A DNA stretch of 64,000 nucleotides. Origin: Parasporobacterium paucivorans DSM 15970 (lineage in GTDB: Bacteria > Bacillota > Clostridia > Lachnospirales > Lachnospiraceae). Below are positions 1 through 64,000 of this stretch, one piece after another. The notes under the pieces were generated by a model. It saw only the letters and a program-made list of their open reading frames with translations. It had not been told where the DNA came from and ran no database searches. Position numbers and translations under genes: made by a program. The stretch's first letter is position 1. Each line of letters opens with the position of its first letter. The stretch covers positions 1-64,000 of the forward strand of contig NZ_FQYT01000011.1 of the NCBI RefSeq assembly GCF_900141895.1, given 5' to 3'.

Positions 1-258
1 GCATATGTTTATACACTTAAAGAAAATAGAGTTTTTCAGAGTATGTCCAGAAAAGGAAATTGTCACGATAATTCTGTAATGGAAAACTTCTTTGGAATCA
101 TGAAACAGGAAATGTATTATGGTGCAGTTTTTTACAGCTACGAAGAATTGAAAGAGACGATAGAAAAATACATAAAATATTATAACGAACAAAGAATCAA
201 GGAGAAACTAGGATGGATGAGTCCAGTAGAATACAGACTCAACCTCTTGGCTGCATAA
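1..258 (+). CDS. IS3-family transposase (OrfB), C-terminal fragment cut by window edge
   Basis: The frame is open from base 1, so the gene starts outside the window and only about 85 C-terminal residues are seen. They hold the end of the rve (DDE integrase) domain. The stretch SRKGNCHDNSVMENFFG is typical of IS3/IS150 OrfB and contains the catalytic glutamate; the tail ending near SPVEYRLNL is the usual C-terminus. The enzyme would act on the ends of its own element. It is followed within 63 bp by what looks like the element's right end. Intactness cannot be judged from this window. Confidence 0.9.
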   Translation, partial: AYVYTLKENRVFQSMSRKGNCHDNSVMENFFGIMKQEMYYGAVFYSYEELKETIEKYIKYYNEQRIKEKLGWMSPVEYRLNLLAA

Positions 259-321
259 AGAAATAGCGTAGCAGCTAAAAAGCTACTACGCTATAAAGTC
301 TAACTTATTGGGGTCACATCA
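259..321 (+). mobile_element. Right end of IS3-family element
   Basis: After the transposase stop comes a near-perfect 13-bp hairpin (264-276 with 281-293, loop AAAA, one G-T pair), then TAACTTATTGGGGTCACATCA ending at 321. A terminal CA and a stop codon close to the end fit IS3-family right inverted repeats. The left end is outside the window, so the inverted repeat and target duplication cannot be confirmed. The exact boundary at 321 is an inference. Confidence 0.6.
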
Positions 322-387
322 TTTTCTACATACTCTACTCTTTAGTCATTCTTATCTAAATGACATTGACGAAGATGCGCCGTTTTT

Positions 388-567
388 TTATTCCCCGTTT
401 TCATCCATATTCCCTTTTTTTCTTTTACGGACACATTCTGTCAGCAGGTATTCAATCTGCCCGTTTATCGACCGGAAGTCGTCTTCCGCCCAAGATGCAA
501 TTTCCCGCCACAGGGTGGGTGAAAGACGGAGCAGGACCTGCTTTTTATCTTTCTCATTTTTATCCAT
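388..567 (-). CDS. Arc-like ribbon-helix-helix DNA-binding protein
   Basis: A protein of about 59 residues. It has a short beta strand (QVLLRLSPTLW) followed by two helices, the Arc/MetJ pattern, and a basic tail (CVRKRKKG). Such proteins bind DNA as dimers and are often autorepressors. A GTG start at 588 is possible, but the ATG at 567 lies only a few bases after the stop of the upstream SPFH gene (572). No good ribosome site precedes it, which suggests translational coupling. Its target is unknown; the large inverted repeat at the SPFH promoter is an obvious candidate, by inference only. Confidence 0.7.
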   Translation of the reverse strand: MDKNEKDKKQVLLRLSPTLWREIASWAEDDFRSINGQIEYLLTECVRKRKKGNMDENGE

Positions 568-571
568 ACTA

Positions 572-1579
572 TTAATAGATCGAGCCACTGTTGACTATCG
601 GCTGCGCATCCCTGTTGCCGCACAGCACGACCAGAAGATTGCTGACCATCGCTGCCTTCCTCTCCTCGTCCAAGTTGACCACCCCATTCTGGCTTAATTT
701 TTCAAGAGCCATCTCGACCATGCCCACAGCCCCTTCTACAATCATTTTTCTGGCATCAATAATGGCCGATGCCTGCTGCCTCTGAAGCATTACTGCGGCT
801 ATTTCCGGGGCGTATGCCAGATGGGTGATTCTTGCTTCCATAATTTCCAGACCGGCGATTTCGACTCTGGACTGGATTTCCGCCTTCAGTTTTTCTGCGA
901 CCTCCTGGCTGCTTCCCCTGAGCGTCATCTCCTCGCCACCGGGAGCCACATCGTAGGGATAGAGCCTGGCAATGTTCCTTAGGGAAGAATCGCACTGAAT
1001 GGACAGAAAATCCTTATAATTATCAACATTAAACACCGCCTTCGCGGTATTGACGACCCTCCAGATAACCACGATTCCGATTTCAACCGGGTTCCCCAGT
1101 TCATCATTGACCTTCTGCCTGTTGTTGTTCAGTGTCATTTTCTTGAGGGATATGATTTTTTTTGCAGGAAACTGTTTTTGGGCACCTTGCCTTTTATGTG
1201 CGGCATTTGCAGTACTCTGCTCTTCCAACATGACTGTCAGTGCGCTTTCGACCGTCGGATTCACCGCAACCACGAATGGATTCACGAAGAAGAAGCCTTC
1301 TCCTCTCAGTGTTCCGATGTACTTCCCGAAGAGGGTCAGCACCAGTGCTTCCTGCGGTTTAAGGATTTTAAGCCCCAGGAAAGGAATCCAGCAGGAACAT
1401 ACCAGCACAATCCCCACAACAAGCAGGATGGTACCGGCAACGGTTGTGCCGGTTTCCAGCAGAATCGCTCCTACGATAATCAGGGCTATTGACACCAGAA
1501 CCAGCAGAATCCCCAGAATCAGTACCGCCATGCCATTCCCGGCTTTCAGCTGCTTCTCTTGCGAATATTTTTCGTTCAT
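572..1579 (-). CDS. SPFH / band-7 domain membrane protein
   Basis: A protein of 335 residues. Two hydrophobic segments (about 16-40 and 46-66) are followed by a prohibitin/stomatin-type SPFH domain from about residue 72 (KPQEALVLTLFGKYIGTLRGEGF) to about 260. After that comes an alanine- and glutamate-rich helical segment (LQRQQASAIIDARKMI). SPFH proteins form membrane-bound oligomers and organise membrane microdomains; the substrate here is unknown. The start has a good AGGAGG site. The gene is the first of a two-gene unit with the ribbon-helix-helix gene and has its own promoter with a large inverted repeat. Confidence 0.9.
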   Translation of the reverse strand: MNEKYSQEKQLKAGNGMAVLILGILLVLVSIALIIVGAILLETGTTVAGTILLVVGIVLVCSCWIPFLGLKILKPQEALVLTLFGKYIGTLRGEGFFFVNPFVVAVNPTVESALTVMLEEQSTANAAHKRQGAQKQFPAKKIISLKKMTLNNNRQKVNDELGNPVEIGIVVIWRVVNTAKAVFNVDNYKDFLSIQCDSSLRNIARLYPYDVAPGGEEMTLRGSSQEVAEKLKAEIQSRVEIAGLEIMEARITHLAYAPEIAAVMLQRQQASAIIDARKMIVEGAVGMVEMALEKLSQNGVVNLDEERKAAMVSNLLVVLCGNRDAQPIVNSGSIY

Positions 1580-1602
1580 AGTTGAATCCTCCTTAAATCA
1601 AA

Positions 1603-1647
1603 ATCAATGTGATATTATAATGATATCACATTGATTCCGTATGTCAA
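1603..1647 (-). promoter_or_regulatory. SPFH promoter overlapped by 33-bp inverted repeat (candidate operator)
   Basis: Reading leftward: -35 TTGACA (1647-1642), 16-bp spacer, -10 TATCAT (1625-1620). A perfect 13-bp inverted repeat, ATCAATGTGATAT (1603-1615) and ATATCACATTGAT (1623-1635), separated by 7 bp, covers the -10 box and most of the spacer. This is the layout of a repressor operator. No T-run follows, so it is not a terminator. The cognate protein is not known. Confidence 0.7.
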
Positions 1648-1650
1648 TAT

Positions 1651-2016
1651 TTAAATTGGACTGCCGCATTTGGGACAAAACTGATAATTTTCGTTTGTGC
1701 TAAATCCACACTTTGGGCAACGCTTCCCGCATTTCTGCCTGCAGCTGGACCCAAGCACATCCTCATTCAGGGAGACTACTTCCCCCTTCTCGATGGACCT
1801 TCCCAATTCGGGATCCAGTTCACTTGACGATCCGCAGCAGCTCATCCTGAGGAAGTAGCGCCGGTTCCACTTGAAAACCGGAATGAAGAACAGCATGAAA
1901 TAAGAATAAGCCACAAACACTTCCATGTGTCCGTATTTTCCGCAGCACCGGCATATTACCATCTGGTCAAAATCCAGTTTCTTCTCCGCCTGGCTGACAC
2001 CCATTATAAAAAACAT
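1651..2016 (-). CDS. Zinc-ribbon protein of unknown function
   Basis: A protein of 121 residues. It has an N-terminal CRCCG knuckle, a hydrophobic stretch (about residues 35-50, YSYFMLFFIPVF) and a C-terminal zinc ribbon CPKCGFSTNENYQFCPKCG. The start is supported by GGAGGAGG six bases upstream. It resembles small clostridial zinc-ribbon proteins. It lies just downstream of birA on the same strand (20 bp) and upstream of the SPFH promoter, so it may be a tail gene of the biotin operon. The function is not recognised. Confidence 0.75.
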   Translation of the reverse strand: MFFIMGVSQAEKKLDFDQMVICRCCGKYGHMEVFVAYSYFMLFFIPVFKWNRRYFLRMSCCGSSSELDPELGRSIEKGEVVSLNEDVLGSSCRQKCGKRCPKCGFSTNENYQFCPKCGSPI

Positions 2017-2036
2017 CTGAATCCTCCTCCGTACCC

Positions 2037-3047
2037 TTATGTAACACTCCGTACGCTGACTTCCCCGGAAGAAAGAAATTTTGTCGTCCCGTCCTGCATC
2101 AATACCTTCAGACGAAACTGTTCATCGATATCAAGAGCCGTCGCCTTCTGTGTTCCCTCTTTACTCAGGATGTTAATTTCCCTGCCCAGCAGGAGAGATC
2201 GACGCTTATATTCTTCCAGCAATTTTCTGTCATTTATATTATCATAATATTTCATGAACCGGTTCAGCACTTGCGCTGCCAGCCGATTACGGAAGTCCTC
2301 ATGGTTATCCTCCTTATTCAGCAGGGCATCTGCCACATCCCTGATTTCATCGGGGAATGCATTCCGCGGCTGAAACACATTGATTCCAATCCCGAGAATC
2401 GCATAATTTATTCCCATATTCTCCATGTCAAAGGAGGCTTCCGTCAATATGCCGCATACTTTCTTATTACCGCAGTATATATCATTCACCCATTTGATCT
2501 GTGCCTCTATCCCTGTGTTCATTTCGATGGCTTCCGCAACGGCGACTGCTGCACAGGTAGTAATGTTCAGAGCCTCTGACACTGCCAGCTGGGGACGCAG
2601 CAGTATACTCATGTAAAGACCTGTCTCTGCGGGAGAAAAAAACACTCTTCCCATCCGACCCCGGCCTCCGGTCTGCTCTTCCGCAATCACCACCGTCCCC
2701 TCCGGGCTGTTTTCTTCCGCCTTTTCCCTTAGGATCGTATTTGTGGATACTGTGGTCTTGTGTACTTCTATCCCCGGAATGTCCACAGTAAGATATTTGT
2801 ATATCCCCTGGGCGGACACGATATTGTTGTCCGAATGGAGACAGTAGCCACGATTGGTGGCGGCTTCGATTTGGTAGCCTTCTTCCTTCAGCTGCTTGAT
2901 AGCCTTCCAGATGGCATTTCTGCTGACATGGAGACGCTCGGCCATCTCGCTTCCGGAAATGTCCTGTCCTTTTCCGTTTTCCAAAAGGGCCAGCACACCC
3001 TCTTTCAGGTTTGGCTGCATTCCCTTATCTGACTGGAATCCTGACAT
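2037..3047 (-). CDS. birA: Bifunctional biotin protein ligase / biotin repressor
   Basis: A protein of 336 residues. It has an N-terminal winged helix (about residues 15-70, SGSEMAERLHVSRNAIWKAI), then the ligase domain with the biotinyl-AMP loop GRGRMG (128-133), KWVND (185-189) and KKVCGILTE (195-203), and a C-terminal SH3-like domain. It attaches biotin to carboxyltransferase carrier proteins; with biotinyl-AMP bound it represses biotin genes. The HTH marks the regulatory class. It overlaps the 3' end of bioY (3025-3047), so the two are one operon under the operator at 3621-3653. AGGAGG precedes the start. Confidence 0.96.
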   Translation of the reverse strand: MSGFQSDKGMQPNLKEGVLALLENGKGQDISGSEMAERLHVSRNAIWKAIKQLKEEGYQIEAATNRGYCLHSDNNIVSAQGIYKYLTVDIPGIEVHKTTVSTNTILREKAEENSPEGTVVIAEEQTGGRGRMGRVFFSPAETGLYMSILLRPQLAVSEALNITTCAAVAVAEAIEMNTGIEAQIKWVNDIYCGNKKVCGILTEASFDMENMGINYAILGIGINVFQPRNAFPDEIRDVADALLNKEDNHEDFRNRLAAQVLNRFMKYYDNINDRKLLEEYKRRSLLLGREINILSKEGTQKATALDIDEQFRLKVLMQDGTTKFLSSGEVSVRSVT

Positions 3048-3567
3048 TCTGTGAAACCCTCCTGACTACGACGATTGCGATGGCAATCTTGATCAAATCC
3101 GGTATGATGAATGGAAACACACACCAGGATAATGCTGTGAACAATCCGATTGTGCCTGCCGATGCCGCATAGAAATACATGAACCAGGCCGTGCCGAAGG
3201 CATAGCAGACTAGCAGTCCGGCAACCATGGCCAGAGCCATAACCGTCACTTTCCTTCCAAATGCACGAATTATTCCGGCAGTCACGATAACAGAAAAAAC
3301 AAAACCTATCAGATATCCTCCGGTGTTGCCAGCCAGTACGCCAAATCCAGCTCTGAATCCGGCAAAAACAGGCACTCCGACCGCACCAAGCAGTATATAG
3401 ACCAAAATGGAAAGCACCCCTTTTCTTACACCCATCAGGCCTGCCGTTACAAAAACCGCAAAAGTCTGCAGTGTAAATGGTATTGCGAAAGGCAGGGAAA
3501 TCCATGAACAGATTGTAATCAGGGCCACACATAGAGCAACATAAACAATTTTTTCTGAAACATTCAT
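3025..3567 (-). CDS. bioY: Biotin transporter S component BioY
   Basis: About 180 residues from the ATG at 3567, chosen over an upstream ATG because AAGGAGA stands at the right distance. It has about six membrane helices and the family motifs GARKGVLSIL-like (here GVRKGVLSILVYILLGAVGVPVFAGF) and GGYLIGF. BioY is the substrate-binding component of an ECF-type biotin importer, working alone or with a shared energising module not present here. It is first gene of bioY-birA, controlled by a BirA operator over the promoter, so uptake should fall when biotin is plentiful. Confidence 0.95.
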   Translation of the reverse strand: MNVSEKIVYVALCVALITICSWISLPFAIPFTLQTFAVFVTAGLMGVRKGVLSILVYILLGAVGVPVFAGFRAGFGVLAGNTGGYLIGFVFSVIVTAGIIRAFGRKVTVMALAMVAGLLVCYAFGTAWFMYFYAASAGTIGLFTALSWCVFPFIIPDLIKIAIAIVVVRRVSQNVRIPVR

Positions 3568-3599
3568 ACTATCGTCTCCTTTTACTTTAAGTTGAAGCA

Positions 3600-3653
3600 A
3601 TGATAAAGCAAAAAGAGACGATTGTCAACTTAATGAATAATTTTGGTGACAAT
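3600..3653 (-). promoter_or_regulatory. bioY-birA promoter with BirA operator
   Basis: Leftward promoter: -35 TTGACA (3628-3623), 17-bp spacer, -10 TATCAT (3605-3600). Over its upstream part sits ATTGTCAAC (3621-3629), 15 bp, GGTGACAAT (3645-3653), matching the Firmicutes BirA operator form TTGTTAACC-N14/15-GGTTAACAA. One half-site contains the -35 box, so BirA binding would exclude RNA polymerase. The distal half-site touches the stop codon of the next gene upstream. Confidence 0.88.
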
Positions 3654-3886
3654 CATTTTTTTAACAGTTCCGCCAGTTCTACAAACAGATCCTCGTCCGA
3701 CTTCGTCAATTTCAGATTTGAGCTCAGGGTTTCTCCTGATGTTGTGGTCACGTTGATTTCAATAACGGTGCCCTCTTCGACCGCTTTTCTACCGACGGCC
3801 TGTATGAATTTGGGGAATTTGGGATGGTTGTCTGAAAATACATCCCAGGCATGTTTTAGTTTGATGAGTTTTGCTGGATTTAGCAT
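3653..3886 (-). CDS. Small conserved-looking protein, unknown function
   Basis: A protein of 77 residues, mixed alpha/beta, with no membrane segment or signal peptide. N-terminal part KLKHAWDVFSDNHPKFPKFIQAV, then a strand-rich part (VIEINVTTTSGETLSSNLKL) and an acidic/leucine C-terminus. AGGAGG is correctly placed before the ATG. A -10-like TATAAT lies near 3912-3907, with the dyad TACCA-TTCC-TGGTA (3916-3929) just upstream, so it may have its own regulated promoter. I do not recognise the family. Confidence 0.7.
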   Translation of the reverse strand: MLNPAKLIKLKHAWDVFSDNHPKFPKFIQAVGRKAVEEGTVIEINVTTTSGETLSSNLKLTKSDEDLFVELAELLKK

Positions 3887-3941
3887 GATTGTTCCTCCTG
3901 TTTTTTTCTATTATATACCATTCCTGGTAAAAAAACAGTGG

Positions 3942-4913
3942 TTACATACAGATTCTGCCGGTATCTCTCCGGTAGATATAGACATGATCAGAAAGTATAT
4001 CGCCATCCTCCACATCGGACTGGTTCACTTCACAGACCATGGAGTCAAGCTGTTCTTTGGTGACATCATCCCCGGCAGGCACCAGGATGACTTCATGAAT
4101 GCTGCTCGGGAGAATATATAGGTCATTCCCTTTGTTACTTGCAAACTCCTGCAGAACTCCGTCATAGAGAATGCAGGCCGCCCCGTTCATCCGATGCTTG
4201 TTTGTGAGCACATACATCTGTATAGAATGGTCACGAATGTCGCTGATCATATCGGCGGCGGCCTTCTCCACCTCTGCTCTGTCATAAGGGGCGTCAGACC
4301 AGAATTCCTCGTTCTCCTCCGTACTGTTCCAGACATCTGCGACAAGCATCTCTCTGATGATTTCATCCATATTCCTCAGGTCGTATTCCAGTATGTCCGG
4401 CGTGTTCCTGACGGCCGCCTCATACAGGTCTTCCACCTGCGCATTCCAGAGTTCCAGGTGGGAATTATGAATCATAGCTGTTGAATTTCCACTTTCCGTA
4501 CTGTCAAAAATATAGTAGAATACGACGGCCAGATCCAGCAGGGGTATGAACGGCACATCCGAAAGGAGCTTATTGTTCTGGACCGCATTTATCAGCTTAT
4601 ATACGATTTTATCTTTGACCTTATCGAAGTCTTTAAATATATCTACATCAAAATCCATCTTGTCCTTGTGGACATCATATAGATCAAGGATCTCCGCAAT
4701 GATATTCCCCGGCGGCCTCCCCTGCCCGTACTCCTCGTAGTACTCATTCAGATAAATTGTGGGAGATATAATACTGCCGTTTTCATAGATGGTCAGTCCG
4801 TCCAGCTCCACATCGTTATTCTTGAGCACTTTCCGGATTATTACCCTGCACTCCTCTCCCAAAACCCGGGTCACGTTTTCTTTCACATAACCTTGAAACT
4901 GTTCATAATTCAT
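3942..4913 (-). CDS. DUF5688 family protein
   Basis: A soluble protein of 323 residues. It has the features I associate with DUF5688: an N-terminal YEQFQGYVKENV helix, the motif NGSIISPTIYLNEYYEEY with a run of aromatic and acidic residues, a long middle helix region, and VLTNKHRMNGAACILY followed by a strand-rich end with LPSSIHEVILVP. The family is common in gut Lachnospiraceae, sometimes in many copies, and has no established function. Spacing and strand allow co-transcription with the 77-residue gene downstream, but that gene may have its own promoter. Confidence 0.75.
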   Translation of the reverse strand: MNYEQFQGYVKENVTRVLGEECRVIIRKVLKNNDVELDGLTIYENGSIISPTIYLNEYYEEYGQGRPPGNIIAEILDLYDVHKDKMDFDVDIFKDFDKVKDKIVYKLINAVQNNKLLSDVPFIPLLDLAVVFYYIFDSTESGNSTAMIHNSHLELWNAQVEDLYEAAVRNTPDILEYDLRNMDEIIREMLVADVWNSTEENEEFWSDAPYDRAEVEKAAADMISDIRDHSIQMYVLTNKHRMNGAACILYDGVLQEFASNKGNDLYILPSSIHEVILVPAGDDVTKEQLDSMVCEVNQSDVEDGDILSDHVYIYRRDTGRICM

Positions 4914-5072
4914 GTATTGCCCTCCTAATATTTATTTAACCCAAAAAAGGTTATAAACATAGATATTCAATTAACATAATCACAGGTGAGATTTTGACGA
5001 CGAACGTCTTGAAAACAAAGAATTGATAAGAATATGTTACAAATATACCTTACTGGAAACAGCTTTGTCAAG

Positions 5073-5104
5073 CCAAAAAAACTGCAGCTTATAAGGGCTG
5101 CAGT
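5073..5104 (-). terminator. Intrinsic terminator of efp
   Basis: Reading leftward: ACTGCAGC (5104-5097), 8-base loop, GCTGCAGT (5088-5081), then a T-run (5080-5075). It lies 14 bp after the efp stop. Confidence 0.85.
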
Positions 5105-5117
5105 CGTAGTTTTATTA

Positions 5118-5675
5118 TTATACTCTGTTTAAATATTCGCCGGATCTTGTATCAATCTTAATTTTTTCGCCCTGCTCCACAAAGAGAGGCACATACACTG
5201 TAGCTCCGGTTTCTACTATGGCTGGTTTTGTAGCTCCCTGTGCAGTATTTCCTTTGAATCCGGGTTCTGTATCCGTAATCTCCAGTTCAACGAACAGCGG
5301 TGGCTCCACGGAATACACTTTGCCATTGTGGGCACAAACCTTGACCATTTCGTTTTCTTTCACAAACTTTAGGGCATCGCCGATTGTGTCAGAACTGATT
5401 GCGATCTGTTCAAAACTTGCTGTGTCCATGAAAAAGTATAGTTCTCCGTCGGAATACAGGTACTGCATATCTGTTCTGGAGATGATAGCCGGTTCGAATT
5501 TCTCCTGTGGCCTGAATGTAGTCTCGGTCACGCCGCCATTCTTGATGTTTCTCATTTTTGTCCTTACGAACGCCGCACCCTTTCCAGGTTTTACATGCTG
5601 AAATTCTATAATTTGATAAATGTTATTATCATACTCTATGGTCATTCCGTTTCTAAATTCTCCTGCTTGAATCAT
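5118..5675 (-). CDS. efp: Elongation factor P
   Basis: A protein of 185 residues, full family length. N-terminal KOW-like domain ([25 protein letters not shown]), the modification/P-site loop PGKGAAFVR with the conserved lysine at its tip, then two OB folds ending in a conserved region ([21 protein letters not shown]). It rescues ribosomes stalled at polyproline. AAGGAGG precedes the start. It is divergent from nrdR; its promoter should lie in 5735-5770, where a TTGAAA box is seen but the -10 spacing is imperfect. A terminator follows, so it appears monocistronic. Confidence 0.97.
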
Positions 5676-5781
5676 TATGGTTTTCCTCCTTGTTATGAAG
5701 CTGACTTGCTCCGCGTTTTGTACGCAATTTTCTTTATACAGTTTATACTATAGCCTTCCTTTTTTCAACTATTTTTTATTC

Positions 5782-5810
5782 TTGACCCGGATAATAATTT
5801 TAACTATAAT
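5782..5810 (+). promoter_or_regulatory. nrdR promoter
   Basis: TTGACC (5782-5787), 17-bp spacer, TATAAT (5805-5810), 41 bp before the TTG start of nrdR. Confidence 0.75.
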
Positions 5811-5850
5811 GAAACATATATTGAATTTATTGAAAATAGGAGGTTCTGAT

Positions 5851-6321
5851 TTGAAATGTCCGTATTGCAACAACGAAAACACCAAAGTTATCGATTCAAG
5901 GCCTGTCGAAGAGGAAAATTCCATCAAACGCAGAAGACAATGCGAATCATGCGGCAAACGCTTCACTACCTACGAAAAGATTGATTCAATCCCTCTGATC
6001 GTCATAAAGAAGGATAATAACCGGGTACCTTATGATAAGAGCAAGATTGAAAAAGGCGTATTGATGGCCTGCCATAAACGGCCGATTTCCGCAAAGCAGA
6101 TTGACGACCTGGTCAATGATGTGGAAACCGAAATTTTCAATCTGGAAATCAAGGAAATTCCTTCAACCGTCATTGGTGAGATTGTAATGGATAAACTCAG
6201 GGACATCGATGAGGTCGCTTACGTCCGGTTCGCCTCTGTCTACCGGGAATTCAAGGACGTCAATACTTTCATGGGAGAGTTAAAAAAGCTCCTGAACGGC
6301 ACCCCCACAGAAAACCACTGA
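5851..6321 (+). CDS. nrdR: Transcriptional repressor NrdR
   Basis: 156 residues from a TTG at 5851, chosen because AGGAGG ends 7 bases upstream and because the family begins at this MKCPYC-type sequence. A longer frame reading back to 5677 would run through the promoter. Zinc ribbon CPYC...CESCGKRFTTYE in the first 40 residues, then an ATP-cone domain (PLIVIKKDNNRVPYDKSKIEKGV). NrdR senses ATP/dATP and represses ribonucleotide reductase genes. It is followed 18 bp later by yqeG, probably one transcript. Confidence 0.95.
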   Translation: MKCPYCNNENTKVIDSRPVEEENSIKRRRQCESCGKRFTTYEKIDSIPLIVIKKDNNRVPYDKSKIEKGVLMACHKRPISAKQIDDLVNDVETEIFNLEIKEIPSTVIGEIVMDKLRDIDEVAYVRFASVYREFKDVNTFMGELKKLLNGTPTENH

Positions 6322-6339
6322 TTTCGAAAGGACAGACTG

Positions 6340-6852
6340 ATGTTGGAAAAATTTTATCCAAAAAAATATTACGCTTCTGCGTACATCATTGATTATAAAA
6401 AATTATACGAAGCTGGATGCCGGGGACTGGTATTCGACATAGACAATACCCTTGTCAAGCATGGAGCACCTGCAAACGAGTCCGTAATTTCCCTCTTCAG
6501 ATATCTCCACAAGCTGGGTTTTAAAACCTGTCTGATTTCCAATAACAAGAACTACCGCGTGGCCCCTTTTGCCGAGGCTGTTGGGTCACCCTGCATTATC
6601 AATGCGCACAAACCTTCCACGGACGGCTTCGTGGAAGCCATGTATATCATGGGTACAGGCCTGAGCAGTTCCGTCTTCATTGGCGATCAGCTGTTCACTG
6701 ACATTTATGGAGCAAACCGCACCAAAATGTATTCCATTCTCGTGAAACCAATCGGCCCTAAGGAAGAAATTCAGATTGTCTTCAAAAGGATTTTTGAAAA
6801 AATTGTTCTGCATCGATACAAAAAAGATGGTTTCCGAATGGAAACCATCTGA
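6340..6852 (+). CDS. yqeG: YqeG-type HAD IIIA phosphatase
   Basis: A protein of 170 residues. HAD motif I is VFDIDNTLV (two catalytic aspartates), motif II LISNN, and motif III/IV FIGDQLFTDIYGANR. The length and the N-terminal LEKFYPKKYYASAYIIDY match the Firmicutes YqeG family, putative phosphatases often found near ribosome-assembly genes. The physiological substrate is not established. The last 10 codons contain the inverted repeat used as the ftsZ terminator on the other strand. Confidence 0.9.
   Translation: MLEKFYPKKYYASAYIIDYKKLYEAGCRGLVFDIDNTLVKHGAPANESVISLFRYLHKLGFKTCLISNNKNYRVAPFAEAVGSPCIINAHKPSTDGFVEAMYIMGTGLSSSVFIGDQLFTDIYGANRTKMYSILVKPIGPKEEIQIVFKRIFEKIVLHRYKKDGFRMETI
6821..6850 (-). 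terminator. ftsZ terminator inside yqeG coding end
   Basis: Leftward: an 11-bp perfect stem (6850-6840 with 6835-6825), 4-base loop, then T6 (6825-6820 region, TTTTTT). It lies just after the ftsZ stop and within the convergent yqeG 3' end. On the plus strand no T-run follows, so it works mainly for ftsZ. Confidence 0.85.
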
Positions 6853-6860
6853 TATATTTC

Positions 6861-8018
6861 TTATTTATGTTCTCTTTTTAAAAATTCCGGAATCTTCAGT
6901 TCTTTTTCTTCTACCCTGCTCCTCGGTTCCTTCACCTTCAGTTCCTTAATGTTCATTTTCGGATGAGAAGCCTGTCCGGCCGGAGGGATCGGTGTAGTTT
7001 TCTGAACCTTCGCACCTGGCTGTTTTGACTGGTAGCTGAAGTTTGAAGCGAAACCGCCCTGTCTTCTGGATTCTTCCAGGCCTGTGGCAATAACTGTGAT
7101 TGAGCATTCATCCGGATATGTATCGTCATATCTTGCACCGAAAATGATGTTTGCATCATCTCCAGCCAGCTCCTGTACATAACTTGCCGCTTCATTGGCT
7201 TCCATCAGACTGATATCGCCTGAAATGTTTATGATTACATGAGTCGCCCCCTGTATAGTCGTCTCGAGAAGCGGACTGGTAACCGCCATTCCTACAGCCT
7301 CACTGGCTTTGTCATCGCCTTTAGCAGACCCGATGCCGATATGTGCAATGCCTTTATCCTTCATAACTGTCTTGACATCCGCAAAATCCAGGTTAATCAG
7401 GGCAGGAAGATTGATCAGATCCGTAATACCCTGCACCGCCTGCTGCAGTACTTCGTCTGCTTTTTTCAGGGCTTCCGGCATAGTTGTTCGTCTGTCCACG
7501 ATTTCAAGAAGCTTGTCATTGGGGATTACAATCAGTGTATCCACGTTTTCCTTGAGTCTTTCTATTCCTTCAACTGCATTGTTCATTCTTGTCTTAGCCT
7601 CAAAACGGAAAGGTTTGGTAACAACCCCTACCGTAAGGATACCCATATCTTTTGCAATTTTGGCAATGACCGGTGCCGCACCCGTTCCCGTTCCTCCGCC
7701 CATTCCACATGTAATGAAGACCATGTCGGATCCTTCCAGGATTTTCGTCATTTCATCGATATTTTCCTCTGCAGCCTTTTCTCCAACTTCAGGCTGTGCT
7801 CCGGCACCGAGGCCTCTGGTCAGCTTTTCACCTATCTGAAGGGTCAGCGGGGATTTACATAAAGTCAATGCCTGCCTGTCGGTATTAACACCACAGAACT
7901 CGACACCTGCAATATTTTCATCTATCATTCTGTTAACAGCATTATTACCGGCTCCCCCAACACCTACAACAATGATTTTTGCAGCTGCTTCCGGTTCATT
8001 CGTTCTAATTTCAAGCAA
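6861..8018 (-). CDS. ftsZ: Cell division protein FtsZ
   Basis: A protein of 385 residues. Tubulin signature GGGTGTG at 107-113, N-terminal [15 protein letters not shown]7 loop region around 200-210, a variable linker, and the conserved C-terminal peptide IPEFLKR that docks FtsA/SepF-type partners. It is the GTPase forming the Z ring. The start is TTG at 8018 with AGGAGG about 9 bases before; no upstream ATG fits. It is the last gene of the division cluster but has its own promoter at 8118-8090. No ftsA lies beside it. Confidence 0.98.
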
Positions 8019-8089
8019 AGGTATATCCTCCTTTATATCTATTTAATAACTCTCAAGTCCGACTATTTCAAAAAACTTCTATCCCTTAT

Positions 8090-8118
8090 ATAATATATTT
8101 AAAAGGGCAATTAATCAA
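8090..8118 (-). promoter_or_regulatory. ftsZ-proximal promoter
   Basis: Leftward TTGATT (8118-8113), 17-bp spacer, TATTAT (8095-8090), in the 115-bp gap between ftsQ and ftsZ. It implies ftsZ can be made independently of the upstream cluster. Confidence 0.65.
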
Positions 8119-8133
8119 CACATATTTGACAAT

Positions 8134-8844
8134 TCACTCCGTTTCTTTGCGGAATGTATACCCTGTTTTGCTCTCATTGTATTTTCTCATGTCAAGTGTT
8201 CCTGACAATCCATCCAGCTGTGCATAAAAATCACTCAAATCAGAGATTTTTTCTTCCAGATTCTTCTTTGTACCAAGTTCAACTCTGACGTTTCCAATCC
8301 GTATGAGGACTTCATCCGGCGGCACCAGATGAATCTCCTCCGCCTTCACTCCATAATACCCTGTCAGGACGGCCGTATTCACCAGCAGATCCAGTGTCCT
8401 GTTTTCTTCGATAGGCAGTTTTTTATCCACCACGATATATTTCAGATCCAGTCCCGTAATAAATGGAACTCCCTCCAACAGCTCTTCACTCGTTTCCTGC
8501 ACCACCCCTTTTTTATCAAAATAAATATAGCTTCCCATATATTTCAGACACCCGGAAATGTCTTTAGGCTCCAGAGAAATGCGCACCGTATTCAGAGAGG
8601 TCAGAGCAACATCATATCTCTCAATAAACGGAATATCCACCTGTTTGGAAAAACGGGATTTAAGCCAGAAATACAGCGTGTGGCAATCGTATGCGTCCTC
8701 AATAACATAACTCTGGATTTCTTCCTTCGTGTAGATATCGGATCCACTCACTTCGATATCCTTAACGGTGAACACGACAAACAGGAGCCCGACGGCAATC
8801 AGTATAATTAAAACAGGTATGAATATAAACTTCACCTTTTTCAT
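8134..8844 (-). CDS. ftsQ: Cell division protein FtsQ/DivIB
   Basis: A protein of 236 residues. Short cytoplasmic start, one membrane helix (about 6-27), then a POTRA domain (VKDIEVSGSDIYTKEEIQSYV) and a beta domain (FDKKGVVQE...GLDLKYI). This is the FtsQ/DivIB architecture; the protein sits in the divisome complex with FtsL and FtsB/DivIC. GAGGAG precedes the ATG. Sequence similarity in this family is low, so the call rests on architecture and on its place between ftsW and ftsZ. Confidence 0.9.
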   Translation of the reverse strand: MKKVKFIFIPVLIILIAVGLLFVVFTVKDIEVSGSDIYTKEEIQSYVIEDAYDCHTLYFWLKSRFSKQVDIPFIERYDVALTSLNTVRISLEPKDISGCLKYMGSYIYFDKKGVVQETSEELLEGVPFITGLDLKYIVVDKKLPIEENRTLDLLVNTAVLTGYYGVKAEEIHLVPPDEVLIRIGNVRVELGTKKNLEEKISDLSDFYAQLDGLSGTLDMRKYNESKTGYTFRKETE

Positions 8845-8868
8845 CGCCTCAACTCCTCTTTTAGCCTT

Positions 8869-9993
8869 TTATTCCGACTGAATGCTGCGGGACACCGACA
8901 GTGCCAGTCCCATTTCCCCGAGGAGAAACAGGATGGAGGTTCCACCGTAAGATATAAACGGAAGTGTGATTCCCGTGTTTGGAATTGAATTTGTTACCAC
9001 GGCTATATTCAGGATTACCTGAAGGGAAATGTGGGCCATGATTCCAACGACAAGCAGAGACCCGAACAGGTCCGGGGCATTGTTTGCAATGATCATGAAC
9101 CTCCAGAGCATGAACAAAAACATGAGTATAACGCAGACTGCTCCAAACAGTCCCAGCTCTTCACAAATTATGGTGAATATCATGTCATTCTGCGCCTCTG
9201 GTACAAATCCAAGTTTCTGCAGGCTCTGCCCCAGCCCCTTGCCGAAAAGGCCCCCGGAGCCAATGGCATACAGTCCCTGCAAAACCTGATATCCTCCTTC
9301 AAGGGAATATTTCTCAGGATTCAGCCATACCTTTATACGATCCAGCCTGTAGCTTTCCAGTAAAACAAAAAGTCCCATGCCTGCAAAAGCAGCCAGTCCC
9401 ATGGCGACAAAATGGGAATATTTTGGACTTGCCACAAAAAGCATGACAATTGCAATACCCAATATAATAATGGCTGAGCTAAGGTTGGAGGTCACTCCCG
9501 CAATCAGTGCGACCACAGGAACTGACAGCAGCAGAACCTTCACCAGATTTGAAAACTTCCTGATCTGCCCTGGATTCTTACTTATGATATACGCAAAAAA
9601 AAGTATCAGGGCAAGCTTGGCTATTTCCGCGGGCTGTATGGACTGTCCCGCGATGCCGATCCACCTTCTGGCTCCGTTGCTTTCAATACCTAAAGGAGTA
9701 AGCACCAATAAAATGGCCAGCATACTAATAAAATAGGCCGGTATAGCAATCCGTTTCCAAAAATGATAATCGATTCTTGCAATAACAAGCATCACAACAA
9801 GTCCGAGGAAGGTCGCCTTTGCCTGCTTAATCAGATAAAAAAACGACGAACCTGTCTTAATCTGTGCATTGTATGAGCTTGTACTGTAAAGCATAACAAG
9901 CCCAAAACACAGCAGAAATATCACTATAAACAGGAGACTGTAGTCAAAATAATTCTTATTCTTTTTTTTTCCTGATTTCAAGGCAATGCCCAC
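8869..9993 (-). CDS. ftsW: SEDS glycosyltransferase FtsW
   Basis: 374 residues with about ten membrane helices. SEDS motifs: YSTSSYNAQ near the N-terminus, ARRWIGIAGQSIQPAEIAKLALI, the long LQGLYAIGSGGLFGKGLGQS stretch, and ITLPFISYGGTSI near the C-terminus. SEDS proteins polymerise lipid II at the septum with a class B PBP. The gene lies between murD and ftsQ, which favours FtsW over SpoVE or RodA. The start is uncertain: GTG at 9993 stands directly beside the GAAGG, while a TTG four codons later is better spaced. Confidence 0.92.
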   Translation of the reverse strand: MGIALKSGKKKNKNYFDYSLLFIVIFLLCFGLVMLYSTSSYNAQIKTGSSFFYLIKQAKATFLGLVVMLVIARIDYHFWKRIAIPAYFISMLAILLVLTPLGIESNGARRWIGIAGQSIQPAEIAKLALILFFAYIISKNPGQIRKFSNLVKVLLLSVPVVALIAGVTSNLSSAIIILGIAIVMLFVASPKYSHFVAMGLAAFAGMGLFVLLESYRLDRIKVWLNPEKYSLEGGYQVLQGLYAIGSGGLFGKGLGQSLQKLGFVPEAQNDMIFTIICEELGLFGAVCVILMFLFMLWRFMIIANNAPDLFGSLLVVGIMAHISLQVILNIAVVTNSIPNTGITLPFISYGGTSILFLLGEMGLALSVSRSIQSE

Positions 9994-9997
9994 CCTT

Positions 9998-11353
9998 CTA
10001 TATCCTGTTTACGCAATCCTTAAAAATCCGCCCACGTTCTTCGTAGTTTTTAAACATACCCCAGCTCGCACAGGCAGGGGACAGAAGCACGAATTCACCG
10101 GATACCGCTTCCTTTGATGCTGCCTTTACTGCCTCTTCCATGGATTCCACAAAGAGTATGTTGGTATGACCGAATTCTTTTGCCGTGCGGGCAATCTTAT
10201 CCCTTGTAGCTCCCATCAGTATCAGGCAGGTGACTTTGTCTCCAAAAGCCTCCACCCATTCGTCATACACGGCTCCCTTATCATAGCCGCCGGCAATCAG
10301 CACTGTCCTGCCCGGCATGGCATGGATTGCCTTAATGGCCGCATCCGTATTGGTTCCTTTGGAGTCGTTATAGTAGGCTACCCCGCCTTTTGTGGCAACA
10401 TATTCGATTCTGTGCTCCACGCTCTTAAAACGGAGTACCGCACTGCGGATGACGTCCAGAGGAACACCTGTGGCCATCGTCAAGGCAATTGCCGCCATTA
10501 CATTTTCGTAGTTGTGTTTTCCCAGTAGATTCAGTTCACCCGTCCTGCAAAAAACTACCTTTTCCCCTCCACGTCTTATGATGATTTTATCCTCGTCCAG
10601 ATAAATTCCGTCCTGCAGTTCATGTCCGCTGCTGAAAAATATAATCTGGCAGTCAAGTCGGGGGGCATAGTTTCTGAGCCGTTCATCCTCATAATTCAGT
10701 ACGCATACGTCTTCTTTTCCCTGGTTTGCGGCAATCTTCATTTTGGTTTCCAGATACTTTTCCATCGTGTGGTGGCGGTCCAGATGGTCCGGCGTAACAT
10801 TGAGCACCCCGCTGACATCCGGTCTGAATGTGTCAGCCGTTTCCAGCTGGAAGCTGCTGATTTCAGCTACGGTAACGCTATCCCTGGTTGTATTTAAGAC
10901 AGCCCCCGCAAAGGAGGTACCTATATTTCCCACAACAAATACCTGCTCCTGCTGTTCCTTCATTATCGCACCTGTAAGTGCTGTCGTGGTAGTTTTCCCG
11001 TTGGTGCCCGTGATGGCAATCAAACGGCCTTTATTGAATTGAAAAGCCAGTTCTATTTCACCCGTTATCAAAACTCCGGCTTTTTCAGCTTCCCGGACAA
11101 ATTCCGTCTCTACGGATATTCCCGGGCTTAAGACCAGGTAATCCGCCAGATCCAGTTCATGACGGGGGAATTCTCCCAGATATATCGGGGTTCCGTCATC
11201 CAGCCCCATTCTTTTCCTGAATTCTTCTTTATCCAGCCTTTCGTTGGCGTCAAACAAGACCAGGTTCACGTCTTCCCTTTTCAGCAGGGAAACCGCTCCC
11301 TGACCGCTCACACCCATACCTGCTATAATAAAGGTCTTACCTATGAAATCCAT
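9998..11353 (-). CDS. murD: UDP-N-acetylmuramoylalanine--D-glutamate ligase
   Basis: 451 residues, normal for MurD. The ATP-binding P-loop is GTNGKTTTT, followed by the middle-domain motif around NVTPDHLDRH and the C-terminal domain motif YYNDSKGTN. It adds D-glutamate to UDP-MurNAc-L-Ala in the cytoplasm. AGGAGG precedes the ATG. It is separated from ftsW by 4 bp and from mraY by 21 bp, so it is part of the division/cell-wall operon. Confidence 0.97.
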   Translation of the reverse strand: MDFIGKTFIIAGMGVSGQGAVSLLKREDVNLVLFDANERLDKEEFRKRMGLDDGTPIYLGEFPRHELDLADYLVLSPGISVETEFVREAEKAGVLITGEIELAFQFNKGRLIAITGTNGKTTTTALTGAIMKEQQEQVFVVGNIGTSFAGAVLNTTRDSVTVAEISSFQLETADTFRPDVSGVLNVTPDHLDRHHTMEKYLETKMKIAANQGKEDVCVLNYEDERLRNYAPRLDCQIIFFSSGHELQDGIYLDEDKIIIRRGGEKVVFCRTGELNLLGKHNYENVMAAIALTMATGVPLDVIRSAVLRFKSVEHRIEYVATKGGVAYYNDSKGTNTDAAIKAIHAMPGRTVLIAGGYDKGAVYDEWVEAFGDKVTCLILMGATRDKIARTAKEFGHTNILFVESMEEAVKAASKEAVSGEFVLLSPACASWGMFKNYEERGRIFKDCVNRI

Positions 11354-11374
11354 TGCAATCCTCCTGCTGATAAT

Positions 11375-12331
11375 TTATATCGCGACATAAGCCAGCAGAC
11401 AGAGTATTATCGTGAGTATGGTAAATATGCCTACCACCTTTGTCTCGGACCAGCCGCACAGCTCAAAATGGTGGTGTATTGGCGCCATTTTAAATATTCT
11501 TTTTCCGCCTGTAATCTTGAAATATGTCACCTGCATCATCACAGAAATCACTTCTGCCAGATAGATAAAGGCGATGATTACGATGATAAAGGGCATCTGC
11601 AGCATATAGGCCGAGCCTGCCACAAAACCTCCCAAAGCCAGTGATCCTGTATCCCCCATGAAGATTTTAGCCGGATATACGTTGCATGTCAAAAAGCCAA
11701 GAAGGCTTCCTACTACGGCCGCCCCCAACACCTCGATACCTGCTCCGTTTGCGGCCGATACTATGGTTATAAATCCTGCAATGACCGCTGTCACACTGGA
11801 TTCAAGTCCATCCAGGCCATCCGTGAAATTTGATCCGTTGGCAGTTCCCAGTACGACTATGAACAGTACCGGGATAAACCACCAGCCCAGGTCTACATGT
11901 CTGCCCCCCGTGAAAGGAATCAGCATTTCTGTTCCGATTTTTGTAACATATAGGATATAGTAGGCGAAAATACCTGTCACAACGAGCTGACCCGCCATTT
12001 TCTGCCATGCCCGCAATCCCATTGATCTCTTCTTCACAACCTTGATGTAGTCATCCAGAAATCCTATCAGGCCAAGTCCCAATGTGAGAATCAGAACCGG
12101 AATTATTTTTGTTGCCTCCCTTACAAAAAAAGGCAGGGTTATGATGATGGCAGCCAGAAATATAAGTCCGCCCATGGTGGGTGTCCCGGATTTCTTCAGG
12201 TGTTCCTGGGGACCGTCTTCCCTGACAAATTGTCCGAATTTCAATCTTTTCAAAAAAGGTATGATAATCGGGCATAGGACCGCACTGATTAGAAATGAGA
12301 TAATGACGGTTATTATGACATTATTATCCAT
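11375..12331 (-). CDS. mraY: Phospho-N-acetylmuramoyl-pentapeptide transferase
   Basis: 318 residues with about ten membrane helices. MraY signatures GTPTMGGL, FLDDYIKVVKKRSMGL (the DD pair), NFTDGLDGLESS, the MGDTGSLALGG loop, and the histidine-rich MAPIHHHFE. It makes lipid I from UDP-MurNAc-pentapeptide and undecaprenyl phosphate at the inner face of the membrane. GGAGG precedes the ATG. Confidence 0.97.
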   Translation of the reverse strand: MDNNVIITVIISFLISAVLCPIIIPFLKRLKFGQFVREDGPQEHLKKSGTPTMGGLIFLAAIIITLPFFVREATKIIPVLILTLGLGLIGFLDDYIKVVKKRSMGLRAWQKMAGQLVVTGIFAYYILYVTKIGTEMLIPFTGGRHVDLGWWFIPVLFIVVLGTANGSNFTDGLDGLESSVTAVIAGFITIVSAANGAGIEVLGAAVVGSLLGFLTCNVYPAKIFMGDTGSLALGGFVAGSAYMLQMPFIIVIIAFIYLAEVISVMMQVTYFKITGGKRIFKMAPIHHHFELCGWSETKVVGIFTILTIILCLLAYVAI

Positions 12332-12414
12332 GATGATCCTCCTGTCTGTAAATTTGATAAATCAGCCATAATAGTATAGTACGTCTGACCTCATTATTCA
12401 ACAATCAAATTCCC

Positions 12415-14205
12415 TTATTGAGGATATATATCCATATAAGGCAATACTTCCGTCATAATTTGGCTGAAGAGTGCGGATGCATAGGCGCTGCTGGATGGGT
12501 TGTCGACCTGCGGTGAATCCACGAGGGTGTAGCATACCACCTGCGGGTCATCGTAGGGAGCAAACCCCAGAAAGGACAACACATATTTATTCTGTCCCCT
12601 GGGCTGTTTTTCCGCCGTTCCGGTCTTTCCTCCCACCTGATATCCTGCAACGGCGGCAGCGGAACCGGTACCTTCCACCACAACCCCTAGCAGGGCTTCC
12701 CTTATGAAATCGGAAACTTCTGGGGACACGGTCTGCTTTACCAGGGTTTTATCTATATTTTCCACGATATTTCCATTTTCATCAGATACCTGTTTCACCA
12801 CATGCGGCTGATAATAATTTCCACCGTTAACCAGTGAGGAAAAGGCGGATACCATCTGGACCATCGAAACGTTGAAGTTCTGTCCGAAGGAGTTGCTCGC
12901 CAGATCGGCCTCGGTCATGTCTTTCGCCGCATATAATAGCGCTGCAGAACTCTGTTCGCTCGGAAGGTCAATGCCCGTGTTTTCTCCGAATCCGAACATC
13001 TTCTGGAATTTACAGAATTTATCCGGTCCCAGAAGGACGGCAATCTGCATCAGAGAATCATTGCAGGATTGCTCCAATGTACCCTTCAGATCCAGTACCC
13101 CGTGCCCGCTGGTTTTCCAGCAGCTGATCTGCCAGCCGCCCTTCCATTCTCCGCCGTCACACAGAAAAGTGCTGGCTGGAGTGACCAATGACTCTTCCAG
13201 TGCTGCAGACACCGTAAAAGGCTTAAAGGTGGATCCAGGTTCATAGCTGCTGCTGATGCAGTAATTCTGCCAGATGGCATTCATGGATTCCACCTTCTGC
13301 TCATCCGTCATGGCGGCAATCTGCTCCGGGGTATAATAGGCAGCCAGGTCCCTGGGATTGTTCAGGTCACTTTGTTTGTCCGAAGCCATGGCCAGTATTT
13401 CTCCCGTGTCAGGATCGGCTATGACCACAGCAATATTTTCAGGTGAATATTCCGCTTTATACTGGGCAATATATTTTTCCACGATTGTCTGAATGTTGAA
13501 GTCAATGGTGCTCACCAGGTTGTATCCGTCTACCGGCTCTTTGATGACACTTTCCATGAAATTATCCGTATTGGTGTAGCCAAACTCCCTGCCGTTGATT
13601 CCTGTGAGATAATCATTGTAGTATGCTTCCAGACCAGTTGCGCCGCTGTCGGATGAGCTGGCAAATCCAATCACATCTCCAGCCAGACTTGCATAAGGAT
13701 ATTGCCTTACATAGGTTTCCTCGAACCAGACTCCCTGTATGGAAGCATTATCCGACTGCATCTGTTGAAATCCCTTGATTTCTTCAAAGGTCAGCTGCTT
13801 CAGCTGGATTACATAGCTGCTGTCGCTTTTGCTTTTTATCACATCAGTAAATTCTTCCTTGGAATATGAAAAACAAGAGGCTAAAGCTTCCACCGTAGCC
13901 TCCAGATATTTTTCATCGCTTAATATTATTTTCGGATCCAATATCAGGTTGTAACGTTTCGTGCTCGTCGCCAGGGCAACCCCGTTTCTGTCCAGGATAT
14001 CGCCCCTTTTAAAGGCTAATGTCTTGTTGGTATATTTCTGCTGGGCAAGAACCTGTATGGTATACTTGTCCCCATTTTTCATATTTATATAGGACAGTCT
14101 GACGTTTAAGGCAAAAAGCATGAGGATCAGAATTACAAAAACAGCAACCAGTTTCTGCTTCATACGCCTTGAGAATATTTTTTCCGACTTCTTTTTTTTA
14201 GCCAT
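12415..14205 (-). CDS. Class B penicillin-binding protein (FtsI/PBP2-like transpeptidase)
   Basis: 596 residues. Basic N-terminus, one membrane helix (about 18-36), PBP dimerisation domain (about 60-235, with RGDILDRNGVALA), then the transpeptidase domain with STFK (325-328), SCN (380-382) and KTG (527-529). It cross-links septal peptidoglycan with FtsW. It ends without PASTA domains, so it is closer to FtsI than to SpoVD or PBP2x with PASTA repeats. It follows ftsL by 13 bp. Whether it is the vegetative or the sporulation enzyme cannot be told here. Confidence 0.93.
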   Translation of the reverse strand: MAKKKKSEKIFSRRMKQKLVAVFVILILMLFALNVRLSYINMKNGDKYTIQVLAQQKYTNKTLAFKRGDILDRNGVALATSTKRYNLILDPKIILSDEKYLEATVEALASCFSYSKEEFTDVIKSKSDSSYVIQLKQLTFEEIKGFQQMQSDNASIQGVWFEETYVRQYPYASLAGDVIGFASSSDSGATGLEAYYNDYLTGINGREFGYTNTDNFMESVIKEPVDGYNLVSTIDFNIQTIVEKYIAQYKAEYSPENIAVVIADPDTGEILAMASDKQSDLNNPRDLAAYYTPEQIAAMTDEQKVESMNAIWQNYCISSSYEPGSTFKPFTVSAALEESLVTPASTFLCDGGEWKGGWQISCWKTSGHGVLDLKGTLEQSCNDSLMQIAVLLGPDKFCKFQKMFGFGENTGIDLPSEQSSAALLYAAKDMTEADLASNSFGQNFNVSMVQMVSAFSSLVNGGNYYQPHVVKQVSDENGNIVENIDKTLVKQTVSPEVSDFIREALLGVVVEGTGSAAAVAGYQVGGKTGTAEKQPRGQNKYVLSFLGFAPYDDPQVVCYTLVDSPQVDNPSSSAYASALFSQIMTEVLPYMDIYPQ

Positions 14206-14218
14206 AACTACCTCTGTT

Positions 14219-14683
14219 TTACTGTGGAATTTCAGCGTACTGATTCATGTATTCTCTCTCTGTCCCATCATATAGTTTAATATTGTCCTTGGATGATTTT
14301 ACCATTCCAAGTTCTTCCGTCGCAACTTTTATGATATTGTTCACGTCGATAAAGCTGTTGATGGAATAATCCAGGGCATCATTCTGGGTCGATACCGCTT
14401 CTATCTGCTGCTTCAGTGAAGTGATATCGTTCGAAAGGCGCATGTTTTCTGTCCGGATCATAATATATCCGACACACATAGTCAGACACGCAAAAACAGC
14501 TGCTGCCAGAAACACCACGTATGGGGCATTCATGCTTAATGCCTTATTGCGGTTTTTCCTGACGTTTGGATTTCTTCTGGGTGGTTCCTGAAATTGTCTG
14601 GGAATTCTCTGTGGAATCGACTCTTCCTTACGAACAGCATTCCCATATACGTACAATTGGCCCGCCTGACTGTTTCTGCTCAT
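14219..14683 (-). CDS. FtsL-like divisome protein
   Basis: About 154 residues from ATG 14683, chosen because it directly follows the rsmH stop; the frame stays open further back but only inside rsmH. Proline- and arginine-rich cytoplasmic part, one membrane helix (about residues 72-94, VVFLAAAVFACLTMCVGYIMI), then a short coiled coil (LSNDITSLKQQIEAVSTQNDAL). This FtsL/DivIC-type layout and the position between rsmH and the class B PBP identify it; sequence alone would not. It is longer at the N-terminus than most FtsL proteins. Confidence 0.8.
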   Translation of the reverse strand: MSRNSQAGQLYVYGNAVRKEESIPQRIPRQFQEPPRRNPNVRKNRNKALSMNAPYVVFLAAAVFACLTMCVGYIMIRTENMRLSNDITSLKQQIEAVSTQNDALDYSINSFIDVNNIIKVATEELGMVKSSKDNIKLYDGTEREYMNQYAEIPQ

Positions 14684-14687
14684 TCTG

Positions 14688-15629
14688 TTACTCCCCCGTT
14701 CTTTCAAATATTCTAAGTTTTGAACTTTTCGACCTCTTATTGCCACTGATTTCTTCTTCATCCGGAAGAATCGGTTTCCTGGTTATAACTTTTCCCTTTG
14801 ATTTTTTACCGCATACGCACACCGGGAAATCCGGCGGGCAGTCACAAGGATTTTCATTATATCTGAACTTGGTTTTTACAATTCTGTCTTCTAACGAATG
14901 GAAAGTAATGATGCATAATCTTCCGCCCGGAGCGAGGAGATCGATCATATCGTCAATAGAGTCCTTCAATACCTGAAGTTCGCTATTGACCTCTATCCGG
15001 ATTGCCTGGAAGGTCTTCTTGGCAGGATGGCCTCCGGTTGCCCGTATTTTCATTGGAATGGCCGCTTTGATGATTTCAATGAGTTCTCCGGTCGTTTCCA
15101 CCGGCTTTTCATTTCTTGCCCTAATGATATGTTTGGCAATATTCTTTGCAAACTTATCTTCTCCGTAATCCCTTATGATCCGGTAGATCTCCATCTCATC
15201 ATAATCATTCACTACATCCCTGGCAGTCAGGGAGCTCCGCTGATCCATCCTCATGTCCAGAGGGGCATCTTCCCTGTAGGTAAACCCTCTGTCTGCCGTG
15301 TCTATCTGAAAGGAGGATACGCCCAGATCCAGCATTATTCCGTCCACCTGGCTGATGCCGAGTCCTTCCAGTACTTTTCTTATATTTGCATAATTGTCCC
15401 GTACGATGGTGACAATGTCTTTGAAATCCTTCAGCTTTTCCGTGGCGGTCTCTATAGCGGCTTCATCCTGGTCGATTCCGATGAGTCTTCCCTGGCCGTT
15501 CAGACGTGTGCAGATTTCAAAAGAATGACCTGCCCCTCCCAGAGTGCCATCCACATAGATGCCTCCCGGCCTGACGTTTAACCCATCCACCGTTTCTTTC
15601 AGCATAACTGATATATGTTCAAAATTCAT
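14688..15629 (-). CDS. rsmH: 16S rRNA m4C1402 methyltransferase RsmH
   Basis: 313 residues. N-terminal [16 protein letters not shown]-binding [22 protein letters not shown], and the C-terminal motif [11 protein letters not shown] followed by a cysteine-rich [14 protein letters not shown] stretch typical of the family. It methylates the ribosomal P-site base C1402. AGGAGG lies upstream. It is the second gene of the division cluster, 22 bp after mraZ. Confidence 0.97.
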
Positions 15630-15651
15630 GTGTTCCTCCTCTTAGTTAAAG

Positions 15652-16083
15652 CTATATGCCGAGTCCGAGGTCTGACATGTGTTCCGCAATATCATCCATA
15701 TCATCAAATGCCGTATTCTCTTCCCATTTTTCCCTGTTCCAGATTTCAATCCGGTTTGCCACTCCCACCAGGACCACATCTTTTTCCAGTTCGGCAAATT
15801 CCCGGAGAACGCCTGGAAGGAGAATCCTTCCCTGCTTGTCCACCTCCACCGAAGCGGCTCCCGCAAGGAAAAACCTTGTGAATTTTCTCGCATCTTTATT
15901 GGTAAGCGGCAAGACCTTCAGTTTTTCTTCAAAAACATGCCATTCCGGATTAGCGAACACAAAAAGGCACCCGTCCAGACCCTTCGTGACCACAAATTCG
16001 TCACCCAGGACTTCCCTGAATTTAGACGGGATAATCAATCTTCCTTTTATATCAATTGTGTGATTATACTCTCCCATGAACAT
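15652..16083 (-). CDS. mraZ: Transcriptional regulator MraZ
   Basis: 143 residues from ATG 16083 (MFMGEYNHTIDIKGR), with AAGGGG nine bases upstream; this fits the usual MraZ length. Two SpoVT/AbrB-like halves: GRLIIPSKFRE near residue 17 and DKQGRILLPGVLREFA near residue 90. MraZ forms rings and binds tandem TGGGN boxes ahead of its own operon. Four such boxes at 10-bp period lie just upstream. It is the first gene of the division cluster. Confidence 0.97.
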   Translation of the reverse strand: MFMGEYNHTIDIKGRLIIPSKFREVLGDEFVVTKGLDGCLFVFANPEWHVFEEKLKVLPLTNKDARKFTRFFLAGAASVEVDKQGRILLPGVLREFAELEKDVVLVGVANRIEIWNREKWEENTAFDDMDDIAEHMSDLGLGI

Positions 16084-16110
16084 GCAACGTTTCCCCTTAG
16101 TGTAAAAATC

Positions 16111-16145
16111 TCCCACAACGCTCCACAATCTACCACTTTTTACCA
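16111..16145 (-). promoter_or_regulatory. MraZ operator: four tandem boxes
   Basis: Leftward the boxes read TGGTA (16145-16141), TGGTA (16135-16131), TGGAG (16125-16121) and TGGGA (16115-16111), each separated by 5 bp. This is the known MraZ site form TGGGN-N5, here degenerate in the upstream two. They lie between the promoter and the mraZ ribosome site. Confidence 0.85.
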
Positions 16146-16156
16146 CTTATGAGTTA

Positions 16157-16185
16157 ATATTACATCATCACATAGCAAATATCAA
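16157..16185 (-). promoter_or_regulatory. mraZ (division cluster) promoter
   Basis: Leftward TTGATA (16185-16180), 17-bp spacer, TAATAT (16162-16157). The expected start near 16150 places the MraZ boxes at the very 5' end of the transcript region. Confidence 0.75.
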
Positions 16186-16208
16186 GTAAAAACACAATTT
16201 GAATGCAC

Positions 16209-16253
16209 AAAAAAAGACACTGCCGCCTGCCCGTCATGGGCCAGGCGGCAGTG
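16209..16253 (-). terminator. Intrinsic terminator of lgt
   Basis: A GC-rich stem of about 15 bp with one bulged base (16253-16218), then T7 on the minus strand (16215-16209). It separates lgt from the mraZ promoter. Confidence 0.9.
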
Positions 16254-16260
16254 CCTCTTA

Positions 16261-17127
16261 TTATGCCGTTCTTTTTTTTAATTTATTCCGTTTGTAAATC
16301 CAGAATACCGCTGCCGCAACAGCCAGAAGCGCCGACAAAAGCTGTGACACTGGCAGGTTGATAACCGGAGCAATCAGCTGATCCGTCCGGAGGCCTTCAA
16401 TCCAAAACCTGCCCAGAGCGTACCCGAACACATACCAGGTGAATATTTCGCCGTCATACTTCTGGAATCTCCTGAACAGGAGGATAAGAATGAATACACC
16501 GATGTTCCAGAGCGATTCATACAGAAACGTGGGATGCACCTGGATATATTCCACCCCGTTGTTTATCACGATCTTATCCCGCAGTTCCTGGGTCACCACG
16601 CCTCCGGCCTCTTCCAGCTTTATCTGCATGGCAAACAGATTATCCGTAAATCCGCCATAGGCTTCCCGGTTAAAGAAGTTGCCCCACCTGCCGATGCTCT
16701 GTCCCACGACCAGCCCCAGGCAGGCTGTGTCCACCATTTTCCAGAAAGAGGCTTTTTTTATTCTCGCAAATACATAACAGGTAATGACCGCTGCGATGAT
16801 GCCTCCGTATATCGCCAGGCCGCCTCCCCTCAGGTTGAGTATTTCCAACGGATTAGCCGCATAATATTTCCACTCAAAAATCACATAATATAACCTGGCT
16901 CCGATTATACTGAAGATGACCATATATATGGCAAAATCCAGGTAAAGATTCGGATCCTGTCCGGTCTTTCTGGCAAAAATCACCGCGACCCCTATCCCGA
17001 CGATCATGGCCAGAGCAATAATCATTCCATAGTAAGCAATCTCAAATCCGAACAGATTCAGGCTTTTCCCCAAATTCCGGATTACGATCCCCAAATTGAT
17101 AAAATTAATACTTATATCATTGGTCAT
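16261..17127 (-). CDS. lgt: Prolipoprotein diacylglyceryl transferase
   Basis: 288 residues with about seven membrane helices. Signature GRWGNFFNREAYGG (catalytic arginine region) at about residue 143, and IGARLYYVIFEW and HPTFLYESLW motifs. It transfers diacylglycerol to the lipobox cysteine of prelipoproteins; the GerMN lipoprotein at the right of this window would be a substrate. AGGAGG precedes the ATG. It has its own promoter and terminator. Confidence 0.97.
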   Translation of the reverse strand: MTNDISINFINLGIVIRNLGKSLNLFGFEIAYYGMIIALAMIVGIGVAVIFARKTGQDPNLYLDFAIYMVIFSIIGARLYYVIFEWKYYAANPLEILNLRGGGLAIYGGIIAAVITCYVFARIKKASFWKMVDTACLGLVVGQSIGRWGNFFNREAYGGFTDNLFAMQIKLEEAGGVVTQELRDKIVINNGVEYIQVHPTFLYESLWNIGVFILILLFRRFQKYDGEIFTWYVFGYALGRFWIEGLRTDQLIAPVINLPVSQLLSALLAVAAAVFWIYKRNKLKKRTA

Positions 17128-17156
17128 AGTTATGCCTCCTGTTGTTCAATCAGTTA

Positions 17157-17185
17157 ATTCTACATAATCCGTCCTTAAAAATCAA
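17157..17185 (-). promoter_or_regulatory. lgt promoter
   Basis: Leftward TTGATT (17185-17180), 17-bp spacer, TAGAAT (17162-17157). The divergent ychF probably uses an extended -10 site (TGC then TACACT at 17219-17224) with a poor -35. Confidence 0.65.
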
Positions 17186-17274
17186 ATACTATCTCTTTTA
17201 TTTATTCTCATTCTATGCTACACTATCTTGTGCAAAAAGAAAACAAAAAGAAAAATAGAATTGAGGATATATAG

Positions 17275-18363
17275 ATGAAACTTGGAATAGTCGGTTTACC
17301 GAACGTTGGTAAAAGTACTTTATTTAACTCATTGACAAAGGCCGGTGCAGAATCGGCCAATTACCCATTCTGCACCATTGATCCCAACGTGGGCGTCGTC
17401 CCCGTACCGGACAAAAGGCTGAGCCAGCTTGCTGCCATATATAATTCTGAAAAGATACTGCCTGCCGTTATCGAGTTTGTGGATATTGCAGGTCTGGTCA
17501 AAGGTGCCTCCAAAGGAGAAGGGCTGGGAAATCAGTTTCTCTCCAACATCCGGGAAGTGGATGCCATCGTCCATGTGGTCCGATGCTTCGAAGACGTGAA
17601 TGTTGTCCATGTAGACGGAAGCGTAGACCCGATAAGGGACATCGAAACCATCAACCTGGAGCTTATTTTTTCCGATATTGATATTCTGGAGCGCAGGATT
17701 TCCAGAACTTCCAAAAGCGCCAACAACGATAAAACCGCGGCCAAAGAAAACAACCTCCTTAAACGGGTAAAGGAACATCTGGAGAACGGAAATCTTGCCA
17801 AAACCTTCGAAACCGAGGACGAGGAAGAAACAGCGCTGCTCCGCTCCTGTAATCTTCTGACCGACAAACCGGTTATATTTGCAGCCAATGTTTCGGAGGA
17901 GGATATACTCCAGGAAAATGATTATGTCAAAACAGTCCGTGATTACGCTTCCCAGAACGGCAGCGAGGTTTTCGTCATCTGCGCGAAAATCGAAGCGGAA
18001 ATCTCCGAACTGGATGATGACGAAAAATCCATGTTTTTAGAAGATCTCGGCATGGAAGAATCCGGTCTGGACAAGCTGATACGGGCCAGCTACCACATAC
18101 TGGGCCTGATCAGCTACCTGACTGCAGGTCCCAAAGAGACCAGGGCCTGGACCATCACGCAGGGGACCAAGGCTCCCGGAGCTGCCGGCAAAATCCACAG
18201 CGATTTTGAACGTGGATTTATCCGTGCTGAAGTAGTGAATTTCCAGAATCTGCTGGACTGCGGCTCGTATGCAGCAGCCAAGGAAAAAGGTCTTGTTGGT
18301 GTAGAAGGAAAAGACTATGTAGTAAAAGACGGCGACGTAATCCTATTCCGCTTTAACGTTTAG
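17275..18363 (+). CDS. ychF: Ribosome-binding ATPase YchF
   Basis: 362 residues, standard for the family. G1 GLPNVGKSTLF (residues 6-16), G3 DIAGLVKGASKGEGLG, coiled-coil insertion (about 120-200), and C-terminal TGS domain (from about 280) with AWTITQGTKAPGAAG and IHSDFERGFIRAEV. YchF is an Obg-family ATPase that binds ribosomes. Its stop overlaps the stop of the convergent P-type ATPase by 11 bp, with no terminator visible between them. Confidence 0.97.
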   Translation: MKLGIVGLPNVGKSTLFNSLTKAGAESANYPFCTIDPNVGVVPVPDKRLSQLAAIYNSEKILPAVIEFVDIAGLVKGASKGEGLGNQFLSNIREVDAIVHVVRCFEDVNVVHVDGSVDPIRDIETINLELIFSDIDILERRISRTSKSANNDKTAAKENNLLKRVKEHLENGNLAKTFETEDEEETALLRSCNLLTDKPVIFAANVSEEDILQENDYVKTVRDYASQNGSEVFVICAKIEAEISELDDDEKSMFLEDLGMEESGLDKLIRASYHILGLISYLTAGPKETRAWTITQGTKAPGAAGKIHSDFERGFIRAEVVNFQNLLDCGSYAAAKEKGLVGVEGKDYVVKDGDVILFRFNV

Positions 18364-20686
18364 TCTGCGCAGATGCCTTTATCCTCCGGATAATAAAGAC
18401 GTATATTCCGTAAAGCATAAAGCTTATGATGCCAAACTGGAGAACCTTCCAGTATAAATAGCTGGTTAATGATACGATGTCAAAAAGAAAACCGAGGGCT
18501 GTCAGGGCCACGATGGCACCCGCAGCCAGTACAGCCAGAAGTACTCCCCGCATCGGTCTCAGAGGAGAACTGATATAAAACAGCATGATCAGGGATGCAA
18601 TGGCTGCACTGATTGTACACATGGTTCCCGTCTGCGCGTGGGTGGCTTCCGCGTAATGACACACCGTCAAGGCAGCCAGCACATTGGCCGCCACCAGAAT
18701 TCCACCAGGCACTGCCAGTTTAAAAACATTTCGCAGGAAATGCTTTTTTACTCTGGCAGTGTTTTTTTCTAACGCCAGGAAAAAGGACGGGACTCCTATA
18801 GTCAGTGTGCCAATAAGCGTCATCTGGATTGGTTCAAAGGGATACTTCAGGCTGGCAAATACGAAAAAAACAGCCAGTATGGCCGAGTACATTGTCTTAA
18901 TAAGGTACAGGGATGCCGACCTCTGCAGATTGTTTATTGATCGCCTTCCTTCCTCCACAATCAGTGGCATGGAGGAAAAATTGGAATCCAGCAGTACAAG
19001 CTGGGAAGTGTTTCTGGCGGCATCACTTCCGCTCTGCATAGCGATACTGCAGTCCGCTTCCTTCAGGGCGAGCACGTCATTCACCCCATCTCCGGTCATG
19101 GCAACCGTATATCCTGCATCCTTCAAGGCCCTGACCAGCTCAAACTTCTGCTGGGGGCTTACCCTGCCGTACACTGTATAGAGAAGAGCAGCCGCCGCAG
19201 TCTCTTCCGTGGTCTGCAGAGTGGAGGCGTCAATATACTGTTCCCACCCCTTCACTCCCGCTCTTTTTGCCACATGGGATACGGTCAACGGATTATCACC
19301 CGAAATTATCTTTATGGTGACTCCCTGGTGTTCAAAATAATCCAGGGTTTCTTTTACATCCTTTTTGAGCGTATCCGTGAGCAGGAGAACTGCCACCGGA
19401 CGGATGCCAATGGGAAGACACCTGTTTTCCGGAAAATTATCGGATCTGGCAAAAAGAAGGACGCGGTACCCCTCATCCAGAAATTCCCCGATCCCGTCAA
19501 TCTGCTCCCCGGGAAGGACGTATTCCGGAGCTCCCAGGATAAGGCTTCCAAGCTCCTTATACGATGCAAGGCTCCACTTGTTGTAGGAGGAGAAAGGTAT
19601 GACTTCCGCCAGCTCCAAAGCTGACCTGCCAGGATACCTTGCCTTGATAGCCTGAAACGTCGGATTCGCATCTTCCAGGCCATTGATATATGCACTGATG
19701 AAATATGCCAGCTCTTCGGGACTGCTGCCGTCCAGGGAAACCACATCCTCCAGCTCCAGGGTTCCCTCCGTAATGGTTCCGGTCTTGTCCAGACAGAGCA
19801 TATCCACTCTGGCAAGAATTTCGGTACAGTACAGATCCTGGGCAAGGGTATTGTGACCCGCCAGCCTGACTGCGCTGATTTCCAACACAATGGTGGTCAG
19901 CAGGATGAACCCACTTGGAATCATACTGGCAATTGCCGCTACGACGCTGACAACTGCCGTCCTTGTTTCCTGCCCTATCATGAACAGCTGTTTATAAGCC
20001 AGGATAAGGGCCACAGGTATAAGGATGACGGTGATGATCTTTATCATCCTTCTGGTGGACAGCATGATCTCCGAATTCGGCTTTTTAATGTATTTGGCCG
20101 CCTGGGTGATCTTAATGGCATAATTGTCTTTTCCCAGATGGATTACGGAAGCTTTTACATTTCCGGAAATTATGAAGCTGCCGGAAAGGAGCTCTTCGCC
20201 TTCTGTCTTGTAGACGGGGATGCTCTCTCCTGTGAGGAGGCTTTCATCTACCTCACAGCTGCCCTCCACAATTATGCAGTCTGCCACAATCTGATTGCCG
20301 GCATTGAGCAGCATTATATCATCCATTACGATCTCATGCATTTCCAGATCCATATCTCTTCCATCCCTGAGAACCTTCACCCTGGGGATTGAGAGAATGG
20401 AAAGCTTATCAATTACTCTTTTGGCTTTTACACCCTGAAAGATCCCAATGAAGGCGTTCCAGAGGACCACACCGAAAAAGAGGGCGTTTTTGTAGGAATG
20501 CACCCAGAAAATACAGACAACCAAAACAGCGTTGATTAAATTAAATAAAGTAAACAGGTTGTCCGCAATAATCCGTTTTATGGACTTTGTCCTTATCTCG
20601 GATTCCTCATTCACCAGACCTCTGCGTTGTCTGTCCCTGACTTCCTCTGTAGAAAGTCCCGTCACAGGCCTTTTCCCCTCGTCCAT
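18353..20686 (-). CDS. Cation-translocating P-type ATPase (CtpE-like)
   Basis: 777 residues. Actuator motif LLTGESIP, phosphorylation motif CLDKTGTITEG (around residue 300), hinge TGDGVNDVLALKEADCSIAM, and about ten membrane helices with a long C-terminal set. The short N-terminus without metal-binding CxxC argues against a heavy-metal pump. The overall layout resembles the CtpE-type group linked to calcium. The helix-4 motif reads MIPSGF where the Ca2+ pumps have PEGL, so the usual glutamate ligand is missing and ion choice is uncertain. Monocistronic by its own promoter. Confidence 0.88.
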   Translation of the reverse strand: MDEGKRPVTGLSTEEVRDRQRRGLVNEESEIRTKSIKRIIADNLFTLFNLINAVLVVCIFWVHSYKNALFFGVVLWNAFIGIFQGVKAKRVIDKLSILSIPRVKVLRDGRDMDLEMHEIVMDDIMLLNAGNQIVADCIIVEGSCEVDESLLTGESIPVYKTEGEELLSGSFIISGNVKASVIHLGKDNYAIKITQAAKYIKKPNSEIMLSTRRMIKIITVILIPVALILAYKQLFMIGQETRTAVVSVVAAIASMIPSGFILLTTIVLEISAVRLAGHNTLAQDLYCTEILARVDMLCLDKTGTITEGTLELEDVVSLDGSSPEELAYFISAYINGLEDANPTFQAIKARYPGRSALELAEVIPFSSYNKWSLASYKELGSLILGAPEYVLPGEQIDGIGEFLDEGYRVLLFARSDNFPENRCLPIGIRPVAVLLLTDTLKKDVKETLDYFEHQGVTIKIISGDNPLTVSHVAKRAGVKGWEQYIDASTLQTTEETAAAALLYTVYGRVSPQQKFELVRALKDAGYTVAMTGDGVNDVLALKEADCSIAMQSGSDAARNTSQLVLLDSNFSSMPLIVEEGRRSINNLQRSASLYLIKTMYSAILAVFFVFASLKYPFEPIQMTLIGTLTIGVPSFFLALEKNTARVKKHFLRNVFKLAVPGGILVAANVLAALTVCHYAEATHAQTGTMCTISAAIASLIMLFYISSPLRPMRGVLLAVLAAGAIVALTALGFLFDIVSLTSYLYWKVLQFGIISFMLYGIYVFIIRRIKASAQTKR

Positions 20687-20699
20687 TCATATCACCCGC

Positions 20700-20728
20700 C
20701 TTATACCTATATATTAGTGGATTTCCAA
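20700..20728 (-). promoter_or_regulatory. P-type ATPase promoter
   Basis: Leftward TTGGAA (20728-20723), 17-bp spacer, TATAAG (20705-20700), 13 bp before the ATG. Confidence 0.55.
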
Positions 20729-20762
20729 TACATTGTCCATATATTGTTGTCCTCGGAAGGTA

Positions 20763-20795
20763 AAGAAGAAGGGCCCGTTTCCGGCCCTTCTTCTT
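20763..20795 (-). terminator. Terminator hairpin after pheT
   Basis: A perfect 13-bp stem (20795-20783 with 20775-20763) just past the pheT stop. The 3' arm is U-rich by itself (TTCTTCTT) but the T-run after it is short. Confidence 0.7.
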
Positions 20796-20799
20796 CATC

Positions 20800-23217
20800 T
20801 TATCCTCTCAGCTCGATTCCCAAAGCTTTCAGGTCTTCTATTATTTTTTCCATAATCCCGGAAATTTCCTTATCCTCCAGGGTCCTGTCCTGCGCCCTGA
20901 ATATGGCAGAATACGCTACAGATTTGTAATTTTCCTTGATCTGGGATCCTTCGTATATGTCGAAGAGCTTACAGCTTTCCAGAAGTTTTCCGCCCCTCTT
21001 CTCAATCACTTCTTCAATACGGCTGACAAAGATTTCTTTCGGCACTACCATGCTGAGATCCCTGGTAACGGCCGGGTATTTTGCCACACCGGAATATTTT
21101 CTGTCGAAGCTTGCCCTGTCGTAGATTTCCGGCATATCCAGCACAGCCACATAGGTTCTTTCCTTTATGCCGTAATTATCTGCGACCTCCGGATGCACTT
21201 CTCCCAGATATCCTATAACTGCTCCATCATACTGTACCAGAGCCTGTTTTCTGGGATGCAGGAAGGTCTTTCCGGCCTCTGGATTATACACAGTCTTCTT
21301 ATTCATGCCCAGCCTCTCCAGAAGCTCCTCCACAAAGCCCTTCAGGTCGAAGAAGTCGCCTTTGCCGTACATACCCAGGGTAAGCTGCATTCTTTCCTGT
21401 GGCAGCTCCGTTACCGGAATTTGTTTTGGAAGATAAATATTCCCAAGCTCATACAGTCTGACATCCTTGTTCCTCTGGTTATAATTGGTCGCAAGGGAAG
21501 AGAGTATTCCATTTAAAGATATGGTCCTCATGATGCTGTAATCTTCTCCAAGCGGATTAGTAATCACAACCGGACGGCGCAGGTCTGAATCCTGTGGAAT
21601 CACGAGTTTATCGAATACTTTCGGGCTTTCAAAGGAATAGCACATTCCCTGGCTGAACCCACAGTACTCAGCTACGTTCCGGGTGATTCCCTCGATGCGC
21701 AGCTTGCGGGAAAGCCTTCCCACGGTGGTCTCCCCTCCCGGAAGGGTAGTTGGGATGTTATCATACCCATAGAATCTGGCAACCTCTTCTGCGATATCTG
21801 CCATACACTCCAGGTCCTGCCGGAAGGAAGGAACCAGGATTTCCTGGACGGTGCTGTCATATCCCAGGTCGATGCGTGTCAGATAGGAAAGCATCTTCTC
21901 TGTGCTGATTTCTGTACCCAAAAGGGCATTGATCTTCGCCGGATCAAAGGGGATCCTTGTATTTTTGGGCATGCTGTTATCCACATCCAGCATGCCGCCC
22001 ACTACTTCTCCCGCGCCCAGTTCTTCAATCAGCTGACATGCCCTGTCCAGTGCCGCCGGACAATTCTGCGGATCCAGACCCTTTTCAAATTTTCCGGAAG
22101 CGTCGGTCCGAAGTCCCAGCCTCTTGCCGGAACGTCGCACGTTGGTCCCGTCAAAACAGGCAGATTCAAAAAGAATCGTACTGACATCATCGCGGATTTT
22201 TGAGTTTTCACCACCCATGATTCCGGCGATGCCTACAGCTTTTTCTCCGTCACAGATCATAAGCATTTCATCATCCAGATTCCTCAGGGTCCCATCCAGA
22301 GTCTGGAAGGTTTCCCCGTTCTGTGCCCTTTTTACTATAATCCGGTTGCCGGCCAGAGTCTCCAGATCATAAGCATGCATGGGCTGTCCATATTCTTCCA
22401 TGACATAATTCGTTATGTCCACGATGTTGTTGATTGGCCGGATGCCTGCTGCTGCCAGCCTTCTCTGCATCCATACAGGGGAAGGTCCTATTTTAATGTT
22501 TTTGACCATCCTTGCACAGAATCTTGGGCATAATTCCCCGTCCAGCACTTCCACGGAAACATAATCCCTGACATTCTCTGCATTCCCCTTCGTCTCTACG
22601 ACTGGAGGGATGAATTCCTTACCAAAGGTCGCGGCAGCTTCCCGGGCAATTCCCAGCACACCGAAGCAGTCGACCCGGTTTGAAGTCACTTCGTATTCAA
22701 AGACGGAGTCCCTGAGTCCCAGCAGTGCAAGAGCGTCCTCCCCCACCTTCGTATCATCTCCCAGAATATAGATTCCATCCTCCGGTGCATCCGGGTACAT
22801 CTCTTTTGTGGAGCCCAGCTCCTCAATGGAACAGAGCATCCCGGAGGATTCCACTCCTCTGAGTTTGCCTTTTTTGATCTTTATGCCTCCAGTCACCGTG
22901 TTTCCGTCATGTCCTCCGGCAACCCGGCCTCCCACAAGCACGACTGGTACCTTCTGTCCTTCCTTGACGTTCCGGGCTCCTGTTACTATCTGAATGGTTT
23001 CTCCACCGATGTCCACCTGACAGACTACCAGTTTATCTGCATCCGGATGTCTCTCAATTTTAATCAGCTGTCCTACTACTATTTTATCCAGGTCCGCATC
23101 CAGGGCCGTATATCCCTCCACTTTGGTGCCAGACAGGGTCATTGCGTCCATATATTCCTGATTCGTAACAGACAGATCCGGGACATATGCTTTTATCCAT
23201 GATAAAGGTGTTTTCAT
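20800..23217 (-). CDS. pheT: Phenylalanyl-tRNA synthetase beta subunit
   Basis: 805 residues, full length. N-terminal OB tRNA-binding domain (about 40-150, with VVGQLIKIERHPDADKLVVCQVDIG), B3/B4 editing domain (GMLCSIEELG precedes it; KFEKGLDPQNCPAALDRA), B5 domain, catalytic-like core, and C-terminal anticodon-binding FDX-ACB domain (YPAVTRDLSMVV). It pairs with PheS as an alpha2beta2 enzyme. It follows pheS by 18 bp under the same T-box. Confidence 0.98.
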   Translation of the reverse strand: MKTPLSWIKAYVPDLSVTNQEYMDAMTLSGTKVEGYTALDADLDKIVVGQLIKIERHPDADKLVVCQVDIGGETIQIVTGARNVKEGQKVPVVLVGGRVAGGHDGNTVTGGIKIKKGKLRGVESSGMLCSIEELGSTKEMYPDAPEDGIYILGDDTKVGEDALALLGLRDSVFEYEVTSNRVDCFGVLGIAREAAATFGKEFIPPVVETKGNAENVRDYVSVEVLDGELCPRFCARMVKNIKIGPSPVWMQRRLAAAGIRPINNIVDITNYVMEEYGQPMHAYDLETLAGNRIIVKRAQNGETFQTLDGTLRNLDDEMLMICDGEKAVGIAGIMGGENSKIRDDVSTILFESACFDGTNVRRSGKRLGLRTDASGKFEKGLDPQNCPAALDRACQLIEELGAGEVVGGMLDVDNSMPKNTRIPFDPAKINALLGTEISTEKMLSYLTRIDLGYDSTVQEILVPSFRQDLECMADIAEEVARFYGYDNIPTTLPGGETTVGRLSRKLRIEGITRNVAEYCGFSQGMCYSFESPKVFDKLVIPQDSDLRRPVVITNPLGEDYSIMRTISLNGILSSLATNYNQRNKDVRLYELGNIYLPKQIPVTELPQERMQLTLGMYGKGDFFDLKGFVEELLERLGMNKKTVYNPEAGKTFLHPRKQALVQYDGAVIGYLGEVHPEVADNYGIKERTYVAVLDMPEIYDRASFDRKYSGVAKYPAVTRDLSMVVPKEIFVSRIEEVIEKRGGKLLESCKLFDIYEGSQIKENYKSVAYSAIFRAQDRTLEDKEISGIMEKIIEDLKALGIELRG

Positions 23218-23235
23218 TTCCTTCTTCCTCCTTAA

Positions 23236-24255
23236 TTAAAACTGTCTCAGGAACCTGATGTCATTTTCGTACAACAGTCTCATATCGTCTATTTCATACT
23301 TCAGCAGAGCTATTCTCTCCAGCCCCACTCCAAAGGCAAATCCAGAATATACTTCAGGATCAATGCCGCTCATTCTGAGTACATTGGGGTGCACCATTCC
23401 ACAGCCAAGGATTTCAATCCAGCCTTCGCCCTTACACATCCTGCAGCCTTTACCCCCGCACTTAAAGCAGGTCACATCCACCTCAGCGCTGGGCTCTGTG
23501 AACTGGAAGTGATGGGGGCGGAATTTGACTTTTGTGTCTTCTCCGAAAAGCTCCTTGGCAAAAAGTTCCAGGGTGCCTTTCAAATCTGCAAAGGTGACAT
23601 TCTTATCAATTACAAGCCCTTCGATCTGATGGAAGGAAGGCGAATGGGTCGCGTCCACTTCGTCCGAGCGGAATACCCGGCCCGGTGCGATCATGCGGAT
23701 TGGGAGATTTCCCTCTTCCATAACACGTACCTGCACAGGAGATGTCTGGGTACGCAGAACTATATCCTTGTTTATGTAGAAGGTATCCTGCTCGTCCTTA
23801 GCCGGATGGTCGGCAGGTATATTCAGGGCTTCGAAGTTATAGTAATCAAATTCAATTTCCGGGCCTTCCACTACCTCATAGCCCATTCCAACAAAGATTC
23901 TTTCGACTTCTTCCAAGGCTATGGTGTTAGGATGGCTGTGGCCGGTCTGATTTCTGCGTCCAGGAAGCGTCACATCGATGATTTCCGACTGGAGTCGTTC
24001 TTCCCTCTGCTCTTTGAGTTTTCTGCTTATTACCTCTTCCAGTCTTGTCTCTATCTCCACTCTGGCATCATTTACCAGCTGCCCTACCTTCGGACGGTCC
24101 TCCTGCGGAACATCCTTCATGCTCTTCAGTACTTCCGTAAGCTTTCCTTTTTTTCCAAGAAAAGCCACCTTGATTTCATTCAGTTTTTCCGAATTCTCTG
24201 CGTTGATGATCTGGGAAATGGCTTCTTCCCTGATTGCTTTCAATAATTCTTTCAT
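23236..24255 (-). CDS. pheS: Phenylalanyl-tRNA synthetase alpha subunit
   Basis: 339 residues. N-terminal coiled coil (1-90), class II motifs including HSHPNTIALEEVERIFVGMGYEV, motif 2 GRVFRSDEVDATHSPSFHQIEGLVID, a CxxC...CxxC pair (CFKCGGKGCRMC) and motif 3 GFAFGVGLERIALLKYEIDDMR. It activates phenylalanine and charges tRNA-Phe with PheT. GGGAGGATATC precedes the ATG. Expression is controlled by the T-box leader upstream. Confidence 0.98.
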   Translation of the reverse strand: MKELLKAIREEAISQIINAENSEKLNEIKVAFLGKKGKLTEVLKSMKDVPQEDRPKVGQLVNDARVEIETRLEEVISRKLKEQREERLQSEIIDVTLPGRRNQTGHSHPNTIALEEVERIFVGMGYEVVEGPEIEFDYYNFEALNIPADHPAKDEQDTFYINKDIVLRTQTSPVQVRVMEEGNLPIRMIAPGRVFRSDEVDATHSPSFHQIEGLVIDKNVTFADLKGTLELFAKELFGEDTKVKFRPHHFQFTEPSAEVDVTCFKCGGKGCRMCKGEGWIEILGCGMVHPNVLRMSGIDPEVYSGFAFGVGLERIALLKYEIDDMRLLYENDIRFLRQF

Positions 24256-24289
24256 TGATATCCTCCCGACATTTCTTCTCTTATGACGT

Positions 24290-24541
24290 AAAAAAACTCC
24301 GCCCCCAGCAAGGGACGAAGTGAAATTTCCGCGGTACCACCCAAATTCCTGTAAAAGTACAGGCTCTCATTTCTGCTTAACGCGCAGCATCGCCGGTCCC
24401 TACTGGACGTTTCAGGATCGGAGCTCCCGTGCGAAATTCAATGTTTATCTTAACCAAAGGCACCTCTCAGCTTATAAATGCCTCTCTCTGATGGTATATA
24501 AACACCTACTGGACACGCTCACAGCTTTTACTTATAAATTG
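24290..24541 (-). promoter_or_regulatory. T-box riboswitch (tRNA-Phe) ahead of pheST
   Basis: The T-box bulge sequence GGGTGGTACCGCG is exact (24342-24330). In stem I a loop-E strand AGTA faces GAA, with the specifier codon UUC at 24435-24433, which is Phe. The terminator stem with U7 lies at about 24322-24290. The transcript should begin near 24541. Uncharged tRNA-Phe would pair with UUC and the T-box bulge and allow pheST transcription. Confidence 0.95.
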
Positions 24542-24547
24542 CTTTGT

Positions 24548-24576
24548 ATTCTATCACATTAATAATTTTGTGTCAA
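24548..24576 (-). promoter_or_regulatory. pheST promoter
   Basis: Leftward TTGACA (24576-24571), 17-bp spacer, TAGAAT (24553-24548). Confidence 0.8.
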
Positions 24577-24586
24577 TATTCCCTCA

Positions 24587-24615
24587 TTGTTACCACGAAT
24601 AATTAGTGCTATAAT
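24587..24615 (+). promoter_or_regulatory. yihY promoter
   Basis: TTGTTA (24587-24592), 17-bp spacer, TATAAT (24610-24615). It is divergent from the pheST promoter, with 10 bp between the two -35 boxes. Confidence 0.65.
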
Positions 24616-24644
24616 CTATTCACGGAAGGGAAAGAGGTGAAAGA

Positions 24645-25517
24645 ATGTTTGAAAGATTTTATAAACTCGTGAGAAATTCAATTCGGAAATTCACTGTGGA
24701 AGGCATCAGCACATATGCTTCCCAGGCTTCCTTTTTTATTATCCTCTCCATATTTCCTTTCATACTGATATTGCTCACATTAATAAAGTACACTCCAATC
24801 GATGAATTCTTTCTCCTGTCACAGGCACTGAAGATAATGCCTGCGCCTCTGGATCCCCTGATTGAAACCATCATCAGGGAACTATATGAATCGACCGCCG
24901 GCAGCACTCTTCTTCCTGTCAGTGCCCTCCTGGCTTTGTGGTCTTCTTCCAAAGGACTCCTGGCCATGATACGCGGCATGAATTCCATATACCGGATCTC
25001 CGACCGGCGTAATTTTTTTCTCCTGAGGCTCGTCGCCACCTTATACACGGTTGTATTTCTGGCCGCTATCCTTGTCACTTTAGTCCTTCTGGTTTTTGGC
25101 CGGTCCATTTATGACTATATTGGGAACAACCTGGTTCTCTTGCACGAATTCATCCAAATAGTCCTGGAACAAAGGTCCATCATTTCTTTCTGCATACTTG
25201 TCTTCTTATTTTTGATTGTTTATAAATTCATGCCCGCCAAACACCATGCCTTTTTCGTCCTTCTGCCCGGATCCCTATTCTCGGCCTTTGGCTGGATGGC
25301 TGCTTCCTATTTCTTTTCCGTCTATCTTGAACATTTTCCATATCTCGCCTACACATATGGAAGCCTTACGACGTTTATCCTTTTAATGCTCTGGATATAC
25401 GCCGACATGTACATATTGTTTCTGGGTGCCCAGCTCAATATATCCCTGAACCGCCGGATGGAAATTCTGTCCAACCTGAAAAGGGATCGGAGAACCGCCG
25501 CGAAACAAAAGCAATAA
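24645..25517 (+). CDS. YihY/BrkB family membrane protein
   Basis: 290 residues. Amphipathic start, then six membrane helices. Family motifs ASQASFFIILSIFPFILIL, LWSSSKGLLAMIRGMNSIY and AYTYGSLTTFILLMLWIYADMYILFLGAQLN. The family was once called ribonuclease BN by mistake; it is an integral membrane protein of unknown role, possibly transport. GAGGTG precedes the ATG. It ends before a bidirectional terminator shared with the 6S RNA. Confidence 0.9.
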   Translation: MFERFYKLVRNSIRKFTVEGISTYASQASFFIILSIFPFILILLTLIKYTPIDEFFLLSQALKIMPAPLDPLIETIIRELYESTAGSTLLPVSALLALWSSSKGLLAMIRGMNSIYRISDRRNFFLLRLVATLYTVVFLAAILVTLVLLVFGRSIYDYIGNNLVLLHEFIQIVLEQRSIISFCILVFLFLIVYKFMPAKHHAFFVLLPGSLFSAFGWMAASYFFSVYLEHFPYLAYTYGSLTTFILLMLWIYADMYILFLGAQLNISLNRRMEILSNLKRDRRTAAKQKQ

Positions 25518-25554
25518 AAAAACAACGGAGCCGTAAAGCTTTCGTTGTTTTTTT
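25516..25554. terminator. Bidirectional terminator between yihY and 6S RNA
   Basis: An 11-bp stem AAAAAACAACG (25517-25527) with CGTTGTTTTTT (25543-25553). It is flanked by A-runs and T-runs in both directions, so it can stop yihY rightward and the 6S RNA transcript leftward. Confidence 0.85.
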
Positions 25555-25734
25555 ATTCCCAAAATGCCGACTCCCGGATTTTGATTCCTAGCTGAGCTAG
25601 GTGGGCAACCGCACATAACCTTTTGCCTTCCGCCAGGCGGCATGACAGCCAGTTACGAATAATAGGAATCCCTTGAAAATGTTGTAGGTTCAAAATAACG
25701 GGATATCGAGCATTCCAGGAAGTACTGTTTCTAT
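25555..25734 (-). ncRNA. ssrS: 6S RNA (RNA polymerase regulator)
   Basis: A stretch of about 180 nt without a gene, framed by a strong leftward promoter and a terminator. It folds as a long rod. Closing stem pairs include TTCC/GGAA, AATGC/GCATT and CCCG/CGGG; the next stem is TTTTGA/TCAAAA. Then comes a large internal bubble whose 3' side carries a small hairpin (CTAGCT/AGCTAG), and a CCGC/GCGG apical hairpin. The stretch TTTTGAACC resembles the B. subtilis 6S-1 sequence. 6S RNA mimics an open promoter and binds the housekeeping polymerase. A covariance search was not possible here. Confidence 0.8.
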
Positions 25735-25740
25735 ACTCAC

Positions 25741-25769
25741 ATTATACTTCACTTATTTAGATTTATCAA
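25741..25769 (-). promoter_or_regulatory. 6S RNA promoter
   Basis: Leftward TTGATA (25769-25764), 17-bp spacer, TATAAT (25746-25741). It overlaps the end of the upstream acyltransferase gene, whose stop is at 25753. Confidence 0.8.
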
Positions 25770-26427
25770 CGACTTTAGGGACGACGTCCCCGTCTTTTTT
25801 ATATATGGAATCCGCTGCGATTACTCCTCTTACCATGGAAACTGGGTATACATTGGTGTTCCTTCCAATAACCGTTCCTGGGTTTAAGACTGTGTTGCAC
25901 CCAACTTCCACATGGTCTCCCAGAATGGCACCGAACTTTTTCAGACCGGTTTCAATGCTTGCTCCTCCGACCTTTACTGTTACATTGCTTTTATCGGATT
26001 TCACATTGGAAGTGATGGCGCCGGCACCCATATGGGCTTTGTATCCAAGAATGGAATCCCCCACATAATTGTAGTGCGGAACCTGGACACCATTGAAAAG
26101 AATGACATTTTTGAGTTCCGTGGAGTTGCCCACTACAGCGTTTTCTCCTACGATTGCATTTCCCCTGATAAAGGCACAGTGCCTTACGGATGCCCCTTTT
26201 CCAATGATGGCAGGACCGGCTATGTATGCCGACGGAAAAACCTCTGCGCTTTTTGCAATCCAGATATTTTCTCCAATCCGGTCATATTCATCCGGAGACA
26301 GGGTTTTGCCCAGCTCAAGGATATAATCTCCTATTTTCCTCAAGGCTTCCCAGGGATATTTTAGCCCTGCAAATATATTTCCTGCTATGGTTTCGTCCAG
26401 ATCCAACAGGCTTTCGATTTCAAGCAT
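25753..26427 (-). CDS. Left-handed beta-helix acyltransferase-like protein (GlmU C-domain type)
   Basis: 224 residues. After a helical N-terminal part (1-60) there are hexapeptide repeats (AYIAGPAIIGKGASVRHCAFIRGNAIVGENAVVGN...) of the GlmU acetyltransferase type, with YVGDSILGYKAHMGAGAITSN as the active-site-like region. The nucleotidyltransferase half of GlmU is absent. It is often annotated as a UDP-GlcNAc pyrophosphorylase relative, but on this sequence only an acyl- or nucleotidyl-sugar binding role is supported. It is the last gene of yfbR-topB-glmS, 14 bp after glmS. Confidence 0.8.
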   Translation of the reverse strand: MLEIESLLDLDETIAGNIFAGLKYPWEALRKIGDYILELGKTLSPDEYDRIGENIWIAKSAEVFPSAYIAGPAIIGKGASVRHCAFIRGNAIVGENAVVGNSTELKNVILFNGVQVPHYNYVGDSILGYKAHMGAGAITSNVKSDKSNVTVKVGGASIETGLKKFGAILGDHVEVGCNTVLNPGTVIGRNTNVYPVSMVRGVIAADSIYKKDGDVVPKVVDKSK

Positions 26428-26441
26428 TTTTCTTCCTCTTC

Positions 26442-28262
26442 CTATTCCACCGTTACCGATTTTGCCAGATTTCTAGGTTTATCTACATCCCTGCCCTTGA
26501 GGACGGCTGTATAATATGCCAGAAGCTGGATGGGAATGGAGGTAAGCATCGGCGCCAGGAAATCCTCGCAGTCCGGAAGCCGGATCATGTAGTCTGCAAC
26601 ATTAGAGGCAACCTGCGCCTTTTCCTTGCAGAGCATGACTACCATGGCACCCCTTGCCTTTACTTCCAGGACATTGCTGATTGTCTTTTCCAGCAGATCC
26701 TCCTGGGTTGCAATCGCAATGACAGGCATGCCCTCCGTGATCAGGGATATAGTACCATGCTTCAGCTCTCCGGCAGCATAAGATTCTGAATGGATGTAGG
26801 AGATTTCCTTCAGCTTGAGGGATCCTTCCATGCTTGTGGCGTAATCCAGACCTCTTCCAATGTATAAAAGGCTGTCCGCATTCATGAGTTTGGAAGCAAT
26901 ATACTGGTACTGTTCCTTATCTTCCAAAAGAGCAGTGATCTCATCCGGAATTTCCTGGAATTTCCGGACATATTCCCTGCACTGGTCTGCATCGATCACT
27001 CCCCGTACGTATGCCAGCTGGAAGGCCAGCATATACATTATCGTCAGCTGTACCGAATAGGCTTTGGTGGAGGCCACGGAAATCTCAGGACCGGCATGGG
27101 TGTAAATAACATAATCCGATTCCCTGGCTATGGAAGAGCCAATTACATTTACGACGGACAGGGTATCGGCTCCCAGCTTTTTGGACAGCTTGAGTGCTGC
27201 CAGTGTGTCGGCAGTTTCACCGGACTGGGAAATCAGAATCACCAGATCCCCTTCGCCAATGAGGGGGCTTCGATAACGGAATTCTGAGGCGATATCCACG
27301 GTCACCTCTACCCTTGCCAGCTTTTCAATAAGATATTTGCCTACAAGGCCGGCGTGCATTGCGGTTCCGCAGGCAACCATGTAAATCCGTTTGTATTTCC
27401 CAAGCATCTCTGCCGTAATCCCAGATTCGGAAAAATCCGGAATTCCGTCCTTGAAACGCCCAGCAATGGTTTTAGCGATTGCCACCGGCTGCTCATGGAT
27501 CTCCTTCAGCATGAAATGTTCATAGCCGCCCTTTTCGGCAGCGTCCACATCCCAGGTGGCGGTATGCAGCTCTTTGCTCACTGCCTCCTTACGGATGTCA
27601 AATATCCGGATCGACCCCATCTTGATTTCAGCTATTTCATCGCTTTCAATCAGGTAATAGTCTCTTGTGTATTTCAGTATGGCAGGAACGTCGGATGCGA
27701 TAAAGTTTTCATTCTCTCCCACACCGATAATCAGGGGGCTGTCTTTTCTGACAGCGAAAATTCTGTCTGGAAAGTCTTTGAAAACCATACCCAGAGCATA
27801 GGATCCCCTGATCAGCCCCAGCACCTTAATAATGGTATCTTCCGGACTGCCTTCGTAATAATAATCCAGGAGCTTTGCCACCGTTTCCGTATCTGTCTCG
27901 CTTTCGAAAACGTATCCTTTATGCAGAAGGAATTCCTTGATTTCCCTGTAGTTTTCTATAATTCCATTATGTACGATTTCAATTTTACCATTTCCATGGG
28001 GATGGGAATTGACATCGGAGGGTTCCCCGTGGGTTGCCCATCTGGTATGCCCGATTCCGCAGTGGCCCTGGGGTGTTCCGCCCTTCTCCAGTTTGTCTCT
28101 GAGCATCTGCAGATTTCCTTTAGCCTTGACGACAGATATTCCGCCATTTTCATGCACGGCAATGCCGGCCGAATCATATCCCCGGTATTCAAGCTTTGAA
28201 AGTGCATCCATCAGGACCTGCGCACAGTCCCTGTTTCCGATATATCCAACTATTCCGCACAT
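26442..28262 (-). CDS. glmS: Glutamine--fructose-6-phosphate aminotransferase
   Basis: 606 residues. The N-terminal glutaminase uses Cys2 (MCGIVGYIG). Two SIS domains follow (SQSGETADTLAALK; STKAYSVQLTIMYMLAFQLA), and the end LAKSVTVE is the family C-terminus. It makes glucosamine-6-phosphate for cell-wall precursors. It starts 15 bp after topB, which leaves no room for a glmS ribozyme, so control must differ from B. subtilis. A weak GAGG precedes the ATG. Confidence 0.98.
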   Translation of the reverse strand: MCGIVGYIGNRDCAQVLMDALSKLEYRGYDSAGIAVHENGGISVVKAKGNLQMLRDKLEKGGTPQGHCGIGHTRWATHGEPSDVNSHPHGNGKIEIVHNGIIENYREIKEFLLHKGYVFESETDTETVAKLLDYYYEGSPEDTIIKVLGLIRGSYALGMVFKDFPDRIFAVRKDSPLIIGVGENENFIASDVPAILKYTRDYYLIESDEIAEIKMGSIRIFDIRKEAVSKELHTATWDVDAAEKGGYEHFMLKEIHEQPVAIAKTIAGRFKDGIPDFSESGITAEMLGKYKRIYMVACGTAMHAGLVGKYLIEKLARVEVTVDIASEFRYRSPLIGEGDLVILISQSGETADTLAALKLSKKLGADTLSVVNVIGSSIARESDYVIYTHAGPEISVASTKAYSVQLTIMYMLAFQLAYVRGVIDADQCREYVRKFQEIPDEITALLEDKEQYQYIASKLMNADSLLYIGRGLDYATSMEGSLKLKEISYIHSESYAAGELKHGTISLITEGMPVIAIATQEDLLEKTISNVLEVKARGAMVVMLCKEKAQVASNVADYMIRLPDCEDFLAPMLTSIPIQLLAYYTAVLKGRDVDKPRNLAKSVTVE

Positions 28263-28277
28263 ATTAATGTTTCCTCT

Positions 28278-30236
28278 CTATTTGTAATTATTCGATATTT
28301 CATGAAATTTTGCTACAAGCAATCGCTGGTTGTTCACCGTCTTGACGGCATTCACCCTGCGTCCCACAAAATCCTGGAGCTTCACCATGTACTCGGCAGA
28401 TGTTATCTCCCCATCAGCCACGTAATTCAGGCCCTTTTCCCAGCTTGCGGTAAGGTCCGGGTTCAGCAGGGATTTTATGGAAGCATTCACCACATCATAT
28501 ACCATCTCTCCCAGGAGGGCGGGGGATATAATCTGGGTCTTCTTATTCAGGGAAAGATATTTTATGGTTTCCAGTTTTTTTAAAATTTCCGCTCTGGTGG
28601 CACTGGTCCCGATTCCGCTTCCCTTTATCTGTTCACGCAGCTGTTCATCCTCAATCAGCTGTCCGGCATTCTCCATGGCCAGTATGATAGAACCTGAAGT
28701 ATACCGCTTGGGAGGGGAGGTTTCCCCCTCCTTGATCCATATGTCGTTAACCGGTAGTTTATCACCTTTTTTTATATTTTTCAATACCTGGAACTTATCG
28801 GTCGTTTCCTCATTATCGGCAGATCCGGCCACTTTCAGGTATCCTTCTGACACCAGAATCTTTGTACCCAGAACAAACATTTCCCGGTGCTCCTGCGTTG
28901 TTATCATAAAGCTGATCGTCAGCTTTTTGTATACGGCAGGCGGATAAAATATGCTCAGGAACCGTCTTGCTATGAGTTCATACACCCTGGCCGCCTCCGG
29001 CTTCAGTCCGCGCAGCCCGCCCAGACCCTGTCCGGTAGGGATAATGGCATAGTGATCCGTTATTTTGCTGTCATTTACATAGCGGGATTTCGCGATGGAT
29101 TTGTGGAGGCCCTTACTGAGGATCTCCGCCGCTTCCGGATATATTTCCTTCAGCCCGCTGATGTTTTTTTCGATTTCTTTTACTACCGCTGTGGAAAGGA
29201 CCCTGGCATCCGTCCTGGGATAGGTCACCAGCTTCTTTTCATACAGCAGCTGGGTAATTTTCAGGGTTTCATCCGGACTTATCTTGAAAAGTCTGGAGCA
29301 GTCATTCTGCAGCTCTGCCAGATTGAAGAGCAGGGGCGGATTTTTGTTTTCCTTCTTGTTTTCGACCTTTTCCACCACTGCGGTGTTATCGCTCATTTCC
29401 CGGATTCGTTCCAGAAGCTCCTGTGCTTTGTTCCGGTTCGAAAAGCCATTGTCCTTATAAAGATACGGAGATTCGTTATAATAAGACTCTTCCTGCACCT
29501 TCCATTCAGTTTCCAGCATATCCGATCCGGATTCCAGCTGTGCCAGCACCCGGTAAAAAGGCTTTTTGACAAAGTCCCGGATTTCCCTTTCCCGTCTGAC
29601 GACCATTCCCAGCACGCAGGTCATTACCCTTCCGACAGATACCACACAATAGCGGCTTCCCAGGAAATCCGCCAGTTCCCTCCCGTATTTCAGAGTCAGG
29701 ACCCGGGAAAAATTTATTCCCATCAGGTAATCCTCCTTGGCACGCAGGTAGGCGGAGGCGGCCAGATTGTCATATTCCGTAAGATCTCTGGCCTCCCGGA
29801 TCCCTTTCAGGATTTCTTCCTCTGTCTGCGAGTCGATCCATACTCTCTTTCGGTCTTTTCCTTTTACCCCTGCCAGCTGTTCAACCAGACGATAAATATA
29901 TTCTCCTTCCCGTCCGGAGTCTGTGCACACAAAAATAGTTTCCACATCCTCCCGGTTCAGGAGCCTCTTCACTGTTTCGAACTGTTTTTGGACTCCGGGG
30001 ATGATTTCATATCTGTATTCCTCCGGCATGAAGGGTAGGGTGGCAAGATCCCATTTCTTCAGCCTGCTGTCATATTTTTCCGGATAGCTCATGGTCACCA
30101 GGTGTCCGACACACCAGGTCAGGATAAATTCTTCTGATTCCATAAATCCATCTTTTTTGGAGGCATTGACACGAAGTGCCTTTGCAAATTCGGTGGCAAC
30201 GCTGGGTTTTTCGGCAATAAATAATGTTTTCTTCAT
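28278..30236 (-). CDS. topB: DNA topoisomerase III
   Basis: 652 residues. TOPRIM domain with LFIAEKPSVA (5-14) and CTDSGREGEYIYR (104-116), the topoisomerase IA core with active tyrosine Y339 in LVTYPRTDARV, and ATSATRAEILKKLE-type and LLGEMVYDVVN end motifs. It lacks zinc-finger repeats at the C-terminus. Chromosomal genes of this type exist beside the copies on conjugative elements; here the neighbours are housekeeping, so it is taken as chromosomal. It starts 15 bp after yfbR. Confidence 0.93.
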   Translation of the reverse strand: MKKTLFIAEKPSVATEFAKALRVNASKKDGFMESEEFILTWCVGHLVTMSYPEKYDSRLKKWDLATLPFMPEEYRYEIIPGVQKQFETVKRLLNREDVETIFVCTDSGREGEYIYRLVEQLAGVKGKDRKRVWIDSQTEEEILKGIREARDLTEYDNLAASAYLRAKEDYLMGINFSRVLTLKYGRELADFLGSRYCVVSVGRVMTCVLGMVVRREREIRDFVKKPFYRVLAQLESGSDMLETEWKVQEESYYNESPYLYKDNGFSNRNKAQELLERIREMSDNTAVVEKVENKKENKNPPLLFNLAELQNDCSRLFKISPDETLKITQLLYEKKLVTYPRTDARVLSTAVVKEIEKNISGLKEIYPEAAEILSKGLHKSIAKSRYVNDSKITDHYAIIPTGQGLGGLRGLKPEAARVYELIARRFLSIFYPPAVYKKLTISFMITTQEHREMFVLGTKILVSEGYLKVAGSADNEETTDKFQVLKNIKKGDKLPVNDIWIKEGETSPPKRYTSGSIILAMENAGQLIEDEQLREQIKGSGIGTSATRAEILKKLETIKYLSLNKKTQIISPALLGEMVYDVVNASIKSLLNPDLTASWEKGLNYVADGEITSAEYMVKLQDFVGRRVNAVKTVNNQRLLVAKFHEISNNYK

Positions 30237-30251
30237 TCTGTCCTGGATTCC

Positions 30252-30848
30252 TTATCTGGCCTGCTCATCGAGGGTAAGGCTGTATGCCGGAATAAAGTTC
30301 TCGATGAAGAAGTCAGCCTCTTTTATATTCATTTCCTTTATTTTATCCATGGTTGATTTCAGGGCACTGTCGAAATCCGAATTTCCCATGCCTTTTTCTT
30401 CCACGCATTTTATTAATGCGGAAATTTTATCTGCGGCTTTGACAAGCACCCATAGCTCGGCCTCTTGCGGATCCTTCTTCAGGATGCTTTCATAATGCCC
30501 CCGCATTTCTTCCGGAATGGAATCCAGGAGCTCGCCGACGGCAACCCCCTCCACGCTTTTGTAGGCGTCCTGAATATCCCTGGAAAAATATTTGACCGGG
30601 GTAGGCATGTCTCCGGTGATGATTTCGGATGCATCATGGAAAAGAGCCAGCACTGCGACTCTGTCTGAATCCAGCTTTTTACCAAAATATGTATTCCCTA
30701 TCACAGCCAGGGCGTGGGCAATGATGCTCACATCCAGACTGTGTTCGGCTATATTTTCAGAAATGGTATTCCTCATGAGCCCCCATCTGTTAATGTACTT
30801 CATTCTCGACAGCATGGCGTAAAAGTTGTTGGTCTTCTTTGTATTCAT
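30252..30848 (-). CDS. yfbR: HD-domain 5'-deoxynucleotidase YfbR-like
   Basis: 198 residues. HD-domain metal motif: H in AEHSLDVS (residue 35), FHDASEIITGDMPTP (HD at 71-72) and a distal aspartate in VKAADKISALIKC. The family removes phosphate from 5'-dNMPs. It is the first gene of a four-gene leftward operon (yfbR-topB-glmS-acyltransferase), expressed from a promoter overlapping the dead DUF4956 gene. Confidence 0.92.
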   Translation of the reverse strand: MNTKKTNNFYAMLSRMKYINRWGLMRNTISENIAEHSLDVSIIAHALAVIGNTYFGKKLDSDRVAVLALFHDASEIITGDMPTPVKYFSRDIQDAYKSVEGVAVGELLDSIPEEMRGHYESILKKDPQEAELWVLVKAADKISALIKCVEEKGMGNSDFDSALKSTMDKIKEMNIKEADFFIENFIPAYSLTLDEQAR

Positions 30849-30886
30849 TACGTTTCTCCATTTCCTGATTCCTGTTTAACGCTACG

Positions 30887-30915
30887 ATTATATCATTTTT
30901 GCGTTTACTATGCAA
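30887..30915 (-). promoter_or_regulatory. Promoter of yfbR-topB-glmS operon
   Basis: Leftward TTGCAT (30915-30910), 17-bp spacer, TATAAT (30892-30887), 39 bp before the yfbR ATG. Confidence 0.7.
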
Positions 30916-30954
30916 TTGCATAAGGAAGCGCCGGGCAATTGCTGCCCGGCGCTT

Positions 30955-31145
30955 GGATGCTTTATAGTATTTTCAGCGCTTTCCGGTTCACAGAGAACAA
31001 TGTTCAAGTTTCCGGTTCGGCACCGGATCTCATCGATAAACGCTTTTTCGTCGGCGTCCTTTTGCAGAGTTACCTGGTAATTCATGTCTTCAGGACTTCA
31101 TTTCCCAATCTATCATCACCTTAGTCGTTTGCTAAAATCAGTCTG
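30955..31145 (-). pseudogene. Decayed 3' end of a DUF4956-type gene
   Basis: A frame from ATG 31085 gives NYQVTLQKDADEKAFIDEI then RCRTGNLNIVL, matching my memory of the C-terminus of DUF4956 membrane proteins. The expected preceding residues (LGNEVLK) are present just upstream but in another frame, and TTKVMID in a third, so at least two frameshifts separate them. The N-terminal membrane part is gone. Beyond residue 43 the frame runs through a GC-rich hairpin (30928-30953) and the yfbR promoter, so that tail is not protein-like. Read as a relic. Confidence 0.6.
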
Positions 31146-31176
31146 TAAACCCAATGTGATAGATTCTTGATGGCAT

Positions 31177-32643
31177 TCAGTTCTTATCCGAAATAATCTC
31201 CAGTTCAAACCAGAAGGTACTACCTTCATTTATTACGCTATCGACTCCATAGCCAGCCTTATGCATCTGCAGGATGTTCTTCACTATGGAAAGGCCCAGT
31301 CCCGTTCCCATAACGGAACGTTTGTGGGACTTATCGATTTTATAATATCTTTCCCACACATTATCCAGTTCTTCTTCAGGAATGCCGATACCTGTATCCG
31401 ACACTTCGATCCTGACCCGGCCATCCCTGACAACCTGTCTAACCAGAACCTTTTTGTCGTCTCCGGTATAATTGATGGCATTGTTTATCAGGTTATAGAT
31501 TACCTGGTACAGCTTTTGCTCATCGGCTTCCACACTTACGTTATCTTCGTATTGGAATTCGATCTTGTACCCGTCCTGCTGAATGAGCCTGGCATATCTT
31601 TCAATCACGGATTTTATGCTTTCCGTAAGGTCAAATCTGGTCATATACGGCCGGGAAACGCCTGCCTGGATTTTAGACAGGTCCAGAAGATCATTTACCA
31701 GACCGCCGAGTCTTTTGGCTTCATCGATTACAACCTGCAGGTTTTCGGGATTGTTCTCTCCCGGCAGATCCTTCATCATTTCCGAATATGCCGTAATCAT
31801 GGTCAGAGGCGTGCGCAGATCATGGGAAACGTTGGCAATCAGCTCTCTTTGAAGAGCTTCCGTCTTGGAAAGTTCCTGTGCCGTCTTGTTCAAGGTTTCT
31901 GAGAGCTCCGCAATTTCCTTGTAGTCGTTGGCGTTGAATTTTACGTCAAAGTTTCCCGCACCCAATTCCTTAGCGGAAGAATTGACTTTAATGATGGATT
32001 TTGATACCCGTCTGGATATGAGCAGAGCAATGACCAGGGATAAGAGCACCAGTATCACCGATATATAAATAAGCTGGATTCGAAGCGTATGCGTGGTTGC
32101 TCCTACCGGAGTGATTACTGCATTCACAAGGATGGTGTATGCTGTGCCGTCTTTGGCGATTACATTTTTTACCAGGATTACACTGTCCGCTTCCGTCTTC
32201 TCCGGCATATTGGCAATGCCCTCAAAGCGGTCTCCAACCCGGTTTGAAATCAGTTTGGAGGTGTCGCTGACATTGACCGTCATCGTTCCGTCATGACCTG
32301 CGGCATCCAGTATCAGAACCCTGATCTGCTGGGGCGTCAGTTTATGTATGACACAATCAAAGGTAGCCTCATTGGAGTATTGCATGTATCCCAGGGAATC
32401 GGCAACCAAAATACACATGTCGTATGTCCGGGAAATCGTCTGCACGGCTCCCCCCAGATCGTCCTCATCAATAACGCTTACGACATTATCCATCGCGCTG
32501 TTCAGCTCCCTGGTTTTAATCGTGCGGTAAAATACATCCAGGTAAACCGTCTGGAAAAGCCACAGAAGAACCAGGAGCAGGGTCGTAAAGCTCAGAAGAT
32601 AGGCGAATATCTTCCATTTAATACTTATCTTTCTATGCTTCAA
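31177..32643 (-). CDS. Sensor histidine kinase
   Basis: 488 residues. Membrane helix 12-34, extracellular sensor domain (about 35-188), second helix 190-212, HAMP (about 210-262), HisKA with phospho-acceptor H274 in NVSHDLRTPLTMI, then HATPase_c with the N box (LINNAINY), G1 (DTGIGIPEEELD) and G2 (GTGLGLSIVKNI). Its start overlaps the response regulator's 3' end by 11 bp, so the two are translationally coupled. The signal is unknown; the layout is PhoR/ResE-like. Confidence 0.95.
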   Translation of the reverse strand: MKHRKISIKWKIFAYLLSFTTLLLVLLWLFQTVYLDVFYRTIKTRELNSAMDNVVSVIDEDDLGGAVQTISRTYDMCILVADSLGYMQYSNEATFDCVIHKLTPQQIRVLILDAAGHDGTMTVNVSDTSKLISNRVGDRFEGIANMPEKTEADSVILVKNVIAKDGTAYTILVNAVITPVGATTHTLRIQLIYISVILVLLSLVIALLISRRVSKSIIKVNSSAKELGAGNFDVKFNANDYKEIAELSETLNKTAQELSKTEALQRELIANVSHDLRTPLTMITAYSEMMKDLPGENNPENLQVVIDEAKRLGGLVNDLLDLSKIQAGVSRPYMTRFDLTESIKSVIERYARLIQQDGYKIEFQYEDNVSVEADEQKLYQVIYNLINNAINYTGDDKKVLVRQVVRDGRVRIEVSDTGIGIPEEELDNVWERYYKIDKSHKRSVMGTGLGLSIVKNILQMHKAGYGVDSVINEGSTFWFELEIISDKN

Positions 32644-33310
32644 ATCGATATCCTACTCCTCTCAAGGTCACCAGGAATTTACGATACTCACCCAGACTGT
32701 TCCTTAGCAGCTTTATGTGAGTATCCAATGTACGGTCATCTCCATAGTAATCATACCCCCACACGTCCCTGATCAGATTCTCTCTGGTCAGGGCAATCCC
32801 CTTGTTTTTGGCCAGATAAAAAATCAGGTCAAACTCTTTCGGTGTCATGCTAATATTTATGCCGTCAACGGTGACCGTCCTGCTTGTAAAGTCGATTTCC
32901 AGACCCTCTTTGACAAGGATTTCATGGCCGTTCTTATCCAGGGCACTCTTATTGTTTCGGCTGATCACAACATTTATTCTCATCATCACTTCTTTAGGTG
33001 AAAAAGGCTTGACTACGTAGTCATCTATCCCCAGCTCAAAACCATGAATTTTATCATACTCTTCCCCACGGGCTGACAGCATGATGACAGGGATATGCTT
33101 CGTCTTGAATATTTCCTTGCATGCAGAAAATCCATCCAGCTCCGGCATCATGACATCCATTATGATGACATCAAAATCAGCATCACGGCATATCATAACT
33201 GCTTCCATGCCATTGGCTGCCTCCGTCACTTCATATCCATCAAATTCTGCATATTTTCGGACAATCTTACGGATGTTTTCTTCATCATCCACAACTAATA
33301 CTCTATACAT
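32633..33310 (-). CDS. OmpR-family response regulator
   Basis: 225 residues. Receiver domain with acidic pair D8-D9, phospho-acceptor D52 in IIMDVMMPELDG, T/S switch (LSARGEEYD) and K in VVKPFSPKE. The C-terminal winged helix is of OmpR/PhoB type (VDGINISMTPKEFDLIFYLAKN ... DDRTLDTHIKLLRNSLGEY). It is the partner of the downstream kinase. AGGAGG precedes the ATG; a TATAAT at about 33340-33335 lacks a clear -35, which would suit an activated promoter. Confidence 0.96.
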   Translation of the reverse strand: MYRVLVVDDEENIRKIVRKYAEFDGYEVTEAANGMEAVMICRDADFDVIIMDVMMPELDGFSACKEIFKTKHIPVIMLSARGEEYDKIHGFELGIDDYVVKPFSPKEVMMRINVVISRNNKSALDKNGHEILVKEGLEIDFTSRTVTVDGINISMTPKEFDLIFYLAKNKGIALTRENLIRDVWGYDYYGDDRTLDTHIKLLRNSLGEYRKFLVTLRGVGYRFEA

Positions 33311-33376
33311 GGCATCCTCCTTATTCTATTTACATTATAATTGGAATGTGATATCCATATGATTATTTTCTGAATA

Positions 33377-34195
33377 TTAATCTTCGGTGCCCGGATGCTT
33401 CTTCATGAATACCTGGATGGCAACCATGATGGCAGCGCCGACCAGGAATGCCACTGCACAGCCGATGCGGGAAGACGAAGACGCCGGAATGCCCGGATAG
33501 ATGCCCCCCAGGGATCCGATCACAAATCCAAGGATTGTCAGATAGGTCGGATTCGGATGGTTTTTCATCAGGTATTCCAAAAGTTTGGTAGTCAGCAGCA
33601 CGCCGAGAATAACTCCGATAGCCAACGGAAGGAGGAATCCGATATCAATGCTTTTGATAGCTTCCAGCGTTTCATTATATACGCCCAGGGCAAGCAGCAA
33701 ATAGGAAGTGGATATTCCCGGAAGAATAAGTGCTACGGCTATTATGATCCCAGCTATAAGGATAACCAGTACACGGATGACGGAAGAACCATCAAGAGAA
33801 ACAAGCTGTCCACCCTTCCCGTGCGTCATCACCAGAGCCACTGCCAGGCCCGCCACAAAAAACAGAACGTGGTATATCCTAAATTCTTTTCTCTCCAGTT
33901 TATTCAGGATTGCATACAGACCCGTCACGACAATCCCCAAAAACAGGAACGAGGTGACATACGGATATGCCTTCAGAACATAGAGCATGGCATTGGAAAA
34001 AAGCACCAGACCTATAATTCCCCCAATGGCAAGCTGGATAAGCATTTTAATATGGACAAGCCTCCTGCTGATCAATTCGCTTATGGATTCAATCGCTTTG
34101 TCGTATACTCCCAGAACAATCATCATCGTTCCTCCGGATACTCCTGGGACCAGTAAGGATATTGCTGTCATAATTCCTTTCAGTATATTGATCAT
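33377..34195 (-). CDS. DUF368 family membrane protein
   Basis: 272 residues from ATG 34195 (MINILKGIMTAISLLVPGVSGGTMMIVLG), preferred to an upstream ATG because GGAGAGG stands before it. About eight membrane helices with two repeated motifs, LVPGVSGGT near the start and LILPGISTSYLLLALGVYNE in the middle, the inverted-repeat design of DUF368. Members have been linked to undecaprenyl phosphate translocation (PopT); that role is known for relatives and inferred here. It lies 60 bp after thrC on the same strand. Confidence 0.9.
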   Translation of the reverse strand: MINILKGIMTAISLLVPGVSGGTMMIVLGVYDKAIESISELISRRLVHIKMLIQLAIGGIIGLVLFSNAMLYVLKAYPYVTSFLFLGIVVTGLYAILNKLERKEFRIYHVLFFVAGLAVALVMTHGKGGQLVSLDGSSVIRVLVILIAGIIIAVALILPGISTSYLLLALGVYNETLEAIKSIDIGFLLPLAIGVILGVLLTTKLLEYLMKNHPNPTYLTILGFVIGSLGGIYPGIPASSSSRIGCAVAFLVGAAIMVAIQVFMKKHPGTED

Positions 34196-34220
34196 CGTAT
34201 TTTCCTCTCCCATTAAATAT

Positions 34221-34249
34221 ACGCAGCACAAAGAAGCTTTGAGCTGCGT
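34221..34249 (-). terminator. Hairpin between thrC and DUF368 gene
   Basis: ACGCAGC (34249-34243) pairs with GCTGCGT (34227-34221). An inner stem CAAAG/CTTTG is separated from it by an A/A-type mismatch. No T-run follows, so it may attenuate or protect RNA rather than terminate. Confidence 0.4.
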
Positions 34250-34255
34250 AATGTT

Positions 34256-35743
34256 TTATAATCCTAAAAATTTTTTAATCTCATTTTCCATCTGCTCCGG
34301 TTCACATACTGTTTCATGACGGACAGGCGCATCTTTCAATTCTTCAATAGCCTTTGGTACCTTTATACCGCCACGGCTGCTCAGTTCTTCAACCAGCTCT
34401 TCTTCCGAAAGGGCATCGTATTTGGGGTCAATGGCATTCATTACGCTCCTGGCAAACTTAAAGGGGCTCGCCGTGGAAACGATGACGGTTTTTGTACTGT
34501 CTCCGCTTTCCTGCACATATTTTTCGTAAACAGATGCTGCCACCGCTGTATGTGTATCAATGATATATTTATGCTTTTGCTCCAGGGAACGGATTACCTC
34601 GGCTGTTTCTTCCTCGGAAGAATAATTCGCATAGAATTCTTCCAGCTGTTCTCTCATTTTATCGGTAATTTCATATTTCCCGGTTTCGGCCAAAGATTTC
34701 ATAAACTCCGCATTTTTTCGGCTGTCATATCCGGCGATTTCATAAATCAGCCGCTCCAGGTTGCTGGATATCAGGATATCCATGGAAGGCGATGTGGTCA
34801 GGATGAAGTCCCTGTTTTTGTCATATTCGCCTGTAGAGAAGAAGTCATACAGCACTTTATTTTCATTGGAAGCGCAGATCAGTTTGTTGATTGGCAGCCC
34901 CATCCTTTTTGCATAGTATGCAGCAAGGATATTTCCGAAGTTGCCGGTAGGTACTACAAAGTTGATTTTCTCGTCCTTTGCGATTTCACCCTTTGCAAAC
35001 AGCTGGGCGTAAGCATACACGTAGTACACGATCTGCGGAACCAGCCTCCCGATGTTGATGGAGTTGGCAGAAGAGAACTGGAATCCGGCTCCAAGCATTT
35101 CTTTTTCAAGTTCCTTATTTCCGAATATTTCTTTCACGCCGCTCTGGGCCTGGTCAAAATTGCCTTTGATTCCCACAACAAATGTATTGTCGCCTTTCTG
35201 GGTAACCATCTGTTTTTCCTGGGCGGGACTTACGCCCCCTTCCGGATAAAAAACGATGATCCGTGTTCCTTTTACATCCGCAAACCCTGCCATGGCTGCC
35301 TTGCCCGTATCACCGGAGGTGGCCGTCAGGATTACGATTTCATTCTGTATATTATTCTTCCTTGCCGATGTGATCATCAGGTGCGGAAGTATCGATAAGG
35401 CCATGTCCTTAAATGCAATGGTGGATCCGTGGAACAGCTCCAAAAAATAAGCGTCTGCCTTTTTCACCAGAGGAGCAATCTCCTCGGAGTCGAATTTTTC
35501 ATCGTAGGCCTTGTTGATGCATTCCAACAGTTCCTCATCCGTAAAATCTGTCAGAAACTCTTTCATGACATTAAATGCCACTTCTCTGTATGACATTCTG
35601 GATAATTCTTCCACTGGCGTTTTTAACAAAGGGATTGTATCCGGAACATACAGCCCGCCGTCAGGGGCAAGTCCTTTTAAGATGGCCTCCGATGCGGTCA
35701 CTGTTTCCGTGTTGTTTCTTGTGCTTCTATACAATAATTGCAT
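34256..35743 (-). CDS. thrC: Threonine synthase
   Basis: 495 residues from ATG 35743 (MQLLYRSTRNN), chosen because AGAGGGAAAGG precedes it and the family starts here; the frame is open 22 codons further back but through the promoter. The PLP lysine is in LFHGSTIAFKDMALSILP. TATSGDTGKAAMAGFAD and PTGNFGNILAAYYAK bind the cofactor. It converts O-phosphohomoserine to threonine. The length fits the class of ThrC enzymes with a long C-terminal part. Confidence 0.96.
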   Translation of the reverse strand: MQLLYRSTRNNTETVTASEAILKGLAPDGGLYVPDTIPLLKTPVEELSRMSYREVAFNVMKEFLTDFTDEELLECINKAYDEKFDSEEIAPLVKKADAYFLELFHGSTIAFKDMALSILPHLMITSARKNNIQNEIVILTATSGDTGKAAMAGFADVKGTRIIVFYPEGGVSPAQEKQMVTQKGDNTFVVGIKGNFDQAQSGVKEIFGNKELEKEMLGAGFQFSSANSINIGRLVPQIVYYVYAYAQLFAKGEIAKDEKINFVVPTGNFGNILAAYYAKRMGLPINKLICASNENKVLYDFFSTGEYDKNRDFILTTSPSMDILISSNLERLIYEIAGYDSRKNAEFMKSLAETGKYEITDKMREQLEEFYANYSSEEETAEVIRSLEQKHKYIIDTHTAVAASVYEKYVQESGDSTKTVIVSTASPFKFARSVMNAIDPKYDALSEEELVEELSSRGGIKVPKAIEELKDAPVRHETVCEPEQMENEIKKFLGL

Positions 35744-35782
35744 GCCTTTCCCTCTTTCTGAATCAAATAATTTATTGCAAGG

Positions 35783-35811
35783 ATTATAACATACCTTAAC
35801 TGCTTGCACAA
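35783..35811 (-). promoter_or_regulatory. thrC promoter
   Basis: Leftward TTGTGC (35811-35806), 17-bp spacer, TATAAT (35788-35783). Confidence 0.65.
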
Positions 35812-35823
35812 CTCAAAAAGCAT

Positions 35824-36552
35824 TTACATGTAGAAGTAGTGCCCGCTGTATTCATACAGGAACGTCAGACATGTATTGAACCAGCTGTCCGCAGATGTCT
35901 GCACCGCAAAAAACAGGGCTCCTTTGGCATAATCTTCCCCTGCCAGGGCCCGGTCCACGCAGGCTCTGGTAGAATCCGAAACCTCGATGGTTCCAAAACT
36001 CTGCTTATTTGTAGGCTGGAACTGGGGAATTCCATTGCTCCTTTCATATATGACTTCTGTGATGGAATTAGGAAACTTCTCACTTCTGACGCGGTTGAGG
36101 ACTACATTGGCAACCATAATTCTGCCAATCTCATCTTCTCCTCCGGCCTCCGCCTGGACGATTCTGCAAAGCGCATCGTAATCCTGGGCTGAAACTTCTA
36201 TTCCTATCACATTTGTCTCTGTGACGGCAGCGACTGCAGTTGTTTCTTCAATCGCTGCCCCGGTATTATCTATTTCAGTTGTCTCCGCCACGGGTGTCAC
36301 CACCGCTGGCAAATTCGGATTACTGTTCGCTGCTTCCTCAGTCTCTAACTCCTCAGTCCCGGTTTCTGACACGATATTACTCGATGCCATGGCTTTACTT
36401 TTGCCTGCACCTCCAAAATCGTTGGATGCAAGTGCTATAATGGCTACAATAACCATCCCGGCCGTGATAATAGCATAATTCCTGTGCATCTTCTTGGATA
36501 CTGATTTGATGAATCCGAAGATTCTACTGAAAAACGAACGTAAGTTTAACAT
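35824..36552 (-). CDS. SleB-like cell wall hydrolase
   Basis: 242 residues from ATG 36552 (MLNLRSFFSRIFGF), preferred because GAGG precedes it. One membrane helix (about 28-45), a low-complexity Thr/Glu/Ala linker (about 55-115), then a Hydrolase_2 (SleB) domain: AQDYDALCRIVQAEAGGEDEIGRIMVANVVLNRV with the catalytic glutamate, and ending in CLTFLYEYSGHYFYM. SleB enzymes are lytic transglycosylases of spore cortex or wall. The membrane anchor and linker suggest a vegetative-wall or germination role; the sequence does not decide. Confidence 0.9.
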   Translation of the reverse strand: MLNLRSFFSRIFGFIKSVSKKMHRNYAIITAGMVIVAIIALASNDFGGAGKSKAMASSNIVSETGTEELETEEAANSNPNLPAVVTPVAETTEIDNTGAAIEETTAVAAVTETNVIGIEVSAQDYDALCRIVQAEAGGEDEIGRIMVANVVLNRVRSEKFPNSITEVIYERSNGIPQFQPTNKQSFGTIEVSDSTRACVDRALAGEDYAKGALFFAVQTSADSWFNTCLTFLYEYSGHYFYM

Positions 36553-36617
36553 ATTTTTTTTCCTCTTTCTCCGCATTAAGCAACCAGATGAGCCGGTGCG
36601 TCTAATACTTCCCTTTC

Positions 36618-36645
36618 ATTATAATTTCCAAAGCAAAACTGTCAA
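36618..36645 (-). promoter_or_regulatory. SleB-like gene promoter
   Basis: Leftward TTGACA (36645-36640), 16-bp spacer, TATAAT (36623-36618), both boxes perfect. Confidence 0.8.
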
Positions 36646-36881
36646 TAAGTCTCGGAGAATTTTAGAAGTTTTTAGGTATATTTAAGTATTATTACGTTTC
36701 ATCTTAGTTATTATTTGCCGTTAAAAGCTTATTTTCAGTATAAATAATTATGCAATTCGCCACTTGTATTTTTTGAATTCCCTACTCGATATATTTAGAA
36801 TTTTTTTCATTTTTTTCGGCATTCAGGTATTTTCTGTTAGTTATGTAAACCAAATTAAAAATTCAACCCTTTTTCAGGCAC
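36646..36881. other. AT-rich intergenic stretch
   Basis: About 235 bp between the SleB-like gene's promoter and the leuD terminator. It is very AT-rich with repeated A- and T-tracts, has no open frame of note, and shows no clear hairpin or repeat. It may act as a curved or UP-element region for the strong promoter at 36645; nothing more is seen. Confidence 0.5.
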
Positions 36882-36924
36882 AAAAAAAGCTCTCCGAACA
36901 GACCTGAATTCGTCCGGAAAGCTT
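36882..36924 (-). terminator. leuCD terminator
   Basis: An 11-bp stem with two mismatches (36924-36914 with 36897-36887), then T7 on the minus strand (36888-36882), 20 bp after the leuD stop. Confidence 0.85.
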
Positions 36925-36944
36925 CTATAAAAATGTCAGATATT

Positions 36945-37430
36945 CTATTTTGAATTAATATAATTGATGAGCCCTTCTGCTGCGATTATCTTCTGCATGA
37001 ATTCAGGAAAAGCCTGCCCCTTATACTCCGTTCCTTTTGTCTTGTTGTAAATCATTCCCGAGTCGAAGTCCACTTCCAGAATATCTCCATCCTGTATTTC
37101 CCTGGCAGCCTGCGGACACTCTATAATAGGAAGTCCTATATTTATGGCATTCCTATAAAAGATTCTTGCGAAGGTTTCTGCGATTACGCAGCTTATTCCT
37201 GCGACTTTTATTGCGACCGGTGCATGTTCTCTTGAGGATCCGCAGCCGAAGTTTTTCTCTGCTACTATGATATCCCCTTTTTGAACTTTTTTGACGAATT
37301 CCTTATCTATGTCTTCCATACAATGTTTTGCAAGTTCGGACGGATCCGGTGCATTCAGGTATCTTGCCGGAATGATTACATCTGTGTCAACATTGTCTCC
37401 GTATTTGAATACTCTTCCAACTGCTTTCAT
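36945..37430 (-). CDS. leuD: 3-isopropylmalate dehydratase small subunit
   Basis: 161 residues from ATG 37430 ([26 protein letters not shown]), the family start, with GGAG 7 bases before. The open frame extends back into leuC but that part is not LeuD. Swivel-domain motif [17 protein letters not shown]. With LeuC it isomerises 2-isopropylmalate to 3-isopropylmalate. It follows leuC by about 41 bp in one operon. This short form pairs with the 420-residue LeuC class. Confidence 0.96.
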
Positions 37431-37471
37431 ATTTACGCTCCAATCTGTTCTTATAATAACATAATAACACC

Positions 37472-38737
37472 CTACAGGCCTATTTCTTCCGGTCCTGAAA
37501 GCTTTCCGGTAACCGCACTGGCTGCAGCGACTGCAGGACTTGCCAGATACACTTCGGATTCCGTATCGCCCATTCTTCCGATAAAGTTTCTGTTCGTGGT
37601 GGCCACGGCTCTTTCGCCTTTTGCCAGGACGCCCATATGGCCTCCAAGGCATGGTCCGCAGGTCGGTGTACTTACCACAGCTCCGGCTTTGATAAAGATC
37701 TGTGTCAGTCCTTCTTCTATGCACTGCAGATAGATAAGCTGTGTTGCAGGTATCACAATTACCCTTACGCCTTTTGCAACTTTTCTACCTTCAAGGATCT
37801 TTGCCGCAACCCGCATGTCAGAGATTCTTCCATTGGTACAGGATCCGATCACGACCTGGTCGATCTTAATATCTCCCGCTTCATCGATAGTTCTGGTATT
37901 GTCCGGGAGATGGGGGAATGCCACGGTAGGTCTTAATCTGCTCAAATCTATGGTGTAAACTGCCTCATATTCCGCATCTTCATCCGCCTCAAATATCTTA
38001 TATTCCTTCGTGGAGTGGTCCTTCATGTATTCGATAGTCTGCTCGTCCACAGGGAATATTCCGTTTTTTGCGCCTGCCTCTATGGCCATATTGCATATGG
38101 TGAATCGGTCATCCATGGTGAGGTTCTTGATTCCGTCGCCCGCAAATTCCATGGATTTATATAATGCTCCGTCCACACCGATCATGCCGATGATATGGAG
38201 GATGACATCTTTTCCACTCACCCATTTCGGGAGCTGATTGATGATTTCAAACTTAATGGCAGATGGAACTTTAAACCAGGCCTTGCCTGTGGCCATGCCT
38301 GCAGCCATGTCCGTACTCCCCACGCCAGTGGAAAATGCGCCCAGGGCCCCGTACGTACAGGTGTGGGAATCTGCTCCGATTATTGTATCGCCTGCAACAA
38401 CAAGGCCTTTTTCCGGAAGCAGTGCATGTTCAATTCCTACCTCACCCACTTCAAAGTAATTGGTTATGTCGTTTGCATAGGCAAATTCTCTGACACACTT
38501 TGCAAGTTCGGCCGATTTTATGTCTTTGTTGGGGGTGAAATGATCCGGGACAAGGGCGATCTTATCCTTATCGAATACCCCGTTTGTATTCATTTTTTTC
38601 AGTTCATTTATGGCTACCGGGGACGTAACGTCATTGCCCAGCACAAGGTCAAGATCCGCCTCAATCAGCTGGCCAGCCATAACTTCCTCTAATCCGGCAT
38701 GGGCAGCCAGGATTTTCTGCGTCATTGTCATTCCCAT
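37472..38737 (-). CDS. leuC: 3-isopropylmalate dehydratase large subunit
   Basis: 421 residues from ATG 38737 ([15 protein letters not shown]), with AGGAGG 9 bases upstream; an ATG six codons earlier overlaps that site. Aconitase-fold cysteines for the 4Fe-4S cluster: [10 protein letters not shown] and [23 protein letters not shown] is conserved. This is the archaeal/clostridial subtype. Divergent from a LysR regulator that may control it. Confidence 0.97.
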
Positions 38738-38784
38738 TTCGGAATTCCTCCTCATTCTTTCATTTATAACTGTATTGTATCTTA

Positions 38785-38813
38785 TGGTATAGTATCACAA
38801 AAGCTGGTATAAT
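38785..38813 (+). promoter_or_regulatory. Divergent leuC / LysR control region
   Basis: Rightward promoter TGGTAT (38785-38790), 17-bp spacer, TATAAT (38808-38813) for the LysR gene. Its -35 lies within the near-dyad TGGTATAGTATCA (38785-38797), an interrupted T-N11-A type site like those bound by LysR proteins. The leuC promoter must lie in the same 140 bp (TTGTGA near 38801 is a candidate -35). Confidence 0.45.
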
Positions 38814-38877
38814 AGAAATACATATAAAGAATATTTTGTATAACCCCACGTTATATTCCGCGCAGAAAGGAACTCTT

Positions 38878-39780
38878 ATGGAATCAAATCTTGCCCTATA
38901 TAAAATCTTTTATGCTGTTGCAAATGCAGGGAATATTTCCCGGGCTGCTGAGCAGCTTCATATCAGTCAGCCGGCCATCAGCAAATCCATCGGCCGGCTG
39001 GAAAAAAACCTGGATATCATTCTATTCACAAGGAATTCAAGAGGTGTAAGCCTGACAGATGAGGGGAAGATTTTATACCAGTACGTAAATACGGCCTTCG
39101 AGGCCATTTCCTCCGGCGAAGAAAACCTGCGTTACATGAGCAAGCTGGGGGTCGGCCACATACGAATCGGGGTCAGCGCTACCCTCTGCAAATATCTTCT
39201 TCTGCCCTATTTGAAAGGTTTCGTCTTTCAGTATCCCCATATCAAAATCACCATCAAATGCCAGTCTTCCATTCACACTCTGAATATGCTGGAGAGAGGC
39301 GAAATCGACATCGGGCTTATTGGAAAGCCTGAAATTGCAAAGGGTCTGGATCTTTATTCCCTGGGGGAAATCGAAGATATATTCGTTGCCGCCCCTTCCT
39401 ATCTGGATAATCTGGATCTGCGGGTGCCGGGAGGCGGAAAGGATTTCTTCAAGAATGGAAACCTTATGCTTTTGGATGAAGAAAATCTGACCCGTTCCTA
39501 TATTGACGGGTATTTGAGAAGAAACCACATCCAGACGGAACATATTTTGGAAATCAGCGATATGGACCTTCTGATGGAGTTTGCAAGGATCGGACTGGGA
39601 ATCGCATGTGTCGTGAGGGAATTCGTAAAAGATGATATCGAACAGGGCGGGCTTGTGGAACTCCCTTTGCCTGTACCCATACCCAAAAGAGAAATTTCTT
39701 TTGCCTGTTCATCCGCTACCGGACTTTCGCAGCCGGGAAGGCTGTTTTGGGAATTTTGTACTTCCACTCGGGAAGAGTAA
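38878..39780 (+). CDS. LysR-family transcriptional regulator
   Basis: 300 residues from ATG 38878 (MESNLALYKIFYAVANAGNIS), with AAAGGA before it. N-terminal winged HTH (RAAEQLHISQPAISKSIGRLEKNL), linker helix, and a substrate-binding LysR domain (about 90-295). Placed divergent to leuC and convergent with ilvC, so control of branched-chain synthesis is a fair inference. Effector unknown. Confidence 0.93.
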   Translation: MESNLALYKIFYAVANAGNISRAAEQLHISQPAISKSIGRLEKNLDIILFTRNSRGVSLTDEGKILYQYVNTAFEAISSGEENLRYMSKLGVGHIRIGVSATLCKYLLLPYLKGFVFQYPHIKITIKCQSSIHTLNMLERGEIDIGLIGKPEIAKGLDLYSLGEIEDIFVAAPSYLDNLDLRVPGGGKDFFKNGNLMLLDEENLTRSYIDGYLRRNHIQTEHILEISDMDLLMEFARIGLGIACVVREFVKDDIEQGGLVELPLPVPIPKREISFACSSATGLSQPGRLFWEFCTSTREE

Positions 39781-39801
39781 GACACGCGCACATTTAAATC
39801 A

Positions 39802-39846
39802 AAGGGGAGCCCCAGGAACATACGAGTATGTTCAGGTGCTCCCCTT
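39802..39846. terminator. Bidirectional hairpin between LysR gene and ilvC
   Basis: Outer stem AAGGGGAGC (39802-39810) with GCTCCCCTT (39838-39846); inner stem AACATAC/GTATGTT. It is strong but has only short T-rich tails on each side. It sits between convergent genes. Confidence 0.75.
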
Positions 39847-39875
39847 CATTTTATATCCACTCTTCCACTTTAGGA

Positions 39876-40931
<1,056 letters not shown>

Positions 40932-40968
40932 TCATTCCATATTTTATTTATATAACCGGCATCTCATT

Positions 40969-41475
40969 CTAATCGAATTCATCTGCAAGCATATCAGCTT
41001 TTCCCCTGCGAAGTCCGGTAACGCCGGTTCTTACAAGTTCTTTAATCTTGAAACCTTCCAACAGGCCTATAAATGCATCCAGTTTGGACTGGTTTCCGGT
41101 GAGTTCCACCATCAGAGAGTCCTGGGCCACATCCACAATCTTTGCCCGGAAAATATCAGCAATCGCGATAACCTGCTGCCTCTGCTCAGCCACAACTTCA
41201 ACCTTACATAAAATCAGCTCCCGGGTAACCGATGTACCGTCCTGCAATACAAGAACTTCCCGGACGTCCTCCAGTTTTGCCACCTGTTTGTAAATCTGCT
41301 CCAGAATTTCATCCTCGCCATGAGCTACAATGGTCATCTTGGAGAAATCCTTATTTTCGGTTTCGCCAACTGTAAGGCTGTCAATGTTATAGCCTCTTCT
41401 GCTGAACAGTCCCGAAACCCTGCTTAATACGCCGGCCGTATTATCTACCAAAACAGATAAAACGATTTTATTCAT
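40969..41475 (-). CDS. ilvN: Acetolactate synthase small subunit
   Basis: 168 residues from ATG 41475 (MNKIVLSVLVDNTAGVLSRVSGLFSRRGYN), with GAGGTG 8 bases before. ACT domain in the first 80 residues and a C-terminal regulatory domain (ELTGNQSKLDAFIGLLEGFKIKELVRTG). It gives valine feedback to the catalytic subunit IlvB, which is not in this window. First gene of ilvN-ilvC. Confidence 0.95.
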   Translation of the reverse strand: MNKIVLSVLVDNTAGVLSRVSGLFSRRGYNIDSLTVGETENKDFSKMTIVAHGEDEILEQIYKQVAKLEDVREVLVLQDGTSVTRELILCKVEVVAEQRQQVIAIADIFRAKIVDVAQDSLMVELTGNQSKLDAFIGLLEGFKIKELVRTGVTGLRRGKADMLADEFD

Positions 41476-41509
41476 TTCCATTTCACCTCGCTGCATAAAT
41501 ATTCCCTCT

Positions 41510-41538
41510 ATAATAGCAACAAATAATTTCTATGTCAA
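41510..41538 (-). promoter_or_regulatory. ilvN-ilvC promoter
   Basis: Leftward TTGACA (41538-41533), 17-bp spacer, TATTAT (41515-41510). The leader is short, so no T-box or leader peptide fits. Confidence 0.75.
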
Positions 41539-41574
41539 TTCTTTATAATTAATGTCTTATCCATTGCAGGTGAA

Positions 41575-41988
41575 TTATTTTCTCTTCTTTATAAGCATTC
41601 CCCATACTTCACAGCCGAATACCAATGCTCCGAAAGCCCCGAACAGACCGAAGTTCGCATAAGCAAAAGGGATAACCGGTATAGAAAAATGCACCCAGAT
41701 GTCCATTCCGGCCAAATAAAGGGCCGGTATGCTTACCACAAGAAATTCAACCAGTTTCGAGTATCTGCCGCCGGCTTCCCTTTTGAACTGGAAAAGGAGC
41801 ACCAGGAACGCTCCTGCCAGAAACCACAAAAGTGCGTGCAGACCGGTTCCTATATAGCTATATCCGATATCCATGGTTGCTTCATATTTCCCGTTTATGT
41901 ATCCTATTGCAATAATCATGATACTGATCATGACATAAAACGACGCATCCCACAGAAGGAATCTCATTAAAGATCTTATTGTTTTCAC
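41575..41988 (-). CDS. Small integral membrane protein, unknown function
   Basis: 137 residues with four predicted membrane helices (about 12-30, 44-66, 80-96, 104-130) and a basic C-terminus (LIKKRK). GTG start at 41988 with GGGAGG seven bases before. Own promoter (42048-42020). No catalytic motif is seen and the family is not recognised. Confidence 0.75.
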   Translation of the reverse strand: MKTIRSLMRFLLWDASFYVMISIMIIAIGYINGKYEATMDIGYSYIGTGLHALLWFLAGAFLVLLFQFKREAGGRYSKLVEFLVVSIPALYLAGMDIWVHFSIPVIPFAYANFGLFGAFGALVFGCEVWGMLIKKRK

Positions 41989-42019
41989 TGCCTTACCTCC
42001 CAGTATATCCGCTCATAAT

Positions 42020-42048
42020 ACAATAGCATATGCCGGGGGAATTCTCAA
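42020..42048 (-). promoter_or_regulatory. Promoter of small membrane protein gene
   Basis: Leftward TTGAGA (42048-42043), 17-bp spacer, TATTGT (42025-42020). Confidence 0.55.
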
Positions 42049-42060
42049 TTAAGAATATTT

Positions 42061-43257
42061 CTATTTTTCTTTTTTCCTGTAGCTGTCCATTAATCTCTGG
42101 AATGCAGGCAGGGATCTTTGGATCACGTCATAGGAGACACAGTAGGATGCTCGTACAAATCCTGGTCCGTGAAAGGCGCTTCCGGGTGCCAGAAGAATGA
42201 GTTCTTTTTTTGCTTCCGCACAGAATTTGGCATCGTCCTCCTCCAGAGCACGAAAAAACAGATAGAAAGCCCCGTCAGGACGGATACATTCATATCCCAT
42301 GGCAGTCAGTCCTTCGTATAACAAGTTTCTGTTCCTCTCATACTGGGAAACATCCACAGATGCATCCACGCATTTAAGCAGCATTTTTTGCTGGAGAGAG
42401 GGGGCGTTTACGTAGCCAAGATAACGCATGGATGCCGTGATGCCAGCCATTATTTCGGCAAAACCATCCACATCGCTTCCTACCGCAATATAGCCGATAC
42501 GTTCCCCGGGTATGGACAGCGCTTTGCTGTACGAATAAACAACCAGGGTGTTTTTATAGAAGTGCGGAATATAAGGAACCTTTATTCCGCCGTACGCCAG
42601 CTGGCGGTATGGTTCATCAGAAACCAGATAGATCGGGTGTCCGTACTCCTGCTCTTTTTCCCGCAAAATATCGCACACCATCCGGATGGACTCCTCTGTA
42701 TAAACAGCGCCTGTCGGATTATTCGGGGTATTGATAAACACCAGTCTGGTCCTTTCCGTAAAGGCTGCGCGGAAAGTATCCGGGTCCGGCTGTAGCGTTT
42801 TCTGATCGCACAACGCCGGTACGAGTTTTCCATACAGGGATTCCACATAACTTTTATACTCCCAGAAGTAAGGGGAGAAGGTAATGACCTCATCACTAAT
42901 ATCCAGAAATGTGTTGCTTATCAGTACAAGTGCTGCTGCCGCACCGCTCGTCATGGCAATATTCTCGAATGTATAATCGGTCTTATAGGTTTCATTCAGA
43001 TACTCGGCGACCTTGGCACGGACATCCGGATGTCCTATATTGCTTGGGTATCCGTGAAGAGCCAGAGGCTTTTCTGTTTTCAGAATCTCTATCATGGACT
43101 CATTCACTATGGCAGGGGGCTCAACATTCGGATTGCCGATGCTGAAATCAAAAATATTTTCTTTTCCATAAATATCCGCCAGCTTCTTTCCCTCCTCGAA
43201 AATGTCCCGGATGCAGATAGCTGCCTGCAGTGATTTGCTCATCTTATCAGATATCAT
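42061..43257 (-). CDS. Class I/II PLP-dependent aminotransferase
   Basis: 398 residues from ATG 43257 (MISDKMSKSLQ), with AAGGAG six bases before. Fold type I motifs: FSIGNPNVEPP, NTPNNPTGAVYTEESI, LVSDEPYRQLAY (the PLP aspartate) and VVYSYSKALSIPGERIGY (the Schiff-base lysine). Probably an amino-acid transaminase of the AspC/PatA type. The exact substrate cannot be set from sequence. Confidence 0.92.
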   Translation of the reverse strand: MISDKMSKSLQAAICIRDIFEEGKKLADIYGKENIFDFSIGNPNVEPPAIVNESMIEILKTEKPLALHGYPSNIGHPDVRAKVAEYLNETYKTDYTFENIAMTSGAAAALVLISNTFLDISDEVITFSPYFWEYKSYVESLYGKLVPALCDQKTLQPDPDTFRAAFTERTRLVFINTPNNPTGAVYTEESIRMVCDILREKEQEYGHPIYLVSDEPYRQLAYGGIKVPYIPHFYKNTLVVYSYSKALSIPGERIGYIAVGSDVDGFAEIMAGITASMRYLGYVNAPSLQQKMLLKCVDASVDVSQYERNRNLLYEGLTAMGYECIRPDGAFYLFFRALEEDDAKFCAEAKKELILLAPGSAFHGPGFVRASYCVSYDVIQRSLPAFQRLMDSYRKKEK

Positions 43258-43289
43258 CGTGATCTCCTTCCAAAAATATACTTCCAATT

Positions 43290-43318
43290 AATATAACAAT
43301 TCAACGCATTGACGTCAA
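43290..43318 (-). promoter_or_regulatory. Aminotransferase promoter
   Basis: Leftward TTGACG (43318-43313), 17-bp spacer, TATATT (43295-43290). Confidence 0.65.
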
Positions 43319-43388
43319 CCACTTTAAACTCCCGCTCAGGAATTTGACAGGGCCGAATCGAAAAATCCTGATTTTGCCTATATTTGCA

Positions 43389-43417
43389 TTGTTTTATGTC
43401 ATTACTTTGATTATAAT
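43389..43417 (+). promoter_or_regulatory. Glycogen operon promoter
   Basis: TTGTTT (43389-43394), 17-bp spacer, TATAAT (43412-43417), 52 bp before glgB. The -35 is weak, so activation is possible. Confidence 0.55.
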
Positions 43418-43469
43418 ATAAGTACATAATTTTCACGTTTCATAGTGATTTCAAGATTGGAGCTGACAT

Positions 43470-45392
43470 ATGAACGACTACAAAAACAGCCAATTTCCCA
43501 TTTATCTGTATCATGAAGGAACCAATTATTTTTCTTACAGACTCCTGGGGGCTCACCCTGCATCGGATTCGTCCACATTCCGGGTCTGGGCACCCCATGC
43601 GGCAGCCGTTCATGTTGTAGGTGATTTCAATGAATGGCAGGAATCGGATGATTCCCGTATGAAAAAAATAACAGATGGAGGGGTATGGGAAATTTCCATC
43701 CCATCGGCCTGCGCGGGCCAGTTTTATAAATACCTGATTACAACCCCTTTGGGGAACAAACTCTACAAATCAGATCCTTATGCGTTTTCATCACAGACAA
43801 AGGAAAACACAGCCTCGATCATATACGATTTCACGGACTTCTCCTGGCATGACCAAAAATGGCAGGATTACAAAAAATCGGTCAATATATACAATCTTCC
43901 CATCAACATATACGAACTGAATCTTTCCTCCTGGCGGAGAAATGAAAACGGGAGCCTTTACACCTATGAAGAAATTACACCGCTTTTAATTTCATATATT
44001 AAGGAACAATTCTATACGCATATCGAGCTGATGCCTATGATGGAATATCCCTTTGATGGTTCCTGGGGCTACCAGGTTTCGGGGTATTTTGCCCCCACCA
44101 GGCGCTTCGGTCCTCCCGAGGGTCTCAAGTATCTGATTGATGAATGCCACCGTAATGGAATAGGAGTAATACTGGACTGGGTTCCTGCCCATTTCCCAAA
44201 GGATTCCTCGGGTCTATACCGCTTTGACGGGAGCTACTGTTATGAATACAAGGAGGCCTGGCAGCGGGAAAACAAGGGCTGGGGCACCCACCGGTTCGAC
44301 TTCGGAAGACCGGAAGTCAAATCCTTTTTGATCTCGAATGCCCTCTACTGGCTGGACATTTATCATGCCGACGGTCTGCGGACAGACGCAGTAAGCTCCA
44401 TGCTCTATCTGGATTATGACAAGGAACCCGGCGAATGGATGCCCAATATCCATGGCGGAAACGAGAACCTGGAAGCCATCGAGTTTTTAAAAGATTTGAA
44501 CAAGGCCGTTTTCCAATACTTCCCAAACACCATGATGATTGCGGAAGAATCGACCGCCTGGCCGATGGTCACGAAGCCTGTCTATCTGGGTGGGCTCGGG
44601 TTCAACTTCAAATGGAACATGGGCTGGATGAATGATATGCTGGACTACATGCAGACGGATCCCTGGTTACGGAAATACAGGCATAACAATATCACATTCT
44701 CATTCCACTATGCCTTCAGTGAAAACTTTATACTCCCTCTCTCCCATGACGAGGTAGTCCACGGCAAAAAATCGATTCTCGATAAGATGCCCGGAACCTA
44801 TGAGGAGAAGTTTGCGAACGCAAGGCTGCTGGCCGGATATATGATGGCCCACCCAGGCAAGAAGCTCAACTTCATGGGTTACGAAATCGGACAGTTTTCC
44901 GAATGGAACTACGAAAAAGAGGTGGAATGGTTTCTTCTGCAATATGATTATCACAAGAAACTAAACCACTACATCCGGGCACTGAATGAATTTTATCTGA
45001 AGACTCCCCCGCTCTGGGAGATTGACTTTTCCTGGGAAGGTTTTAGCTGGATATCCAATGATGACTTTGAGCAGAACATAATCGCCTTCATCCGCAAGGA
45101 TAAAGCGGGAACAAATCTGATTGTGGCAGCTAATTTTTCACCTGTGGAAAGAAGCGGTTATCTGATTGGAGCGCTTCCAGGGAAATACAAAGAAGTTTTC
45201 AATACAAACAGCCTGGATTTCGGGGGAACCGGAACAGGAAATGCCGGAGAGGTTACGGCTACACCGGGAAGCATCCATGGGTATGATTTCCACGTATCCC
45301 TGCTCCTACCTCCACTTTCAATCATTTTTTTACTGCATTTAAATACACCTGCATCGGATGGGAAGGGAGGAATCATTTATGAAATTAAATAA
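43470..45392 (+). CDS. glgB: 1,4-alpha-glucan branching enzyme
   Basis: 640 residues. CBM48 domain ([20 protein letters not shown], about 25-110), GH13 catalytic barrel with the nucleophile aspartate in [16 protein letters not shown], acid/base glutamate in [11 protein letters not shown] and the aspartate in [12 protein letters not shown], and a C-terminal beta domain. It makes alpha-1,6 branches in glycogen. First gene of the locus. Its stop overlaps the start of glgC by 14 bp. Confidence 0.97.
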
Positions 45393-46533
45393 AAAAGACT
45401 GCATAGTAATGCTTCTTGCAGGCGGACAGGGGAGCCGGCTTGGCGCCCTTACGGATGGAACCGCAAAACCATCCGTTCCTTTCGGCGGCAAATACAGAAT
45501 CATAGATTTCGCCCTGTCAAACAGCGTCAATTCAGGACTGGACACCATAGGTGTGCTTACCCAGTATCAGCCGCTGGTCCTGAACTCCTATTTGGGAGAT
45601 GGCTCTTCCTGGGACCTGGACAGGATGTACGGGGGTATCCAGATCCTGCCGCCTTACCAGGGTGGGGAAAATGGGGGCTGGTATTCAGGTACGGCCAACT
45701 CAGTATATCAGAATGTCAACTATGTGAATAATTATGATCCTGATTATGTCCTAATTCTTTCAGGAGACCATATTTATACTATGGATTATTCCATTATGCT
45801 GGAGCAGCACAGGAAAACAAATGCCGACTGCACCGTTTCGGTCATCAATGTCCCTGCGGAGGAGGCCAGCAGATTCGGAATCCTGAGTGCGGATAATAAA
45901 GGCCGGATTACGGCTTTTGAGGAAAAGCCAAAAAATCCAAAAAGCACCCTTGCCTCTATGGGTATTTATATATTCACCTGGCACGTTCTGGAAAAATTTC
46001 TTGCAATGGATGATAAAAATCCAGATTCTTCGCATGACTTCGGCAAAAATATAATCCCCCTTATGCTGGAGGCCGGTGCCGGGCTATATGCACATGAATT
46101 TGAGGGATATTGGAAGGACGTTGGAACCATTGAGAGCCTCTGGCAGGCAAATATGGATCTGGTGGAAGGGAAGGATCTGCAGCTTTCCAGTTCCTGGCCG
46201 ATATATTCCAGAAATCCAGAAAAACCGCCGCACTACATCGGATGCGACGCCCTCGTAAAGAACTCCATCATCGCAGATGGAGCCGTGATTTTGGGACATG
46301 TAGAGAATTCCGTGATATTTTCAAGCGTTAATATCAATGAGAATGCCTGCGTACGGGATTCCATAGTTATGTCTGATGTTATTATAGAAAAGAATGCCAT
46401 TGTGGAATATTCCATCATTGATGAAAGAGTTACCATCGGGCCATATACGCATGTAGGGCATCCAAGGAGCCAGGGCGGCATGATCACCGTGATACCGCGC
46501 GAGCAGATACTCAATGGAAAGGAGACTGAATAA
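45379..46533 (+). CDS. glgC: Glucose-1-phosphate adenylyltransferase, catalytic subunit
   Basis: 384 residues from ATG 45379 ([22 protein letters not shown]), with GGGAGG upstream. Nucleotide-binding [22 protein letters not shown], substrate loop GTANSVYQN, and a C-terminal left-handed beta-helix. It makes ADP-glucose, the glycogen donor. One base separates its stop from GlgD's start. Confidence 0.97.
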
Positions 46534-46534
46534 T

Positions 46535-47653
46535 ATGGATATGCTCGGAATCATTTTCTCAGATGTTGGAATGTTGTACAAATCAGACCTTGCTATGTCC
46601 CGTTCCACGGCTTCCATACCTTTTGGAGGCCGGTACCGGCTTGTTGATTTCCATCTTTCCAATATGGTAAACTCCGGGATACACGATATCTTCATTCTCC
46701 CGCAGACCAATTTTTTTTCTCTGGCGAAACACATCGCCACCGGAAAGGACTGGAATCTCTCCCGCAAGCAGGGCGGAATCTCCATATTCCCTCCCTATTC
46801 CCTGGAGGAAAACGTCGGCCTGTACAAGAGCCGCCTGGACGCCCTGAAGCGCATATTGAATTTCATCACCAATTCCAAGGCGAATTTTGTGATTCTGTCA
46901 GATTCTGATACCATTTATAATATCGATTTCGGTAAGGCATTGGAGTTCCATCAGGCCAAAGGAGCGGATATCACTTCAATCTATACTGTCCGAAATCTGG
47001 ACGAATCCTCCTCCGTTCACGAAACCATATACTATGTCGATCCGGACAAGAGGATACACGACATCATGCTTTTTCCAGTTCTGGAAGGTTTACACAACGT
47101 AAGCGTCGGTGCATGGATATTCGACAGGGACATCCTCATTTCCACCATAAATGATGCCATTTCCCACAACTACATCGAATTCAAGCATGCAGTTATGGCC
47201 TTGAACCTGAAAAAACTGAAGGTTTATGGTTTTGAGCACACCGGATACTTTACACACATAAATTCCATACAGAGCTATTACGACAGCAATATGCATCTTT
47301 TAAAAAAAGACTGCCTGCGCGATCTTTTTTATTCGGAGAACGGTCCCATTTATACAAAGACCAAGGATTCCACACCTACCAGATACTGCATTGATTCCTT
47401 TGTAAAGAATTCCCTCGTTGCCAGCGGATGCAGCATCTGCGGCACTGTGGAAAACTCGGTGATATTCCGGAATGTCAAAATCGGAAAAAATGCACTGGTC
47501 AAAAACTGCATACTCATGCCGCATACGGTCGTGGGCGAAAACACACGTCTCAGTTCCGTGGTAACGGATATGAATGTACGCATCCTCGATGACCGTACGC
47601 TTCTCGGTACGCCAAACTGCCCATTTTACATCAAAAAGAATATGATTGTGTAG
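46535..47653 (+). CDS. glgD: GlgD, non-catalytic partner of GlgC
   Basis: 372 residues from ATG 46535 (MDMLGIIFSDVGM), with AAGGAGA before it. Same fold as GlgC, but the GGxGxRL motif is replaced (FSDVGMLYKSD), so it is not expected to make ADP-glucose on its own. In Firmicutes the GlgC-GlgD complex is the more active form. C-terminal beta-helix intact. Confidence 0.95.
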   Translation: MDMLGIIFSDVGMLYKSDLAMSRSTASIPFGGRYRLVDFHLSNMVNSGIHDIFILPQTNFFSLAKHIATGKDWNLSRKQGGISIFPPYSLEENVGLYKSRLDALKRILNFITNSKANFVILSDSDTIYNIDFGKALEFHQAKGADITSIYTVRNLDESSSVHETIYYVDPDKRIHDIMLFPVLEGLHNVSVGAWIFDRDILISTINDAISHNYIEFKHAVMALNLKKLKVYGFEHTGYFTHINSIQSYYDSNMHLLKKDCLRDLFYSENGPIYTKTKDSTPTRYCIDSFVKNSLVASGCSICGTVENSVIFRNVKIGKNALVKNCILMPHTVVGENTRLSSVVTDMNVRILDDRTLLGTPNCPFYIKKNMIV

Positions 47654-47666
47654 AGGTGAAAATCAG

Positions 47667-49106
47667 ATGGATAAATTGAAATTGTTGTTTGTTTCTCCTG
47701 AAGCCGCCCCCTTTATGTCTACCGGGGGACTTGGTGATGTGGCCGGCTCCCTTCCGAAGGCACTGGCCAAAAGAAAGGATATGGATGTCCGCATCGTTCT
47801 TCCTCTTTACCAGGGAATTACGGACCGCAGAGGCTTTGAGTTCCTGGGAAGCGGGTATGTTCCTCTGTCCTGGAGAAACCAGTATTGCGGAATCTTTTAT
47901 AAGAAGCTGAACGGAGTAACCTATTATTTCATTGACAATGAATATTATTTCAAAAGGACCGAGTGTTACGGTTATTACGATGATGCGGAGAGATTTGCCT
48001 TTTTCTCCAAGGCGGTTCTCCATATGCTCCCACTAATTGGCTTTATTCCCGATATCATCCATTCCAATGACTGGCAGACCGCCCTTGTCCCGGTTTATCT
48101 TTCAACCATGTTTTCCAGGGATAAGCGTTTCCAGAACATCCGGACCGTCATTACCATCCACAATATTGAATACCAGGGACAGTATGACTTGAATATTGCC
48201 GGTGACGTTCTGGATTTATCCGGCAAGGACGTGGACATCGTGGAATATGCCGGATCCGTAAACCTGCTCAAGGGAGCCCTGGAAGCAAGCAATATTATCA
48301 GCACGGTAAGTGAAAGCTATGCCCGGGAGATATTTGATGACGTCTATGCCCACGGACTGGCCCCTGTTATCCGTAAAAACGCCTCTAAAATCCGGGGAAT
48401 CCTGAACGGCATTGACACGGAGACGTATAATCCCCAGACAGACGCTGCGCTTTTCCGAAAATTTTCAAGCAAAAGCCCGGAGGGTAAACAGGTCAACAAG
48501 GTGCGTCTCCAGTCCCTTATGGGTCTGCCTCAGGATAAGGACATCCCTGTCATAGCCATCATCTCAAGACTTGTAGCGCACAAAGGAATGGAACTGATTG
48601 CCCGCGGAATCCATGAAATTCTGAAAGAAAAGGTCCAGTTAATCGTACTGGGACGAGGTGACCGCCATTTCGAATTTTTCTTCAAGTCACTACAGGATTC
48701 CTACAGCAGCAGCATCGCCACAAGAATCGATTTCAACTCTGACCTTGCCCGCAAGATCTATGCCGGTTCCGACCTGTTCCTGATGCCTTCCATCAGTGAA
48801 CCCTGCGGAACCGCTCAGATGATTGCCTCTCGCTACGGCAGCGTGCCGATTGTCAGGGAAACCGGCGGCTTAAAAGATTCCATAAGGGACTGCTCATTAG
48901 GCGATGGAAACGGCTTCACCTTTAGCGGCCAGGATCCGGAAGCCCTCTCCGATGCCATAAAAAGGGCTCTTAGCGTCTATCACAACCGCGAGGATTGGAA
49001 AAATCTTGTAAAGACCGTAATGAATACAGATTTCAGCTGGGACAATTCAGCCCTGAAATATTTTGAGATGTACAAAAGTCTGGCTGACGGAGGCAAAAAA
49101 TCATGA
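47667..49106 (+). CDS. glgA: Glycogen synthase (ADP-glucose)
   Basis: 479 residues from ATG 47667 (MDKLKLLFVSPEAAPFMSTGGLGDVAGSLPKAL), with GAGGTG before it. GT5 family, GT-B fold: N-terminal KTGGL-like motif is STGGL; C-terminal donor motif MPSISEPCGTAQMIASRYGSVPIVRETGGLKDS. It extends alpha-1,4 chains. Its end overlaps glgP by 4 bp (ATGA). Confidence 0.97.
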   Translation: MDKLKLLFVSPEAAPFMSTGGLGDVAGSLPKALAKRKDMDVRIVLPLYQGITDRRGFEFLGSGYVPLSWRNQYCGIFYKKLNGVTYYFIDNEYYFKRTECYGYYDDAERFAFFSKAVLHMLPLIGFIPDIIHSNDWQTALVPVYLSTMFSRDKRFQNIRTVITIHNIEYQGQYDLNIAGDVLDLSGKDVDIVEYAGSVNLLKGALEASNIISTVSESYAREIFDDVYAHGLAPVIRKNASKIRGILNGIDTETYNPQTDAALFRKFSSKSPEGKQVNKVRLQSLMGLPQDKDIPVIAIISRLVAHKGMELIARGIHEILKEKVQLIVLGRGDRHFEFFFKSLQDSYSSSIATRIDFNSDLARKIYAGSDLFLMPSISEPCGTAQMIASRYGSVPIVRETGGLKDSIRDCSLGDGNGFTFSGQDPEALSDAIKRALSVYHNREDWKNLVKTVMNTDFSWDNSALKYFEMYKSLADGGKKS

Positions 49107-51529
49107 TAACGGCAAATTTCAAGGATCTTATAGATGCCGAGCTGGCACGCCACTGGGACGTCTCCATGGAAAACGTCACACCTCCGCTTATGCAGCGCGC
49201 CCTTTCTTCCGTCATAAAGGACCTGCTGTCACAGAAGAGACAGCACTATATGAAGAAATTCCAGGACACCTGCGAAAAACAGGTTTACTATCTGTGTATG
49301 GAATTCCTGGTGGGAAAATCCCTGCGAAACAACCTCTTCAATCTGGAGATTGAAGAGCAGATATCCAAGCTTCTGCATGAGGAATATCAGATTGATCTGG
49401 CAGATCTTTATGAAATAGAAAGGGATCCGGGTCTGGGAAACGGAGGCCTGGGGCGGCTTGCCGCATGTTTTTTGGATTCATTGGCCACTCAGAACTATCC
49501 GGTGACAGGATTTTCCATAAAATATGAATTTGGACTTTTTAAACAAAAACTCATAGACGGATGGCAGACAGAGCTTCCTGACGACTGGCTTACAACGTCC
49601 TATGTGTGGCTTTCACCCCGATTCCAGGATCGCTGTATCGTGCGTTTTGACGGCGCTGTGCACGAAGAATGGACCAGCGAGGGCCTTACGATCCGTCTGG
49701 ATAACCCCACCGAAATCGAGGCCGTACCTTATGATATGATGATTTCCGGATACAGCAGCGATGCCGTAAGCCTGCTCAGGCTTTGGGAAGCCCACAGCCT
49801 GAACCGGTTCGACATGAACCTGTTCTCCCAGGGCGAATATATCCGGGCTATGTCAGAGGATTCCATGGCGGAAGCCATCACAAAGGTGCTGTATCCATCG
49901 GACAACCATGTTGAAGGGAAGGAACTTCGATTGAAACAACAGTATTTTCTTGTTTCTTCCACGGCGCAGGGTATTGTCAGCACTCATTATAACAGGTACA
50001 AAACCCTTGATAACTTCAGCGATAAAACTGCCATCCACATAAATGATACCCATCCGGCCCTTGTCATTCCGGAACTTTTGAGAATATTTATGGATGAATA
50101 CCGCTACTCCTGGGATCGGGCTTGGGATCTGGTCACACAAACCGTATCTTATACAAACCATACTGTCCTTCCGGAAGCACTGGAACGCTTTCAGGAAAAT
50201 ATTATCCAGAGCAGGCTGCCCCGCATTTATATGATTATACAGGAAATCAATCGGCGTTTCATAGATTCAATCATCGCACAGGATCTGGGAGACGCAAGCA
50301 GGGCTAACAGGATGTCTATCTTCTCTAACAATAAAATAAATATGGCTAATTTATGTATTGTCGGCAGCTATTCTGTCAATGGGGTTGCGGGTCTTCATAC
50401 GGAAATTCTCAAAAAAACCATTTTCAAAGATTTTTATGACTGCTCTCCGAAGAAATTTCTGAATGTAACCAATGGGATAACGCACAGACGCTGGCTCAAC
50501 CAGGCTAACCCGCTGCTCGCAAATCTTCTGGATGATCTTATCGGTCCAGATTACAGGATTCACTCACAGGAATTGTCCGGTCTGCTCCAATTCAAAAATG
50601 ATGACGGTGTTCTGGCTGCTCTGGACCATATCAAACTAGAGAACAAAAAACGGCTTGCAGAATATATCCAAAAGACCAATTGCATTTCCATAAATGTGGA
50701 TTCGATTTTTGATATACAGGCTAAACGTCTTCATGAATACAAGAGACAGCTGCTGAACGCGCTGCGTATCATCAGCCTGATAATTGATATACAGGAAGGC
50801 AGCGCCGGGGAAATGTTCCCTGAAACTTTCATTTTTGCGGCAAAAGCCGCCCCCGGTTATTTCCGGGCCAAGGAAATCATACAGCTGATCTATACGCTAA
50901 GCGGTTACGTAAATGGTGACGACCAGCTCAGCAAGTACATAAATGTGGTTTTTTTGGAGAATTATTCTGTCAGCCTGGCTGAAATCATCATGCCCGCCGG
51001 AGAACTCAGCGAACAGATTTCCCTGGCAGGAAAGGAAGCCAGCGGCACTGGAAACATGAAATTCATGCTCAACGGCGCCATAACCATAGGTACCTATGAC
51101 GGGGCAAACGTGGAAATGATCCGGCAGGTGGGCGAAGACAATTTTTTCCTGTTTGGCCTGAAGGATTACGAGGTTGAAAATCTGTGGTGCCAGGGGTACA
51201 ACTCTATTCAATACCTGCAGAACTGCCCCCGTCTGCACCGGGTTATTGATTTTCTCAACACAGGAATATCCGGAAGATCCTTTGAGTCCATCTCCAAGTA
51301 TCTCCTGGGAGACTCACGCGGAGGCGACCCCTATATGTGTTTTGCGGATTTCGAAAGTTATTTCAACGCCCACGAGAAAGCTTCCTCTATTTATTGTACA
51401 GACAAAAAGAAATGGAATCAGATGTCCCTCAGCAACATCGCAGCTGCCGGATACTTTTCTTCCGACAGGACCGTCAAGGGATATTCAGACAAGATATGGA
51501 ACATAAAACCTTTCACTCTTAAGGACTGA
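49103..51529 (+). CDS. glgP: Glycogen phosphorylase
   Basis: 808 residues, GT35. DPGLGNGGLGRLAACFLDSLA, KRLHEYKRQLLNALR, and the PLP-lysine motif EASGTGNMKFMLNGAITIGTYDGANVEM. It releases glucose-1-phosphate from chain ends. ATGA overlap with glgA shows translational coupling of synthesis and breakdown enzymes. Confidence 0.97.
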   Translation: MITANFKDLIDAELARHWDVSMENVTPPLMQRALSSVIKDLLSQKRQHYMKKFQDTCEKQVYYLCMEFLVGKSLRNNLFNLEIEEQISKLLHEEYQIDLADLYEIERDPGLGNGGLGRLAACFLDSLATQNYPVTGFSIKYEFGLFKQKLIDGWQTELPDDWLTTSYVWLSPRFQDRCIVRFDGAVHEEWTSEGLTIRLDNPTEIEAVPYDMMISGYSSDAVSLLRLWEAHSLNRFDMNLFSQGEYIRAMSEDSMAEAITKVLYPSDNHVEGKELRLKQQYFLVSSTAQGIVSTHYNRYKTLDNFSDKTAIHINDTHPALVIPELLRIFMDEYRYSWDRAWDLVTQTVSYTNHTVLPEALERFQENIIQSRLPRIYMIIQEINRRFIDSIIAQDLGDASRANRMSIFSNNKINMANLCIVGSYSVNGVAGLHTEILKKTIFKDFYDCSPKKFLNVTNGITHRRWLNQANPLLANLLDDLIGPDYRIHSQELSGLLQFKNDDGVLAALDHIKLENKKRLAEYIQKTNCISINVDSIFDIQAKRLHEYKRQLLNALRIISLIIDIQEGSAGEMFPETFIFAAKAAPGYFRAKEIIQLIYTLSGYVNGDDQLSKYINVVFLENYSVSLAEIIMPAGELSEQISLAGKEASGTGNMKFMLNGAITIGTYDGANVEMIRQVGEDNFFLFGLKDYEVENLWCQGYNSIQYLQNCPRLHRVIDFLNTGISGRSFESISKYLLGDSRGGDPYMCFADFESYFNAHEKASSIYCTDKKKWNQMSLSNIAAAGYFSSDRTVKGYSDKIWNIKPFTLKD

Positions 51530-51533
51530 TTAT

Positions 51534-53219
51534 ATGTATAAATTTGAAAGCAGATCCGAACTTTTCCGGCATCCACAGGGTGCCCTCAGAGAAAATGAAT
51601 CCATATGCCTGCGCATCCACGTCAGGAGGGACTGGCCGAAAGCTCCATCCCTTCTGATTGAAAAGCGTTCGGATTACACAACGTCTTTTTACCGGAAACT
51701 GGATACGGAGTGGGTGGGAGCCTGCAGGGAATACGACATCTTTCAGTCCACATTTTCCATCGATAAAAGCGGCCATTACTATTTCTCCTTTTTGTTCGAT
51801 GAATCGAATCGTTCCCCCTCTTATGGAATATTTGTATATGATTTCGATTTTCACACGCCTTTATGGACACAGGGCGGCATCATATACCATGTTTTTGTGG
51901 ACCGATTTTTCAGGTCCGCCCTGCTCCACAAGGAAGGGGATATTCTTTTGAGGGACTCCTGGGGTGGATACCCCCGTGTCCTCCCTGATGAAAAGGGTGA
52001 TATCAACAACAATGAGTTTTTTGGCGGAAATCTGGATGGCATCCGCCAGAAGCTGCCTTTTTTCTCTACTCTCGGCATAACAATTCTTTATCTTTCTCCC
52101 GTGTTTGAGGCTTATTCCAGCCACAAATATGATACGGGCGACTATTTCTCCATAGACCCCCTGTTCGGAACGAAGGATTCCCTGCATTCGCTTTGTGAAG
52201 AAGCCGCAAATATGGGCATTCGTATCATTTTAGACGGGGTATTCAGCCATACGGGCTCCGATAGCATCTATTTCAACCGGTATGGACATTACGATTCCCT
52301 GGGGGCATACCAGAGTCAGGACTCCCCTTATTTCGACTGGTATACCTTCAACCACTGGAACGATGACTATCGCTGCTGGTGGGGGATAAAGACCCTTCCT
52401 GAACTGAACAAGTCCAACCAGTCTTATGTGGATTTCATAACCGGAACAGAAGGTGTCGTCCGGTACTGGCAGGAAGCCGGCATCAGCGGCTGGCGCCTGG
52501 ACGTGGCGGATGAACTCCCTAATGACTTTCTGGAGAGAATCCGGACTGCCTCAAAAGAGAGCAACCCCGAATCCCTCATCATCGGAGAAGTCTGGGAGGA
52601 TGCATCGGAGAAATTCTCTTATGGGCGGCTAAAGGAATATTTTTGCGGCAAGCAGCTGGACTCTGTGACAAACTATCCTCTTCGGACAGCTATTATTGAC
52701 TATCTGGAGACCAGAGACTGCGGGAGTCTTTACGAAACCATGGGATTCATTACTGAAAAATATCCTGCGGAGGTTGTCAACTGTCTGATGAACATACTGG
52801 GGACCCACGATACACCCAGAATCCTGACGGTGTTGAAAAAAAACATCCCTCTCTTAAAAATCGCCATCCTGCTGCAGATGACCCTTCCCGGAATCCCCTG
52901 TATTTATTATGGGGATGAAGCCGGATTAGAAGGGGAGAAAGATCCCATGAACCGGGCCTGTTATCCATGGGGTGAGGAAAACATGGAGATTCTCTCCTAC
53001 TACAGGCATCTTGCGGATCTCCGAAAAAAGAGCCCCCTGTTTAAAGGAGGCGCCTACAGATGTCTCTTTCACGAAAAGGGACTTTTTGTATTTGAAAGAT
53101 ATCATGCGGACGAACGGATCGTCATTGGAATCAATATGGGGACCGAAGGGGTAATTCTCCGCACCCGGAACCGGGACCACGAACTCCCTCCCGAACAGGG
53201 GATTTTTATTTCAGACTGA
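51534..53219 (+). CDS. GH13 alpha-glucan hydrolase (neopullulanase/maltodextrin glucosidase-like)
   Basis: 561 residues, no signal peptide, so cytoplasmic. N-terminal beta domain (1-115), then a GH13 barrel: VFVDRFF, ILDGVFSHTG, nucleophile D in GWRLDVADELP, acid/base E in IIGEVWEDA, and D in ILGTHDTPRIL. A 'FGGNLDGIRQKLPF' segment is shared with maltogenic amylase/neopullulanase relatives. It probably cleaves short maltodextrins or branches released from glycogen. Four bp after glgP. Its 3' end overlaps malQ by 9 bp. Confidence 0.9.
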   Translation: MYKFESRSELFRHPQGALRENESICLRIHVRRDWPKAPSLLIEKRSDYTTSFYRKLDTEWVGACREYDIFQSTFSIDKSGHYYFSFLFDESNRSPSYGIFVYDFDFHTPLWTQGGIIYHVFVDRFFRSALLHKEGDILLRDSWGGYPRVLPDEKGDINNNEFFGGNLDGIRQKLPFFSTLGITILYLSPVFEAYSSHKYDTGDYFSIDPLFGTKDSLHSLCEEAANMGIRIILDGVFSHTGSDSIYFNRYGHYDSLGAYQSQDSPYFDWYTFNHWNDDYRCWWGIKTLPELNKSNQSYVDFITGTEGVVRYWQEAGISGWRLDVADELPNDFLERIRTASKESNPESLIIGEVWEDASEKFSYGRLKEYFCGKQLDSVTNYPLRTAIIDYLETRDCGSLYETMGFITEKYPAEVVNCLMNILGTHDTPRILTVLKKNIPLLKIAILLQMTLPGIPCIYYGDEAGLEGEKDPMNRACYPWGEENMEILSYYRHLADLRKKSPLFKGGAYRCLFHEKGLFVFERYHADERIVIGINMGTEGVILRTRNRDHELPPEQGIFISD

Positions 53220-54647
53220 CCGGTCCGCATGACTGGTCAGTTTTCTTATCCAATCTGACAGCTCCGGACTGCATGCACCGTCCGCTGCCCTCCATACCCA
53301 GTTGCCCACCCGGGTGGATGGAGTGTTTATTCTGCCTTCCCGCCCCAATCCCAGAAAATCCTGAAGAGGTATAATGCACAGGCCTGCTTTGCTCTCATAA
53401 AGGATACGGATTATTTCAAAGCATACTTCCTGGCTGTTTTCAATCCGGAGCGCAGATAATACCTGCTCCCTGGACTTTTTATCCAGACCGTCAAACCAGC
53501 CTTTCAGAGTATCATTGTCGTGGGTCCCTGTAAACGCCACACAATTCTCTTCATAGTTTTCAGGCAGATAGGGATTGTCCGGATTGCCATCGAACGCAAA
53601 CTGAAGCACTTTCATACCTGGAAAAGCAAAATCAGTCCTCAGCTTTTCGACGCTGTCATTGATTATTCCTAAGTCTTCTGCAATAATAGGAATCCGGTCA
53701 TATCTTTTCTCCAGTTTCTCAAAGACCTCCCTGCCTCCCGCCGGCATCCAGCTTCCCTTTCGGGCGTTCGCTTCCCCGAACGGAACAGCCCAGAATTCAT
53801 CAAACCCACGGAAATGGTCAATCCTTACCATGTCATATAATTTCAGAGACCAGGCCAACCGGTTTATCCACCAGGAATAGCCGGTTCCCTTCATATATTC
53901 CCAATCGTATACCGGATTTCCCCAAAGCTGTCCATCCTTCGAGAAGTAATCCGGAGGGACACCCGCAACCAGAATGGGCCTCTTTTTTTCGTTCAGAAGA
54001 AACTGGTGTGGATCTGACCAGACGTCCGCACTGTCATAGGCCGCGTACACCGGCATGTCTCCTATGATGGCAATCCCCTGAGAGGCCGCATATTCCTTGA
54101 GTCTAAAATACTGTTCATGATACAAATATTGCAGAAACAGCCAGAAATCCTTCTCCTCCGATTCTACTTCCTCTGTTTCCCATTCATACCAGGGCTTCTG
54201 GCCATTCTTGTATTTCAAGGCCATATAGTGGGTGTAGCCGGAAATCCAATGAGTACCTTTTTCGAATATCCTGATTTCGGATTCAAGCAGGGAAAAGCCT
54301 TTCCGGAATGCTTTTTCCAGAATTGTGTACCGGACACGAAACTGCTTCCCATAGTCGATATTCCCTGTTTCTGCTTCCAAAGCCTCGCAGTCCCCCAGGG
54401 AGAGGAGCCCCTGTTCCGCCAGCATTTCCAAATCAATAAAATATGGATTTCCTGCATAGACTGAAAGCGGCGAATAGGGCGAATCTCCATAGGCCACCGG
54501 ACCTGCCGGCAATATCTGCCAGCATGCCTGCCCGGATTTCTGCAAAAAATCCACAAATTTATATGCTTCTGAACCAAAGGTTCCTATCCCATACCGGGAT
54601 GGCAGACTGCTGACGGGCAGAAGTATGCCGGCACTTCTTTTATACAT
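53211..54647 (-). CDS. malQ: 4-alpha-glucanotransferase (amylomaltase)
   Basis: 478 residues from ATG 54647 (MYKRSAGILLPVSSLPSRYGIG), with GGAGAGG before it. GH77 motifs: GDMPVYAAYDSADVW, VRIDHFRGFDEFWAV (nucleophile D), IIAEDLG (acid/base E) and FTGTHDNDTLKGW. It moves glucan segments between chains, feeding the phosphorylase. Convergent with the glycogen operon; an extended -10 promoter is at 54735-54727. Confidence 0.96.
   Translation of the reverse strand: MYKRSAGILLPVSSLPSRYGIGTFGSEAYKFVDFLQKSGQACWQILPAGPVAYGDSPYSPLSVYAGNPYFIDLEMLAEQGLLSLGDCEALEAETGNIDYGKQFRVRYTILEKAFRKGFSLLESEIRIFEKGTHWISGYTHYMALKYKNGQKPWYEWETEEVESEEKDFWLFLQYLYHEQYFRLKEYAASQGIAIIGDMPVYAAYDSADVWSDPHQFLLNEKKRPILVAGVPPDYFSKDGQLWGNPVYDWEYMKGTGYSWWINRLAWSLKLYDMVRIDHFRGFDEFWAVPFGEANARKGSWMPAGGREVFEKLEKRYDRIPIIAEDLGIINDSVEKLRTDFAFPGMKVLQFAFDGNPDNPYLPENYEENCVAFTGTHDNDTLKGWFDGLDKKSREQVLSALRIENSQEVCFEIIRILYESKAGLCIIPLQDFLGLGREGRINTPSTRVGNWVWRAADGACSPELSDWIRKLTSHADRSV
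53215..53247 (+). terminator. Glycogen operon terminator inside malQ 3' end
   Basis: ACTGACC (53215-53221) pairs with GGTCAGT (53235-53241), followed by TTTTCTT. It overlaps the last codons of the convergent malQ. Confidence 0.65.
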
Positions 54648-54726
54648 ATTTTCCTCTCCAAAAATCGTAGCCCTGTGGCAATCAGTCAAATTTTCAAACT
54701 TGGAATATCCATAATTCCATGTATCT

Positions 54727-54735
54727 ATTATACCA
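54727..54735 (-). promoter_or_regulatory. malQ extended -10 promoter
   Basis: Leftward TGG then TATAAT (54735-54727), the extended -10 form; no good -35 is seen. It gives a leader of about 70 nt. Confidence 0.5.
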
Positions 54736-54779
54736 TCTTGCAACTGCACAGGATATTTTATTTATGGAAAATCAGTTTT

Positions 54780-56153
54780 TCACAACCTCAACACTGCCTC
54801 CATGGCAAGGTCGGATCTCTCACATTCAGATGCTGTCAATGTAATCTGGTAGCACAGACGGCTGCCCTTCATCCTCTCGGAAGCGTAGCTCAGTCCATTT
54901 GTCCTCTCATCCAGAAATGCCGTATCTATCTGGTTCGGATCACCCAAAAGAATGACTTTAGTCCCTTTACCGGCTCTTGTGATGATACCTGTCACCTGCT
55001 TGGGTGTCATATTCTGAGCCTCATCGATTATCAGATAAGTCTTGACAAAAGATCTCCCTCTTATAAAATTCATTGCTTCTGCTACGATTATCCCTCGTTC
55101 GAATACCTCTTCTATCTTCCCGCTTAAAGCCTTTTCATCCTTATACCGCTCGTCTTCGTCCGAATCCAGAAGCTGTTCCAGGTTATCAATAATCGGTCTG
55201 ATTAATGGAGAAATTTTCTCCTGCTCGTTTCCCGGCAAAAAGCCAATATCATTATCAAACTGCACATTTGGTCTTGTGACCAGTATCTTTCTGTATTCGG
55301 CTTTTGTGTCATTCATGATTTTTTCAAGTCCGACTGCCAGTGAATAAAATGTTTTTGCGGTTCCTGCCATTCCCTTTACGATTACAAGCGGAACCTTGTC
55401 CGGGTCTTCCAGAAGAGCCTCCTGCAGAAAATACTGACCTGCATTTCTTGGCGAAACACCATATGGTCTGCATTTCTTATACTGAAGAGGAACTATTCTC
55501 TGACCGTCATATCTCCCCAGCATGGTTTTTTTATTCGACTGATCAGCATGTATAATCACGAACTCATTCATTTCGAGGCTGACATCCCTTTGCATACCTT
55601 TTTCATTCGAAATATATACGTCCGAAACGGCCAATCCTTTTTTCTTAAAGTCCTTAAAGAGCTCCTCAGATACAAAGACTTCCGTGCGTCCGGAATATTG
55701 GGATTGTTGCACCGGCACCTGCTCATTAGCAAAATCTTCTGCCTGTATACCCAGTATCCTGGCCTTGATCCGGAGCAGGATATCCTTGGTTACAAGAATT
55801 ACATTTTCCTCTGAATTACTGCTTAAGCCTTTACATATTTGCAGAATCCGGTTATCCGCTTTGCCCTCTGGCAGTTCTTTAGGCAGTTCAACATCCTTAT
55901 GGTTAATTTCAACCCTAAATTTTCCCCCATTATTCAGACTGACGCCCGCAAGGAGATCCCCCTGTTGTCTTAACTCCTCTAATTTCCTTATTATACTTCT
56001 TGCGTTGGAACCCTTATCACCTTCCGCGTTTTTGAGAGAATCCAGCTCTTCAATAACGACAATTGGAAGTATCACGTTATTTTCTTCAAAACACTCCAAA
56101 GCTTTCGGCGACTGAATAAGAACATTCGTATCCAGAACATAGGTTTTCGACAT
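54780..56153 (-). CDS. PIN-PhoH fusion protein (PhoH2/YlaK-type)
   Basis: 457 residues from ATG 56153 (MSKTYVLDTNVLIQ), with AAGGA eight bases before. N-terminal PIN nuclease-like domain (YVLDTNVLIQ; IEELD; DNRILQ acidic residues), a linker (about 150-230), then the PhoH ATPase with Walker A VKGMAGTAKTFYS and Walker B YLIIDEAQNM. Related proteins unwind and cut RNA. Probably monocistronic. Confidence 0.92.
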   Translation of the reverse strand: MSKTYVLDTNVLIQSPKALECFEENNVILPIVVIEELDSLKNAEGDKGSNARSIIRKLEELRQQGDLLAGVSLNNGGKFRVEINHKDVELPKELPEGKADNRILQICKGLSSNSEENVILVTKDILLRIKARILGIQAEDFANEQVPVQQSQYSGRTEVFVSEELFKDFKKKGLAVSDVYISNEKGMQRDVSLEMNEFVIIHADQSNKKTMLGRYDGQRIVPLQYKKCRPYGVSPRNAGQYFLQEALLEDPDKVPLVIVKGMAGTAKTFYSLAVGLEKIMNDTKAEYRKILVTRPNVQFDNDIGFLPGNEQEKISPLIRPIIDNLEQLLDSDEDERYKDEKALSGKIEEVFERGIIVAEAMNFIRGRSFVKTYLIIDEAQNMTPKQVTGIITRAGKGTKVILLGDPNQIDTAFLDERTNGLSYASERMKGSRLCYQITLTASECERSDLAMEAVLRL

Positions 56154-56295
56154 AGGCACCATCCTTTATTTATTGAACAGGGGCAACCCCATCCTTTCTT
56201 CATGATATTCAGTATATGTAATATCTGGACTCTACAAATGTAAAATCCGTGTCAAATCTCTGGCTTCATTTGCCCCATCTGGACGCCTGGCAAAC

Positions 56296-56348
56296 AAAAA
56301 AGCACCCCTAAATGCCGTTGAATTGATTCAGCATTATTTAAGGGTGCT
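56296..56348 (-). terminator. Terminator of the GGGtGRT/NifU-like operon
   Basis: A long stem: AGCACCCTTAAAT pairs with ATTTAGGGGTGCT (one G-T pair), with an inner GCTGAAT-ATTCA-type helix, then T5 on the minus strand (56300-56296). Confidence 0.85.
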
Positions 56349-56373
56349 CTTCCATATCTTTGACATTAAAAGC

Positions 56374-57384
56374 CTAGAATTTACCTGCTTTTGAAGCTTC
56401 CTCAATCAGTACGGCCACTGCCACGGTAGCGCCAACCATCGGGTTATTTCCCATTCCAATCAGTCCCATCATTTCCACGTGAGCAGGAACCGATGACGAG
56501 CCGGCAAACTGGGCGTCTGAATGCATACGTCCCATGGTATCCGTCATTCCATAGGAAGCCGGACCTGCTGCCATGTTGTCCGGGTGCAGGGTACGTCCAG
56601 TTCCGCCACCGGAGGCAACGGAAAAGAATTTTTTTCCATTTGCCACGCACTCTTTTTTGTAGGTTCCCGCAACAGGATGCTGGAATCTGGTCGGGTTGGT
56701 GGAGTTTCCGGTAATGGATACATCCACACCCTCTTTGTGCATGATGGCCACGCCTTCAGTCACATCATTGGCTCCGTAACAGTTCACCTTTGCTCTCAGG
56801 CCGCTGGAATAGGCTTTCCGGAACACTTCGCTGACTTCCCCTGTTCCATAGTTCATGTCCGTTTCCACATAGGTAAACCCATTTATTCTGGAGATGATCT
56901 GCGCCGCATCCTTGCCGAGACCGTTCAGGATGACCCGGAGAGGCTTCTGTCTTACTTTGTTCGCTTTTTCTGCAATTCCGATAGCTCCTTCTGCTGCCGC
57001 AAAAGACTCATGTCCTGCCAGGAAACAGAAGCATTCCGTTTCCTCTTCCAAGAGCATTTTCCCTAAATTGCCATGTCCGATTCCAACTTTTCTCTGATCC
57101 GCAACGGATCCCGGAATACAGAATGCCTGAAGCCCTTCTCCCAGCACTGCGGCTGCATCGGAAGCTTTTCTGGCTCCCCTCTTTATTGCGATAGCCGCTC
57201 CCACCACGTAGGCCCAGCAGGCATCCTCAAAACAAATCGGCTGTACGGTCTTTATCTGCTCGTAAACGTCCAGACCCGCCTCTTTTGTGATTTTCTCTGC
57301 TTCTTCTATGGAAGCTATCCCATTTTCCAATAAAACGGAATTGATTTTATCTATTCTTCTTTCATATGATTCAAATAAAGCCAT
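56374..57384 (-). CDS. GGGtGRT protein
   Basis: 336 residues. Named for the motif GGGTGRT (259-265), followed by LHPDNMAAGPASYGMTDTMG. Soluble, mixed alpha/beta, with cysteines at 51, 56, 89, 118, 120, 202 and 246. This family is known only by its motif; no reaction is established. It sits 15 bp after the NifU-like scaffold gene, a pairing I recall from other Clostridia, so a role tied to Fe-S or metal-bound sulfur is plausible but unproved. AGGAAG precedes the start. Confidence 0.9.
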   Translation of the reverse strand: MALFESYERRIDKINSVLLENGIASIEEAEKITKEAGLDVYEQIKTVQPICFEDACWAYVVGAAIAIKRGARKASDAAAVLGEGLQAFCIPGSVADQRKVGIGHGNLGKMLLEEETECFCFLAGHESFAAAEGAIGIAEKANKVRQKPLRVILNGLGKDAAQIISRINGFTYVETDMNYGTGEVSEVFRKAYSSGLRAKVNCYGANDVTEGVAIMHKEGVDVSITGNSTNPTRFQHPVAGTYKKECVANGKKFFSVASGGGTGRTLHPDNMAAGPASYGMTDTMGRMHSDAQFAGSSSVPAHVEMMGLIGMGNNPMVGATVAVAVLIEEASKAGKF

Positions 57385-57399
57385 TTTTCTTCCTCCCTG

Positions 57400-58092
57400 C
57401 TACTCATGCCTTGGATCAATGATTCTCACGGCATCCGCGACTCTTCCGTATTCGCCTTTTGCCTTTTCCCATGCTGTGTTTGGATCATCACCTTTTTTGA
57501 TGAAATCCGTCATTTTGCCAAGACCGACATACTGATATCCGATTATCTCATCCTCCTCATTCAGTGCAAGGCCGGTGATATATCCTTCCGCCATCTCCAG
57601 GTATCGCGGCCCCTTTTTCAGGGTTCCGTACAATGTCCCCACCTGGGAACGGAGGCCTTTTCCGAGATCTTCAAGCCCTGCTCCGATAGGCAGTCCTCCT
57701 TCGGAGAAGGCCGACTGTGTTCTGCCGTACGCAATCTGTAAAAAGAGCTCTCTCATGGCGGTATTGATTGCATCGCAGACCAAGTCTGTATTCAGGGCCT
57801 CAAGCAGAGTCCTTCCCGGGAGGATCTCAGACGCCATGGCTGCTGAATGGGTCATCCCGGAACATCCCAATGTCTCTATAAGTGCTTCCTGGATAATTCC
57901 ATCTTTAACATTCAAAGTAAGCTTGCACGCTCCCTGCTGTGGCGCGCACCAGCCTACTCCGTGGGTCAATCCGGATACATCACTTATCTCTTTAACTTTA
58001 GTCCATTTGCCTTCCTGAGGAACAGGTGCGGCGCCATGGTTAACGCCCTGGGCAACAGGGCACATCATCTCAATTTCATGTGAATAAATCAT
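57400..58092 (-). CDS. NifU/IscU-like Fe-S scaffold protein
   Basis: 230 residues from the second of two adjacent ATGs (58095 and 58092), with AAAGGGG seven bases before it. NifU N-terminal-like domain: candidate cluster cysteines C49 and C56 (GWCAPQQGACKL), C77 (LGCSGMTH) and C106 (DLVCDA). The usual IscU spacing is altered and the protein is longer, with an extra C-terminal domain of about 100 residues (GLALNEEDEIIGYQYVGLG). First gene of a two-gene operon with GGGtGRT. No cysteine desulfurase is nearby. Confidence 0.85.
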   Translation of the reverse strand: MIYSHEIEMMCPVAQGVNHGAAPVPQEGKWTKVKEISDVSGLTHGVGWCAPQQGACKLTLNVKDGIIQEALIETLGCSGMTHSAAMASEILPGRTLLEALNTDLVCDAINTAMRELFLQIAYGRTQSAFSEGGLPIGAGLEDLGKGLRSQVGTLYGTLKKGPRYLEMAEGYITGLALNEEDEIIGYQYVGLGKMTDFIKKGDDPNTAWEKAKGEYGRVADAVRIIDPRHE

Positions 58093-58219
58093 CATTATTC
58101 CCCTTTCAAAAATCCAAAACATAGATGTTGTTATTTTCTCACATTTTTTTCCATTCGTCCATACCCTACTTAAAAAACGTTAATACTCCTTCCCGGTGCC
58201 GGATATCTCCCCCCGAAGG

Positions 58220-58249
58220 TGGACAACTTCACCGACAGGGTGTTATAAT
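58220..58249 (+). promoter_or_regulatory. dut promoter
   Basis: TGGACA (58220-58225), 18-bp spacer, TATAAT (58244-58249), 31 bp before the ATG. Confidence 0.65.
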
Positions 58250-58280
58250 CAGTAGAACAAACTTCCAAGGAGATGATTTT

Positions 58281-58715
58281 ATGAAAGATATAAAAATTCG
58301 CTATTTCAATGACCAGATTGAACGGCTTCGTTATATTGATGGAAAATCAGACTGGATCGACCTGCGCTGCGCTGAAACGATTGAGCTGAAAGCCGGTGAT
58401 TTCAAGCTTATTCCTCTGGGCGTCGCCATCGCCCTTCCGGATGGATACGAGGCACATATCGTACCCAGAAGCTCTACTTTCAAGAACTTCGGCATCCTCC
58501 AGACAAATTCAATGGGGGTGGTCGACGCTTCCTACTGCGGAACCAATGACCAGTGGATGATGCCTGCATACGCCATAAGGGATACCCGCGTCGAATTAAA
58601 CGACCGGATCTGCCAGTTCCGCATTGCGAAAAATCAGCCTCGGATAAATTTTATGGAATGCGATTCCCTGACAGATGCAGACAGGGGCGGTTTTGGATCG
58701 ACCGGCATAAAATAA
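58281..58715 (+). CDS. dut: dUTP diphosphatase
   Basis: 144 residues from ATG 58281 (MKDIKIRYFND), with AAGGAGA before it; an open frame runs further back but through the promoter. Trimeric dUTPase motifs: DLRCAE, PRSSTFKNFGI, GVVDASYCGTNDQW, RICQFRI and RGGFGSTG at the end. It hydrolyses dUTP to dUMP, which keeps uracil out of DNA. Alone in its unit, ahead of rpsT. Confidence 0.95.
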   Translation: MKDIKIRYFNDQIERLRYIDGKSDWIDLRCAETIELKAGDFKLIPLGVAIALPDGYEAHIVPRSSTFKNFGILQTNSMGVVDASYCGTNDQWMMPAYAIRDTRVELNDRICQFRIAKNQPRINFMECDSLTDADRGGFGSTGIK

Positions 58716-58741
58716 GACCCAGCCGCCGTAGAAAATAGTGG

Positions 58742-58770
58742 TTGACATTATCCGTTTTATCTTATACACT
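58742..58770 (+). promoter_or_regulatory. rpsT promoter
   Basis: TTGACA (58742-58747), 17-bp spacer, TACACT (58765-58770). Confidence 0.75.
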
Positions 58771-58890
58771 AAGTTAGTGTTTTTACATTGGACACGTCCG
58801 CGTCCGGAAAATGTAAACCTATTAGAGATAACATTAATCTCTCTCATTAATGTTATAAAAAAAAGAGAACATATTTTGGAGGTGTACAAA
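58771..58890 (+). promoter_or_regulatory. rpsT leader with two hairpins
   Basis: Hairpin 1: TTTACATT (58782-58789) with AATGTAAA (58810-58817), with an inner GGAC/GTCC pair. Hairpin 2: an 11-bp perfect stem (58828-58838 with 58846-58856) followed by an A-run. The leader is long for a small gene and could carry S20 autoregulation; this is inference. Confidence 0.5.
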
Positions 58891-59154
58891 ATGGCTAATA
58901 TTAAATCAGCTAAAAAAAGAATCCTGGTAACTGAAGTAAAAGCTGCCAGAAACAAAGCGATCAAATCTAAGGTTAAGACTGCTGTTAAAAAAGTAGACGC
59001 AGCCGTTGCCGCAAGCGATAAGGAAGCTGCTGTTGCCGCTTTAAAAGCAGCTACCATTGAACTGGGTAAAGCTACATCAAAAGGCGTTTACCACGCAAAT
59101 ACAACATCAAGAAAAGTATCACGTTTAGCAGCAGCAGTAAATAAATTAGACTAA
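58891..59154 (+). CDS. rpsT: 30S ribosomal protein S20
   Basis: 87 residues from ATG 58891 (MANIKSAKKRILVTEVKAARNKAIKS), with TTGGAGGTG before it. Helical, Lys/Ala-rich, with the C-terminal GKATSKGVYHANTTSRKVSRLAAAVNKL typical of S20. It binds the 5' domain of 16S rRNA. Convergent with holA, a common Firmicutes arrangement. Shares a bidirectional terminator with it. Confidence 0.97.
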   Translation: MANIKSAKKRILVTEVKAARNKAIKSKVKTAVKKVDAAVAASDKEAAVAALKAATIELGKATSKGVYHANTTSRKVSRLAAAVNKLD

Positions 59155-59161
59155 TTAAAGC

Positions 59162-59197
59162 AAAAAGCAGTTTTCCGAAAGGAAAGCTGCTTTTTTA
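59162..59197. terminator. Bidirectional terminator between rpsT and holA
   Basis: Stem GCAGTTTTCC (59167-59176) with GGAAAGCTGC (59181-59190), one G-T pair, loop GAAA. T-runs lie on both sides (T7 rightward, T5 leftward). Confidence 0.9.
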
Positions 59198-59198
59198 T

Positions 59199-60173
59199 TT
59201 AGCAATATTCAGAAAAAAACATTTCTATGGCTATCCTGTCGCTTGTGCGGCCTGTCTTTATAAGCTCCTCCGCTCCCAGCAGTTCTTCCAGCGCTTTTTG
59301 CAGGTTTTCGTAGGCGAAATTATCCGCCTGGCTCATGGTCTTGGCTGCAATAAAAGGCGGAAGTTTCATCTTCTCAGCTATCAGACTCTTTCCATGTCCT
59401 TTTCTTAAAAGGTCTTTGACCTGCAGAAGTATATTGAACTGCCGTTCCATCATGAATAATATCTTCAAGGGCGGTTCCTTGACTGCCATCAGATCCTGGT
59501 AATGCGCAAAGAGCTTCTTCTTATCCTTCCTTCCCATGGCGTCCACCATCTCAAAGATTTTTCCTGTTATTTCCGCTGTACATATGGAACGCACATCTTC
59601 TTGTGCGATGATATCTTTATGCAGAGTATAGCAAAGAAGCTTCTCCAATTCCCGGCTTATATTTTCCATGGAAGAACCCGTATAGCTCAGAAACAGCTGC
59701 ATCGTATCATATGTGATTTTCTTGTTTTCCCCGGAAATAATCCCCAATGCCCATTCAGATAATGCTTTTTCAGTCTGTATGCCCATTTCACATGGGTATC
59801 CTTTGTCTTTGATTTTTTTGTACATCCGGCCACGTTTGTCTGCTTCTTCTTCCACAAAAATGAAACATGTGGTTTCCGGCAATGTATCCAGGAAACGCAG
59901 CATCTCTTCATCCGGTTTTTTGAAAAGCCCGCTGTTTTCCAGCACAATCAGTCTTCGTTCCGAAAAAAAAGGCAGCGTTTGGGCAATATCAATAATCTCC
60001 CGCAGATTCATCTTCTCCCCGGCGAAACGGCTGTAATTCATAGTATCCTTGCTGCCGATTATCGCGTCCGTCAGTTTATCACGGTATTTTTTTTTCAAAT
60101 AGTCTTCGGGACCATACAGAAGGTACATGTTGGCAAATTCTTTGTTTTTTATATGCTGATTCAATATTTTCAT
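59199..60173 (-). CDS. holA: DNA polymerase III delta subunit
   Basis: 324 residues from ATG 60173 (MKILNQHIKNKEFANMYLLYGPEDY), with GGTGG before it; a GTG three codons earlier is possible. Clamp-loader AAA+-like fold: MYLLYGPEDYLKKKYRD (a P-loop-like but non-catalytic start), FADERL-like FFSERRLIVLENSG, and helical collar domain (LLGAEELIKTGRTSDRIAIEMFFSEY). It opens the sliding clamp. Follows comEC by about 66 bp. Confidence 0.93.
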   Translation of the reverse strand: MKILNQHIKNKEFANMYLLYGPEDYLKKKYRDKLTDAIIGSKDTMNYSRFAGEKMNLREIIDIAQTLPFFSERRLIVLENSGLFKKPDEEMLRFLDTLPETTCFIFVEEEADKRGRMYKKIKDKGYPCEMGIQTEKALSEWALGIISGENKKITYDTMQLFLSYTGSSMENISRELEKLLCYTLHKDIIAQEDVRSICTAEITGKIFEMVDAMGRKDKKKLFAHYQDLMAVKEPPLKILFMMERQFNILLQVKDLLRKGHGKSLIAEKMKLPPFIAAKTMSQADNFAYENLQKALEELLGAEELIKTGRTSDRIAIEMFFSEYC

Positions 60174-60239
60174 TTTTTCCACCGCCTGCCCATGATTACG
60201 TAGTATATCATCTTTCTTTTTATTTTACCATCCATCGTT

Positions 60240-62465
60240 TTATTCCAGATATGTATCAATTTCATAGTTCTTCCCATCGCTCCGGATAACAATCGCCCCT
60301 TTTTCGGCGGTGGTGAAGGATTTTATTCCATTGTTCGACAGACGTTCCATCGTGAGAGGGTGCGGATGCCCATACACATTATCCACTCCGCATGAAATCA
60401 GGGCAAATTCCGGAGATACTTCCTTTAAAAATTCTTCCGTCGTGGATTCGGTAGAACCATGATGGGCAACCTTAAGTATGTCACAATCCGTAAGCAGCCC
60501 CGAATCAATGAGGGCTTTCTCACCGTCTTCCCCTATGTCGCCGGTAAAAAGCATCTGAAAATTTCCATACTCCAGCTCCAGTACAAGGGAAGTCTCATTC
60601 TTATCATCGGTCGGAAAATCCGTCGCCGGATGCAGACAACGGATAGCCACCCTGTCATCTGAAAGAGTCGTTCCCACATCAAAAAATCGGGTGGAAATAC
60701 CGAGGAGTCTGGCTTTTTCCACAAATTTCCGGCAGTCTTCCTCTCCGGAAATGACCCGGGGGAATATGAAACACTCTGTTTTCAATCCGAATCCATCATA
60801 ATCGCTGAATATCTCGGTCAAAATACTGGTATGGTCCTCGTCCAGATGGGTGACAATGAAGTAATCGATCCGGCTTATGCCCAACGACTTTAAATATGGG
60901 ATAAGCCTGTATTTTCCTGCACTCCCCACGTCTGTGCTGCCTCCGTCCACGCATATATTTTTGCCCGCCGGCGTTTGGATCAGCAGAGCCTCCCCCTGGC
61001 CCACATCCACCATGGTAATCTTCAGGCTGTTTTCCGGTCTTCCAGCGAGAAGGACCGCAAGCAGTGCTGCGACCGCCCAAATAAATCCACGTTTCATGAG
61101 ACGGACCTTTCTATAATTCTCATCCAGATTTCTTTTATTCACCAGGGCCATAACCAGAACCGCGGCCGCAATCACCAGATAGTACAGGAATATGGACCTG
61201 CCGGTCATCTTCCCGACCGTTATGGTAAAAAATGGCAACCCGAAGAAAAAACGGCATATAAATTCATAAAAGCGCAGAACAAAGCAGCCAGCCCCTATGA
61301 GTATGTATCCGGCCGCCACCACAAAACTCCCCGCTATTGAGGCAAATATTCCGGATAAGAGCATCACTTCCATGAAAGGAATTACAAGGAGGTTGATTAT
61401 TGGGGAATACAACGGAATCTCAAAATATATATTCAGGATAACCGGGCAGGTAAGCACCGTTATCCCCAGGCTGGACTGAAAAGCCTTCAAAATCTTTCTG
61501 TCCGTTGAAAAATAAGCCTCAATGACAGGAAGCGGAATCCCGATTCCCAGCACGGCCAGAAAAGATAGCTGAAAACCAGTGTGAAAAATATAAAAAGGAT
61601 TATCTGCCAGTATCAGAAACGCTGCCACTGCCGTTGCCAGGACCAGGTCATAAGTACGCCCTGTAACCTCGGCCAGAAGCTTAATGGAAAACATAATCAG
61701 AGCGCGCATGAGAGAAACCGGGCTCCCGGCCATAATGCCAAAAGCCAATACTGCCGCTGCAGAAATGAGGCCGGATGTCGCGAACAGAAATCTTCGCCGA
61801 ACGAGACTGAATATTCCTGAACCGATAATGGACAGGTGAAGGCCCGATATAGATAAGATATGTGCAATTCCCCCTCCTATGTATAGGCTTTTGGTCACCG
61901 GATCCAGCCGGCCCTTTTCCCCAAGAAGAATGGCTCCAAATAGCGCAGCTTCCTTCTCATTGCATATTCTATAAAGGGTCTCATTCAGGGTATTTCTCAT
62001 TCCGGCCAGAGCCGCCGCTGCTGGAAACCTTGCTTTTCCGGTGATTACCATGGTCTCGCCCATAAACCTTCCCGCAATCCCCATGGTGTGGTAATAATTC
62101 TTCTCGTCGAAATTTCCAGGATTGCGGGCATTAGCAAACATCTGGTATGACCCGGTAACAGCTACAGTATCCCCAGGGGATGCACCCATATTTTCGCAAC
62201 ACACTACACTGACCGCTTTGCAGCCGATTTCTTCCCTGTCCGTATGTATCCGCACATTTTTCAGTTCATATTGATAACTGCTGTCCTTATTGCTGATTCC
62301 GCTGATTTTTCCATATATTTCTACAGTACCGTTATGTGCAGAAAGCATTTCCTCAAATTTCGCATAATTCTGCTGCATATTCTCCATCAAAAAAAATCCG
62401 GATAGAAAAAAAAGTACACAAAAAGAAGCTGACATAAAAATCCGGAGCCGTCCGGTTCCTGCCAC
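60240..62465 (-). CDS. comEC: ComEC/Rec2 DNA-uptake channel protein
   Basis: 741 residues from GTG 62465, but the gene almost certainly begins upstream: the same frame runs 38 codons further to ATC at 62579 and encodes IRRPLLAIILAFVLG, the usual ComEC N-terminus. AGGAGG lies eight bases before that ATC, yet no ATG, GTG or TTG is present there. Domains: OB-like DUF4131 part (about 10-150), the Competence membrane domain (GGGIAHILSISGLHLSIIG, many helices), and a C-terminal metallo-beta-lactamase domain (VTHLDEDHTS; KVAHHGSTEST). It is the channel for incoming single-stranded DNA. Confidence 0.92.
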   Translation of the reverse strand: MAGTGRLRIFMSASFCVLFFLSGFFLMENMQQNYAKFEEMLSAHNGTVEIYGKISGISNKDSSYQYELKNVRIHTDREEIGCKAVSVVCCENMGASPGDTVAVTGSYQMFANARNPGNFDEKNYYHTMGIAGRFMGETMVITGKARFPAAAALAGMRNTLNETLYRICNEKEAALFGAILLGEKGRLDPVTKSLYIGGGIAHILSISGLHLSIIGSGIFSLVRRRFLFATSGLISAAAVLAFGIMAGSPVSLMRALIMFSIKLLAEVTGRTYDLVLATAVAAFLILADNPFYIFHTGFQLSFLAVLGIGIPLPVIEAYFSTDRKILKAFQSSLGITVLTCPVILNIYFEIPLYSPIINLLVIPFMEVMLLSGIFASIAGSFVVAAGYILIGAGCFVLRFYEFICRFFFGLPFFTITVGKMTGRSIFLYYLVIAAAVLVMALVNKRNLDENYRKVRLMKRGFIWAVAALLAVLLAGRPENSLKITMVDVGQGEALLIQTPAGKNICVDGGSTDVGSAGKYRLIPYLKSLGISRIDYFIVTHLDEDHTSILTEIFSDYDGFGLKTECFIFPRVISGEEDCRKFVEKARLLGISTRFFDVGTTLSDDRVAIRCLHPATDFPTDDKNETSLVLELEYGNFQMLFTGDIGEDGEKALIDSGLLTDCDILKVAHHGSTESTTEEFLKEVSPEFALISCGVDNVYGHPHPLTMERLSNNGIKSFTTAEKGAIVIRSDGKNYEIDTYLE

Positions 62466-62591
62466 CCTGATTGTAACGGCTGTTAACAGCGGGAATAACC
62501 ATAGACTGTTCCACCAGGAAACAGCCCCTATCTCTCCAAGTACAAAAGCCAGAATTATCGCTAATAATGGCCTTCTGATAAACCGACCCTC

Positions 62592-63518
62592 CTATTCTTC
62601 TGCTTTTGTTTCAACAATGTCCAGATTTCTTACAAAGGACTGATTAAGCGAAATGGATTCATGAAACATAACGTTTTTTTCTCCGTTCACCGTGATTTCT
62701 ACTTTCGTTATATATCCGGTCTCAGCCAGAGAATTGACAATAGAATAAATCGCCACTTCATCATCAATATTCAGGGATTCTTCATTAAATCCGCTGTTAA
62801 AATCCAGGTAACATACCCCGTCCCTGGTGGCCACGCTGTTCACAGACACACCGTCCGGAATGGTCCGGTATAGGTTCTCTTCTTCCACATTCTGGGTAAG
62901 CTGTCGGATTATATACTCCTCCATATTTTCATTTTTGAGGTAGCTTCCAGTCTGATTGTAGGGGATCAGCTTATCTCCTGTTTCATTTGCATAATAAAGA
63001 GTAAGAGTTATCTTCTGGACGAGATCCAGGTCGTCCCCATAAAGGCTTATAAAATCATTCGCCTGCATGTTTCCCACTGGATTCCTGTCCGCATTCAGAA
63101 GCACCTGTCCGTCCACGTAGATATTAACATAATCAATCCCGGAAATCTGTGTCAGGGTAAGAACGGTTGCCGACCTGCACAGCATCTCCCTTACGCTGCT
63201 CATCTTATTATAAGCGGCGTCAAAATATACATATGCAGTTTTGTCCTTAATTTCATATTTTGTTACGTTTACATCTTCCGGTTTGGAGGAATTATAGTCT
63301 ATGCTCCCTGCGTCCTTGTACATCTCTCCGATGATCTCTCCCATCTGATCGATGGGGGTTTCTGATTTCGGGGTGTATTCCTGGGATGTCAATCCTGTAA
63401 AATCTTTGTTGACGTAATAAATATTATATGCGCCATTCTCCGCTTCCCCGTCTATACACCCGGAGAGAGCCAGCATGGAAGTTATCAGGAGAACGACTAA
63501 ACTAATTATTTTCTTCAT
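62592..63518 (-). CDS. GerMN-domain lipoprotein
   Basis: 308 residues from ATG 63518 (MKKIISLVVLLITSMLALSGC), with GGTGG five bases before. Lipoprotein signal with lipobox LSGC (Cys21). Two GerMN-type domains: about 75-180 (TAYVYFDAAYNKMSSV...) and about 190-300 (VCYLDFNSGFNEESLN...). GerM proteins act in spore formation and germination; here the tandem form follows a sensor kinase. Its end is in frame with comEC, one TAG apart. Confidence 0.9.
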   Translation of the reverse strand: MKKIISLVVLLITSMLALSGCIDGEAENGAYNIYYVNKDFTGLTSQEYTPKSETPIDQMGEIIGEMYKDAGSIDYNSSKPEDVNVTKYEIKDKTAYVYFDAAYNKMSSVREMLCRSATVLTLTQISGIDYVNIYVDGQVLLNADRNPVGNMQANDFISLYGDDLDLVQKITLTLYYANETGDKLIPYNQTGSYLKNENMEEYIIRQLTQNVEEENLYRTIPDGVSVNSVATRDGVCYLDFNSGFNEESLNIDDEVAIYSIVNSLAETGYITKVEITVNGEKNVMFHESISLNQSFVRNLDIVETKAEE

Positions 63519-63531
63519 TTTTACCACCATC

Positions 63532-64000
63532 TTAGGAAATATAATTCAGGGGGATTCGTATTGTGAAGGTAGTTCCTTCCCCTTCCTTACTGTACAGCTT
63601 AATTGCTCCCTTATGCATCTGGATAACACTTTTCGTGATGGAGAGGCCGAGGCCTGTGCCGCCGGTTTCTCTGGAACGGGTCTTGTCCACACGGTAAAAC
63701 CTCTCGAATACCCTCTCCTGTTCCTCCTCTGGAATACCTATTCCGGAATCCGCAACTTTCACATAGAAATACTTATGGTCCGCATTCAGGGAAATATGCA
63801 CCCAACCGTCCAGGACATTGTATTTGATGGCATTTTCCACCAGATTGGAAATGGCCAGGGTCAGCTTGGTTTCGTCTACCTCCGCAATTACAGGCCGGAA
63901 ACTTTCAAATACAAGCTCAATATTTTTGCCTATAGCCAGAGGACGAAGACGTTTCAGGATAATCTCAATAAAATCATTGATATTCACCTTTTCAACATTC
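63532..64000 (-). CDS. Sensor histidine kinase, C-terminal part (cut by window edge)
   Basis: The frame is open to the last base of the window, so the N-terminus lies outside. About 155 residues seen: HATPase_c with N box (ISNLVENAIKYNV), G1 (VADSGIGIPEEEQERVFERFYRVD), G2 (TGGTGLGLSITKSVIQMHKG) and a strand-rich end (STFTIRIPL-like). The HisKA and sensor parts are not seen. It lies 13 bp before the GerMN lipoprotein gene, so they are likely co-transcribed. Confidence 0.93.
   Translation of the reverse strand, partial: NVEKVNINDFIEIILKRLRPLAIGKNIELVFESFRPVIAEVDETKLTLAISNLVENAIKYNVLDGWVHISLNADHKYFYVKVADSGIGIPEEEQERVFERFYRVDKTRSRETGGTGLGLSITKSVIQMHKGAIKLYSKEGEGTTFTIRIPLNYIS

What the first reader, a model, noticed from the sequence alone, without database searches (positions are those of the whole stretch)
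56374..58092. GGGtGRT/NifU-like pair: conserved two-gene system without a known job
A scaffold-like protein with altered IscU cysteine spacing (C49, C56, C77, C106) and an extra C-terminal domain is followed 15 bp later by a protein known only for its GGGTGRT motif and rich in cysteines. They share one terminator. No cysteine desulfurase or transporter is nearby. The pair may build or store a metal-sulfur unit for an unknown enzyme. This is the best candidate in the window for an undescribed system.
Basis: partly seen in the sequence, partly recalled or inferred. Interest (0 to 1): 0.7.

Follow-up and report, generated by a model that had tools for sequence, protein, structure and literature searches.

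The report
Iron-responsive NifU-like/GGGtGRT gene pair
Two neighbouring bacterial genes that occur together, and that two studied anaerobes use more when iron is plentiful, probably make one iron-sulfur protein unit whose job is still unknown.

Summary
The pair is real and its two genes travel together: PF14057 (GGGtGRT) and the NifU-like gene occur in the same 19 of 299 phylum genomes, as 20 adjacent pairs. In 250 family genomes 197 hold both, 47 neither, 3 and 3 only one; four of those six discordances are genes cut by contig ends. Published data tie the pair to iron: both genes fall 11-12.8-fold without iron in Bacteroides thetaiotaomicron (PMC10434189), and both proteins are higher with iron in Clostridium pasteurianum, GGGtGRT 7.1-fold (PMC5395762). 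Residues 38-130 of the NifU-like protein have an IscU fold, but family cut-offs, the IscU aspartate and the LPPVK motif are not met and the first cysteine is displaced. C49, C77 and C106 are invariant (103 of 103), C56 is not (101); GGGtGRT has no invariant cysteine. Best reading: a cluster-bearing NifU-like subunit working with an enzyme-like GGGtGRT protein. Cluster binding, complex formation and the reaction are inferred; storage and client-specific assembly remain open.

The parts
57400..58092 (-). NifU-like gene, 230 aa; residues 38-130 IscU-like fold, C-terminal extension from about residue 140 without known family
   Evidence: ORF; PF01592 18.7 bits, under cut-off 22; fold match to IscU Z 8.7, rmsd 3.5, 88 residues
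56374..57384 (-). GGGtGRT gene (PF14057), 336 aa
   Evidence: ORF; Pfam E 1.4e-188
57946..57948 (-). codon of invariant C49 of the NifU-like protein
   Evidence: 103 of 103 sequences
57862..57864 (-). codon of invariant C77, equivalent to the second IscU cysteine
   Evidence: 103 of 103; profile alignment with IscU/NifU proteins of the same genome
57775..57777 (-). codon of invariant C106, just before a predicted helix as the third IscU cysteine is (the latter recalled)
   Evidence: 103 of 103; predicted helix 107-122
57925..57927 (-). codon of C56, nearly but not fully invariant
   Evidence: 101 of 103; exceptions L022 and L035
56491..56613 (-). GGGtGRT residues 258-298 with the glycine-rich motif: densest in invariant positions, and placed with low confidence by AlphaFold2
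   Evidence: 29 of 41 positions invariant against 89 of 295 elsewhere; pLDDT under 50
58133..58161 (-). promoter-like site: TGGACG, 17-nt spacer, extended -10 TGAGAAAAT
   Evidence: TGNGAAAATA upstream of 31 of 92 loci, mostly related ones, against a mean of 0.4 in shuffles; the simple scan did not list it
58100..58106 (-). ribosome-binding site AAAGGGG of the NifU-like gene
   Evidence: sequence read; GAAAGGAG in 59 of 92 loci
57389..57397 (-). ribosome-binding site of GGGtGRT within the 15-bp gap
   Evidence: sequence read
56294..56355 (-). terminator-like hairpin and U run after GGGtGRT
   Evidence: RNA fold -31.6 kcal/mol for the 94-nt stretch, z -3.92

Best explanation
The two genes encode one obligate iron-sulfur unit that the cell makes when iron is plentiful. 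The NifU-like protein has an IscU-type domain that holds an Fe-S cluster on C49, C77 and C106. It has lost the aspartate and the chaperone motif that go with IscU's role as a transient scaffold, and its first cysteine is displaced, so it keeps the cluster as a working subunit or dedicated donor. GGGtGRT is an alpha/beta (Rossmann-like) protein with invariant polar residues on loops after several strands, including the GGGTGRT loop, as in an enzyme active site. It works only with the cluster partner, and both are shut down together when iron is short, as other costly Fe-S enzymes are. Shown here: pairing, adjacency, predicted IscU-type fold, residue conservation. Shown by others: iron response. 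Inferred: cluster binding, physical complex, catalysis.
For: Pairing: the same 19 of 299 phylum genomes, 20 adjacent pairs; 197 both / 47 neither / 3 / 3 in 250 family genomes; 84 of 85 further loci paired, the exception at a contig edge. In five sampled families with mixed presence (f18, f28, f35, f56, f76) the two genes come and go together. Iron: B. thetaiotaomicron BT0173-74 down 11-12.8-fold without iron; C. pasteurianum GGGtGRT 7.1-fold and NifU-related protein 2.4- and 3.7-fold (two spots) higher with iron in exponential phase, in one table with PFOR, hydrogenase and rubrerythrin, which rise too. IscU fold and profile match 94.1% over 49 columns. Three invariant Cys. In GGGtGRT 43 polar residues are invariant and no cysteine is; invariant positions are densest in 258-298, which AlphaFold2 leaves at pLDDT under 50, as can happen where a ligand or partner is missing. 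The own genome has three NifU_N proteins elsewhere, two beside desulfurase-type genes on C35 and C46, so general scaffolds are already there.
Against: No fold match of GGGtGRT stands out (best Z 7.9; no Foldseek E under 0.001), so 'enzyme' rests on conservation. Invariants are not significantly enriched after strands overall (26 of 56 against 92 of 280, p 0.065). The low confidence of 258-298 may also come from the shallow alignment (50 sequences, 79-90% identical). No metal or complex has been measured. Iron response alone does not tell an Fe-S enzyme from a store. Codon adaptation is only moderately high (ranks 5 and 9 of 50 window ORFs, below the ribosomal reference genes).
Confidence: 0.45

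Rival explanations
1. Iron-sulfur storage or buffering: the pair forms an assembly that takes up iron and sulfide when iron is plentiful and releases them later, an anaerobic counterpart of ferritin, working like IssA but unrelated to it.
For: Made with iron, low without; GGGtGRT has the largest rise with iron in table 2 for C. pasteurianum (7.1; next hydrogenase-1, 5.1). Strong ferritin matches (E 1e-20 or better) in 3 of 19 pair-bearing against 103 of 280 other genomes, one-sided p 0.049, not corrected for kinship. GGGtGRT called highly expressed in vivo in chicken gut anaerobes (PMC11204068, passages).
Against: The ferritin difference is borderline, and the window's own genome has a ferritin (4.6e-36). 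Conservation looks like that of an active site rather than of a coat (inference). No NifX-type Pfam match.
Confidence: 0.25
2. Dedicated assembly or insertion system: the NifU-like protein builds or carries a cluster, and GGGtGRT inserts it into one client enzyme of anaerobic metabolism.
For: IscU-type fold; in Collinsella the pair lies about 1.9 kb from sufB-sufD-sufS-sufU. [FeFe]-hydrogenase in 19 of 19 pair-bearing against 218 of 280 other genomes, p 0.010, not corrected for kinship.
Against: No neighbour recurs widely enough to be the client; no desulfurase-type gene on the window's contig. The control genome Bacteroides ihuae has PF14057 but no PF02906, so [FeFe]-hydrogenase is not an obligatory client. 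The expression reported would be high for a maturase (inference).
Confidence: 0.2
3. An ordinary IscU/NifU scaffold that happens to sit beside an unrelated conserved gene.
For: Database names such as 'nitrogen-fixing protein NifU' and 'iron-sulfur cluster assembly scaffold protein'; IscU fold.
Against: Complete pairing in the 299-genome sample; below the cut-offs of all five NifU/IscU-type models matched; Asp and LPPVK not met; the genome has three NifU_N proteins elsewhere.
Confidence: 0.03

Closest known systems
PF14057 (GGGtGRT protein)
   Same: Full-length member, E 1.4e-188.
   Different: Nothing; but no function, solved structure or partner of the family turned up in the searches made here.
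IscU / NifU N-terminal domain (PF01592, TIGR01999, TIGR03419)
   Same: Residues 38-130 share the fold (Z 8.7); C77 matches the second cysteine; C106 precedes a helix like the third.
   Different: Scores under every cut-off; the first cysteine falls at Q52 or Q53 and the aspartate at G54 or a gap, with C49 three or four residues earlier; no LPPVK; extra C-terminal part; constant partner is GGGtGRT, not a desulfurase.
IssA, thioferrate storage protein (PMC5524996, abstract and outline seen)
   Same: A possible working parallel only: anaerobic iron-sulfur storage.
   Different: IssA belongs to a family with NifB and NifX (abstract); no such Pfam match here.
SufU
   Same: Same fold class (6jzv_A, B. 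subtilis SufU, Z 7.4, rmsd 2.2, 80 residues).
   Different: Under the TIGR01994 cut-off (15.2 against 92.5); no desulfurase-type gene on the window's contig.

Membership tests
PF14057 GGGtGRT | profile score over the curated cut-off | tested here: met
   626.2 bits against 27
PF14057 GGGtGRT | GGGTGRT motif | tested here: met
   residues 259-265 of the window protein
IscU/NifU_N scaffold | profile score over the curated cut-off | tested here: not met
   PF01592 18.7 against 22; TIGR01999 21.4 against 192.4; TIGR03419 26.1 against 187.9
IscU/NifU_N scaffold | IscU fold | tested here: met
   residues 38-130, Z 8.7, rmsd 3.5, 88 residues aligned; whole model pLDDT 69.4
IscU/NifU_N scaffold | first cysteine (C37 of E. 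coli IscU, numbering recalled) | tested here: inconclusive
   the aligned position is Q53 or Q52 (read two columns outwards without a gap); invariant C49 lies 3-4 residues earlier and could take its place
IscU/NifU_N scaffold | aspartate two residues after the first cysteine (D39, recalled) | tested here: not met
   G54 in the profile alignment, a gap in the HMMER alignment
IscU/NifU_N scaffold | second cysteine | tested here: met
   C77, 103 of 103
IscU/NifU_N scaffold | third cysteine | tested here: inconclusive
   C106 is invariant and precedes helix 107-122, but the profile alignment ends at 102
IscU/NifU_N scaffold | LPPVK chaperone motif (recalled) | tested here: not met
   absent by eye before C106 in the 17 rows of A2 and in the A4 consensus; the own genome's three NifU_N proteins have GLPxxK there
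IscU/NifU_N scaffold | binds a labile Fe-S cluster | not testable with these tools
   needs purified protein
IssA-type storage | NifB/NifX-type domain | tested here: not met
   no such Pfam match up to E 1 in either protein
IssA-type storage | thioferrate particles | not testable with these tools
   needs electron microscopy and X-ray absorption
Rossmann-type enzyme | clear structural relative of GGGtGRT | tested here: inconclusive
   best Z 7.9, rmsd 2.9, 103 residues, tied with many unrelated entries

The most novel reading that the evidence does not exclude
A new kind of iron-sulfur enzyme, or iron-sulfur store, common among gut and rumen anaerobes, in which an IscU-type domain has become a permanent cluster-holding subunit of an unknown alpha/beta protein.
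Probability: 0.4. Interest if true: 0.85.

Novelty: new variant of a known kind. Interest (0 to 1): 0.6.

Why it matters
Both genes are in 197 of 250 sampled genomes (one per genus) of the window's family, and the pair also turns up in records of Bacteroidota, Actinomycetota and Vibrio. One or both proteins are named among changed or highly expressed proteins in chicken, rumen and human gut studies. An iron-regulated, obligate two-protein unit with no known job is a gap in how gut anaerobes handle iron and sulfur. It can be tested directly in Bacteroides thetaiotaomicron and Clostridium pasteurianum, where the iron response is already in print.

Tried and rejected
Obligatory [FeFe]-hydrogenase maturation: the control genome Bacteroides ihuae has PF14057 and no PF02906. 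A constant third gene: within 7.5 kb in 95 loci (23 of them the diverse set), outside one family (f35, six loci) nothing is in more than 4 diverse loci, and those are an ABC-transporter-like and a chemoreceptor-like cluster at varying places; a FluC/DUF190-like pair follows in three loci of three families (names recalled). GGGtGRT as a cysteine-ligated metal protein: no invariant Cys in 107 sequences. A relative of GGGtGRT with a solved structure: no sequence match in the PDB better than E 0.035, no Foldseek hit under 0.001, VIA Z under 8 with many tied folds. A known RNA element: only two Rfam matches, both far under their gathering scores. A regulator site: only ribosome-binding sites and an extended -10 came out, and the shuffles there do not correct for kinship. 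The ferritin contrast is borderline; the handles with E 1e-20 or better were counted by hand from the table. In PMC10434189 the word GGGtGRT occurs once, for B. thetaiotaomicron; I did not check whether that paper's P. gingivalis and P. intermedia have the pair. The NifU gene of the C. difficile iron study stands next to iscR and iscS2 (PMC6311696, passages) and is not this one. PMC4916542 (passage) lists the C. pasteurianum NifU-related protein 2.1-fold lower in one substrate comparison. PMC9942572 (passage) flags GGGtGRT as a putative virulence factor by a prediction program; I give that no weight. PMC6043501 and PMC7671984 (passages) name a NifU protein that cannot be tied to this pair. Rows dropped: loci L120-L174 were left out as second copies of places already held, and with them two new viral contigs (L147/L154 and L150); after a length filter (200 and 300 letters) and merging of identical rows, 106 NifU-like places gave 103 rows and 111 GGGtGRT places gave 107.

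Full report
What is there. On the minus strand, a 230-aa NifU-like gene (57400-58092) is followed after 15 bp by a 336-aa GGGtGRT gene (56374-57384). GGGtGRT matches PF14057 over its whole length (E 1.4e-188). The NifU-like protein scores under the cut-offs of NifU_N (18.7 against 22), NifU_clost, iscU, SUF_scaf_2 and NifU_proper. A hairpin with a U run lies after the second gene (z -3.92), and an extended -10 site with a -35-like hexamer lies before the first. That motif, TGNGAAAATA, is upstream of 31 of 92 loci against 0.4 in shuffles that do not correct for kinship. None of the genome's 14 PF00266 matches lies on contig C17, while IscS-IscU neighbours lie on C35 and C46.

Pairing. In 299 genomes of the phylum, PF14057 and the NifU-like profile (E 1e-20 or better) both occur in 19, the same 19, at 20 places each, all 20 adjacent with the NifU-like gene first. 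In 250 genomes of the family each occurs in 200: 197 hold both, 3 (G335, G396, G531) only PF14057, 3 (G317, G347, G472) only the NifU-like gene, 47 neither (counted from the lists). In the last three the gene runs off a contig end, and G335 has a NifU-like start cut by a contig end; G396 and G531 remain unexplained. Of 85 further loci (L035-L119), 84 are paired, some cut by contig ends, and the last has only 46 bases upstream. The pair also occurs in Vibrio, Persicobacter, Parabacteroides, Bacteroides and Collinsella records of the plasmid collection; some of these may be mislabelled chromosome pieces. No third gene recurs widely (see Tried and rejected).

Sequence features. C49, C77 and C106 are invariant in 103 of 103 NifU-like sequences, C56 in 101; the exceptions are L022 and the Vibrio protein. 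GGGtGRT has 43 invariant polar residues and no invariant cysteine in 107 sequences. Its residues 258-298 are invariant at 29 of 41 positions against 89 of 295 elsewhere (p 9e-7). Lowest pairwise identity among 102 paired loci is 55% for GGGtGRT and 59% for the NifU-like protein. Most of these sequences come from one family, so invariance is weaker evidence than the row counts suggest. In a more diverse set, all four cysteines are invariant in 17 NifU-like rows (L022 and Vibrio not among them) and no cysteine is invariant in 19 GGGtGRT rows.

Structure. AlphaFold2 gives the NifU-like protein pLDDT 69.4. Residues 38-130 match IscU structures (Z 8.7, rmsd 3.5, 88 residues; Foldseek E 6.8e-5). Profile comparison with three NifU_N proteins of the same genome and one Collinsella SufU gives 94.1% over residues 54-102 and places C77 on the second IscU cysteine. 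The first IscU cysteine falls at Q52 or Q53 and the aspartate at G54 or a gap, depending on the alignment. GGGtGRT is modelled at pLDDT 78.8 with a helical first third and an alpha/beta remainder, without a distinctive relative. The stretch 258-298 is under pLDDT 50, which may reflect a missing ligand or partner, or the shallow alignment. Loops after four strands (118-122, 150-156, 222-225, 254-257) hold 24 of the 26 invariant residues found after strands, but the enrichment over all strands is not significant (p 0.065).

What is in print. Nine papers of the held library contain the word GGGtGRT, and I read passages of all nine. In these, and in the listings of further searches, I saw no function given to the pair. 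PMC10434189 (passages, and parts 2-3 of 6 of section 7) lists BT0173-74 as 11-12.8-fold down without iron; beyond the table its text mentions the NifU gene once, under the nitrogen cycle. PMC5395762 (passages and section 11) lists GGGtGRT 7.1-fold (exponential) and 2.2-fold (stationary) higher with iron, and the NifU-related protein 2.4- and 3.7-fold (two spots, exponential). PMC13041051 (passage) lists GGGtGRT and a NifU N-terminal domain protein as lower in colorectal cancer patients. PMC12014591 (passage) lists both, with consecutive locus tags, as 'Down' in a comparison that I did not read. PMC11204068 and PMC7035244 (passages) report GGGtGRT and NifU in chicken and rumen anaerobes. That these proteins are this pair follows from the names and, where given, neighbouring locus tags; their sequences were not compared here.

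Reading. An iron-replete, obligate pair with an IscU-type domain that has lost scaffold features, and a partner with enzyme-like conservation, is best read as one Fe-S unit: a cluster-bearing subunit plus an alpha/beta enzyme (0.45). Storage (0.25) and client-specific assembly (0.2) fit much of the same evidence. Two co-occurrence contrasts were tried. Strong ferritin matches occur in 3 of 19 pair-bearing against 103 of 280 other genomes (one-sided p 0.049). [FeFe]-hydrogenase occurs in 19 of 19 against 218 of 280 (one-sided p 0.010). Neither is corrected for kinship, and Bacteroides ihuae shows that the hydrogenase is not obligatory. Codon adaptation ranks the two genes 5th and 9th of 50 window ORFs of 150 aa or more, above the median but below the ribosomal reference genes, at most weak support for high expression.

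Noticed in passing
L162, L164, L167 (about 450 bp and 860 bp after the pair): Genes that look like a fluoride channel (CrcB/FluC) and a DUF190 protein follow the pair on the same strand in three families; names recalled, not searched.
   Followed up: no
L160, L165, L166, L170, L172, L173: In one family (f35) the pair follows genes that look like a glycolytic operon (gap, pgk, tpi, phosphoglycerate mutase); likely family synteny; names recalled.
   Followed up: no
L037:5800-5991: In Parabacteroides a 63-aa ORF annotated as hypothetical lies between the two genes, overlapping the first.
   Followed up: no
L017 and L023 (genome G207): One genome has two copies of the pair; the second GGGtGRT (L023) is 63% identical to the window's and differs at several otherwise conserved sites.
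   Followed up: partly
L024-L034, L145-L155 and hits H11-H16: Contigs filed as viral carry the gene or pieces of it, mostly at contig ends; probably host DNA in phage records.
   Followed up: no
window 58125-58715: A divergent gene that looks like a dUTPase or dCTP deaminase (recalled) starts close upstream, with a promoter-like site at 58220-58249.
   Followed up: no
L038:1-3361: In Collinsella a SUF operon (sufB, sufD, sufS, sufU) lies about 1.9 kb upstream of the pair, with a transposase between.
   Followed up: no
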